From a virus, in the IMG/VR virus record IMGVR_UViG_3300044701_000610, positions 1 through 37,533 of that record: a stretch of 37,533 bases of DNA; one strand, 5' to 3'. How positions within the stretch are numbered: the first letter of the stretch is position 1; each line of letters opens with the position of its first letter. Below are positions 1 through 37,533 of the stretch, piece after piece. The notes beneath the pieces are model-generated. The model worked only from the letters and a program-made list of their open reading frames with translations, did not search any database and was not told the origin of the DNA. Both the position numbers and the translations under genes were made by a program.

Positions 1-94
1 CCCACCTTTTCTATGCCCCTTGTTGTTCATTCGTCAGGTTCTTCCTTGGTCGGTTCGACCTGACGAGGGTTGGACAACAGGGGGCACCCCTACA
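1..94 (+). repeat. Left copy of the polymerase leader (allele without HNH gene)
   Basis: This stretch aligns with 36597-36690 near the right end with many small differences, so the window closes on itself. Two hairpins can be drawn. One has arms GTCAGGT (33-39) and ACCTGAC (58-64) and contains a smaller GGTCG/CGACC hairpin (48-60). The other has arms AGGGG (79-83) and CCCCT (87-91) and overlaps the likely ribosome binding site of the polymerase. No gene starts here. The frame of a possible short peptide (see 36489-36626) runs through and stops at 61-63. Confidence 0.8.
33..91 (+). promoter_or_regulatory. Hairpins in the DNA polymerase leader
   Basis: The first stem, GTCAGGT/ACCTGAC (33-64), is retained in the right copy (36629-36660). 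There its outermost pair is A-T instead of G-C, while the segment between the arms is nearly unchanged. The second stem, AGGGG/CCCCT (79-91), would hide the AGGGGG that serves as ribosome binding site for the ATG at 97. Its G and C runs are also kept in the right copy (36675-36687). Translational control of the polymerase is inferred. Confidence 0.45.
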
Positions 95-96
95 CC

Positions 97-2043
97 ATGA
101 CAATACTCTGGATTGATTTCGAAACCCGGTCGAAGTGCGACCTCTCCTCGCGTGGAGTCTATAACTATGCCCAAGACGGAACCACCGATGTACTTTGTAT
201 GTCGTACGCCTTTGATGAGGGCGAAGTTGTTACGTGGCAGCCCGATCAACCGTTTCCGGAATCCGTGCGCAATCACACCGGGCGCATCTACGCGCACAAT
301 GCCGCCTTCGAGCGTCTCATCTTTTGGTACGTCCTACAGTGTAACTTTCAACTCGAACAGTTCGTCTGCACCGCTGCACAAGCGCGTGCTAACTGCTTAC
401 CTGGCAGCCTTGAAGACGTCGGACGCGCCATCAGTAGCGTCATGCGCAAAGATCACCGGGGAAGTCAACTTATCCGACTTCTATCAGTACCTCGCGCAGA
501 CGGCACCTTCAATACTGATCCAAAATTAATGGCCGAGATGATCCAGTACTGCGAGCAGGACGTCCGTGCCATGCGAGCGATCAGCAAGGCCATGCGCCCG
601 CTGTCTGAGCAGGAGCTGGCCGACTACCACGTCAACGAGCGCATCAACGACCGCGGCGTACTGCTCGACTTGCCGTTGGCGCAGGCGGCCATCCGTTACG
701 CGTCCGTCGAGCTGGAAGAGATCGAGACGCTGGTCGCTGACTTGACAAAGGGTGAGATCAAGTCGGTGCGCAGTCCGAAGATGCGCCAGTGGGTGATCGA
801 CCGTGTCGGGCCGCAGGCGCTAAAGATGATGGAGACATACAAAGACGGCGACTTGAAGTACAGTATCGACAAGTCTGTACGCGCCAATTTGCTGGCTTTT
901 GCCGAGGAGAACCCTGATGAGATTCCGACCCATGTTGCGGACGTCATTCAATGCGCGGATGACCTCTGGGCGTCGTCGGTTGCGAAGTTCAGCCGCCTTG
1001 CGAGCTTGGCAGATGAAGACGATCACCGAGTACGAGGTGCTTTTGTCTTCGCTGGCGGATCTGCCACAGGACGTGCTTCAAGCTACGGCGCGCAAGTCCA
1101 TAATTTCACCCGCAAGTGCGCAGCAGCCCCAGATGACGTTAGGCACGCTATGGTCAGAGGCCACAGCATCGTCCCAAGATTTGGAAAACGCGTTACGGAT
1201 GTTCTCAAAGGAATGCTCCGGCCCGCACTGATACCCGCGCCCGGTAAGCAGTTCGTCGTTGCTGACTGGTCGGCGGTTGAGGCGCGGGTCACTGCATGGG
1301 CGTCAGCTGACCCGCAGGCCGAGGACGTGTTGCAGGTCTTCCGAGAAGGCCGTGACATTTACAAGCGTGAAGCTGCCGGTATCTACCGGGTGGCCGAGGA
1401 TGCGGTCGACAAGGAGCAGCGCCAGATCGGCAAGGTGGCGATTCTGTCACTGGGTTTTGGTGGTTCAATCGGCGCGTTCTCCGCGATGGGTCGCAACTAC
1501 GGTGTCATCATGCCTGAGTCGGACTCACGCCGGATTGTGGACGCATGGCGTCGCGCGAATGCGTGGGCCGTGCGCTACTGGGGCAAGCTTGAAGACGCCT
1601 ACACACGGGCGCTGCGCAACCCGAACCGGGAGTTCACCGCCGGTCGCGTTACGTATCTGTACGACGGCGTGCATCTTTGGTATGCGCTACCCAGCGGCCG
1701 CATCCTGTGCTATCCGTTCGCGAAGTTTGAAGGCGACGAGATCACTTACGTTAAAGCAGCGTGGAAGCCGGCAGCGGATGCCAAAGAATGGCCCCGGGCG
1801 CGCTTGTGGCGCGGGCTGGCTTGTGAGAACATAACGCAAGCAGTCGCCAATGATTTGCTACGGCATGCTTTACGCCAGCTTCCCGACGTGGTGCTGCATG
1901 TCCATGATGAGATCGTTCTGGAGACGGCTGACCCTGATGCACCCAATACCCTGAAACAAGTGATGTGTACGCCACCCGACTGGGCGGCTGGACTGCCTTT
2001 GTCCGCAGAAGTCGAAGTGATGGACAGATACGGCAAGGGCTAA
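97..2043 (+). CDS. Family A DNA polymerase with 3'-5' exonuclease domain
   Basis: This is the replicative phage DNA polymerase, 648 aa. The exonuclease domain shows Exo I (D7 and E9 in WIDFETRS), Exo II (N68 in AHNAAFE) and Exo III (Y151...D155 in YCEQDV). The polymerase domain shows motif A (D390 in DWSAVEAR), motif B (R442 and K446 in RQIGKVAILSLGFGG) and motif C (H603-D604-E605). Motif B has GFGG where Pol I enzymes usually have YG, and motif A has DWS rather than DYS; both are common in phage members. I chose ATG 97 over the in-frame TTG at 70 because the right-end copy also begins at this WID segment. The primase-helicase and methyltransferase-like genes follow. The first 19 codons differ strongly from the right-end allele. 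Confidence 0.96.
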   Translation: MTILWIDFETRSKCDLSSRGVYNYAQDGTTDVLCMSYAFDEGEVVTWQPDQPFPESVRNHTGRIYAHNAAFERLIFWYVLQCNFQLEQFVCTAAQARANCLPGSLEDVGRAISSVMRKDHRGSQLIRLLSVPRADGTFNTDPKLMAEMIQYCEQDVRAMRAISKAMRPLSEQELADYHVNERINDRGVLLDLPLAQAAIRYASVELEEIETLVADLTKGEIKSVRSPKMRQWVIDRVGPQALKMMETYKDGDLKYSIDKSVRANLLAFAEENPDEIPTHVADVIQCADDLWASSVAKFSRLASLADEDDHRVRGAFVFAGGSATGRASSYGAQVHNFTRKCAAAPDDVRHAMVRGHSIVPRFGKRVTDVLKGMLRPALIPAPGKQFVVADWSAVEARVTAWASADPQAEDVLQVFREGRDIYKREAAGIYRVAEDAVDKEQRQIGKVAILSLGFGGSIGAFSAMGRNYGVIMPESDSRRIVDAWRRANAWAVRYWGKLEDAYTRALRNPNREFTAGRVTYLYDGVHLWYALPSGRILCYPFAKFEGDEITYVKAAWKPAADAKEWPRARLWRGLACENITQAVANDLLRHALRQLPDVVLHVHDEIVLETADPDAPNTLKQVMCTPPDWAAGLPLSAEVEVMDRYGKG

Positions 2044-2048
2044 TAAAA

Positions 2049-2073
2049 AAGCCGCCTGGCAGGGCGGCTCTTT
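2049..2073. terminator. Hairpin terminator after the polymerase
   Basis: The stem is AGCCGCC (2050-2056) with GGCGGCT (2063-2069) and a 6-base loop. It is preceded by A6 and followed by CTTTC, so the better T-run is on the minus strand. It may act in both directions or only attenuate, because the primase-helicase starts 18 bases later on the plus strand. Confidence 0.6.
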
Positions 2074-2090
2074 CAACTACAAGGACTGCG

Positions 2091-4400
2091 ATGGATTTCC
2101 TCGAATTTTATACCAAATTGGCACCACAAGGTGAGACTGCACTCATCGTGCGCCAAAAGCCACAGCTCAAATCCGGCGAGCTGCAATTCCACGCCGATGG
2201 CGCGATCAAGTGCACATGGCCAGCTTACCTGCCCGACTACCCGACCAAGCCCGACTGGGCCATCTACGGCAATACTGCGTCGTTCATCGTCGATCGCTTC
2301 AAGGATGGCCACGTCTCAGCGTCAGCAGCAAACGCCGACTACGTGCTGGTGATGGTGTTAGACGACGTCGGCGACCCTGTCAAGGCGCCCAACACCCCGA
2401 ATCTCCCGCCGACGTGGATCATGGAGACGTCTGCCGGGTCGTTCCAGTGGGGTTACGCGTTCTCTGAGCAGCCGACGACCGCCGAGTATGCTGCAGCCAT
2501 CCGCGCCATTGCGGATGCCGGCTACACCGACCCCGGTGCCTGCAACCCGGTGCGCAACTGGCGTCTGCCCGGCTCAATCAACCTAAAACCCGGCAGAGAT
2601 CGCTTCGCTGCCCGGCTGGCCGAGTTCCACCCCGAGCGCGAGTACACCTTGACCGAGATCTGCGACGCGCTGGGCGTCACGCCGGCGCCTGCCGAGGCGC
2701 TCAAAGTGCGCCCGATCCGGCTCTCAGACGATGGTGCGGATGACGTGATGGCGTGGCTCTCGCATCAAGGGCTACTACTGTCCACGCCGAACCCGGCGGG
2801 CTGGGCGGGCGTCATCTGCCCCAACAGTGCCGAGCATACCGACGGCAACCCTGAAGGGCGCTACAGCCCGGCGACGCGGTCGTACTGCTGCCTGCACTCG
2901 CACTGCATCGATCTGGACTCAGTGACGTTCTTGGATTGGGTGGCGGCCAATGGTGGGCCGAAACATTCGCCAGGGTTGCGTGAGGAACTGCTGGCGGCTG
3001 TGATGGATCAGACGCTGGCCAAGTTAAAGCCTACCGAAGCTTTCCCTGACAAGGGCGCCGAGGTGATTGCGGAAGTCGAGAAAAAACAACTGGATCGAGT
3101 CGAGAAGGAGAGCTGGTATGAACGTTTTGCTTACATTCAGGACGATGACGCGTACTTTGATCTCCAGGATCGAAGAGAGATTGCTCGCGGTACTTTCAAT
3201 GCACTCTTTCGACACGTCACCTGTTATTCCATCCACAAGGCAAAAAACGCGCGCCGAATTGAGGCGTCTGTATGCTTTGACGAGAACCGACAGAAAAAAG
3301 GTGCGCTCGCTCTAGCCGGAATCACGTATGCCGCCGGTGAGTCCGTGCTGGTATCGCGTGAGGGTCAAGTGTACGGCAACCGATGGATCAACCACCGCCC
3401 GGCGGTCAAGTCGGGCGACGCGGGCGTCTGGTTGCGCCATGTCGAGCGGATGATCCCTGAGAAGTTTGAGCGCGAACACGTCTTAAACGTGATGGCCTAC
3501 AAGCTTCAGCACCCCGACCGCAAGATCAACCACGCCGTGCTGCACATTGGTCACCCTGGGAGCGGCAAGGATACCCTCTGGCAGCCGTTCTTGTGGGGCA
3601 TCGGCGGCGAGTCACTCGCGAACGTGGCGATTGTCAGGAACGAGGAAATCACGTCACAGTGGGGCTATGCGCTCGAATCCGAGGTGATGGTGTTTGAAGA
3701 GCTGCGCGAGACCGAGGCGCGCGACCGCCGGGCGCTTGAAAACCACCTGAAACCCATCATCGCCGCACCGCCTGAGTTTCTGCAGGTGAACCGCAAAGGG
3801 TTGCACCCGTACCAAGCGCTGAATCGCATCTTCGTTCTCGCGTTCTCGAATGAGCGCGTGCCGCTCAGTCTGCCCTCCGACGACCGGCGATGGTTTGTGA
3901 CGTACTCGGACGCGCCGAGGATGACTGAGGCCGAAGGGCGGGCGATCTGGGATTGGTACAAGGCCGGCGGGCTGGCGGTTGCGGCTGGCTGGCTGTATCA
4001 GCGTGACGTGAGCCAATTCAACCCGGGCGCATCCCCACCGCTGACCGAGGCCAAAATGATTATGGTCGAGCAGGGCCGTAGCACGGCCGAATCCTATCTG
4101 GTTGAGATGATGCAGGCCCGGCTGGGCGAGTTCTCGCAGGGCGTCGTCGCGTCGCCGTTTTACGCCCTCTGCGACCGGCTATCGGGCGGTGCACCTGCAG
4201 GCGTGCGCGTGCCGCAGGCAGCGCTCCTGCATGCCTTCAAAGAGGCCGGCTGGGTGGACATGGGGCGGCTCAAGTCGCGCGAATACGACGCGAAGAAACA
4301 CATCTTTTGCGCGCCAGAACTGGCGGACCTGCCGAAGTCCGAATTGCGGCGCATGGTCGAAGAAGTGCCCGCGCCAGCAGCCGTGCGGCTGGTGAAATAA
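2091..4400 (+). CDS. Primase-helicase (RepB-like primase domain plus SF3-type ATPase)
   Basis: This 769-aa protein probably primes and unwinds DNA for the polymerase upstream. The N-terminal part resembles RepB-like archaeo-eukaryotic primases, with an acidic pair D91-D92 in VMVLDDVGD and a later NWRLPGSIN segment. A Cys/His-containing stretch (around YCCLHSHC) follows. The C-terminal half is a DUF5906/D5-like ATPase with Walker A GHPGSGKDT (G487-T495), a Walker B-like VMVFEEL, and a sensor-like FVLAFSNE. The start at 2091 has AAGGA 5 bases upstream; a longer frame opening at 1965 would overlap the polymerase. The stop overlaps the next start as TAATG. Confidence 0.9.
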   Translation: MDFLEFYTKLAPQGETALIVRQKPQLKSGELQFHADGAIKCTWPAYLPDYPTKPDWAIYGNTASFIVDRFKDGHVSASAANADYVLVMVLDDVGDPVKAPNTPNLPPTWIMETSAGSFQWGYAFSEQPTTAEYAAAIRAIADAGYTDPGACNPVRNWRLPGSINLKPGRDRFAARLAEFHPEREYTLTEICDALGVTPAPAEALKVRPIRLSDDGADDVMAWLSHQGLLLSTPNPAGWAGVICPNSAEHTDGNPEGRYSPATRSYCCLHSHCIDLDSVTFLDWVAANGGPKHSPGLREELLAAVMDQTLAKLKPTEAFPDKGAEVIAEVEKKQLDRVEKESWYERFAYIQDDDAYFDLQDRREIARGTFNALFRHVTCYSIHKAKNARRIEASVCFDENRQKKGALALAGITYAAGESVLVSREGQVYGNRWINHRPAVKSGDAGVWLRHVERMIPEKFEREHVLNVMAYKLQHPDRKINHAVLHIGHPGSGKDTLWQPFLWGIGGESLANVAIVRNEEITSQWGYALESEVMVFEELRETEARDRRALENHLKPIIAAPPEFLQVNRKGLHPYQALNRIFVLAFSNERVPLSLPSDDRRWFVTYSDAPRMTEAEGRAIWDWYKAGGLAVAAGWLYQRDVSQFNPGASPPLTEAKMIMVEQGRSTAESYLVEMMQARLGEFSQGVVASPFYALCDRLSGGAPAGVRVPQAALLHAFKEAGWVDMGRLKSREYDAKKHIFCAPELADLPKSELRRMVEEVPAPAAVRLVK

Positions 4401-4999
4401 TGCGCGTCCTTGTCGCTTGCGAGTACTCCGGCACGGTCAGGGATGCGTTCTTGCGTGCCGGGCATGAGGCGCTATCGTGCGATCTATTGCCGACTGACGT
4501 GCCGGGGCCGCACTATCAGGGTGACGTGCGTGATCTGCTAGCCGATGGTTGGGATTTGATGATTGCGCATCCGCCCTGCACTTACCTGTGTTCGAGCGGC
4601 TTACACTGGAACAAGCGCGTGCTTGGGCGTCAGGCGTTGACCGACGAGGCGCTCGATTTTGTGCGACTGCTGCTGGCCGCACCCGTGCCTCGCATTGCGC
4701 TCGAAAACCCTATCGGCTGCATTTCGACTCAGATCAGGCGGCCCGATCAGACAATACAGCCATGGCAATTCGGGCACGATGCCAGCAAGGCTACCTGCTT
4801 GTGGCTGCAAGGGCTGCCGCCGCTTATGCCGACTGACATTGTCGCGCCGCGTATCGTCAACGGAAAGCGGCGCTGGGCGAATCAAACCGATTCAGGTCAG
4901 AACCGCCTGCCGCCGTCCGCTGACCGCTGGAAAATTCGTTCTGAGACGTACGCGGGCATTGCGGCCGCCATGGCCGCGCAATGGGGCGCGCTGGCGTAA
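4400..4999 (+). CDS. Minimal DNA cytosine methyltransferase-like protein
   Basis: The product is 199 aa and starts at a TAATG overlap with the primase-helicase, so the two are probably translationally coupled. It begins MRVLVACEYSGTVRDAF, a Rossmann-type AdoMet-binding start. It has PPC (P58-P59-C60), matching the catalytic motif IV of C5-cytosine methyltransferases, and ENP at 102-104, which resembles motif VI (ENV). I see no clear motif VIII and no room for a usual target recognition domain, since Dcm-type enzymes are 300 aa or more. It may methylate phage DNA against host restriction, modify nucleotides, or be a relative with another role. The fold assignment is fairly safe and the activity is not. 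Confidence 0.72.
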   Translation: MRVLVACEYSGTVRDAFLRAGHEALSCDLLPTDVPGPHYQGDVRDLLADGWDLMIAHPPCTYLCSSGLHWNKRVLGRQALTDEALDFVRLLLAAPVPRIALENPIGCISTQIRRPDQTIQPWQFGHDASKATCLWLQGLPPLMPTDIVAPRIVNGKRRWANQTDSGQNRLPPSADRWKIRSETYAGIAAAMAAQWGALA

Positions 5000-5003
5000 A
5001 AAA

Positions 5004-5023
5004 GCCCGGCACTCAGGCCGGGC
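5004..5023 (-). terminator. Terminator of the leftward early operon
   Basis: The stem is GCCCGGC (5004-5010) with GCCGGGC (5017-5023). On the minus strand it is followed directly by T6 (the A6 at 4998-5003), a textbook rho-independent terminator for the genes 6967 to 5064. A second hairpin, GCGCCG/CGGCGC (5044-5062), sits just before it in that transcript. The rightward replication genes also end here, but no T-run follows on the plus strand. Confidence 0.85.
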
Positions 5024-5063
5024 GAAAGCTTCCTCTGCATGCAGCGCCGGGAGACGCGGCGCG

Positions 5064-5123
5064 CTACAATCCTAATATGACTGCCAGCATGGCCGCAAGT
5101 ATTAATCCGATGAGAGCGAACAT
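5064..5123 (-). CDS. 19-residue membrane micropeptide
   Basis: The predicted product MFALIGLILAAMLAVILGL is almost wholly hydrophobic and could form one membrane-spanning helix. The ATG has GGAG 8 bases upstream, as in two other genes of this operon (5618 and 6967). The start overlaps the end of the 82-aa gene by 22 bases. It is the last gene before the terminator. Function is unknown; peptides of this kind can modulate membrane proteins or lysis. The evidence is its translation signal, its composition and its place in the operon. Confidence 0.55.
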   Translation of the reverse strand: MFALIGLILAAMLAVILGL

Positions 5124-5350
5124 GCGGCATTCTCCTCAATATCTTTGACAATGTCATCCTTCAGCAGCTCGACCACGTCAACGCCGCCAGCGTACGCATG
5201 GACGAGCCACGCATTAGCCGCCAGGCCAACAGACCGGTCGCCGGGCTCCCAATCGACAAAGCAGAGCAGCTCAATATCGCCGTGCGTGTACGTGTACGGC
5301 CAGAGGTGCTGCGGCCAGTGCGGGCCGCTGATATCAGTTTGCGTTTTCAT
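5102..5350 (-). CDS. Hypothetical acidic protein, 82 aa
   Basis: I do not recognise the family. The start at 5350 (MKTQTDISGPHWPQHLWPYT) has GGAG 10 bases upstream and overlaps the preceding gene by 17 bases. The protein is soluble, rich in Trp and His near its N-terminus (HWPQHLWPY), and acidic toward its C-terminus (VELLKDDIVKDIEE). The longer frame beginning at 5404 would overlap the upstream gene by 71 bases and lacks a ribosome binding site. It is the seventh of eight genes in the leftward early operon and is probably an accessory host-interaction protein. Confidence 0.7.
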   Translation of the reverse strand: MKTQTDISGPHWPQHLWPYTYTHGDIELLCFVDWEPGDRSVGLAANAWLVHAYAGGVDVVELLKDDIVKDIEENAACSLSSD

Positions 5351-5618
5351 TGGGCAGGATCTCCATGAGCGGGATTGTCGAATCATATTGCGCGGTGTTA
5401 CCAAAATTCAGATTGTCGTATTTGACCGATGTCAAAAAATTAAGCTGATCGAACTGCCGGAAATATTCGGCGGTAGTTAAATCGCTTCGGCGAGGAAATT
5501 TGCGTATGTCTTTCGGCTTTGCCGGTTTCCACGGCTTGCGCGCCAATTTGGCCCACTGAATCGGGTCTTTGTCGAATTTAAGCTTGTACGTGGTGCCGTC
5601 AATTTTTAGCGTTTGCAT
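5334..5618 (-). CDS. Hypothetical protein, 94 aa
   Basis: The protein starts MQTLKIDGTTYKLKFDKDPIQ and is rich in Lys, Trp and Pro in the middle (KLARKPWKPAKPKD). A Tyr/Phe/Asn-rich part follows. GGAG lies 8 bases before the ATG, and the gene overlaps its neighbours by 13 and 17 bases. There are no membrane segments and no motif I recognise. The basic centre could bind nucleic acid, but that is only suggestive. Confidence 0.72.
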   Translation of the reverse strand: MQTLKIDGTTYKLKFDKDPIQWAKLARKPWKPAKPKDIRKFPRRSDLTTAEYFRQFDQLNFLTSVKYDNLNFGNTAQYDSTIPLMEILPNENAN

Positions 5619-5809
5619 AATTCAGTCTCCAAAAGGTAAGTATTAAGCATAAACAGCGCTTTTTCGGCGCTTGCCAGACCTTGATCCGGTTCCGGATTAT
5701 TGATTGCATCAGACAGCGCTGCGCGCGCTTGCCAGAGCAGGTTTTCATTCGTGCCGGTCATTTCGGCGGTTTCTTGTGCGTGCTGGATAGCGGTTTTAAG
5801 CTTTGCCAT
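5606..5809 (-). CDS. Hypothetical helical protein, 67 aa
   Basis: I place the start at 5809 (MAKLKTAIQHAQETAEMTGT) because GGAG lies 9 bases upstream. An ATG five codons earlier lacks such a site, and the longer frame from 5935 would overlap the 50-aa gene. The protein looks mainly alpha-helical and is Ala/Glu-rich. A C-terminal segment (ASAEKALFMLNTYLLETE) is amphipathic, suggesting a dimerising helix. Family and role are unknown. Confidence 0.65.
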   Translation of the reverse strand: MAKLKTAIQHAQETAEMTGTNENLLWQARAALSDAINNPEPDQGLASAEKALFMLNTYLLETELCKR

Positions 5810-5826
5810 TGGTCGATTCTCCATGA

Positions 5827-5979
5827 TTACCACAGTGCAAGCCCGTGGGTTTCGATTGTGGGCCGTGCGGCCCGTTTGCGCGGTATTTTGCGCGTGATGT
5901 AGGCCCGTCCGGCCGCTGGCGGATAGTCTCGCCAACAGCAGACGGCCCCGAAGTCATCTAGCCATCCGTATTGCGTCAT
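5827..5979 (-). CDS. Small basic protein, 50 aa
   Basis: The gene begins at an ATGA overlap with the GP88-like gene (5976-5979), typical of translational coupling. The product starts MTQYGWLDDFGAVCCWRDYP and continues with a basic stretch (ITRKIPRKRAARP). It is too short to assign to a family. The gene exactly fills the gap between its neighbours, which supports it being real. Confidence 0.6.
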   Translation of the reverse strand: MTQYGWLDDFGAVCCWRDYPPAAGRAYITRKIPRKRAARPTIETHGLALW

Positions 5980-6620
5980 GCGGCCAATTTGATGCGGATT
6001 ACTTTATTCATCTTGACGCCATGCGCTGGGTACGCGATGACCTTGACGCGCTTGTCGTAACAGGCACGGCACGAGCCACAAGCGCCGCCATTGTCGTATG
6101 CGCCGCACAATGTCATTCCGCGTTTGACGTCGTCTGGTGTCGGGATAATCACGCTGCCGTGCAAGCCCTTCGTATATTGGCCGGTGACGCTATCGGATGA
6201 GAAGCGGACTGAAACATTTTTCAGCGCTTGCATTTCCGACAATACTTGACGGAACTTCGGAAACTTGTGCATGCGCGTCGGGAGCCAATGTTTCACCCAT
6301 GGCGTGCGACGCATTACTTCGAGAATCTTTTCCGCGAGGGCTAAGGTATACATATCGCCCGAATCAAACCAGCGAAAATGCGTATCTTTGGCCAATTCGG
6401 CGACCATATCGTCGGACCATGCCATGCGCTGCCAATCCTCTTTATTGTGGCGTCGCGGCGCTTTGACGTTCTCGAACCTATAGTTGCCGGTAGTGGCATA
6501 GCATCCAGCGCATGCGTCGACTAGCTGGCCGGGAGCGGCTATTGCGCCCGGGCACGTTTCAATTGCCTGTAATGACCATGAGCGCACGCCATCGAGTTTT
6601 GAAGTAACGGAAATTTTCAT
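5976..6620 (-). CDS. GP88-like phage protein (Cys-rich)
   Basis: This 214-aa protein resembles the phage "gene product 88" family. That family is known from many phages, but I know of no established biochemical function for it. It has clustered cysteines that could bind a metal or an Fe-S cluster: C23, C37 and C40 in CAGCYATTGNY, and C172, C181, C184 and C187 near the C-terminus (ACGSCRACYD). The start has GGGA 10 bases upstream. It is the largest gene of the leftward early operon. The Cys pattern and the FRWFDSGD segment are the basis for the call; the role is unknown. Confidence 0.72.
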   Translation of the reverse strand: MKISVTSKLDGVRSWSLQAIETCPGAIAAPGQLVDACAGCYATTGNYRFENVKAPRRHNKEDWQRMAWSDDMVAELAKDTHFRWFDSGDMYTLALAEKILEVMRRTPWVKHWLPTRMHKFPKFRQVLSEMQALKNVSVRFSSDSVTGQYTKGLHGSVIIPTPDDVKRGMTLCGAYDNGGACGSCRACYDKRVKVIAYPAHGVKMNKVIRIKLAA

Positions 6621-6643
6621 TTTGGCCGGTTCCCTTTAGTTAA

Positions 6644-6862
6644 TTAGCAAATGCGCATCACATAGTGTTCTTGCCCCGGGCGGGATAAATCCGCCGATTC
6701 ACTGATCAGTGTATTGGCGAGAATCTCGATATCCGATTCGGAATACCCGTTTTCTTCGGTGAAAAAATCCGCGGCATGCGTTTCGATAATGTATTTGTCG
6801 CCAGCGCCCAAACGCCAAAAACAAATAAACTCTTCATGGCCAAACAATTCAGTTTCTCTCAT
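6644..6862 (-). CDS. Hypothetical acidic protein, 72 aa
   Basis: The product begins MRETELFGHEEFICFWRLGA and is strongly acidic (FFTEENGYSESDIEILANTL). Small acidic early phage proteins can be inhibitors of host enzymes or DNA mimics, but nothing specific is visible here. GGGA lies 9 bases upstream of the start. It lies 15 bases after the 29-aa membrane peptide gene. Confidence 0.68.
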   Translation of the reverse strand: MRETELFGHEEFICFWRLGAGDKYIIETHAADFFTEENGYSESDIEILANTLISESADLSRPGQEHYVMRIC

Positions 6863-6877
6863 GATTATTTTTCCCAG

Positions 6878-6967
6878 TTAATAAGCAAGGCACATAAAGA
6901 CGAACAGAGCGAGCGCCGCGAATCCGGCGATCGCGCCGCATATCTCTGCAAGTGTAGGTTTTTGCAT
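6878..6967 (-). CDS. 29-residue membrane micropeptide
   Basis: The first gene of the leftward early operon would make a 29-residue peptide. It has a short polar N-terminus (MQKPTLAEICGA) and a hydrophobic helix (IAGFAALALFVFMCLAY). GGAG lies exactly 8 bases before the ATG, a strong site matching that of two other genes in the operon. The promoter at 7035-7062 is about 70 bases upstream. It is probably a single-pass inner membrane peptide. The role is unknown. Confidence 0.6.
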   Translation of the reverse strand: MQKPTLAEICGAIAGFAALALFVFMCLAY

Positions 6968-7034
6968 GGTCAGTTCTCCGGTTTGCTTAAAATTTAATCA
7001 GTTAATTTGCGCTATATTGTTTTACCACGTTCAA

Positions 7035-7062
7035 ATTGTAGATTGTCCACAAATTTTGTCAA
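7035..7062 (-). promoter_or_regulatory. Leftward sigma70-like promoter with embedded box
   Basis: On the minus strand the -35 is TTGACA (7062-7057, perfect consensus), followed by a 16-bp spacer and -10 TACAAT (7040-7035, five of six). The spacer contains one of the TTGTGGACAA boxes (7043-7052), so a protein bound there would block polymerase. It should drive the eight genes from 6967 to 5064, with a leader of about 60 bases. Confidence 0.75.
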
Positions 7063-7454
7063 GGATTCTTTTGCATTTATTTTCGCTGCTTTTTGTGGGT
7101 CATGTGGACTATTTTGTGGACCATGAAAATACGCGGAATTGTCCACGCGATATACCAGTCCTGATGCGGCTTTTGGGTATTTGTGGACAATGTGGACAAT
7201 AATTTTGATCGAACCTTAAGAAGTTTATTTTTGTTATATAGCTGATAACAGATGTTTGTATAGCCGCGCATTCACACGCGCTGGCGCCAAAAAAAAACGA
7301 TGGTCCACATTGTCCACATGACCCACATAGTATTTTGATAACTAAAAAGTTATCCACAGATTTGATTCCCTTTTACTAACACTTTCCAGGCTTGTGAAAC
7401 ATGTTTCACGACCGCGCAAAAAGGCCCGCGCAACATGGTCCACATTGTCCACAT
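7043..7454. repeat. Eleven dispersed TGTGGACA / DnaA-box-like elements
   Basis: Copies start near 7043, 7102, 7114, 7139, 7181, 7190, 7301, 7310, 7350, 7436 and 7445. Several form pairs spaced exactly 9 bp: TTGTGGACAATGTGGACAAT at 7181-7200, and TGGTCCACATTGTCCACAT at both 7301-7319 and 7436-7454. The element resembles the DnaA box TTATNCACA, and the 7350 copy matches it exactly. One copy lies inside the early promoter. Confidence 0.8.
7394..7409. promoter_or_regulatory. 16-bp perfect palindrome, parS half-sites in everted order
   Basis: GTGAAACATGTTTCAC is a perfect palindrome. Its halves GTGAAACA and TGTTTCAC are the two halves of the bacterial parS site (TGTTTCAC-GTGAAACA) in swapped order. 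It could be an operator for a phage regulator such as the HTH protein at 29848-30069, or a decoy for a partition protein. Only the palindrome itself is certain. Confidence 0.6.
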
Positions 7455-7498
7455 AACAAAATAATAACTGTACGTTGTTGCCTGCTTGGCAATATGCA

Positions 7499-7576
7499 GT
7501 TAGTAAGTGCTCACTAACCTGGCAGTTAGTAAGTGCTCACTAACTTGGCTTGAAGTAAGTGCTCACTAACCAGGGG
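7499..7576 (+). repeat. Three tandem 26-bp repeats (iteron- or operator-like)
   Basis: The core GTTAGTAAGTGCTCACTAAC occurs at 7499-7518 and 7525-7544, and with a degenerate left arm at 7551-7570. The period is exactly 26 bp. Each core is an imperfect inverted repeat (GTTAGT...ACTAAC). The regular spacing, about 2.5 helical turns, resembles replication iterons or an array of repressor operators upstream of the late operon. Confidence 0.85.
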
Positions 7577-7697
7577 GGTAGGGGGCCGGCGGCTGGCCGG
7601 TCACGATCACGGAGGGTCTACAAGAAATTTTTTTTCTGCACAAAACCAAAAGCCCAAACGCACAAATTTTTTTTATTTTTTCTAAAAATCTATTACC

Positions 7698-8171
7698 ATG
7701 CACTTCATGTTCAAATCCATCCCCTTCGCACCGCGCAAAGTCGAGGCCACCGAGGCGCGACTCCAGGCGATCTATGACGCCGCCGCGCTAGGACTCAAGG
7801 GCGACTCGCTGGCGTTGGCGGCTGGCATGCTGCCGTCGGAATTCCGACAGCTGTGCGAGCTGGATCCCGTGGCCGAGATGGCCATGCTGAAGGGCCGCGC
7901 CGACAGCGAGATGGAGGCCAGCTCCCACCTGCGCAACGCAGCCCGAGCAGGCGACGCCAAGGCGGCGCTCGCCATCCTGCAGCACGCCCACGGCTGGACG
8001 GCCCGCCAAGAGATCAGCGTCGACATCACCAACAGGATCAGCATCACGCAGGCGCTGCAGCAGGCGCAGGAGCGCGTCATCGATGGACGCACCATCGACG
8101 GGCTGATCACCGAACAGCAACCCCAACATCTACCCACCAAAGTGACGAATGGCGCAACAGCCGATTTATGA
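7698..8171 (+). CDS. Terminase small subunit (probable)
   Basis: This 157-aa protein directly precedes the large terminase and overlaps it by 23 bases. That is the usual place for the small subunit that recognises phage DNA for packaging. The sequence has an N-terminal helical part with a possible helix-turn-helix (LQAIYDAAALGLKGDSLALA) and a Gln-rich C-terminal part. No strong Shine-Dalgarno precedes the ATG at 7698, since the leader is T-rich; ATG 7707 is an alternative start. The assignment rests on size, HTH-like content and context. Confidence 0.75.
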   Translation: MHFMFKSIPFAPRKVEATEARLQAIYDAAALGLKGDSLALAAGMLPSEFRQLCELDPVAEMAMLKGRADSEMEASSHLRNAARAGDAKAALAILQHAHGWTARQEISVDITNRISITQALQQAQERVIDGRTIDGLITEQQPQHLPTKVTNGATADL

Positions 8172-9687
8172 CGCCGAGGGCGAGCAGCTCTTAATGAGTC
8201 GCCTGTGGGCGCCGACGATCGCGGACGACCCTGAGGCGTTCGTGCTGTTCGCGTTTCCGTGGGGGCAAGCAAACACGCCGCTGGCCAAGTTCAAAGGCCC
8301 GCGCACCTGGCAACGCAAGATCCTGCGCAGGATAGCCAGCCACATTAAGAACAACCGAGGTCAGATTGACATGGACGCCCTGCGCACCGCGGTCGCCTCC
8401 GGTCGAGGAATTGGTAAGTCAGCCTTAGTGTCATGGCTTGTGCTGTGGATGCTGTCGACCCGCATCGGATCGAGTGTGATCGTCAGCGCCAACAGCGAAG
8501 CGCAGCTCAGATCCGTGACATGGGGTGAGCTGACCAAGTGGCAGGCGATGGTCATCAACAGCCACTGGTGGGAGATCAGCGCGACCAAGCTGGTGCCCGC
8601 CAAGTGGATCACGGAGCTGGTGGAGCGCGACTTGAAGAAGGGCACACGCTATTGGGCGGCCGAGGGCAAGCTCTGGTCGGAAGAGAACCCCGACAGCTAC
8701 GCGGGTGTGCACAACCACGACGGCATGATGCTGATCTTCGATGAAGCCAGCGGTATCCCCGACGCCATCTGGTCGGTCGGTGCGGGCTTCTTCACGGAAC
8801 CCATACTGGACAGGTACTGGTTTGCGTTCAGTAACCCCCGGCGCAACTCAGGGTACTTTTATGAGTGTTTCCACGCCAAGCGCAACTTTTGGCACACGGA
8901 GAACATCGACTCGCGAACAGTCGAGGACACGGACAAGCAAATCTATGAGCAGATCATTGCGGAATATGGCGAGGATTCGCCACAGGCTCGGGTTGAGGTC
9001 TACGGTGAATTCCCTTCGGCTGGCGAAGATCAGTTTATTGGTGCGGGTGCTGTCGACGATGCCGCCAGTCGGCCACGCTACAAGGACGAGACGGCGCCAA
9101 TTGTTATCGGCGTTGACCCAGCTCGCGGCGGCGCGGACGCAACCGTCATCGTCGTCAGGCAAGGACGCGACTTGGTAGCGATCAAGCGGTATCACGGCGA
9201 GGACACCATGACGACCGTTGGCCGGGTGATCGACGCGATCGAGGAGTACCGGCCCGCACTGACGGTGGTCGACGAGGGTGGTCTGGGCTACGGGGTACTT
9301 GACAGGTTAAAAGAACAGCGATACAAGGTGCGGGGAGTGAACTTCGGATGGAAGTCGAGCAAACCGGTCATGTGGGGCAACAAGCGCGCTGAGATGTGGG
9401 GTGCGATGAAGGATTGGCTAAAGACGGCCAGCATCCCAAACGATCGGCAACTGAAGGCCGATTTGACCGGCCCGATGAAAAAGCCCGACTCGTCGGGTAC
9501 GATCTATCTGGAAGGCAAAAAAGAGATGAAGTCGCGCGGGCTAGCGTCACCTGACGCAGCCGACGCGCTGGCGGTGACGTTCGCGTTCCCGGTGGCCAGC
9601 CGTGAGTCGGGGTACGAGCGCGCGACAAAGCGTAGTGAGGGGTACTCACCGCGCGTAGCAGCCGCAACTGGCTGGATGGGAGCGTAA
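8149..9687 (+). CDS. Terminase large subunit
   Basis: This is the 512-aa ATP-driven DNA packaging motor and headful nuclease. The ATPase domain has Walker A GRGIGKS (G85-S91) and Walker B LIFDEA (D198, E199). The RNase H-like nuclease domain has acidic residues D323 (IGVDPARGG), D375 (VVDEGGLG) and D469/D472 (SPDAADAL). Length and motif spacing are normal for the family. It is translated from an ATG inside the small subunit gene, so the two are coupled. A 51-aa basic protein follows two bases after its stop codon. Confidence 0.95.
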   Translation: MAQQPIYDAEGEQLLMSRLWAPTIADDPEAFVLFAFPWGQANTPLAKFKGPRTWQRKILRRIASHIKNNRGQIDMDALRTAVASGRGIGKSALVSWLVLWMLSTRIGSSVIVSANSEAQLRSVTWGELTKWQAMVINSHWWEISATKLVPAKWITELVERDLKKGTRYWAAEGKLWSEENPDSYAGVHNHDGMMLIFDEASGIPDAIWSVGAGFFTEPILDRYWFAFSNPRRNSGYFYECFHAKRNFWHTENIDSRTVEDTDKQIYEQIIAEYGEDSPQARVEVYGEFPSAGEDQFIGAGAVDDAASRPRYKDETAPIVIGVDPARGGADATVIVVRQGRDLVAIKRYHGEDTMTTVGRVIDAIEEYRPALTVVDEGGLGYGVLDRLKEQRYKVRGVNFGWKSSKPVMWGNKRAEMWGAMKDWLKTASIPNDRQLKADLTGPMKKPDSSGTIYLEGKKEMKSRGLASPDAADALAVTFAFPVASRESGYERATKRSEGYSPRVAAATGWMGA

Positions 9688-9688
9688 A

Positions 9689-9844
9689 ATGGCGACAAAA
9701 CCGGGGTTGTACGCAAATATTCACGCAAAACGTGAACGGATTAAGGCCGGATCGGGCGAAAAGATGCGCAAACCCGGCTCGCCAGGCGCGCCGACCAACA
9801 AAGACTTCAAACAATCGGCAAAAACGGCCAAAAAGACGAAATAA
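9689..9844 (+). CDS. Small basic protein, 51 aa
   Basis: The product begins MATKPGLYANIHAKRERIKA and ends in a Lys/Thr-rich tail (TAKKTK). Short proteins starting with MATKPGLYANIHAKR are, to my recollection, frequent beside terminase and portal genes in phages, without known function. The gene sits 2 bases after the terminase stop and 2 bases before the next start. Its charge suggests DNA binding or a virion-associated role. Confidence 0.75.
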   Translation: MATKPGLYANIHAKRERIKAGSGEKMRKPGSPGAPTNKDFKQSAKTAKKTK

Positions 9845-9845
9845 A

Positions 9846-10175
9846 ATGGATCTTTCGCCCGACGAACAAGCCGTTATTGACTATCACAGGTCAAATTTGT
9901 ACCAGAATCGGGGGCTGAAAAACCCCGATGGGTCAATTACGACGTTCAAAGGGTCGGTTGTAGGCGCCGATGGCGGGCACATGATTTTGCCAACCTATTG
10001 GCACGGGCAGATTAGAGATATTCCCCAAGCCATGCGTTTTGCCATAAAATCCGGCATAAAATTTCCAACTTACCCAACAGTTAAAGAAGCCTTGGCTGCT
10101 GAACAGCGTCTGCACCAAATTATGGAGCAGGATTTGCGCGATTACGCTACGCGCCCGCAACCGAAGACGAAATAA
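9846..10175 (+). CDS. Hypothetical protein between terminase and portal, 109 aa
   Basis: The start is placed at 9846 (MDLSPDEQAVIDYHRSNLYQ), immediately after the 51-aa gene; a longer frame from 9732 would overlap that gene. The sequence contains VGADGGHMILPTYWHGQIRD and a helical C-terminal half, ending in a basic PQPKTK tail similar to that of its neighbour. I do not recognise the family. The stop is directly followed by the portal ATG, so it is part of the head operon. Confidence 0.75.
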   Translation: MDLSPDEQAVIDYHRSNLYQNRGLKNPDGSITTFKGSVVGADGGHMILPTYWHGQIRDIPQAMRFAIKSGIKFPTYPTVKEALAAEQRLHQIMEQDLRDYATRPQPKTK

Positions 10176-12425
10176 ATGGACTATACCGGCATAAATAAGG
10201 CAGCAAAAGTCGCCGATGTGGGCGGAAACCCGCCGCCGGACGACATCAGCACAGACAAACAAGATGTGCTGTCGACCATGCGCAAACGCATGCAGATGGC
10301 CATTTCTGCGCTGTCTGAAAGCCGGGAAGACGAGCTTGACGACCTTCGCTTCTATGCCGGCTCGCCGGACAACCACTGGCAGTGGCCGGCCGATGTTCTG
10401 GCCACCCGTGGTGCAGTGCAAGGTCAGACAATCAACGCGCGCCCCACGCTGACAATCAACAAGTTGCCGCAGCACGTCCGCCAAGTCACCAATGACCAAA
10501 GACAAAACCGTCCAAGCGGCAAAGTTATTCCTGCTGACGACAACGCCGATCCGGAAGTCGCCGAGATCTACAACGGCATGGTGCGGCACATCGAGTACAT
10601 ATCGGATGCCGACGTCGCTTACGACACCGCCTGCGAGAACCAAGTCGCTTACGGCGAAGGTTACATCCGCATCCTGACGGAATACTGCGACGACGACACG
10701 TTCGACCAAGACATCAAGATTGCGCGCGTGCGCAACTCGTTTTCGGTCTACATGGATCCCACCATTCAAGACCCGTGCGGTGCGGATGCCAAGTGGTGCT
10801 TCATTACCGAAGACCTGCAGCGCGCTGAGTACGAGCGTCTGTTCCCCGACGCCAGCCCCATTTCAAGCCTGCAAGCTCAAGGCGTGGGTGACCAGTCGAT
10901 CTCGGTCTGGATCAATCAGGATACGGTGCGCATCGCCGAGTATTACTACGTCGACTACGACAACGCGACACTGAACCTGTACCCCGGCAACATGACGGCT
11001 TTTGAAGGCTCGCCTGAGGCCAAGCAGATGAAGCAGATGGGCATCAAGCCCCTCCGCACGCGTCAGGTTCATGCCAAGCGGGTCAAATGGTGCAAGACCA
11101 ACGGCTACGAGATGCTGGAGGAGCGTGACTGGATCGGCAAGTGGATTCCGGTCGTGCGCGTCATCGGTAACGAGTTTGAAGTCGACGGCAAGCTGTACGT
11201 GTCGGGTCTGGTGCGCAACGCCAAGGACGCCCAGCGCATGTACAACTACTGGACAAGCCAAGAAGCCGAGATGCTGGCCTTGGCGCCCAAAGCGCCGTTT
11301 ATCGGCTACGGTGGCCAGTTTGAAGGCTACGAGATGCAGTGGAAGACGGCCAATACGCAGAACTGGCCGTATCTGGAGGTCAACCCCGACGTAACAGACG
11401 GCTCGGGAGCTGTCCTGCCGCTGCCGCAACGCGCGGCCCCACCGCTGCCACAAACGGGCCTAATTCAGGCCAAGATGGGGGCGTCGGATGACATCAAGTC
11501 GACCACAGGGCAGTACGACACCAGTCTGGGGGCAACATCGAATGAGCGTTCGGGCAAGGCGATTATGGCGCGCGAGCGTCAGTCTGACACTGGCACTTAC
11601 CATTACGTGGACAATCTGGCACGGGCTATTCGCCATGTCACTCGCCAGATCGTTGACCTGATTCCCAAGATTTACGACACCCAGCGGGTTGCCCGCATCA
11701 TTGGTGTGGATGGTGACACCGACATGGTCAAGCTTGACCCCACCCAGCCGATGCCGGTCAAGAAGATCGTGGATCAGAACAACGTTGAGATCGACAAGAT
11801 CTACAACCCCGGCGTGGGTAAGTACGACGTCGTGGTGACCACCGGCCCAAGCTACATGACCAAGCGTCAGGAAGCACTGGATGCGATGGGCATGATCCTG
11901 CAGTCCAACCCGCAGCTCTGGCAAGTGGCTGGCGACCTGTTCATCAAGAACATGGACTGGCCAGGCGCGCAGGAGATGGCCGAGCGGTTTGCGCGCGTCA
12001 TCGACCCGAAAGTGCTGGGCGATGGTTCGGACGACAGCCCCGAGATGCAGATGGCCAAGCAGCAAATTCAGGCCATGTCGCAAGAGATGGATCAGCTCCA
12101 GCAGATGCTTGAGAGCGTTGGCAAGTCGATTGAGGTGCAGGATCTGGAGCGCAAAAACTTTGAGGCCGAGATTAAGGCGTACCAAGCAGAAACCCAGCGC
12201 CTGTCGGCTATTTCTGGCGCTATGACGCCGGATCAGGTGCAAGACGTTGTCATGCAAACGCTGCGCGACGTGATGTCCGCCGGCGACTTGGCGATGAGCG
12301 AGGGTGGGCTGGAACTGCCGGGCGAGATGCCCATGCAACCGGAAATGGTGGGTGGTATGCCGCCGGAAATGGCTGAAATGCCGCCTGAAATGATGGAAAT
12401 GCCGCCCGAGGAGCCGATGGTATGA
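10176..12425 (+). CDS. Portal protein (P22-like)
   Basis: This 749-aa protein should form the dodecameric portal through which DNA enters and leaves the head. Size, position after the terminase and sequence (ENQVAYGEGYIRILTEY, SFSVYMDPT, NERSGKAI) match the P22-type portal family. The C-terminal region is helical and Gln/Met-rich, as expected for a portal barrel. It ends in a Met/Pro/Glu repeat (PPEMAEMPPEMMEMPPE). The start is contiguous with the previous stop, and the end overlaps the next gene as ATGA. Confidence 0.93.
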   Translation: MDYTGINKAAKVADVGGNPPPDDISTDKQDVLSTMRKRMQMAISALSESREDELDDLRFYAGSPDNHWQWPADVLATRGAVQGQTINARPTLTINKLPQHVRQVTNDQRQNRPSGKVIPADDNADPEVAEIYNGMVRHIEYISDADVAYDTACENQVAYGEGYIRILTEYCDDDTFDQDIKIARVRNSFSVYMDPTIQDPCGADAKWCFITEDLQRAEYERLFPDASPISSLQAQGVGDQSISVWINQDTVRIAEYYYVDYDNATLNLYPGNMTAFEGSPEAKQMKQMGIKPLRTRQVHAKRVKWCKTNGYEMLEERDWIGKWIPVVRVIGNEFEVDGKLYVSGLVRNAKDAQRMYNYWTSQEAEMLALAPKAPFIGYGGQFEGYEMQWKTANTQNWPYLEVNPDVTDGSGAVLPLPQRAAPPLPQTGLIQAKMGASDDIKSTTGQYDTSLGATSNERSGKAIMARERQSDTGTYHYVDNLARAIRHVTRQIVDLIPKIYDTQRVARIIGVDGDTDMVKLDPTQPMPVKKIVDQNNVEIDKIYNPGVGKYDVVVTTGPSYMTKRQEALDAMGMILQSNPQLWQVAGDLFIKNMDWPGAQEMAERFARVIDPKVLGDGSDDSPEMQMAKQQIQAMSQEMDQLQQMLESVGKSIEVQDLERKNFEAEIKAYQAETQRLSAISGAMTPDQVQDVVMQTLRDVMSAGDLAMSEGGLELPGEMPMQPEMVGGMPPEMAEMPPEMMEMPPEEPMV

Positions 12426-12784
12426 GCTGCGCAAATTTCGTAGGGCTGCTGTTTTTAGGCCGGGATGTCGCCCATTCGGTGCATCTGAACACGCGCAGCT
12501 ATGCCAAACATGTGGCTTTGAATACGTTCTATGACGAGATTGTCGAGCTGGCGGACAAATTTGCTGAAGCCTACCAAGGCCGGCATGGCTTAATTGGCGC
12601 GATTTCTTTACAATCCACCAAAAAACCCGGCAATATTTTGGAGTTTTTGCAGGAACAGCTGAAAGAAATTGAAGCTATGCGGTACAAGGTCGTAGACAAG
12701 GCGGACACCCCGCTGCAGAACATTATTGACGAAATTGTTGGCTTGCACCTGTCGACAATCTACAAACTGAGATTTCTTGCTTGA
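12422..12784 (+). CDS. DUF5856-like protein, 120 aa
   Basis: The gene starts at an ATGA overlap with the portal gene. The sequence (FLGRDVAHSVHLNTRSYAKH, NTFYDEIVELADKFAEAYQG) resembles the phage DUF5856 family, whose members are four-helix, Dps/ferritin-like in appearance and sit next to portal genes. His and Glu residues at helix positions could bind metal, but a function is not established. Family recall is from memory and moderate. Confidence 0.7.
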   Translation: MSCANFVGLLFLGRDVAHSVHLNTRSYAKHVALNTFYDEIVELADKFAEAYQGRHGLIGAISLQSTKKPGNILEFLQEQLKEIEAMRYKVVDKADTPLQNIIDEIVGLHLSTIYKLRFLA

Positions 12785-12792
12785 GGTAAACC

Positions 12793-13059
12793 ATGGCAAA
12801 TTACACCTACATCACGGCTACGGCCAACATTAAACCGATGGCTGGCAAGCTGAAGGGTATTTTTGTCAGCGCGGCCTCCAGCACTCCGACCATCACGGTC
12901 TACGATTCTGCTGCTGCTACCACCACCGACACCATTTTGGGCACATTTACCCCCGCTGCTGCAACATCCTACCTGTTGCCGCTGGACGGAGCGTATGCTA
13001 AAAATGGCATCTATGTGGTAATCAGTGGTACAGTCAACGCAACAGTTATTTACGAGTAA
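12793..13059 (+). CDS. Small virion-associated protein, 88 aa
   Basis: This Thr/Ala/Ser-rich beta-type protein begins MANYTYITATANIKPMAGKL and ends NATVIYE. GAGG precedes the start by 6 bases. The terminal IYE resembles the ILYE ending of two tail-tip proteins in this genome (26280-26858 and 27661-28170). A head decoration or tail-tip-like fold is plausible from composition and position before the scaffold gene, but it is unproven. Confidence 0.72.
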   Translation: MANYTYITATANIKPMAGKLKGIFVSAASSTPTITVYDSAAATTTDTILGTFTPAAATSYLLPLDGAYAKNGIYVVISGTVNATVIYE

Positions 13060-13068
13060 ATCGAAATA

Positions 13069-13106
13069 CCGCACAGGTGCGGCACACCTGGGATTCTTTA
13101 GGAATC
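13069..13106 (+). promoter_or_regulatory. Alternative hairpins covering the scaffold gene start
   Basis: CCGCAC/GTGCGG (13069-13082) and CAGGTG/CACCTG (13074-13090) overlap and exclude each other. A third stem, GATTC/GAATC (13092-13106), places the AGGA ribosome binding site (13100-13103) partly in its loop and stem. This arrangement could regulate translation of the scaffold. Confidence 0.45.
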
Positions 13107-13110
13107 GACA

Positions 13111-13884
13111 ATGTCTGACGAAGTGCAAAATGAACTAGCGGCAGTGCCCGCGCCGGAACCGGAACCGACGGCAGTACCGGAACCTGAAGCAGTAGCGCCG
13201 GAAACTGAAGAGTCAAAACCAGCCAAAGTCTTCACACAAGAAGAACTGGACGCTGCGATTGGCAAACGGCTTGCAAGAGAACAGCGTAAGTGGGAAAGAG
13301 AACAAGCTCGGAGGCAGGCAGAAGCCGCGCCACCCGCGCCAGCTCCCGCGCTAGAGAACTTTGAGTCTGTCGATCAGTATGCCGAAGCATTGGCTGCTCG
13401 AAAGGCTGAAGAACTCCTAGCTAAACGTGATGCTGAACGCGCTCGCATGGAAACGCTTGAGGCTTACCACGATCGTGAAGAGGAAGCTCGGAGCAAGTAT
13501 GAAGACTTTGAACAAGTCGCATACAACCCGAACTTGCCGATTACGACCGTGATGGCTGAAACAATCCAAGCATCGGAAGTTGGGCCAGATTTAGCGTATT
13601 ACCTTGGCGCCAACCCGAAAGAAGCTGATCGTATTTCTCGTCTGTCGCCGTATCTACAAGCCAAAGAGATTGGCAAGATTGAAGCTAAATTGAGCGACAA
13701 TCCGCCGGTCAAGAAAACGACAAGCGCCCCACCACCGATAGCACCGATCAGCGGTCGTGGCACTGGCGCGCCGTCTTATGACACGACTGACCCACGTTCT
13801 ATCAAGAACATGACGACGTCAGAGTGGATTGAGGCAGAGCGCCAGCGTCAAATCAAAAAGTGGGAAGCTCAACGTAACCGCTAA
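13111..13884 (+). CDS. Scaffolding protein
   Basis: This 257-aa protein lies directly upstream of the coat protein, the standard position for the internal scaffold that shapes the procapsid and is later released. The N-terminus is Pro/Glu-rich and probably disordered (about residues 8-35). A charged helix follows (FTQEELDAAIGKRLAREQRK), then an Ala/Glu/Arg coiled-coil region. The C-terminus is basic (WIEAERQRQIKKWEAQRNR), as in scaffolds that bind coat protein electrostatically. The ribosome binding site is in a possible hairpin. Confidence 0.88.
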   Translation: MSDEVQNELAAVPAPEPEPTAVPEPEAVAPETEESKPAKVFTQEELDAAIGKRLAREQRKWEREQARRQAEAAPPAPAPALENFESVDQYAEALAARKAEELLAKRDAERARMETLEAYHDREEEARSKYEDFEQVAYNPNLPITTVMAETIQASEVGPDLAYYLGANPKEADRISRLSPYLQAKEIGKIEAKLSDNPPVKKTTSAPPPIAPISGRGTGAPSYDTTDPRSIKNMTTSEWIEAERQRQIKKWEAQRNR

Positions 13885-13903
13885 TTTTTTTAGGATATAA
13901 ATC

Positions 13904-15115
13904 ATGGCAAACTCGATTCTTACCATCGACATGATTACCCGCAAGGCTCTCGAAATTCTCGAGAACAACCTGGTAATCACTCGTAACGTCAACCGTCAAT
14001 ACGACGATTCTTTCGCCGTTGAAGGCGCAAAGATTGGTTCCACACTGCGTATCCGCTTACCAGACCGCGCTCTGGTGACTGACGGTGCCGCCCTGCAAGT
14101 TCAGGACGACAACGAGCAGTTCACCACGCTGACTGTCGCTTCGCAAAAGCACATCGGTGTGAACTTCACCTCCGCTGAACTCACCATGCAGTTGGATGAC
14201 TTTGCAGAGCGTGTTCTGAAGCCTCGTATTTCGCAGCTTGCTGCGTCGATCGATGCTGACGTTGCTAACGCCTACAAGACCGTCGGTAACTCGGTCGGCA
14301 CTCCCGGCACCACGCCTTCGACTTCGCTCGTTCTGCTGCAAGCCCAGCAGAAGCTGAACGAAAACGCAGCTGTGATGTCGCCACGCTACGCAACGGTTAA
14401 CCCAGCTGCCAACGCTGGTCTGGTTGAAGGCATGAAAGGTCTGTTCAACCCAACCAGCACCATCTCCAGCCAGTTCAAGAACGGCATGATGGGCACGGGT
14501 GTTCTGGGCTTTGAAGAAGTCAACATGTCTCAGTCCATCAAGCAGCACACCACTGGTTCGCGCGACGCTTCTGCATCCACTCTGGTCAAGACCCCCGGCG
14601 TGACTGCTGAGGGTGCAACCACCATCCTGCTGGAGCAGGGTTCGGTAACGACCACCATCAAGGCTGGCGACGTGTTTACTATTGCTGACAGCTTTGCGGT
14701 CAACCCACAGACTCGTGAGTCCACTGGCTCGCTGTTCCAGTTTGTGGCTCTGGCTGACGCTACTGCTGTGTCGGGCACTTGGACTGTTACCGTGGCTCCG
14801 ATGTACTCGTCCAGCCACGCACTGGCAACCATGACTGCGCTGCCTGCAACTGGCAAGGCTGTTACGTTCTTGGGCGCAGCCAGCACCCAGTACGCTCAGA
14901 ACCTTATCTATCACAAGGATGCGATTACATTCGCTACCGCCGACCTGTTGATGCCACAAGGCGTCGATATGGCTTCACGTCAAGTACACAACGGCATCTC
15001 GCTGCGTGTTGTTCGTCAGTACGACATCAACAACGACCGTCTGCCTTGCCGTATTGACGTGCTGTACGGCTACAGCACAATCCGTCCGCAAATGGCTTGC
15101 CGCATGTGGGGCTAA
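13904..15115 (+). CDS. Major capsid (coat) protein, P22 type
   Basis: This 403-aa protein begins MANSILTIDMITRKALEILE and has features of the P22 coat protein family: an N-arm, a segment reading LRIRLPDRALVTDGA, and an ELTMQLDDFAERVLKPRI helix. It should assemble into the icosahedral shell with the scaffold encoded upstream. Codon use is strongly biased to C/G-ending codons, as expected for a highly expressed gene. A UUCG-capped hairpin follows the stop codon. Confidence 0.95.
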   Translation: MANSILTIDMITRKALEILENNLVITRNVNRQYDDSFAVEGAKIGSTLRIRLPDRALVTDGAALQVQDDNEQFTTLTVASQKHIGVNFTSAELTMQLDDFAERVLKPRISQLAASIDADVANAYKTVGNSVGTPGTTPSTSLVLLQAQQKLNENAAVMSPRYATVNPAANAGLVEGMKGLFNPTSTISSQFKNGMMGTGVLGFEEVNMSQSIKQHTTGSRDASASTLVKTPGVTAEGATTILLEQGSVTTTIKAGDVFTIADSFAVNPQTRESTGSLFQFVALADATAVSGTWTVTVAPMYSSSHALATMTALPATGKAVTFLGAASTQYAQNLIYHKDAITFATADLLMPQGVDMASRQVHNGISLRVVRQYDINNDRLPCRIDVLYGYSTIRPQMACRMWG

Positions 15116-15122
15116 GTCTTGG

Positions 15123-15140
15123 TGGGGGCTTCGGCCCCCA
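15123..15140 (+). terminator. UUCG-capped hairpin after the coat gene
   Basis: TGGGGGC-TTCG-GCCCCCA forms a 7-bp stem with a very stable UUCG tetraloop. The T6 run comes about 10 bases later, after ATTAACAACA, so this may be an attenuator or an mRNA 3'-end stabiliser rather than a strong terminator. Confidence 0.65.
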
Positions 15141-15169
15141 TTAACAACATTTTTTAAAGGATATTTATC

Positions 15170-15568
15170 ATGGCACTTCCTAATGGCGCTGGTGGTTACC
15201 AAGTTGGCGACGGCAACGTCGGCGAGGCGCAACTGTTCGTTCAGGGCGCACCAACCGCACTGACTGCAGCAGCAACGGCTACTGCAGCTCAACTCGCAAA
15301 CGGTCTGTTTACTTTCAACGGCACGGCTGGCAATCTGACTCTGCCAACCGTTGCTGATCTGGAAGCAGGCATTTCTAGCGCAGCTAAAGTCAATGCAGCA
15401 TTTGACTTCTACGTTATCAATATCGATGCTGGTACTGATGACGTAACAGTTGCTACGGCTACAGGCTGGACTCTGGTCGGCAACATGGCGGTGACTGAAG
15501 CTACTTCAGGTCACTTCCGTGCCCGCAAGACTGGTGACGGCTCTTGGACTCTGTACCGTATCTCTTAA
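15170..15568 (+). CDS. Capsid decoration or structural protein, 132 aa
   Basis: An Ala/Thr/Gly-rich beta-type protein (MALPNGAGGYQVGDGNVGEA). It contains a central NGLFTFNGTAGNLTLPTVAD segment and an RARKTGDGSWTLYRIS ending, a pattern common in small virion surface proteins. AAAGGA lies upstream. It lies between two UUCG hairpins, so it may have its own mRNA segment and high expression next to the coat gene. The exact role, head decoration or fibre, is inferred from context. Confidence 0.78.
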   Translation: MALPNGAGGYQVGDGNVGEAQLFVQGAPTALTAAATATAAQLANGLFTFNGTAGNLTLPTVADLEAGISSAAKVNAAFDFYVINIDAGTDDVTVATATGWTLVGNMAVTEATSGHFRARKTGDGSWTLYRIS

Positions 15569-15572
15569 TGCT

Positions 15573-15597
15573 TGGGGGCTTCGGCCCCCGTTTTTAA
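15573..15597 (+). terminator. UUCG-capped hairpin with T-run
   Basis: GGGGGC-TTCG-GCCCCC is followed by GTTTTT, which makes it the best terminator of the three UUCG hairpins in this region. It ends the transcript of the 132-aa structural gene, at least partly. Confidence 0.75.
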
Positions 15598-15606
15598 GGA
15601 GCTATC

Positions 15607-15825
15607 ATGCCTAATACGAAATCTATTGGTGTTGCTTACGAAGACCAACAACTTGATGGCGCTGTTATGGGTAAAGCAGGTGGAACTGCCGGTTTTTACG
15701 GCGTCACCCCGGTTACTCAAGCTGCGGCTATTACGGCTGTCACTAATACCGCGACAGGTACGGAACTCGCTACAGCAATTAACGCTATTCGAGTTGCGCT
15801 AAAAAACATTGGCATCACTGCCTAA
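15607..15825 (+). CDS. Small head-associated protein, 72 aa
   Basis: The protein begins MPNTKSIGVAYEDQQLDGAV and contains GGTAGFYGVTPVTQ, a motif seen in small phage proteins encoded just after coat genes, where it often precedes a coiled-coil-like tail (here ATAINAIRVALKNIGI). AAGGAG precedes the ATG by 6 bases. Hairpins flank the gene on both sides. It could be a short head fibre subunit; this is a contextual inference. Confidence 0.75.
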   Translation: MPNTKSIGVAYEDQQLDGAVMGKAGGTAGFYGVTPVTQAAAITAVTNTATGTELATAINAIRVALKNIGITA

Positions 15826-15829
15826 TTAA

Positions 15830-15848
15830 ACGGGGCTTCGGCCCCGCC
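15830..15848 (+). terminator. Third UUCG-capped hairpin
   Basis: CGGGGC-TTCG-GCCCCG follows the 72-aa gene, with CCTACTTT after it. The T content is low, so attenuation or RNA stabilisation is more likely than full termination. Confidence 0.6.
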
Positions 15849-15854
15849 TACTTT

Positions 15855-16100
15855 ATGCCTCTTATTTATTTGCAGCATCCTGTTCACGGAACCAAGATCG
15901 CCAACATGGAAATGGAGGCGGAATTTGATGAACAAAACGGCTGGGAGCGATATACTCCGTTTAGCTCGCCGGATTTGTCGGCTGCACCGCCGAGTGCGGA
16001 TTCGGAGGTGGTTACGGTGGTTACGGCAATGCCTGTAACGCCAACCAACAACCTGCAAGTTAAACGTCGTCGTAGCCGAACTGTAGAGGCCGCGGCTTAA
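15855..16100 (+). CDS. Hypothetical protein, 81 aa
   Basis: The product begins MPLIYLQHPVHGTKIANMEM. It has a short structured N-terminal part with NGWERYTPF and a basic segment near the C-terminus (VKRRRSRTV). In several phages a protein with a similar HPVHG...GWxR start lies between coat and head-tail genes, but I know no function. It could be a head-tail joining or virion accessory protein. The start is only 6 bases after the hairpin, and no clear ribosome binding site is visible. Confidence 0.68.
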   Translation: MPLIYLQHPVHGTKIANMEMEAEFDEQNGWERYTPFSSPDLSAAPPSADSEVVTVVTAMPVTPTNNLQVKRRRSRTVEAAA

Positions 16101-16110
16101 AGGAGTGTAA

Positions 16111-16821
16111 ATGGCAACCGCCTTCGACCAGATCAAAGCGTCGCTCCGGCTCATTGGCCAGCTGGCTGAAGGTGAAGAGCCATCCCCGCAGGCAGCACAG
16201 GACGCATTAGCCGCCATGAATCAGATGATTGATTCGTGGAATACTGAGCGTCTGGCCGTGTTTTGCACGGAAGATCAGGTGTTTAACTGGCCTGCTAACG
16301 AAATTACCCAGACCCTTGGGCCGACCGGCGATTTTGTCGGCAATCGCCCTATTTTGATCGACGACGCGACGTATTTCCGCGATCCCGGCACCAACGTGTC
16401 GTATGGCATCAAGCTGATTAACCAGCAGCAGTACGACGGCATTGCGGTCAAGACGGTCACCAGCACCTACCCGCAGGTGATGTTTGTGAACAACACGTTC
16501 CCAGACATCACCATGACGATCTACCCCAAGCCCACACGCTTGTTGGAGTGGCATTTTGTGTCGGTGCAGCAGCTGGATAAGCCGGCTACTTTAAACACCG
16601 TGCTGTCGTTCCCGCCAGGCTACCTGCGCGCGTTCAAGTACAACTTGGCGATGGAAATTGCCAACGAGTTTGGCGTGGAACCCATGCCGCAAGTGACTCG
16701 TATCGCCATGACGTCCAAGCGCAACTTAAAGCGCATCAACAACCCAGACGACGTGATGTCGATGCCTTACTCGCTGGTTGCTACGCATCAGCGGTACAAC
16801 ATCTACGCCGGGAACTTCTAA
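16111..16821 (+). CDS. P22 gp4-like head-tail adaptor (tail accessory factor)
   Basis: This 236-aa protein begins MATAFDQIKASLRLIGQLAE and contains ALAAMNQMIDSWNTERLAVF, the characteristic helical start of the gp4-type adaptors that bind the portal and close the head. The second half has a beta segment and YNLAMEIANEFG. Position before the gp10-like gene matches P22. AGGAG lies upstream. The stop overlaps the following 53-aa gene as TAATG. Confidence 0.85.
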   Translation: MATAFDQIKASLRLIGQLAEGEEPSPQAAQDALAAMNQMIDSWNTERLAVFCTEDQVFNWPANEITQTLGPTGDFVGNRPILIDDATYFRDPGTNVSYGIKLINQQQYDGIAVKTVTSTYPQVMFVNNTFPDITMTIYPKPTRLLEWHFVSVQQLDKPATLNTVLSFPPGYLRAFKYNLAMEIANEFGVEPMPQVTRIAMTSKRNLKRINNPDDVMSMPYSLVATHQRYNIYAGNF

Positions 16822-16982
16822 TGGAGTTCACGTTTCGTTCTCGCTGGGTTGAGCTTAACGTGCGCACTAGGCGCATGTATTCACCTATCCACGAAATGTT
16901 TCTGCCCCCTCAAATAGCCGCTCGTCTGGGTGATTGGCTGTGGTCTACCAGCAAAGGCTTTCGTAAGTTGGGGGCGGCATGA
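16821..16982 (+). CDS. Small protein between adaptor genes, 53 aa
   Basis: The gene overlaps its upstream neighbour as TAATG and its downstream neighbour as ATGA, so it is almost certainly translated. The product begins MEFTFRSRWVELNVRTRRMY and contains PPQIAARLGDWLWSTSKGFR. It is basic and Trp-rich, with no recognised family. Position suggests a role in tail assembly. Confidence 0.72.
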   Translation: MEFTFRSRWVELNVRTRRMYSPIHEMFLPPQIAARLGDWLWSTSKGFRKLGAA

Positions 16983-18412
16983 AAACGCCTATCCTTGGCC
17001 AATCCTACGTCACCCGCAGCGTCAATGCTGCGGATGCGCGGATGGTTAACCTGTTTCCTGAAACAGTACCTGCGCCTGACGGCAAGGAGCCTGCGTTCTT
17101 GAACCGGGCGCCAGGCTTGCGCAGGCTGGCCACGGTCGGCACCGGCCCCATCCGCGGGCTGTGGTCGTACGGCGGCTACATGTACGTCGTCTCCGGCACG
17201 CGCCTGTACCGCGTAGACACAAATTGGGCGGCTACGTCGATTGGCGGTGTGTCGGGCACCGGGCCTGTCTCGATGGTCGACAACGGCACGCAGCTGTTCA
17301 TCGCGGCCAACCCAGAGGGGTTTATCTACGACGCATCCACCGGGGCGTACGCCGAAATTACAGATGTCGATTTTCCTGGCGCTGTGACGGTGGGCTATCT
17401 GGACGGCTATTTTGTGTTCCAAGAGCCAAACTCGCAGAAGTTTTGGACTTCTGAGCTGTTGGATGGCACCCAGCTCGACCCACTGTCGTTTGCCAGCGCC
17501 GAGGGTATGCCCGACAACTTGGTGTCGCTGTTTGTCGACCACCGCGAGGTATGGCTGTTTGGCACGCAGTCGGTCGAGGTTTGGTACAACGCAGGCACCA
17601 GTCCTTTCCCATTGGCCCGCATCCAAGGTGCGGTCAACGAGCTGGGCTGCGCGGCCACGTTCTCCGTGGCCAAAATGGACAACTCGCTGTTCTGGCTAGG
17701 GGCAGACGCCCGCGGTCAAGGCGTGGTGTTCCGTGCGAATGGTTACTCTGGCCAGCGCATTTCGACCCACGCGGTCGAGTTTGCTATCCAGAGTTACGGC
17801 AACATTTCTGATGCGATCGCTTTCACTTACCAGCAAGACGGCCACGCTTTTTACGTGCTGACGTTCCCCAGCGCTCAAAAAACATGGGTGTTTGATGTCG
17901 CCACAGGCGCATGGCATGAGCGCGCCGGGTTTGCCAACGGTCAGTTTATTCGTCACCGGGCGAATTGCCAGACCTTCTTCAATAATCAAGTGGTGGTTGG
18001 CGACTTCCAGAACGGCAAGATTTACGCGTACGATCTTGATGTGTTCGCCGACGATAACTTGCCGCAAAAGTGGTTGCGGTCATGGCGCGCGTTGCCGCAG
18101 GGTCAGAACAACTTAAAGCGTACCGCCCAGCACGCCTTGCAGCTGGACTGCGAAACAGGCGTGGGTTTGGTGACCGGCCAAGGCAACGACCCCAAGGTCA
18201 TGCTGCGTTTTTCTGACGATGGCGGGCACACTTGGTCAAACGAGAAGTGGGCCGGCATGGGCAAGATAGGCAACTACGGATTCAGAGCGTTCTGGCGTCG
18301 GTTAGGTATGACTGACAAGCTGCGTGACCGCGTGTACGAGGTATCAGGCACCGACCCCGTCAAGATCGCCATTATGGGTGCCGAACTTGCTTTGTCCGGC
18401 ACCAATGCCTAA
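16979..18412 (+). CDS. P22 gp10-like tail hub / DNA stabilisation protein
   Basis: This 477-aa protein begins MKTPILGQSYVTRSVNAADA with the RMVNLFPE signature of the packaged DNA stabilisation family (P22 gp10). These proteins form the hexameric hub that plugs the tail and carries tailspikes. Repeated beta-propeller-like segments follow (GGYMYVVSGTRLYRV, DGHAFYVLTFPSAQKTWVFD). It overlaps both neighbours: ATGA at its start, and 8 bases at its end. Confidence 0.9.
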   Translation: MKTPILGQSYVTRSVNAADARMVNLFPETVPAPDGKEPAFLNRAPGLRRLATVGTGPIRGLWSYGGYMYVVSGTRLYRVDTNWAATSIGGVSGTGPVSMVDNGTQLFIAANPEGFIYDASTGAYAEITDVDFPGAVTVGYLDGYFVFQEPNSQKFWTSELLDGTQLDPLSFASAEGMPDNLVSLFVDHREVWLFGTQSVEVWYNAGTSPFPLARIQGAVNELGCAATFSVAKMDNSLFWLGADARGQGVVFRANGYSGQRISTHAVEFAIQSYGNISDAIAFTYQQDGHAFYVLTFPSAQKTWVFDVATGAWHERAGFANGQFIRHRANCQTFFNNQVVVGDFQNGKIYAYDLDVFADDNLPQKWLRSWRALPQGQNNLKRTAQHALQLDCETGVGLVTGQGNDPKVMLRFSDDGGHTWSNEKWAGMGKIGNYGFRAFWRRLGMTDKLRDRVYEVSGTDPVKIAIMGAELALSGTNA

Positions 18413-20432
18413 CCCAGATAACGAACCGCAACTACCCAAGAACCAGTCCGAGATCATTGATGAGCGGACGGGGCTAGTTGCGCGCGACTGGTATCGGTTT
18501 TTCCTAAACCTGCTTAACAAAGTCAACACCAGCGCTGGCGGCACGGTGACGTCGGTCAATGTGTCAGGCGGCACGACGGGCCTGACGACCTCTGGCGGGC
18601 CTGTCACGACCTCCGGCACCATCACACTGGCCGGCACCCTCGATGTCGACAACGGCGGCACAGGGGCCACCACAGCCTCTGGCGCGCGCACTAATCTGGG
18701 CGCTGCTGCGTCGGGTGCTAACGCCGACATCACATCGATGACGGGCATAACAGGCGGCATTTCGTCGCCCGACTTCATTCAGTTTGACACGACCGCTACG
18801 GTCACTGACGCCACGGGCAGGCTGTATTACGACGACGAAGACCAGTTTCAAACCCTAACGTTCCAAATGAACGGTGCGGCAATTCAGCGTATTGGTGAAG
18901 AGCTGTATTACCGCGTCAAGTTGTCGTCTGCGGCCAATAAAGGCGATGTGCTGATGTTCACCGGCACGTTGGGTTCTAGCGGCGGCCTGACAGCCGCGCC
19001 GGCTACCGGGCTGCTACCAGAACAAGCCAACTACATTTTGGGTTTGGCACATGAAAGTGGCATCACCAACGACTGGGTGTTTGTCACCACGTTTGGTGAA
19101 GTCAAGAATATTGACACCACCGGCGGCGCTGAGACGTGGGCGCAAGGCGATGTCCTTTACTACAACCCGCTGGTGACCGGCGGCCTGACTAAGATAAAGC
19201 CCACAGCCCCAGCTGCCATCTGTTCGGTGGCCGCGGTAGTTAACGTAGGCGTGTCTAACGGCATTTTGTTTGTGCGCCCGACCTACGGCTCGGTGCTGGG
19301 CGGCACGGACGGCAACGTCAACTTTACCTCCTTGGCCTCCGGCAATACGCTGATTTACGACGCGGTAGCAGGCGTGTGGGAGAACGCCAACCTAACCGCT
19401 GGCACGGCCATCAGTGTCACCAACGGTGCAGGGTCAATTACGATCGCCAACACAGGTGTGACCAGCGCCGCCGCCGGCACCGGCATCTCCGTGTCAGCAG
19501 CTACGGGCGCGGTCACCATTACGAACACCGCCCCAGACCAGGTGGTGTCGTTAGCTGCCGGCACGGGCATCAGCACAACAGGCACGTATCCCAGCTTCAC
19601 GATCACTAATACGGCACCCGATCAGGTGGTGTCTTTGGCTGCGGGCACTGGTATCAGTGTGACCGGTACATACCCCAGCTTTACTCTGACCAATACGGCG
19701 CCCGACCAAGTGGTGTCGCTGACCGGCGCAGGCACGACCAGCGTATCGGGCACGTACCCCAACTTCACCATCACGTCAAATGATCAGTACGTCGGCACGG
19801 TCACCAGCGTGTCCGGCACGGGCACCGTCAACGGCATTAGCCTGTCGGGCACGGTGACATCCAGCGGCAACCTGACACTGGGCGGCACACTGACCGGGGT
19901 GGATTTGACCAGCCAAGTGACCGGCACGCTGCCAATCGCCAATGGCGGTACCGGCCAAACAGCCAAAACGGCTGCGTTTGACGCGCTGTCGCCGACCAAC
20001 GCCAAAGGCGACTTGATCGTCTACGACGGCACGGACAATGTCCGTCTGCCAGTGGGCACCGACACGTACGTGCTGACCGCCGATTCGGCGCAGGCGTCGG
20101 GTGTCAAATGGGCGCTGTCTACTGGCTCGGGCGCGACAATCAGCAACGACACCGCAACGTCGACCAATCTCTACCCGACGTTTGCTGCGGCCACGTCTGG
20201 CGCGCTGGCCAACATCTACACTAGCAACGCCAAATATCTGTACAAACCCAGCACAGGTGAATTAACATCGGAGCATTTCGTAGCGGGCAACGGCATATTT
20301 GTCAATAATTTAACTATTGACGTCAGCTACACGATTGCTTCTGGTACGTCTGGTATGTCCGCCGGCCCAGTGACAGTGGCCAGCGGCACAACGGTGACGG
20401 TGTCTAGCGGCTCAAGATGGGTGGTGGTGTGA
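18405..20432 (+). CDS. Tail fibre protein with 28-residue repeats
   Basis: The start is at 18405 (MPNPDNEPQLPKNQSEIIDE), 8 bases inside the gp10-like gene; the product is 675 aa. The N-terminus, including GLVARDWYRFFLNLLNKV, probably attaches to the tail. The rest is Gly/Thr/Ser-rich, with typical fibre segments (LDVDNGGTGATTASGARTNL). Three consecutive 28-residue repeats begin TNTAPDQVVSLAAGTGIS, in about 19530-19770. It ends with a TVTVSSGSRWVVV domain that also terminates the 295-aa fibre. It is likely a receptor-binding fibre. Confidence 0.87.
   Translation: MPNPDNEPQLPKNQSEIIDERTGLVARDWYRFFLNLLNKVNTSAGGTVTSVNVSGGTTGLTTSGGPVTTSGTITLAGTLDVDNGGTGATTASGARTNLGAAASGANADITSMTGITGGISSPDFIQFDTTATVTDATGRLYYDDEDQFQTLTFQMNGAAIQRIGEELYYRVKLSSAANKGDVLMFTGTLGSSGGLTAAPATGLLPEQANYILGLAHESGITNDWVFVTTFGEVKNIDTTGGAETWAQGDVLYYNPLVTGGLTKIKPTAPAAICSVAAVVNVGVSNGILFVRPTYGSVLGGTDGNVNFTSLASGNTLIYDAVAGVWENANLTAGTAISVTNGAGSITIANTGVTSAAAGTGISVSAATGAVTITNTAPDQVVSLAAGTGISTTGTYPSFTITNTAPDQVVSLAAGTGISVTGTYPSFTLTNTAPDQVVSLTGAGTTSVSGTYPNFTITSNDQYVGTVTSVSGTGTVNGISLSGTVTSSGNLTLGGTLTGVDLTSQVTGTLPIANGGTGQTAKTAAFDALSPTNAKGDLIVYDGTDNVRLPVGTDTYVLTADSAQASGVKWALSTGSGATISNDTATSTNLYPTFAAATSGALANIYTSNAKYLYKPSTGELTSEHFVAGNGIFVNNLTIDVSYTIASGTSGMSAGPVTVASGTTVTVSSGSRWVVV
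19530..19770 (+). repeat. 84-bp coding repeats in the tail fibre gene
   Basis: Three in-frame copies of an 84-bp unit encode TNTAPDQVVSLxAGTGIS... followed by GTYPSFTI or a close variant. Third-base differences between the copies show they have diverged while the protein repeat was kept. Confidence 0.8.
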
Positions 20433-20436
20433 CGCT

Positions 20437-20799
20437 ATGGCGACAACACTTATAAACGATCGCGATTTAGGGTTGCAGATTGGTTTTGACGCCACGGATT
20501 GGGCGCAGCCGGTTGAGTATGCGGTTTACTGTGAAGCGCTAAAAGATTGGCAGGTGCAAGTTATAGTCCGCGATGGAGAAAACATTGGCGCGGTGTATAA
20601 AAAAGATGGAGAGTTTCACATATCAGTTTTAAAACCTTGGCGTAAGCGTTGGGCCACTAAAGGTTTGCTTCGCGCGGTGCTTGATTCTGTCAACAAAACC
20701 AAAGTTTCACCAGGACATGAGCATTACATGTTTAATCTTTTGGCCAGATTAGGTATGACACATACAGGGCATAATGAATTTGCCTTAAAAGGACATTAG
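20437..20799 (+). CDS. GNAT-like phage protein, 120 aa
   Basis: The protein begins MATTLINDRDLGLQIGFDAT and has a YAVYCEALKDWQVQVIVRDG strand region and FHISVLKPWRKRWATKGLLR, reminiscent of the beta-strand and helix of small acetyltransferase-fold phage proteins. In T7 a protein of this type (gp13) helps internal virion proteins assemble, and here the gene directly precedes three ejection-protein genes. The resemblance is weak and from memory. The gene marks the start of a visibly more AT-rich stretch. Confidence 0.55.
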   Translation: MATTLINDRDLGLQIGFDATDWAQPVEYAVYCEALKDWQVQVIVRDGENIGAVYKKDGEFHISVLKPWRKRWATKGLLRAVLDSVNKTKVSPGHEHYMFNLLARLGMTHTGHNEFALKGH

Positions 20800-20800
20800 C

Positions 20801-21559
20801 ATGGGCATTGAAACAGCAATTTTAGCGGGTACGATAGGCGGCGCCGTGATCGGCGGCGTAGCTTCCAATAGAGCTGCTAAAACGCAAGCGCAAGCGGTGC
20901 GCGAAGGAGCCGCCGCGCAAGCAGACGCCACGCAAAAATCTATTGAAGCGCAAGAGCGCATGTTCAATCGTCAGATTGAACTGCAAGAGCCATTTCGCAG
21001 GGCAGGGGTAAATGCGCTGCCCGAGTTGGTCAGGGCGTCACGCTATACGCCGTTTGGTATGGAGCAATTTCAAGCTGACCCAGGGTACGGTTTTCGGTTA
21101 AAAGAAGGGTTGCGCGCGCTAGAAAATTCAGCTGCAGCCCGTGGTGGTCTGCTGTCCGGCAACACTATGCGCGGCGTAACGCAGTTTGGCCAAGAGTTAG
21201 GCTCTCAAGAGTTTACCAACGCATTTAACCGGTATCAGCTAGAGCGTCAAGCACGACTAAACCCGTTACAAGCGCTGGCTGGCGTGGGGCAGACCGCCGC
21301 CAACACAATGGGAGCTGCAGCAGGGCAATATGGTCAAGGCATGGCGCAAACGTATGGGCAAATGGGCCAAAACATGGCGCAAAATGCCGCTACGATGGGC
21401 AACATCCGCGCGTCCGGCTACACGGGTATCGCGAATGCGTTGACCGGCGCGCTGGGCCAAGGGTTAAATTATTACCAAAACCAGCAAATGCTAAATAGAT
21501 TTTTCCCCCAACAGCAAACGCTTGGAGGCGCAGCAGCGCCACCTGGGCTTATGATTTAA
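20801..21559 (+). CDS. Ejection protein 1 (P22 gp7-like)
   Basis: This 252-aa protein starts MGIETAILAGTIGGAVIGGV, a glycine-zipper hydrophobic segment able to enter membranes. A helical Ala/Gln/Arg-rich region with EPFRRAGVNALPELVRASRY follows, then a Gly/Met/Gln-rich low-complexity region (about 160-200). This layout is typical of short-tailed-phage DNA transfer proteins, which are injected and form a channel across the cell envelope. Two larger internal proteins follow. AAAGGA precedes the start. Confidence 0.8.
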   Translation: MGIETAILAGTIGGAVIGGVASNRAAKTQAQAVREGAAAQADATQKSIEAQERMFNRQIELQEPFRRAGVNALPELVRASRYTPFGMEQFQADPGYGFRLKEGLRALENSAAARGGLLSGNTMRGVTQFGQELGSQEFTNAFNRYQLERQARLNPLQALAGVGQTAANTMGAAAGQYGQGMAQTYGQMGQNMAQNAATMGNIRASGYTGIANALTGALGQGLNYYQNQQMLNRFFPQQQTLGGAAAPPGLMI

Positions 21560-21569
21560 AGGTTAATTT

Positions 21570-23156
21570 ATGGCTGGTATTGATTACACCATTCCAGGGC
21601 AGATTAGGCCAGTTCAGGTTGAATCACCTTTAAATGCTATGGCGCAAGCCATGCAGCTGCGCAATTTGCAAGAGTCATCGCAAATGAACGCGTTAAAGCG
21701 GCAGGAATATCAGCGCACACGCGAAGAAGAAGGTGCTGTGCGTAATTGGTTTGCCAGCGGCAAAAGACTTGATTCGCCAGAAGCGTTGAATGAGCTTTAC
21801 CAAATAGCCCCAGGACTGGCTCCCGGCATCGAGAAAAATATTCTTGAGCGCGGCAAGACTCAAGCAGAAACTAGACGCACATTAGCTCAAGCAAACCGTG
21901 AAGATGTTAGCGCCCGCAAAGAGCAGCTAGAGTTTACTGAAAAAGCGTTGCAAAGCTCCACGACGCCGGAGTTAGCCCAATACCACATTCAGCAAGCTAT
22001 TGAGCGCGGATACGTAACCCCTGAAGCTGGCGCGCAAATGATGGGGTCAGTGCCAAAAGATCCTGGCCAATTTGCAACTTGGCGGACTAATTTGCTGGTG
22101 CATTCCATGACGGCTAAAGATCAGCTTGAACGCGCAGAAAAACTGCAAAAAGCACGTTATAACCAATATCGTTTTGATGCACTGTCTTACGGCGATCCGG
22201 TGCTGACTGAAGCTGAGTGGTTAGCGACAGAACAGCAACAGCCTGATTCTGCGCGCATTGAGCAAGTGCCTGCGCCCACAGAAGCCGCGCCAGCGCCAGC
22301 GCCGGGGGCTGCTGAAGCAGCGCCCGCAGGTGCAACGGAAGGCAGTGCGGCGCCCATTACATATCAATTTAAAAAACGTGATTTTGGCGGCGTAGATCCT
22401 AGAGCAGCCATGCTGCTAAGCGATAAGCCGGAAGAACTGGCTAAGCTTATGCAGGAAAACTATCCAGGCTCTGCGGCATTTAAGAAAAGAGAGTTGGACA
22501 GCCAGCGTTTATTGGCACAAATTCAGCACCAGACGATTATGGAAAAGATTGCGCAGCAGTCTGAAAATCGTCAAAGGGATACGGCTATAGAAAACAAGCG
22601 CCACGCCAGGGTTATGGAAGATATACAGGATAGATCGGTTACTGTGCAAGAGAAGAAAGAATCTACTCAAGTTAACAAAGATCGCATGGCAGATGATGCC
22701 AGGGTTACGGTTGCTAAAGATACCGCCGACGATTTAGAGCGAAATGTTGATTTGCTTATTGGTAACCCAAAGAAAAAAATTAACCCCCACCCAGGCTTAT
22801 CGGGTATTACAGGCTATAACGCTTTGTTACCATCACTACCAAGCGGTCAGCCTCGCGCTGCGCAGCAAATACTAGACAATATTAAAGGTAAAGTTACCCA
22901 AATGGGTAAAAGTATTATGTCGCAAGAAGGTAAGCTGGGTAATATGGCTGTGCAAGAGTGGAAAATTGTGTCTGACGCGGTGGAAAAACTTGACCCTGGG
23001 TCACCAAATTTCCCCGTCCAATTGCGAAGCGTAGTGACTCAAGCTAGACGCTTAGAAGATAACCTACGAAACCGAAGCAAAACTTTATATGGTCAGCCTT
23101 CTAAACCCGCCGGCAGTCTGCGTTCTGAAGCTGACAAAATATTAGAGGGTAAATAG
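21570..23156 (+). CDS. Ejection / internal virion protein 2
   Basis: This 528-aa protein is rich in Gln, Glu and Arg, with long predicted helices (such as RRTLAQANREDVSARKEQLE). A Pro/Ala linker follows at about residues 230-260 (APTEAAPAPAPGAAEAAPAG). The C-terminal part contains an INPHPGLSGITGYNALLPSL segment. Proteins with this layout lie between a gp7-like protein and a large coiled-coil protein in P22- and BPP-1-like phages and are injected with DNA. The assignment is by order and composition. Confidence 0.75.
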   Translation: MAGIDYTIPGQIRPVQVESPLNAMAQAMQLRNLQESSQMNALKRQEYQRTREEEGAVRNWFASGKRLDSPEALNELYQIAPGLAPGIEKNILERGKTQAETRRTLAQANREDVSARKEQLEFTEKALQSSTTPELAQYHIQQAIERGYVTPEAGAQMMGSVPKDPGQFATWRTNLLVHSMTAKDQLERAEKLQKARYNQYRFDALSYGDPVLTEAEWLATEQQQPDSARIEQVPAPTEAAPAPAPGAAEAAPAGATEGSAAPITYQFKKRDFGGVDPRAAMLLSDKPEELAKLMQENYPGSAAFKKRELDSQRLLAQIQHQTIMEKIAQQSENRQRDTAIENKRHARVMEDIQDRSVTVQEKKESTQVNKDRMADDARVTVAKDTADDLERNVDLLIGNPKKKINPHPGLSGITGYNALLPSLPSGQPRAAQQILDNIKGKVTQMGKSIMSQEGKLGNMAVQEWKIVSDAVEKLDPGSPNFPVQLRSVVTQARRLEDNLRNRSKTLYGQPSKPAGSLRSEADKILEGK

Positions 23157-23158
23157 AC

Positions 23159-25381
23159 ATGGCCACTGCCGACGATTACGCAGCGTGGATTGTTAAAAAC
23201 GCGGACAAAAAAGGTACGCCTGAATTTAACACGGTGGCGGCTGCGTACAAAGAAGCAAAAGCGCAGGAACAGGAGGGTTCGTCGCCTGAAATAACCTATA
23301 CGTACCCTCGCGAAGGCAACGAACAGCCATCGGTTCAAGTAGCCGATCAAGTGCCTGCGCCGCGTAACTATGCGTTAAGTGAAGTGCCCGGCGCCATGAT
23401 TCGTAACGCGCCAGCTAGCGGCATAAAATTAGTTGCTGATGTAGCGCAAGCCGTCACCAGCCCTATCCAAACCACGACCGGGTTAGGTGATTTATTAGGC
23501 GGCGTTATGGAGCCTGTCACCCCTAATATCTTGTATGGTGGCGATTCTCGCGAGCGCGCAATAGCAGCCCGCGAAAACTTTACAAAATATTTGGCTGAGC
23601 GTTTTGGCGGCACGGAAGAACTTAAACGAACGATGGCCGAAGACCCTATTGGGTTTTTGGGTGACTTGTCAACAGTGCTTAGTGGTGTTGGTGGTACGAC
23701 CCGTCTTGCGGGAAAAGTGGCTAAAACGCCTGAGTTGAACAAAACTGCGGACGTATTTTCTACCGCCGCAAGATATACAAACCCGCTAGAACCGTTTGCA
23801 AAAGTGGGCGGCTATGTGGTTGACAAGTTTAAAGGCGGCGCAGAGCGTTCTGCCGCTAAAATTGCGCGTGAGGCGGCGGGCGAAGATTTACCAAAAATTG
23901 AAGCACTTATACGCGCCAAACAAGGTAATTTGACCGCGGCGGAAATGTTTGCTGATCTTGACCGCAACCAAATCCAAGCGCTGGGCGAGCTGTCGCGGGT
24001 TAAAGACACCAAAAACTTTTACGCTAAGCTTGATAAATTTCGTGAGCAATCGCGCCAGACCACACTAAACAATCTGGCAGGCGGCGCGACCAACACTGAA
24101 ATTCTAAACAATCTAACCAAATCTAAAGAGGCGCTAACGGACATCACTACGCCAATGCGTGAAACTGAATTAACTGCGGCTAATACGGGCAAGCTAAAGC
24201 AGCAGCTGGAAACCGAAGCGTCTACTCTTGGCACGGTGGCGGCGAATAAAGTAGACGACGTGCGTCGATTTACGGCTGCCCGTCAACGGTTGAACGCGGC
24301 TAAAACTCAGGCCGATCTATCACCAAACGTTAGCGCAGATAGGCTAAAGTTTACTGGCGAAATGGAAGACGCAGCAGAACGCGTGGCCACACGCGCAGCC
24401 GAAGAATCGCGCCTATACGGTGAAGGTTCTCGATTTGCTCAACGCCGGGCGGACAGTTTGAAAGCTGAAGGGTTATCACCTCTGGATACCGACGGCGTCA
24501 TTCGCGATATTAATGCTAAATTAACTAACCCTAAAATCGGCGTTTCCGACGTCAACCGCAAGGTACTGACGGCGGTTGCCGACAAAATTAAAGAGTGGAC
24601 AGCCCGTAACGGCGGCGTAATTGACGCGCGCGCATTGTACGAAATTCGTAAAGATACGGTTACTGAAGTAGTTGATGGGTTGATGGGAGGTAAAGACCCG
24701 AAAACGTCGGCCAAGTACGCGGCTAAGCTGTTGGGTGAAGTGCGTCCGTTGATTGACGACGCTATCATCAAGGCTGGCGGCACAGGTTGGAAAGATTACC
24801 TTGATACGTTTTCGCACGGCATGGACGTCATTAACCAGCGCAAAATGGCGAAGGTTGCCCGCGACTTGTATGGTAAGGCAGATAAGTCTGACTTTTTGCG
24901 GCTAGTTCGAGGCGAATCGCCGGAACTGGTTGAAGAGATTTTTGGTCATGGGCGCGGCGATATTAAGGCCGAAATGGGCGGCAAGTTTAAAGCGCTTGAT
25001 GATGTTGCGAACGAAATAGAGCGCGGCCAAAAAATTAAAGCTGGCGCCGAAAAAGGTGCGGCAGACGTAAAAGACATATTTACCCGCAATCAATTTAAAC
25101 TGCGGATACCGTTTTTTGGCGTCAAAGCCACAATGGGCAACGCTATATTAAGCGAATTGTCCGGCAAAATTAATGCTAAGACGGCAAAAATACTAGAAAA
25201 AGGGTTTGAGTCCGGCAAAAATTTTGAAGACATGCTTAACGAGGTGCCTTTTGGCGACCGCGGCCGCGTATATAAGGCGTTTCAACGATACGGCCCTGAG
25301 ATAACCAGCGGTAAACTCACAGCCTCCGCGTCAATTAAAAACGCGTTGGCGCCGCAAAACCAGAATCAAATGAGGGATTAA
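23159..25381 (+). CDS. Ejection / internal virion protein 3, 740 aa
   Basis: The largest protein in the ejection module begins MATADDYAAWIVKNADKKGT. After a short Gln/Glu-rich linker comes SEVPGAMIRNAPASGIKLVA, followed by long Ala/Lys/Glu/Arg-rich helices over most of its length. This fits an injected internal protein comparable in place to P22 gp16/gp20. No lytic transglycosylase motif is evident. GAGGG precedes the ATG. The fibre gene starts directly at its stop. The DNA is more AT-rich than the flanking fibre genes. Confidence 0.78.
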   Translation: MATADDYAAWIVKNADKKGTPEFNTVAAAYKEAKAQEQEGSSPEITYTYPREGNEQPSVQVADQVPAPRNYALSEVPGAMIRNAPASGIKLVADVAQAVTSPIQTTTGLGDLLGGVMEPVTPNILYGGDSRERAIAARENFTKYLAERFGGTEELKRTMAEDPIGFLGDLSTVLSGVGGTTRLAGKVAKTPELNKTADVFSTAARYTNPLEPFAKVGGYVVDKFKGGAERSAAKIAREAAGEDLPKIEALIRAKQGNLTAAEMFADLDRNQIQALGELSRVKDTKNFYAKLDKFREQSRQTTLNNLAGGATNTEILNNLTKSKEALTDITTPMRETELTAANTGKLKQQLETEASTLGTVAANKVDDVRRFTAARQRLNAAKTQADLSPNVSADRLKFTGEMEDAAERVATRAAEESRLYGEGSRFAQRRADSLKAEGLSPLDTDGVIRDINAKLTNPKIGVSDVNRKVLTAVADKIKEWTARNGGVIDARALYEIRKDTVTEVVDGLMGGKDPKTSAKYAAKLLGEVRPLIDDAIIKAGGTGWKDYLDTFSHGMDVINQRKMAKVARDLYGKADKSDFLRLVRGESPELVEEIFGHGRGDIKAEMGGKFKALDDVANEIERGQKIKAGAEKGAADVKDIFTRNQFKLRIPFFGVKATMGNAILSELSGKINAKTAKILEKGFESGKNFEDMLNEVPFGDRGRVYKAFQRYGPEITSGKLTASASIKNALAPQNQNQMRD

Positions 25382-26269
25382 ATGGCATCTCTAACCCCAA
25401 CACCCAAGCAGCAGTTTTTCGATGCCAACGGTAATCCGCTGGTAGCCGGTAAGGTCTACACCTACGCTGGCGGCACGACGACACCGATTGCGACCTACAC
25501 CGACCAAGCTGGCGGCACGGCCAACGCCAACCCAATCATCTTGGATTCGCGCGGCATGGCCAACATCTGGCTGGAGCCAACGGTCGCGTACAAGTTCGTC
25601 ATTACGGACGAGAACGACGTCACGCAGTACACGACCGACAATATTGTAGTGCCGCTAGACAACCTGTCGTTCGGCTCACCGCCACCAATCGGCGACGTGT
25701 CGCCCAACACGGGCGCGTTCACCACGCTCTCAGCCACGCAGAATGTGACTTTTTCCGGCACCGGTTATGTGCAGATGCCTTCCGGCGCAACAACTGATCG
25801 GCCAGCCGCACCAACCGAAGGTATGCTGCGCTACAACACCACGCTGGACGTGTTCGAGGGCTACGCCAACAATGCTTGGGGTCAGGTGGGCGGGGCAGGC
25901 GCAACAGGTAACGGCGCCGACGAGGTGTTCTACGAGAATGACCAAACCGTCACGTTGAGTTATACAATACCGTCGACCAAGAATGCCATGTCCACCGGCC
26001 CGATCACGCTGGGCGCGGGCTTCGTTGGCACAGGCAGTATCGCGGGCACGACGCTGACGGTCGACACGGCCACCTCGGGCGCTTTAGGTGTGGGGTCGAT
26101 CATTGCGGGTGTCAATGTCACCGCCGGCACCACGATCACAACCTTGGGCACCGGCACAGGCGGTATCGGCACGTACGAGGTCGACATCTCGCAATCGGCG
26201 TCAATTGACGCGATTACCGCAGCGGTTATTGTGACCGTGTCGTCAGGCGCTCGGTGGGTCGTTTTATAA
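25382..26269 (+). CDS. Tail fibre / receptor-binding protein, 295 aa
   Basis: The N-terminal domain ([38 protein letters not shown]) is a common virion-attachment module in phage fibres. A middle segment ([20 protein letters not shown]) and a C-terminal domain ending [11 protein letters not shown] follow. The C-terminal domain matches the end of the 675-aa fibre but is split by an extra Gly/Thr-rich block of about 68 residues (213-280, bases 26018-26221). It is contiguous with the ejection protein stop and begins the tail-tip gene array. Confidence 0.82.
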
Positions 26270-26279
26270 AGGGTAAATC

Positions 26280-26858
26280 ATGGCATCTTTAGTTCTCTCA
26301 GGCGACACCAGCGGATCGGTCACGCTGTCGGCCCCGGCGGTTGCTGGCAGCAATACGCAGACGCTGGTAGCCACCACAGGTACGTTAGCGCCGATTGTGT
26401 CGGGCACGGCGGTAACAGCGTCCGGCACCACGGTTGATTTTACCAGCCTACCGTCGTGGGTGAAGCGTATTACTGTTTTGCTGGACGGTGTTTCTACAAA
26501 CGGAACATCAAATATCCTCTGCCGTATAGGAACGGGGGGCACGGTCACTGCCACAGGTTATTCGGGAAACACTACAACTCTTACTAACGCCGCCGCTGTT
26601 GCGGTAACAGATGCTACTACCAGTTTAGTAGTTGCTGCGACAACCAGCGCGGCAAATATTTGTGTCAGTACTGTGGTTTGGTCAAAATTAAGCGGAAATA
26701 CTTGGGTCGGTACTTCATCAGGCAGAACAGCCGCAACAGTGGCAACGATAGGCAATGTTTCAGTAACTTTGTCTGGGGCGTTAGATATTTTGCGCATATT
26801 AACCGGCAATGGAACAGATACTTTCGACGCTGGCACAATTAACATTCTCTACGAATAA
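26280..26858 (+). CDS. Tail-tip beta protein A, 192 aa
   Basis: The protein begins MASLVLSGDTSGSVTLSAPA. From about residue 50 it has FTSLPSWVKRITVLLDGVST and ends FDAGTINILYE. Both the PSWVKR segment and the FDAGTINILYE ending recur in the 169-aa protein at 27661-28170, so the two are paralogues. The composition (Thr, Val, Ser, Gly) indicates a beta-sandwich, probably a receptor-binding or fibre-tip domain. AAAGG precedes the start. Confidence 0.78.
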   Translation: MASLVLSGDTSGSVTLSAPAVAGSNTQTLVATTGTLAPIVSGTAVTASGTTVDFTSLPSWVKRITVLLDGVSTNGTSNILCRIGTGGTVTATGYSGNTTTLTNAAAVAVTDATTSLVVAATTSAANICVSTVVWSKLSGNTWVGTSSGRTAATVATIGNVSVTLSGALDILRILTGNGTDTFDAGTINILYE

Positions 26859-26867
26859 GGAACGATC

Positions 26868-27248
26868 ATGGCTGGAACAGTCGTAGCAGATACATTACAA
26901 AGCAGTATTACCGGAACGCCAGTTCAATTTAACGATGGTACGGGCACGCAGATTGGTACGCTGTGCCGTGCGTGGGTGAACTTTAACGGTACGGGTACGG
27001 TGGCTATTCGCGCGTCGTTTAATGTGACTTCAATTACGGATAACGGTACTGGCGACTATACGGTTAACTTTACGACTGCAATGCCGGATGCAAATTATGC
27101 GACTGTTGCTACTTCTCTTTCTGGGTATGCGGATAGTGGAGGGGCGGCATTTTCGCAAACAACTACTCAAACAAAAGCACGTTCTATTGCGTCTACCACT
27201 GGAGCCTTGCAAGATTCCGCTTTGTTATCTGTCTCAGTATTTCGCTAA
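26868..27248 (+). CDS. Tail-tip beta protein B, 126 aa
   Basis: The protein begins MAGTVVADTLQSSITGTPVQ and contains CRAWVNFNGTGTVAIRASFN and NGTGDYTVNFTTAMPDANYA. This pattern is common at the C-terminal ends of phage tail fibres. Here it stands as its own gene, between two paralogous tip proteins. It is likely a fibre-tip module that binds the host surface. AAGGA precedes the start. Confidence 0.8.
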   Translation: MAGTVVADTLQSSITGTPVQFNDGTGTQIGTLCRAWVNFNGTGTVAIRASFNVTSITDNGTGDYTVNFTTAMPDANYATVATSLSGYADSGGAAFSQTTTQTKARSIASTTGALQDSALLSVSVFR

Positions 27249-27257
27249 GGACTAATC

Positions 27258-27449
27258 ATGAACCAACGAATCATTTACCCAACTGATGACGGCGGTGTCG
27301 CAGTCATTATCCCAGCGGGTTCGGTCGAAGCGGCAATGAAAGACATCCCGTCCGGTAAGCCATACCTGATCGTTGATATAGCTGATATTCCTGCTGACCG
27401 CACATTCCGCAACGCATGGACGGCTGACTTTACTGAGGTGACCGAATGA
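27258..27449 (+). CDS. Small tail-associated protein, 63 aa
   Basis: The product begins MNQRIIYPTDDGGVAVIIPA, and its last residues include ADRTFRNAWTADFTEV. It is often paired with a short helical protein like the next gene, in fibre clusters of Burkholderiales-type phages by my recollection. The end overlaps the following gene as ATGA. It could be a fibre chaperone or assembly factor; no experimental function is known to me. Confidence 0.75.
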   Translation: MNQRIIYPTDDGGVAVIIPAGSVEAAMKDIPSGKPYLIVDIADIPADRTFRNAWTADFTEVTE

Positions 27450-27670
27450 TTACGATTGATCTGGACAAGGCCAAAGCAATCACCAAAGATCGCCTGCGCG
27501 TCGAACGTGTGCCCCTCTTGGCTGCTCAAGATGTTGCATTCCAACGTGCGCTGGAGTCTGGTAGCGATACAGCAGCGATTGTGGCTGAGAAGCAGCGTCT
27601 GCGTGATATTACGAGTCAGGTGGATACCTGCACAACTTTGGATGAACTGAGGGGGCTGTCATGCCACTAA
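27446..27670 (+). CDS. Small helical tail-associated protein, 74 aa
   Basis: The start is an ATGA overlap with the 63-aa gene. The sequence (MITIDLDKAKAITKDRLRVE) is helical and ends CTTLDELRGLSCH. It resembles short coiled-coil proteins encoded with fibre genes, possibly an assembly chaperone that acts with the 63-aa partner. Its last ten bases overlap the next gene. Confidence 0.75.
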   Translation: MITIDLDKAKAITKDRLRVERVPLLAAQDVAFQRALESGSDTAAIVAEKQRLRDITSQVDTCTTLDELRGLSCH

Positions 27671-28170
27671 TTCTGAATGGAACTGACGGCGTTCAAGGTA
27701 ACAGCGGCGCATTTATTGCAGAGACTGCTAAATCTGCTACAGGCACTTCGGTTGACTTTACTGGTATTCCGTCGTGGGTTAAACGGGTCACTGTGCTGTT
27801 TGCTGGGGTGAGTACAAATGGCACCAGTCAAGTGCAAGTTCAATTAGGCGATTCAGGTGGTGTTGAAACTACGGGCTATATTGCAACAACCGGAATAATT
27901 ATTACTACCACCCCATCAACGGGTGACATTACGTCAGGCTTTCCCCTTGGCGGGGTTGTTGCGGGAAACATTCGTTCGGGGATAATGACTATAACTGCAT
28001 TAGGATCAAACGTTTGGGTGTGTTCTGCGGTAATAAAAGGTGGTCCAGGAACAGCCGCATATATTGCTGGCGACAAAACCCTCTCCGACACACTCACCCA
28101 AATCCGCGTCACAACCGTCAACGGCACTGATACGTTCGACGCTGGCACGATCAACATCCTTTATGAGTGA
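27661..28170 (+). CDS. Tail-tip beta protein C, paralogue of protein A
   Basis: This 169-aa protein begins MPLILNGTDGVQGNSGAFIA, a usual start of phage fibre-tip proteins. It shares with protein A the segment FTGIPSWVKRVTVLFAGVST and the ending FDAGTINILYE; the middle differs. Domain exchange or duplication is likely. It overlaps the upstream gene by 10 bases and is the last virion gene before the lysis cassette. Confidence 0.78.
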   Translation: MPLILNGTDGVQGNSGAFIAETAKSATGTSVDFTGIPSWVKRVTVLFAGVSTNGTSQVQVQLGDSGGVETTGYIATTGIIITTTPSTGDITSGFPLGGVVAGNIRSGIMTITALGSNVWVCSAVIKGGPGTAAYIAGDKTLSDTLTQIRVTTVNGTDTFDAGTINILYE

Positions 28171-28173
28171 CGC

Positions 28174-28395
28174 ATGGATTCGCAAGTCTTATTCAATATC
28201 GCTGTCGCAATCGCTGGTTTCTTCGGCGGCTGGATCTTGAACAATATCCACAAGTCAATCGACCGGCTGGACACGGACGTGCGCGCCATGCCGCACACGT
28301 ATGTGAGCCGCGAAGACTATAAAGATGACATGCGTGAAGTCAAAGAGATGCTGGGCAAAATTTTTGACCGGCTGGAAGCCAAGCAGGACAAATAA
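28174..28395 (+). CDS. Membrane-anchored coiled-coil protein of the lysis cassette
   Basis: This 73-aa protein has one N-terminal membrane helix (about residues 5-22: VLFNIAVAIAGFFGGWIL). A charged helical part follows (SREDYKDDMREVKEMLGKIF). Proteins of this shape often precede holin and endolysin genes and may be pinholin- or spanin-like. It starts 3 bases after the last tail gene. The exact lysis role is inferred. Confidence 0.7.
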   Translation: MDSQVLFNIAVAIAGFFGGWILNNIHKSIDRLDTDVRAMPHTYVSREDYKDDMREVKEMLGKIFDRLEAKQDK

Positions 28396-28404
28396 GGAGG
28401 TGTT

Positions 28405-28575
28405 ATGAAAAGCTTTATTCTCGCCCGTGCTAAAGAGCCGTCCACTTGGCGCGGTCTGTTTCTGTTTCTTGCAGCTGCTGGCGTGCCCATCGCACCGCAG
28501 ATGGCTGAGTCCATCATTGCCACCGGCTTGGCCATCGCCGGTCTGATCGGGGTCGTAACACCTGATAAGAAGTGA
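28405..28575 (+). CDS. Putative holin, 56 aa
   Basis: The product begins MKSFILARAKEPSTWRGLFL and has two hydrophobic segments (about 17-32 and 37-52) joined by a short turn, then a charged C-terminus (TPDKK). This is typical of small holins that open the inner membrane for the endolysin. AAGGAGG lies 5 bases before the ATG, a very strong site. The stop overlaps the endolysin's GTG start as GTGA. Confidence 0.75.
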   Translation: MKSFILARAKEPSTWRGLFLFLAAAGVPIAPQMAESIIATGLAIAGLIGVVTPDKK

Positions 28576-29084
28576 AACAGAATTTCCGTCAGGCGCTGCA
28601 GGCGGTCTTAAAGCATGAGGGTGGGTTCAGTAATCACAAAGCTGATCCTGGCGGCATGACCAACTTAGGCGTCACCAAACGGGTGTGGGAGGCATGGGTC
28701 GGTCATCCTGTTGGCGAAAAAGAGATGCGCGCCTTGACGCCAGCGACGGTCGCGCGCCTGTACAAGCGCCAGTACTGGGACGCGGTCAAGGGCGACGAGC
28801 TGCCAACGGGCCTCGACTATCTGATGTTCGACTTTGCGGTGAACGCCGGGGCGGGCAGGGCGATCCGAACCATGCAGAAGGCACTGGGCACAACGCCAGA
28901 CGGCGTGATCGGCCCGAAGACGATGGCTGCGATTAAGGCTGCTGACCCGAAAGATCTGATCGCTAAGTTCAGTATGGAGCGCGAGCTGTTCTACAAGGCG
29001 CTGCCAACCTTTGCGACCTTTGGCCGCGGCTGGCTGCGCCGTGTTGATGAGTCCAAGTCACAGGCGATGACGCTGTTGGCGTAA
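28572..29084 (+). CDS. Endolysin, GH108 family muramidase
   Basis: This 170-aa protein cleaves peptidoglycan at the end of infection. The N-terminal domain shows the GH108 signature with the likely catalytic E16 (LKHEGGFSNHKADPGGMTN). The C-terminal domain resembles a type-3 peptidoglycan-binding module (MQKALGTTPDGVIGPKTMAA). Translation starts at GTG 28572, overlapping the holin stop by 4 bases, so expression is coupled. No signal peptide is present, so it needs the holin for release. Confidence 0.92.
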   Translation: MKQNFRQALQAVLKHEGGFSNHKADPGGMTNLGVTKRVWEAWVGHPVGEKEMRALTPATVARLYKRQYWDAVKGDELPTGLDYLMFDFAVNAGAGRAIRTMQKALGTTPDGVIGPKTMAAIKAADPKDLIAKFSMERELFYKALPTFATFGRGWLRRVDESKSQAMTLLA

Positions 29085-29252
29085 CTGCCTGCAGACCTCT
29101 TTGTCGCGCGGTGTCATGTCAGGCGCGATCTCCGCTACACTGCATTGTTCAGGTGTAGGGCGTGGGCGGTCAGGTATAGCGGGCGCCATCACGATAAACG
29201 TGACCGTGGCGATCGCTATCGCGGCGTAGTAGGCAAGAACGAAGTCTTTCAT
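29058..29252 (-). CDS. Small membrane or exported protein, 64 aa
   Basis: The last gene of the leftward operon begins MKDFVLAYYAAIAIATVTFI, a hydrophobic signal or anchor. A Pro-rich stretch (APAIPDRPRPTPEQC) and a charged C-terminus follow. It could be a small spanin subunit or an envelope protein. It overlaps the endolysin 3' end by 27 bases on the opposite strand and starts at an ATGA overlap with its upstream gene. I see no lipobox at the start. Confidence 0.65.
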   Translation of the reverse strand: MKDFVLAYYAAIAIATVTFIVMAPAIPDRPRPTPEQCSVAEIAPDMTPRDKEVCRQLRQQRHRL

Positions 29253-29464
29253 ACGCCAAGCAACCGACCAAAGAACTTCACCACAGGTGACGGGCGATGC
29301 GGCTTGGAGCCAAGCACCACGTCCTGCATAAAACGCTCTTCAGGCGTCGCTGCGCGCTGGTACAGCTGCGGCGTATAGAACTCGCCGATGCGCACCTTGC
29401 CGGTGTCGTACGGTGTCGGTTTTACGACATGCGTATCAGGTACAAATTTTCCTTTATAGAGCAT
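29249..29464 (-). CDS. Hypothetical basic protein, 71 aa
   Basis: I place the start at 29464 (MLYKGKFVPDTHVVKPTPYD), with GGAG exactly 8 bases upstream; an ATG two codons earlier is too close to that site. The protein is Pro/Lys-rich with a helical end (VVKFFGRLLGV). It overlaps both neighbours. Family unknown. Confidence 0.65.
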   Translation of the reverse strand: MLYKGKFVPDTHVVKPTPYDTGKVRIGEFYTPQLYQRAATPEERFMQDVVLGSKPHRPSPVVKFFGRLLGV

Positions 29465-29699
29465 CGTCATTTCTCCTATCTTCGTTTGCGCGGCGAGCCT
29501 CGACGCCCTTCTTTTTTATCGACGCTGCCTCTTCTTTAGTATAGATCGATTTACCTACCATTACGTTGCCTGCTACCCACACCTCTGCCGAGTAGGCATT
29601 GTTCTTGCATGATGGGCACTTGCGTTGCCGCCGGATGCCGCCTGGCTGCTGGGTGGTGTTCACTACAATGGTTCTGCTGCCGCACTGCTGACACTTCAT
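29454..29699 (-). CDS. Zinc-ribbon protein, 81 aa
   Basis: The product begins MKCQQCGSRTIVVNTTQQPG and has two CxxC pairs (C3/C6 and C28/C31), a treble-clef or ribbon zinc site like those of NrdR N-termini and phage Ogr-type regulators. The remainder is charged and helical (YTKEEAASIKKKGVEARRAN). It may bind DNA or host RNA polymerase. The start at 29699 overlaps the previous stop as ATGA, with GGAG 5 bases upstream; a longer frame from 29729 would overlap more. Confidence 0.72.
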   Translation of the reverse strand: MKCQQCGSRTIVVNTTQQPGGIRRQRKCPSCKNNAYSAEVWVAGNVMVGKSIYTKEEAASIKKKGVEARRANEDRRNDDAL

Positions 29700-29851
29700 A
29701 TAGGCTCCCACACCCAACCCATCAGCCAACGCATGGTTAGGCGGTGTATTAAGTTAGGTTTAACGTACACTGCAAACTTAGTTTTCCATGCTGGATGTGA
29801 CCCCGGCATAATCCAGTACCCGATGGGCGGCGAAGGGGGTTCGAGGCTCAT
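29696..29851 (-). CDS. Small Trp-rich protein, 51 aa
   Basis: The gene overlaps both neighbours as ATGA (29696-29699 and 29848-29851), which strongly supports translation. GGAG lies 5 bases upstream. The product begins MSLEPPSPPIGYWIMPGSHP and ends RWLMGWVWEPI. Its C-terminal half is amphipathic and Trp/Met-rich. No family recognised. Confidence 0.68.
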   Translation of the reverse strand: MSLEPPSPPIGYWIMPGSHPAWKTKFAVYVKPNLIHRLTMRWLMGWVWEPI

Positions 29852-30069
29852 TTCGACTCCTTCAAATAGCTGCGAATCTTCTCAATGCTCCAGCCGGTCT
29901 TGTCATAGATGCGCAAAATCATGTCGCCAGATACGCCATGTGTGCCATGCCGCAGCTTTGAAACGTACGGCGGCGCGGTGCCTAAAAACTCAGATAAAGC
30001 TGCGTCGTTTTTTAAATAAAACTCGGCAATAATCGCATCCATCAAAATGTGGGGTATTTTCGGGTTCAT
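29848..30069 (-). CDS. HTH (Cro/C1-type) DNA-binding protein, 73 aa
   Basis: The sequence contains ALSEFLGTAPPYVSKLRHGT, a helix-turn-helix with the typical small residues and Ser in the recognition helix, and ends with a helix reading TGWSIEKIRSYLKES. Its size fits a Cro-like regulator of phage transcription. Possible targets are the palindrome at 7394-7409 or the boxes in 6968-7697. It sits in an operon of overlapping small genes. There is no integrase in the window, so a lysogeny switch is not indicated. Confidence 0.75.
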   Translation of the reverse strand: MNPKIPHILMDAIIAEFYLKNDAALSEFLGTAPPYVSKLRHGTHGVSGDMILRIYDKTGWSIEKIRSYLKESK

Positions 30070-30260
30070 GGTTTGATAGCTCCTGACATGATTTCGACTC
30101 GTTCACGGGCGTCGCGCAGCGCGCAGTACCGCTGGTGCAGGCGCTGCAGGTGCGAGCTGCGACGCTCGTTCAGCTGCTCCTCGGTCAATAGCGCGAACAC
30201 CTCATCTTCCGATAGCGTGGCTATCTTGTCATTCAGTGCGCGCCAGCTTAGCTTCTTCAT
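30066..30260 (-). CDS. Hypothetical helical protein, 64 aa
   Basis: The start is at 30260 (MKKLSWRALNDKIATLSEDE), with AGGA 6 bases upstream; an in-frame ATG 11 codons earlier is less well placed. The protein is charged and helical (LTEEQLNERRSSHLQRLHQR) and ends SGAIKP. The stop overlaps the HTH gene as ATGA. It may be a DNA-binding or adaptor protein; no family recognised. Confidence 0.68.
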   Translation of the reverse strand: MKKLSWRALNDKIATLSEDEVFALLTEEQLNERRSSHLQRLHQRYCALRDARERVEIMSGAIKP

Positions 30261-30402
30261 CTTCAATCCTTTGTTCAATTTTTGCCACTTCATACACCGC
30301 CCGCTGAAATGCGCGCTCCATTTGGTTCAGCTCCCGGTACCGCGCGCGCTCTTCAGCCTGCGCGGCCCGCAGCTTGGCCTTCCAGTAGTCAATTCTTTTC
30401 AC
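30229..30402 (-). CDS. Charged coiled-coil protein, 57 aa, GTG start
   Basis: The likely start is GTG at 30402 (read as MKRIDYWKAKLRAAQAEERA), with GGAG 10 bases upstream inside the preceding gene. From there the protein is one long charged helix (QRAVYEVAKIEQRIEDEEAK). A longer frame from 30453 would overlap the 48-aa gene fully. It overlaps the next gene by 32 bases. Function unknown. Confidence 0.62.
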   Translation of the reverse strand: MKRIDYWKAKLRAAQAEERARYRELNQMERAFQRAVYEVAKIEQRIEDEEAKLARTE

Positions 30403-30535
30403 GCTGTTCGGCCTCCAGCTCGCGCAGGTCATTGGCGACGTCTGAGACGCCATGCCAGTCGCTGCGGGCGATCATGACATGCAGGTAATCGATTAAGATC
30501 TCGCGTTGTGTTTCGTACTTGGTAAAGTCAGTCAT
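30389..30535 (-). CDS. Hypothetical helical protein, 48 aa
   Basis: The gene begins at an ATGA overlap with the modular protein at 30532-30999, behind an AAAGGAGAAGAACAC ribosome-binding segment that recurs elsewhere in this operon. The product begins MTDFTKYETQREILIDYLHV and ends ELEAEQREKN. It is all-helical and acidic, and it overlaps the GTG-start gene by 14 bases. No family recognised. Confidence 0.65.
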   Translation of the reverse strand: MTDFTKYETQREILIDYLHVMIARSDWHGVSDVANDLRELEAEQREKN

Positions 30536-30999
30536 GTGTTCTTCTCCTTTAGCTTGGCTTCGATAGCGCGGGCAAAGGTCAAAATTTCATGGTCACCAGA
30601 TACAGCGATTTCATCTACTTCAGCGTCAGTTAATGTTCTCCACTCACGGTCACATTTGATCTCAACGCCCTCTTCGTCATTTGGGTCAAAACGTTTACAT
30701 CCATCAACCCAGCATCCTGTGTTTATTCTCATGTGTTCTTCTCCTTTAGCTTTGGCGATGGCTGCAACAAGCGCGTCATGCGCCGCCCTATCTCTTGCTG
30801 TCTTGTCCATATTCCAGTGACCTTTAAACGCAACAAGTGCAAGCATCGCGGCAGTTATCAGTGCTTCATTCACCTCATGCAAGCGGCGTAGTTCGGCGGC
30901 AGCTTCCGCCATCAAATCATCGGCTTCTGCGTATAAACGCGGGTCATCGTGATACCCAAGCTCATCAGCCAGCCGCAGCGCATTTGATTTTTCGTTCAT
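30532..30999 (-). CDS. Modular accessory protein, probable two-gene fusion, 155 aa
   Basis: The N-terminal module (ALRLADELGYHDDPRLYAEA...AAELRRLHEVNEAL) matches the start of the 102-aa protein at 33713-34021. The C-terminal module (TDAEVDEI...RAIEAKLKEKNT) matches the end of the protein at 33145-33585. In the middle, the DNA reads like a gene junction: an AAAGGAGAAGAACAC site and ATG at 30732, in frame (AKGEEHMRINTGCW). So it is a fusion of two genes, or a second protein starts at 30732. The modules are common in phages, with no known biochemistry. Confidence 0.7.
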   Translation of the reverse strand: MNEKSNALRLADELGYHDDPRLYAEADDLMAEAAAELRRLHEVNEALITAAMLALVAFKGHWNMDKTARDRAAHDALVAAIAKAKGEEHMRINTGCWVDGCKRFDPNDEEGVEIKCDREWRTLTDAEVDEIAVSGDHEILTFARAIEAKLKEKNT

Positions 31000-31286
31000 T
31001 TGTTCCCCCTGTTATCCGACTTGTAAACAAAGATCATCGGGTCATACGTATACGCGGTGCCATCGTCGTACGTCACATGCACCATATCGGAAAAGTATGC
31101 CCAGCACCCACGTACTGTCTGGCCGGTGCTGGCAATCGCCATCATCAACCGCAGGCTGGGGTATTTGGCGTCGCACTTCGCGGTCAACAGCAGTATCTTC
31201 CCGCCGTCTTTATTGGCCGCTTCCAGCCATTCGTCTGCGTGTGCGGCGCCCGTAAATAACGCTAGTGCAAGAATAAGTTTTTTCAT
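30996..31286 (-). CDS. Exported periplasmic protein, 96 aa
   Basis: The protein starts with a clear Sec signal peptide, MKKLILALALFTGAAHADEW, with likely cleavage after AHA. The mature part is about 78 residues with two cysteines (C38 and C61) that could form a disulfide. GGAG lies 8 bases upstream. It overlaps both neighbours as ATGA. An exported protein made with replication genes could alter the cell envelope, for example by blocking superinfection. That role is inferred. Confidence 0.78.
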   Translation of the reverse strand: MKKLILALALFTGAAHADEWLEAANKDGGKILLLTAKCDAKYPSLRLMMAIASTGQTVRGCWAYFSDMVHVTYDDGTAYTYDPMIFVYKSDNRGNK

Positions 31287-32620
31287 TTTAATGCCTCCAT
31301 AGCTATGTCAGAGATTGCTCGTTTGTCGTGCAGTGCTGCCCAGATCTTTTCATCAACTGTTTTGTCTGCGAGGAGGATATACACCCAGACATCCCGCAGC
31401 TGGCCGGATCGGTGGAGTCGTCCAACGGTCTGCTCATATAACTCCAAAGACCACGGCAGTGACAGAAATACCATGTGGCAACCTCCGTGTTGAAGGTTAA
31501 GACCATGTCCGGCTGATTTGGGATGCACAGCGAGGAGTTCGATCTGTCCGGCGTTCCATCGCTCGATGGCCCGCTCGTCGTCGAGGGTGGCAAGCTTCGG
31601 ATAGCGGCGACGAAGTTCTGCCACCTCTTCCTGAAACTGGTAAACGATAAGGGTATTCGCATGCTGGTTTTCCTCCAGTAGTTCGTCTAATCGATCAAAC
31701 TTGTGATTGCTAAACCACACCGCCGTCTTGCTGGCGGTGAACTGCCCCGGCACGTCGCTCGCCACGCGGGTGCTGTCGTACACAAACCCAGACGCCATCT
31801 GTTGCAACTTTGATGTAACAGCCGCGGCATTGGCCGCCAATATTTCGGCGGTCGGGAACTGCACCACAAAGTCTTTCTTCATCTTCTCGTAGGGCTTGCG
31901 ATCGTCCAGCTCGCACCGCAGCTCGACCACATGGCAGGGCGGCAGCTTGTCCTTATACTCGCCAGGCTCCAGTACGAACGTCGCCGGCTTGATGCGCTCC
32001 ATGACCAGCTGCAAGGCGCCGGGGCGTGGCAGCCACTCGCCGAAGTCGCGGTTCATGCAGACGAAGTATTGCTGCAGGAACGCACCCTTGGCACGGCCCA
32101 AGAGCTTCTCGTCGACGATCTTGCACTGGCCGAACACGTCCTCCAGCCCGTTACTGGTAAATGACCCCGTCAACCCCCAGCGAATCTTGAACTGGTCGAT
32201 CACCTTGTGCAGCGCCTTAAAGCGCGTGCCCGACGGGTTCTTCAGCTTTGTTAGCTCGTCAAACACAATGGCATCAAATGACCACAAGTCTTGCTTGGCG
32301 AGCCACTGCAAATTATCGTAATTCGTAACTACTATGTCGGCAGCACTTGACATGGCGTTTTCGCGTTGGCTAGGTGTGCCAACCGCTACATTTACGATTA
32401 AGTCTGGCGCCCACTTGGGCACCTCGATCGGCCACACGTCGGTACAGACGCGCTTGGGTGCCAGTACAAGAAAACGACTCGCATGCCCGTCCTTAACCAT
32501 CGCCTGCATCGCAGTTAACGTGATCGCGGTCTTGCCTGCGCCCACGGGCGCTAAGATCATCGCGCGATCGCGTTCGTATAGGAAGTCGGCGGCTTCGTCT
32601 TGGTACGGCCTGAGTTGCAT
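31283..32620 (-). CDS. SNF2/SF2-type DNA helicase-translocase, 445 aa
   Basis: Motif I is APVGAGKTA (G27-T31), motif II is DELT (121-124, in place of DEAH), and motif VI is QTVGRLHRSGQ (about 397-407), the SNF2 signature. The N-terminal RPYQDEAADFLYERDR is the Q-motif-like start. Proteins of this type are found in phage replication modules together with VRR-NUC and DUF2800 nucleases and probably remodel replication or recombination intermediates. The start overlaps the 55-aa gene; the stop overlaps the exported protein as ATGA. Confidence 0.9.
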   Translation of the reverse strand: MQLRPYQDEAADFLYERDRAMILAPVGAGKTAITLTAMQAMVKDGHASRFLVLAPKRVCTDVWPIEVPKWAPDLIVNVAVGTPSQRENAMSSAADIVVTNYDNLQWLAKQDLWSFDAIVFDELTKLKNPSGTRFKALHKVIDQFKIRWGLTGSFTSNGLEDVFGQCKIVDEKLLGRAKGAFLQQYFVCMNRDFGEWLPRPGALQLVMERIKPATFVLEPGEYKDKLPPCHVVELRCELDDRKPYEKMKKDFVVQFPTAEILAANAAAVTSKLQQMASGFVYDSTRVASDVPGQFTASKTAVWFSNHKFDRLDELLEENQHANTLIVYQFQEEVAELRRRYPKLATLDDERAIERWNAGQIELLAVHPKSAGHGLNLQHGGCHMVFLSLPWSLELYEQTVGRLHRSGQLRDVWVYILLADKTVDEKIWAALHDKRAISDIAMEALK

Positions 32621-32724
32621 TGTCTACCCCAAAAAAAGTCGTGTACTTGTCGGTGTTTTGTCTTCTCTGCTTCTATCTCGCGCTCTTCACGCTCGCGTTT
32701 TAATTTGACTTCTCTTTTACCCAT
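32557..32724 (-). CDS. Small basic protein, 55 aa
   Basis: The product begins MGKREVKLKREREEREIEAE, a Lys/Arg/Glu-rich helix. It then reads HDFFWGRQCNSG and runs 64 bases into the helicase gene in another frame. AGGA precedes the ATG by 7 bases, and the start overlaps the previous gene by 8 bases. It fills the 96-base gap between its neighbours. The long overlap with the helicase lowers confidence in the exact end. Confidence 0.52.
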   Translation of the reverse strand: MGKREVKLKREREEREIEAEKTKHRQVHDFFWGRQCNSGRTKTKPPTSYTNAIAR

Positions 32725-33148
32725 TTTTTTCCTTTAGTTTTTCTTCTGCCCACCATACTGCGGATTGCCATGCTTGTATTGTTACCCAGCTTTCTCTATT
32801 ACCTTGCCTTATTTCCTCATCCGTCAGCCCCTGCCATTCGCGCTGTGGTGGAGCGGTGTAGAGCGGAACAACATTGCGAACCATGCCATCTGGCTTTTCT
32901 AAACGTAAATTCTTGTGCCAGAAAATCTGATTTACAGCATCGCCGTGGTCTGTCCCGTATTCATACATCCACGCCACCGGCTCCGGTTCAGGTGCGCTAA
33001 GTCGGGAGTGAAGTAGTTCGGTTGCTGGCAACAGAAGTTTGACCGCACCCGTTCGAGCCTTTCCTGCCTCGCTAAAATCATCACTTCCTAGCGTCCATAT
33101 CAACGCATCCAGCACCTGCTGCGCTTCCTCGCGGGTTAGTGCAATCAT
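32717..33148 (-). CDS. Modular accessory protein, 143 aa
   Basis: The protein starts MIALTREEAQQVLDALIWTL and has a middle module (PVAWMYEYGTDHGDAVNQIF) and a PLYTAPPQREWQGLTDEEIR module. It ends WAEEKLKEKNG. Start, PPQREWQGLTDEE block and ending recur in the next gene upstream (33145-33585). The stop precedes the helicase cluster. Such proteins are frequent in phages of Gammaproteobacteria and Betaproteobacteria, with highly shuffled modules. Function unknown. Confidence 0.78.
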   Translation of the reverse strand: MIALTREEAQQVLDALIWTLGSDDFSEAGKARTGAVKLLLPATELLHSRLSAPEPEPVAWMYEYGTDHGDAVNQIFWHKNLRLEKPDGMVRNVVPLYTAPPQREWQGLTDEEIRQGNRESWVTIQAWQSAVWWAEEKLKEKNG

Positions 33149-33585
33149 GTGTTCTTCTCCTTTAGCTTGGCTTCGATGGCGCGGGACAATATCCCAGCAA
33201 GGTCTGCCGATATAACGCAGTTGTGTTTCTCAAACTCTTTCTTTGCTTCCTCATCCGTCAGACCCTGCCATTCGCGCTGTGGTGGGGCGGCGTAAAGTGC
33301 GCGAGCTTCATAAACCCAATCATTAAGACGAGGCGTTTTCCAAAAATTATCTGCTTGTTCTTTTGGGCAATCTTTCCATTGAGTCCAACCATTTTCTTCC
33401 CAATTAGGGCGCATTCTTGATTGCCACGCCACCGGCTCCACGCTTGCGCTGGGTTCAGGTGCGCTAAGTCGGGCGCGGAGGAGTTTTTTTGCGTCAATAT
33501 AAGAATTCCAGTTCTCCGTCTCAAAAACATCATTCAGCGCATCCAGCACCTGCTGCGCTTCCTCGTGGGTTAGTGTGATGGTCAT
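33145..33585 (-). CDS. Modular accessory protein, 146 aa
   Basis: This paralogue of the preceding entry begins MTITLTHEEAQQVLDALNDV and has RARLSAPEPSASVEPVAW. Its middle module is different (NGWTQWKDCPKEQADNFW), followed by PPQREWQGLTDEE and AIEAKLKEKNT. The shared blocks are also alike at the DNA level, so recombination between copies is likely. It overlaps neighbours as ATGA at both ends. Confidence 0.78.
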   Translation of the reverse strand: MTITLTHEEAQQVLDALNDVFETENWNSYIDAKKLLRARLSAPEPSASVEPVAWQSRMRPNWEENGWTQWKDCPKEQADNFWKTPRLNDWVYEARALYAAPPQREWQGLTDEEAKKEFEKHNCVISADLAGILSRAIEAKLKEKNT

Positions 33586-33716
33586 TTACCCCTCCATATA
33601 AACCAAACGAAACATACGCCGTAAAAAAGGCCGATGTGAAACGATGCAACCCTTCCGGATAGCGCGCTCGCAAGAAACAAATTCGCTGTCAGAAACATTA
33701 AGTCTGACGCCTTCAT
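33582..33716 (-). CDS. Small two-helix membrane protein, 44 aa
   Basis: The gene is linked by ATGA overlaps at both ends (33713-33716 and 33582-33585), with GGAG 7 bases upstream. The product begins MKASDLMFLTANLFLASALS and ends FYGVCFVWFIWRGK, two hydrophobic segments. A longer frame at 33586-33792 covers the same DNA but lacks these signals and would overlap the upstream gene by 80 bases, so I reject it. Function unknown. Confidence 0.68.
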   Translation of the reverse strand: MKASDLMFLTANLFLASALSGRVASFHIGLFYGVCFVWFIWRGK

Positions 33717-34021
33717 TGTTGTTCTCCTGTAGCTTTGCGAATGGCGTCACGGGCTCTTTCTTTTGCTGATTCATAGCTGCGCACACTTTCACGCATAAAT
33801 TTTACAAACTCATCATGAGACATTATTACTGCTTCAGTTAGCCCATTGTCTTGTGTTTCTTCTTCAAAAAGTAACTCTTGCAACGCCTTCACCAACTCAG
33901 CATTCACTTCATGCAAGCGGCGTAGTTCGGCGGCTATTTTAGATAGCGCTAAGTCTGAAACATGCTTTTCATTCTCCAGCAGCTCAGCCAGCCGCAGGGC
34001 TTCGGGTTGTTTGTCAATCAT
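33713..34021 (-). CDS. Modular accessory protein, 102 aa
   Basis: The protein begins MIDKQPEALRLAELLENEKH and contains AAELRRLHEVNAELVKAL, the module that also starts the fusion protein at 30532-30999. It ends RARDAIRKATGEQQ, a segment with the same place as AKAKGEEH in that fusion. It is helical and acidic. ATGA overlaps link it to both neighbours. Function unknown. Confidence 0.75.
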   Translation of the reverse strand: MIDKQPEALRLAELLENEKHVSDLALSKIAAELRRLHEVNAELVKALQELLFEEETQDNGLTEAVIMSHDEFVKFMRESVRSYESAKERARDAIRKATGEQQ

Positions 34022-34326
34022 TTCATCTCCTTCGTTAAGTACCGCAGCTCTACCACCTGCGCAGCTTCGCGTAGCTTTGATACATTCGTTTTCTTCATGA
34101 TCTCGATCGCAATCGCAACAAACGTCTCGATCTCAGCCCGTTCGTCATCACCCCAGCCGATCAGGCCGGCGATTGCAGCCTGGAGTCGTTCATCTTTGAG
34201 CTTTGCCACACGCTCGACCAAGTACTCCAGATCTTCCCGCGGGATCGCCGCACGTTGCTGTAGCAGCTCGGCCATGCGCTGCGCTTGCTCGGCAACGAAA
34301 TTAGCGTCAGGGCGGATGCGGCGCAT
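34018..34326 (-). CDS. Hypothetical helical protein, 102 aa
   Basis: I place the start at 34326 (MRRIRPDANFVAEQAQRMAE), with AAAAGGG nearby; GTG at 34332 would overlap the VRR-NUC stop as GTGA. The protein is helical and Ala/Glu/Leu-rich (EDLEYLVERVAKLKDERLQA). It ends VVELRYLTKEMK and overlaps the next gene as ATGA. It is encoded directly after the nuclease and may be its partner. Family not recognised. Confidence 0.7.
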   Translation of the reverse strand: MRRIRPDANFVAEQAQRMAELLQQRAAIPREDLEYLVERVAKLKDERLQAAIAGLIGWGDDERAEIETFVAIAIEIMKKTNVSKLREAAQVVELRYLTKEMK

Positions 34327-34328
34327 TT

Positions 34329-34601
34329 TCACAGCCCTTTTGCCCACTCATCAATCTGCTCCTTCGTTTTTAAACACGCGTAATTTTGTCTTAGCCGCAA
34401 CACGTCGTTGCGAAATATCTTTTGCAACTCCGACAACCGACCACCTTGCGTTTTCAATTCGACAAACCATGTGCTGCCATCAGGCATACAAGCGATGCGG
34501 TCACTCACTCCGCGCTGGTTGATTGACCTGAACTTGTACGTCTTGCCGCCAGCCCGCTCGACCGTCCAGACAAAGTAGTTTTCGATTTCTTTTTCTAACA
34601 T
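34329..34601 (-). CDS. VRR-NUC domain nuclease, 90 aa
   Basis: This is a compact PD-(D/E)XK-type nuclease. The VRR-NUC signature is visible as GVSDRIACMPDGSTWFVELK (residues 31-50), giving the catalytic D34, E48 and K50, followed by GGRLSELQKIF. VRR-NUC proteins act as structure-specific endonucleases in replication and repair modules of phages. It is the first gene of the leftward operon. Its ATG lies 7 bases after a -10 element, so its mRNA is probably leaderless. Confidence 0.9.
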   Translation of the reverse strand: MLEKEIENYFVWTVERAGGKTYKFRSINQRGVSDRIACMPDGSTWFVELKTQGGRLSELQKIFRNDVLRLRQNYACLKTKEQIDEWAKGL

Positions 34602-34607
34602 GGCGCA

Positions 34608-34636
34608 AATATAAAGGCTAAAAAAGTATTTGACAA
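34608..34636 (-). promoter_or_regulatory. Leftward promoter, leaderless
   Basis: On the minus strand the -35 is TTGTCA (34636-34631), followed by a 17-bp spacer and -10 TATATT (34613-34608). Six bases later comes the A of the VRR-NUC start codon (34601), at the position expected for transcription start. No Shine-Dalgarno can exist in such a transcript. Confidence 0.7.
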
Positions 34637-34658
34637 GGATTATTTTAGGGTCTACAGT
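34630..34658 (+). promoter_or_regulatory. Rightward replication promoter
   Basis: The -35 is TTGACA (34630-34635, perfect), followed by a 17-bp spacer and -10 TACAGT (34653-34658, four of six). It faces away from the leftward promoter, and their -35 hexamers overlap. It would drive DUF2800, the 213-aa gene and, through the circle junction, the polymerase operon. GGAGG precedes the ATG at 34692. Confidence 0.7.
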
Positions 34659-34691
34659 CGAGGCTCAATCACTACACGGAGGTACAGTTCA

Positions 34692-35813
34692 ATGAATCAC
34701 TCTAATATCGTCGGCGGTTCCACGGCCAAGCGCGTCATCAACTGCCCGGCGTCGGTCAAGCTGGTGCAACAGATGCCACCGCAGCCCGAGTCTGAACACG
34801 CGGCACGCGGCACTCTCCTGCACAACGTGATTGCCGAACTTCTGGAGTTCGACAAGAAGCCCGAGCAGATGCTGGGCGCCACCTACAAGTCACAGACACT
34901 GACACAGGAGTTAATCGATGAGAAGATTATTCCCGCTCTTGAAGCACTCGATGAAGTCGACCCCGAGAAGCAGATGGAGTACATGGTTGAGACCCGAGTT
35001 GCCTTTGGCGATTTTCTGCCTGGTGTCTTTGGTAGCACTGACCTACTTGGGCGTAAAGGTAAACGCGCAATCGTTCTTGATTGGAAATTTGGCGATGGTG
35101 TACTTGTGGATGCTGTGGAAAACCCTCAGCTCTTATTTTACGCAGCTGCGGCCATGAGAACACCGGCAGCGCAGTGGGTGTTTGAAGGCGCTGAAGAGAT
35201 CGAGTGCATCATTGTGCAGCCGCCGTCGATCCGTCGCTGGGTGACGACGCCAGAGCGCGTCAAGCAGTTCGAGCAAGAGCTGCTGTACGCCGTGCGGCTG
35301 TCGTCGTGGGATAACACGCTTATGCAGACGGGCGATCATTGCCGTTGGTGTACGGCAAAACCGATCTGTCCGCAGATGACCGGTGCGGTCGACCGTGCAC
35401 TGAAGACGCAACTGGCTGCGCTGCCAGCTGAACAGATCGCAACGCAGCTGCAGCAGGCGGACATGCTGGAAGACTACATCAAGAGCGTGCGGGCGCTGGC
35501 GTTTCAGATGCTTGAAAGCGGGCACCCGGTGCCAGGTTACAAGCTAGTCGCCAAGCAGTCGCGTCGTCAGTGGGTGGACACCGCGAAGATCGAAGCATGG
35601 GTTGATGCGAATGAAATTAAAGACGCGTACGAACCGGTGACAATTAAATCACCTGCGCAGCTTGAGAAAGTCTTGAAAAAGGCTAAAATAGATTTTCCCG
35701 CTGACATGGTGGTATCTGTGTCGTCGGGGGATACGTTGGCACCGGAGTCTGACCCGAGGCCAGCGGTGTTGCAAATCGGGAAGCAGTTAACTGCAGCCCT
35801 CTCTAAACTTTAA
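34692..35813 (+). CDS. DUF2800, Cas4/RecB-like nuclease with Fe-S cysteines
   Basis: This 373-aa protein has the PD-(D/E)XK core: D117 (GSTDLLG), then D130 and K132 (VLDWKFG), with a QLLFYAAAA helix following. Four cysteines are placed as in Cas4/AddB nucleases (C18; C217, C220, C226 in CRWCTAKPIC), which suggests a 4Fe-4S cluster. DUF2800 proteins belong to phage replication and recombination modules and may process DNA ends. It is the first gene after the rightward promoter, with GGAGG upstream. Residues near the C-terminus are helical. Confidence 0.88.
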   Translation: MNHSNIVGGSTAKRVINCPASVKLVQQMPPQPESEHAARGTLLHNVIAELLEFDKKPEQMLGATYKSQTLTQELIDEKIIPALEALDEVDPEKQMEYMVETRVAFGDFLPGVFGSTDLLGRKGKRAIVLDWKFGDGVLVDAVENPQLLFYAAAAMRTPAAQWVFEGAEEIECIIVQPPSIRRWVTTPERVKQFEQELLYAVRLSSWDNTLMQTGDHCRWCTAKPICPQMTGAVDRALKTQLAALPAEQIATQLQQADMLEDYIKSVRALAFQMLESGHPVPGYKLVAKQSRRQWVDTAKIEAWVDANEIKDAYEPVTIKSPAQLEKVLKKAKIDFPADMVVSVSSGDTLAPESDPRPAVLQIGKQLTAALSKL

Positions 35814-35826
35814 TAGGAGTACAGTA

Positions 35827-36468
35827 ATGTCTAATATCGTATCGTTCAAAGGCGCTAACCTGCCAGCAGTCTCCACTCTCTCCACCGCACTGCGCACGCT
35901 CGAAACCGTCGCAGGCCCGGCAGGTTCTGTCATCATCAAAATGGACAAGACCGGTCACTGGGTGTTCGGTGCTGATCAGACCGACGTTGAAGAAGACTCG
36001 ACATGGGCGGTCAACCCGTTCTCATTTATCCACGGCTTTATCGCGTGGGGCGATGGTGAAGTCTTGGGTGAGAAGATGGTGTCGGTATCCGAGCCGCTGC
36101 CAGAGATGGACGCAGCACCACCCAACGCCAAGCGCGGTTGGGAGACGCAAGTCGGCATGTCGCTGAAATGTCTGTCGGGTTCCGACAAGGACATGGAAGC
36201 ACGCTACACGGTCACATCCGTTGGCGGTAAGAAGGCCGTGCAAGCACTGGCGGTTGCGATTGCCGAGCAGGTGGAGAAAGACCAGAGCAAGCCGGTGCCT
36301 GTCGTGCGTCTGAAGAAAGACCACTACACGCACAAGTCGTATGGCCGCATCTACACGCCGGTCTTTGAGATCGTCGAGTTTGTGTCCATGGATGGTAAAG
36401 CAGACGAAGCCGAAGCGGACGAAGCGCCTGTCGCAGAAGCAGCACCTGCCCGCCGCCGCCGCGGCTAA
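35827..36468 (+). CDS. Putative ssDNA-binding or recombination accessory protein, 213 aa
   Basis: This gene lies between the DUF2800 nuclease and the DNA polymerase. In related phages that place is taken by single-strand-binding-like proteins such as DUF2815, although I do not see that family clearly here. The sequence is beta-rich (SVIIKMDKTGHWVFGADQTD, YGRIYTPVFEIVEFVSM). It has an acidic tail (ADEAEADEAPVAEAAP) and then RRRRG. Acidic tails are typical of SSB-type proteins that recruit partners. GGAG lies upstream. Function inferred from place and tail. Confidence 0.65.
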   Translation: MSNIVSFKGANLPAVSTLSTALRTLETVAGPAGSVIIKMDKTGHWVFGADQTDVEEDSTWAVNPFSFIHGFIAWGDGEVLGEKMVSVSEPLPEMDAAPPNAKRGWETQVGMSLKCLSGSDKDMEARYTVTSVGGKKAVQALAVAIAEQVEKDQSKPVPVVRLKKDHYTHKSYGRIYTPVFEIVEFVSMDGKADEAEADEAPVAEAAPARRRRG

Positions 36469-36488
36469 GTAGCACGGGCTGAAAGCGG

Positions 36489-36626
36489 ATGCTGTCGCGG
36501 GAGCGGGGATACGGAGGACTTGGGGCCAAACGCCCCGCCCTTTCTGGCCGCACACCTCGGGCAATAGCGACCATACTGACAGACGCAGCGAGTAAGCCCA
36601 CCTTTTCTATGGCCCCGGTCATCTAA
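36489..36626 (+). CDS. Possible 45-aa peptide in the leader (uncertain)
   Basis: An ATG frame encodes MLSRERGYGGLGAKRPALSG and continues PRAIATILTDAASKPTFS. The left copy of the leader (from position 1) keeps the same reading frame but ends at another stop (61-63). The ribosome binding site is weak, and the region also forms RNA structure. It could be a leader peptide or chance. Confidence 0.28.
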   Translation: MLSRERGYGGLGAKRPALSGRTPRAIATILTDAASKPTFSMAPVI

Positions 36627-36690
36627 TCATCAGGCTCTTCCTTGGTCGGTTCGACCTGATGCTGGCAAGATGACGGGGGGCCACCCCTAT
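36597..36690 (+). repeat. Right copy of the polymerase leader (diverged from 1-94)
   Basis: It aligns with window positions 1-94. Long blocks such as TCTTCCTTGGTCGGTTCGAC are identical, while flanking bases differ. It keeps the ATCAGG/CCTGAT stem (36629-36660) and the GGGG/CCCC stem (36675-36687). Instead of reaching the polymerase ATG three to six bases later, it is followed by the HNH insert. Confidence 0.85.
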
Positions 36691-36691
36691 T

Positions 36692-36812
36692 ATGCTAATA
36701 TTTGCATGTGCTTGGCGGCACGCTTACAGACAAGCCCTGTTCTGCATTCTGCTCGGTGTCTGCCGAGTCCGCCAACGTCGTAAGACGAGAATGCAGAACA
36801 GGGCTTTTTTTA
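36692..36812 (+). ncRNA. Y-shaped RNA with terminator upstream of the HNH gene (candidate)
   Basis: The outer stem is 19 bp and perfect: AAGCCCTGTTCTGCATTCT (36732-36750) with 36788-36806, followed directly by a T-run. The 37-base loop contains two more hairpins: CTCGG/CCGAG (36752-36767) and CGTC/GACG with a GTAA (GNRA-type) loop (36776-36787). Together they make a three-way junction. An extended -10-like TGCTAATAT lies just upstream (36693-36701), so a transcript of about 100 bases could begin near 36708 and end at the T-run. It could instead be only a terminator insulating the HNH gene. Confidence 0.6.
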
Positions 36813-36823
36813 TTGGGTGCAGT

Positions 36824-37345
36824 ATGAAAGAGATATGGAGATCCATAAAAGGTTTTACGGGTAGATACGAAGTAAGCAGTGAAGGCCGCGTCAGATCATT
36901 AACTCAGGTGGTTATTTGCGAAGGCCCGGTAAAAGGCCGGTATACATCAGTTCGTCATGGCAAATTATTGCGCCCGGGGCGTATGGCTAGCGGGCATTTA
37001 TCGGTCGCGCTTGGTAAAGGTAATAGCCAATGCGTGCATAGGCTAGTGTTAAATGCGTTTGTTGGGCCTGCGCCAGACGGTTACGAGTGCCTGCATATCA
37101 ACGGTAACCCGGCGGATAATCGGTTAGTAAATTTGCGCTGGGGCACGCGCAGCGAAAACAACGTGGACGCGGTAATACATCAGCACATGGGAAAACTAAC
37201 GGAGACACAGATAAAAGACATTCGCGCGCGGCTTGCGTCAAAAGAATGGGGTATCGGACGAAAATTGGCTAGGGAGTATGGCGTGCATGAGTCAACGATA
37301 AGCGCGATAAAAGTTCGGAGGCACTATGCGTGTTTTGTGGATTGA
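36824..37345 (+). CDS. NUMOD4/HNH homing-type endonuclease
   Basis: This 173-aa protein starts at 36824 (MKEIWRSIKGFTGRYEVSSE). The NUMOD4 domain (residues 4-26) reads W-x2-IKGFTGRYEVS...GRVRS. An HNH_3-type domain follows (about 58-115: VHRLVLNAFVG, LHINGNPADNRLVNLRW; H72, H91, N103). The C-terminus is a helix-turn-helix (about 125-168: IGRKLAREYGVHESTISAIK). Such free-standing nucleases spread by cutting alleles that lack them. It overlaps the polymerase start by 20 bases and contains that gene's GGAGG site. It is absent at the left end of the window. Confidence 0.9.
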   Translation: MKEIWRSIKGFTGRYEVSSEGRVRSLTQVVICEGPVKGRYTSVRHGKLLRPGRMASGHLSVALGKGNSQCVHRLVLNAFVGPAPDGYECLHINGNPADNRLVNLRWGTRSENNVDAVIHQHMGKLTETQIKDIRARLASKEWGIGRKLAREYGVHESTISAIKVRRHYACFVD

Positions 37346-37533
37346 CATGGAAACGCGCAGTCGTTGTGATTTAACTAGCAGGGGAGTCTATAACTATGCC
37401 CAAGATGGAACCACCGATGTACTTTGTATGTCGTACGCCTTTGATGAGGGCGAAGTTGTTACGTGGCAGCCCGATCAACCGTTTCCGGAATCCGTGCGCA
37501 ATCACACCGGGCGCATCTACGCGCACAATGCCG
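37326..37533 (+). CDS. DNA polymerase, 5' end, second allele (cut by window end)
   Basis: This is the start of the polymerase in the HNH-containing version. It begins MRVLWIDMETRSRCDLTSRG against MTILWIDFETRSKCDLSSRG at 97. GGAGG lies 4 bases upstream, inside the HNH gene. Codons 1-19 differ at nearly every third base, and from 37383 on the DNA is identical to 154-304 except one silent change (37406 T against 177 C). The gene continues at the left end if the molecule is circular. Confidence 0.93.
   Translation, partial: MRVLWIDMETRSRCDLTSRGVYNYAQDGTTDVLCMSYAFDEGEVVTWQPDQPFPESVRNHTGRIYAHNA
37383..37533 (+). repeat. Terminal overlap with positions 154-304
   Basis: These 151 bases match 154-304 with one difference (37406/177). 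They show that the window ends overlap, as in an assembly of a circular or circularly permuted genome. The unit would be 37229 bp for the HNH version and 36596 bp for the version without it. Confidence 0.92.

Follow-up and report, generated by a model that had tools for sequence, protein, structure and literature searches.

A probable homing-nuclease cassette with a C4/IsrK-like RNA at the start of a phage DNA polymerase gene

Free-standing homing endonuclease genes (HEGs) of phages are intergenic, and distant cleavage and co-conversion are both known for their products (PMC2988022). Such genes lie near essential genes, at the borders of exchanged DNA (PMC10448857). HNH enzymes aimed at phage DNA polymerase genes are also known, including I-HmuI and I-HmuII of SPO1 and SP82 and I-PfoP3I, which belong to group I introns inside the gene (PMC3428280). 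Among phage regulatory RNAs, the structure and targets of the C4 RNA (RF01695) have been described (PMC5320573), and its c4-a1b1 motif has been listed (PMC2864571). IsrK (RF01394) is a short RNA that ends at a terminator; transcription can read through into its operon, and it regulates in trans (PMC4825925). Both C4 and IsrK are found upstream of an antirepressor.

The locus compared here with these systems occupies both ends of a viral contig of 37,533 nucleotides (IMG/VR record IMGVR_UViG_3300044701_000610), the whole of which is referred to as the window. As an earlier note on this DNA had claimed, the two ends represent different versions of a single phage polymerase locus (the region 1-304 and 36597-37533): 150 of 151 bases are shared between 154-304 and 37383-37533 (blastn), and the leaders at 1-63 and 36597-36659 are related, with 84% identity by blastn and about 78-84% across comparisons. 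The abrupt onset of near-identity at 154/37383 also held, as polymerase codons 20-69 are 99% identical and the final mismatch between the copies falls at 177/37406. Right after this mismatch starts an exact overlap of 127 bases, the longest between the contig end and the left region. A k of 127 is a standard metaSPAdes setting, and the assembler of this contig is not stated. Given this match, the simplest reading is a fork in the assembly graph, where two real strain alleles join a common polymerase path, and the contig breaks at the polymerase start because the graph forks there. No overlap links the start of the contig to the upstream trunk, which makes the left branch a dead end, perhaps derived from a rarer strain. 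Both arrangements recur in independent metagenomes, with the exact carrier tract in two further contigs (L014 and L025) and most relatives empty, supporting the claim of two alleles.

Table 1. Features of the two polymerase alleles and of the inserted cassette (window coordinates).
Feature	Position	Strand	Evidence or remark
Polymerase leader of the left allele, without insert; structured RNA cut off by contig start	1-96	+	~80% identity to leaders elsewhere; compensatory changes preserve the stem
Family A DNA polymerase, left allele, ATG at 97	97-2043	+	PF00476 1.8e-18; phrog_17 9.5e-93
Polymerase codons 1-19, left nuclease-free allele, with DxE	97-153	+	Alignments
Exact end overlap, 127 bases	178-304 = 37407-37533	+	Probable assembly-graph node
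Right-allele polymerase leader; covarying hairpin 36610-36624/36668-36682, inner stem 36628-36634/36655-36661	36575-36689	+	Alignment and RNAalifold
Inserted cassette, 636 bp, RNA element and HNH gene	36690-37325	+	Missing from left allele and most relatives
C4/IsrK-like structured RNA	36706-36810	+	Fold z, covariation, model R1 114 bits
RNA a1 UUGGCGG; b1 CAGACA	36712-36718; 36727-36732	+
RNA P1	36733-36750/36788-36805	+
RNA P2; loop UGUCUG	36752-36755/36764-36767; 36757-36762	+
RNA linker CCGCCAA; P3; U-run	36769-36775; 36776-36779/36784-36787; 36805-36811	+
Homing-type endonuclease with NUMOD4 and HNH_3, 173 aa, HTH-like region at the C-terminus	36824-37345	+	Domain matches, I-HmuI
133-base stretch of full identity with the carriers L014 and L025	37273-37405	+	HNH 3' end and polymerase codons 1-26
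HNH 3' end overlapping polymerase start, 20 bases	37326-37345	+	ORF list and alignment
Polymerase codons 1-19, recoded nuclease-linked allele	37326-37382	+	Identical in L014 and L025; over-recoded

Alignments place the insert of the right allele after the leader (...CCACCCCTA) and before the polymerase ATG, and the extra block of about 635 bp with a NUMOD4/HNH nuclease that had been noted there was confirmed at 636 bp. The encoded protein carries a homing-type nuclease domain (HNH_3, 3.4e-15) and a DNA-binding module (NUMOD4, 1.3e-9), its HTH-like match is phrog_517, and its closest solved relative, the sole PDB sequence match, is I-HmuI (1u3e, 4.2e-7). The start of the gene, earlier placed at 36692, is probably at 36824 (MKEIW), where NUMOD4 begins. 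Further features that match those of free-standing homing endonucleases are an intergenic position before the ATG and outside any intron, cassette-free alleles in close relatives and in the left allele of the window, and horizontal transfer with flanking DNA, seen in the block shared by L014 and L025. Neither a group I nor a group II intron core was matched by Rfam in the window, even at E 10. The locus resembles I-HmuI, I-HmuII and I-PfoP3I in tying an HNH enzyme to a phage DNA polymerase gene, but differs from them in having no intron (PMC3428280). With the T4-like mob and seg HNH/GIY-YIG genes (PMC2988022) it shares an intergenic nuclease beside an essential replication gene, empty alleles and co-transfer of flanks. 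Unlike in those systems, the cassette sits directly at the start of its probable target, the polymerase gene, the same site is also used by methyltransferase and Mom cassettes, and a C4-like RNA precedes the nuclease. As in the exchange regions bounded by HEGs (PMC10448857), a nuclease borders exchanged DNA near an essential gene, although here the locus is a cassette of less than a kilobase with interchangeable non-nuclease cargo. Relative to known free-standing homing nucleases, it is this interchangeable cargo and the C4-like RNA that are new.

Comparison of the two other carriers indicates how the cassette is transmitted. Around the polymerase ATG, L014 and L025 share an unbroken identical block that runs from -643 to +118 (762 bp, comprising most of the cassette and 39 polymerase codons). 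Upstream of it, no more than scattered differences occur as far as about -740; outside this stretch identity drops to ~70-80%. An identical block amid such diverged DNA shows a cassette that moves together with its leader and polymerase flanks, and horizontal movement of the nuclease cassette in this form is supported by the alignment. The nuclease gene of the window is 75% identical overall to those of L014 and L025, and polymerase codons 20-69 are 78-79% identical. Despite these diverged neighbours, the 133-base run is shared, which shows that the 3' end of the nuclease gene moves together with the recoded tract. The carrier tract is identical in all three carriers (the window, L014 and L025), whose next 50 codons are 78-82% alike. 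Methyltransferase cassettes at the same site show a similar linkage, with a tract identity of 0.93 vs 0.82 for the next 50 codons, and tract linkage alone is therefore no proof of nuclease action.

The first 19 polymerase codons had been described as recoded with few amino acid changes, and this description is accurate: between the right and left alleles, 28 of 57 bases are identical (29 differ), and 14 of 19 amino acids are kept. The tract does encode the DxE motif (WIDFETRS). When the same protein was recoded at random with synonymous codons drawn from phage codon usage, 36.2 (sd 2.5) identical bases were expected, compared to the 28/57 observed between the carrier tract and the left allele (P 0.0009). 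The excess sits in codons 8-19 (P 0.0009), whereas codons 1-7, which overlap the nuclease gene, do not contribute (P 0.39); an explanation of the recoding by the HNH/polymerase overlap was rejected on this basis. With the codon usage of the nuclease gene itself, the pair with the left allele gives P 0.01, and against all distinct nuclease-free alleles the values are 0.016 (phage usage) and 0.05-0.14 (HNH usage); all of these are optimistic because the test was post hoc, prompted by seeing the recoding. Among the 48 alleles listed, only the carrier tract falls below random expectation, and the remaining carriers of an HNH gene here (L043, L033, L064, L073) show no over-recoding. The excess in the HNH-linked tract fits protection of a nuclease target. 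According to the earlier note, the recoded tract in related phages with no nuclease nearby would refute co-conversion, and such tracts were found in part: L053 and L024, which have no nuclease between leader and polymerase, carry tracts that are 79% and 74% identical to that of the carriers, similar rather than the same. These two may once have been carriers, or may represent a separate source of the tract.

Pre-polymerase loci were compared among relatives, defined as the best 80 polymerase matches. In many of these the leader stands directly before the ATG, with 92-107 bases from leader start to ATG in most, so related phages with a leader lacking the HNH gene, for which a search had been advised, are in fact the majority. 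The site is a hot spot for cassettes, which according to the alignments are swapped along with the first polymerase codons. It holds HNH genes of several types (L014, L025, L043, L033, L064, L073), C5 methyltransferases (L006, L011, L044, L016, L040), a Mom gene (L058, 2186-2746), a phrog_757 methyltransferase (L020) and an ORF of 141-143 codons (L047, L055). Several cargo genes end in the same 20-base overlap with the polymerase start. In MW202483, the closest annotated phage whose polymerase is related, no nuclease is annotated before the gene and a pattern search found no cassette RNA. Because empty, filled and swapped alleles form a natural series at one essential phage gene, the idea that a free-standing nuclease recodes its own target is directly testable. 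Since DNA-modification genes are traded there too, selfish and anti-restriction cargo may use a common point of exchange.

Missing from the earlier note is a structured RNA within the insert. The segment 36725-36820 is far more stable than its shuffles (z -7.2), and apart from the window the element occurs in 38 retrieved loci, a few of which duplicate a contig. In 15 distinct members, the structure consists of a 5' hairpin, an 18-bp stem around two hairpins and two further pairings, with 96.7% of cells paired (37-45% in a slid control) and 24 pairs showing double-sided changes. The loop pairing varies with compensation (CAGACA/UGUCUG, CAAGGU/ACCUUG, CGUAGUA/UACUACG, AACAGU/ACUGUU); the UUGGCGG/CCGCCAA pairing is invariant, in part because it was included in a search pattern. 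Since the upstream partner of the loop abuts one end of the 18-bp stem and the loop lies at the far end, the two can hardly pair in one molecule, which suggests that the RNA may act between molecules or as a switch. In HNH and polymerase members, the RNA is flanked on one side by homologues of the gene at 35827 and on the other by the HNH or polymerase gene; the polymerases of RNA-bearing members are as low as 55% identical, and in L109 the RNA precedes the polymerase with no nuclease. The same type of RNA also precedes DUF1376 genes (L122, L127, L130, L133) and a Rha regulatory gene (L123).

This architecture is close to that of C4 and IsrK (PMC4825925). A long P1 encloses two hairpins, and a GCCAAC linker comes after the specificity hairpin. 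The upstream complements (a1/b1) are arranged as in seven true C4 loci, with TTGGC first and the loop complement second. There are, however, clear differences. Here the order is specificity hairpin, linker and short-loop hairpin, and P1 ends in a U-run, whereas C4 has a tetraloop hairpin, then the specificity hairpin and the linker. The RF01695 covariance model matched true C4 loci as a control, but found nothing in the window or L123 at E 10 and nothing at gathering in six member loci. A second target (a2/b2) at the ribosome-binding site or start codon downstream was not found consistently among members, while in the true C4 locus L244 it is present by eye. Finally, the RNA lies upstream of an HNH/polymerase pair rather than an antirepressor. 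We would put the idea that the cassette holds a previously undescribed, rearranged C4/IsrK relative controlling a homing-nuclease/DNA-polymerase operon, and so tying antisense-RNA timing to a mobile nuclease, slightly short of even odds. If the RNA acts like C4 or IsrK, it would extend that regulatory type past antirepressor operons.

Other identities for the RNA were considered. A simple terminator hairpin would leave unexplained the pairing of loop and linker with segments further upstream, and the covariation of the loop pairing. An HDV-like ribozyme, suggested by the topology, was dropped as members have no unpaired bases between P3 and P1, and weak Rfam miRNA matches in the window and L123 are hairpin noise, far below gathering scores. 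A bacterial origin was rejected on searches of bacterial contigs and genomes: the strict pattern had no match in bacterial genome contigs, matches to a looser pattern there had no comparable stem, and 300 genomes of one bacterial order gave none in a search that had no positive control. Consensus scans for promoters and terminators returned nothing, the long branched stem exceeding the loop limits of the scan; a -10-like sequence is seen by eye upstream of the RNA across members. The polymerase leader is itself structured, with 24 pairs in its hairpin, 10 of which show compensatory change (alignment, RNAalifold), and the left leader is divergent yet keeps the stem through paired changes. This clade-wide hairpin is perhaps a translational operator.

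Taken together, we favour, with a probability of roughly 0.65, a reading in which a co-occurring strain contributes the cassette-free allele at the left end, the nuclease cassette homes into the polymerase start, the recoded codons protect the carrier and the RNA times the operon. The cassette, the empty alleles, the block transfer and the linked tract are shown by the sequences, and from these we infer the steps of cutting, target, protection and RNA control. The nuclease would nick or cut the polymerase start in co-infecting cassette-free phages, and repair by recombination would copy the cassette with its leader and polymerase flanks. Recoded codons 8-19 would shield the carrier from its own nuclease, and the RNA may limit or time read-through into nuclease and polymerase, as IsrK and C4 RNAs do in their operons. 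Co-conversion after a homing cut, the mechanism proposed in the earlier note, agrees with the alleles, the block transfer, the linked tract, the over-recoded codons 8-19 and the kinship to I-HmuI. Its specificity to the nuclease was not supported, in view of the methyltransferase tracts, L053 and L024, and the other HNH carriers. Given the methyltransferase tracts and the similar nuclease-free tracts, co-conversion after a nuclease cut is likely only.

A modular exchange that needs no nuclease is one rival reading. Ordinary phage recombination, with leader and polymerase as arms of homology, would exchange whatever cassette is present (HNH, methyltransferase, Mom or none), and the recoded codons would be no more than the flank linked to the incoming module. 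The C5 methyltransferase cassettes follow the same block pattern, and tracts are swapped even among nuclease-free loci (L048, L050, L051, L052, L053, L054; tract 0.70-0.95, next 50 codons 0.97-0.99). Such exchange, judged unlikely though still of real weight, does not predict that the HNH tract is over-recoded in codons 8-19 or that different HNH genes have settled at the site repeatedly. An artificial join of the left 1-177 would explain why the left branch ends blindly, unconnected by overlap to the upstream trunk; such a chimera is very improbable, as the exact 127-base overlap is the signature expected of a graph, both architectures occur in independent metagenomes and the left leader stem is preserved by compensatory changes. 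Least credible is a self-splicing intron, degenerate or active, that carries a homing gene: the intron-encoded I-HmuI in a phage polymerase gene (PMC3428280) invites the comparison, and the position of the insert before the ATG, outside the polymerase reading frame, together with the Rfam result, leaves it almost no room.

Three further observations concern the neighbourhood of the polymerase. The C5 methyltransferases of one group are strongly divergent in their central region, resembling target-domain swapping. In some relatives, a second NUMOD4/HNH-like ORF lies immediately 3' of the polymerase (L006 4647-5000, L035 5977-6330, L036 5095-5448, L060 5929-6288), and the polymerase can therefore have a nuclease on its other flank. 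In the window itself, positions 4391-4842, downstream of the polymerase region, resemble phage DNA methyltransferase genes.
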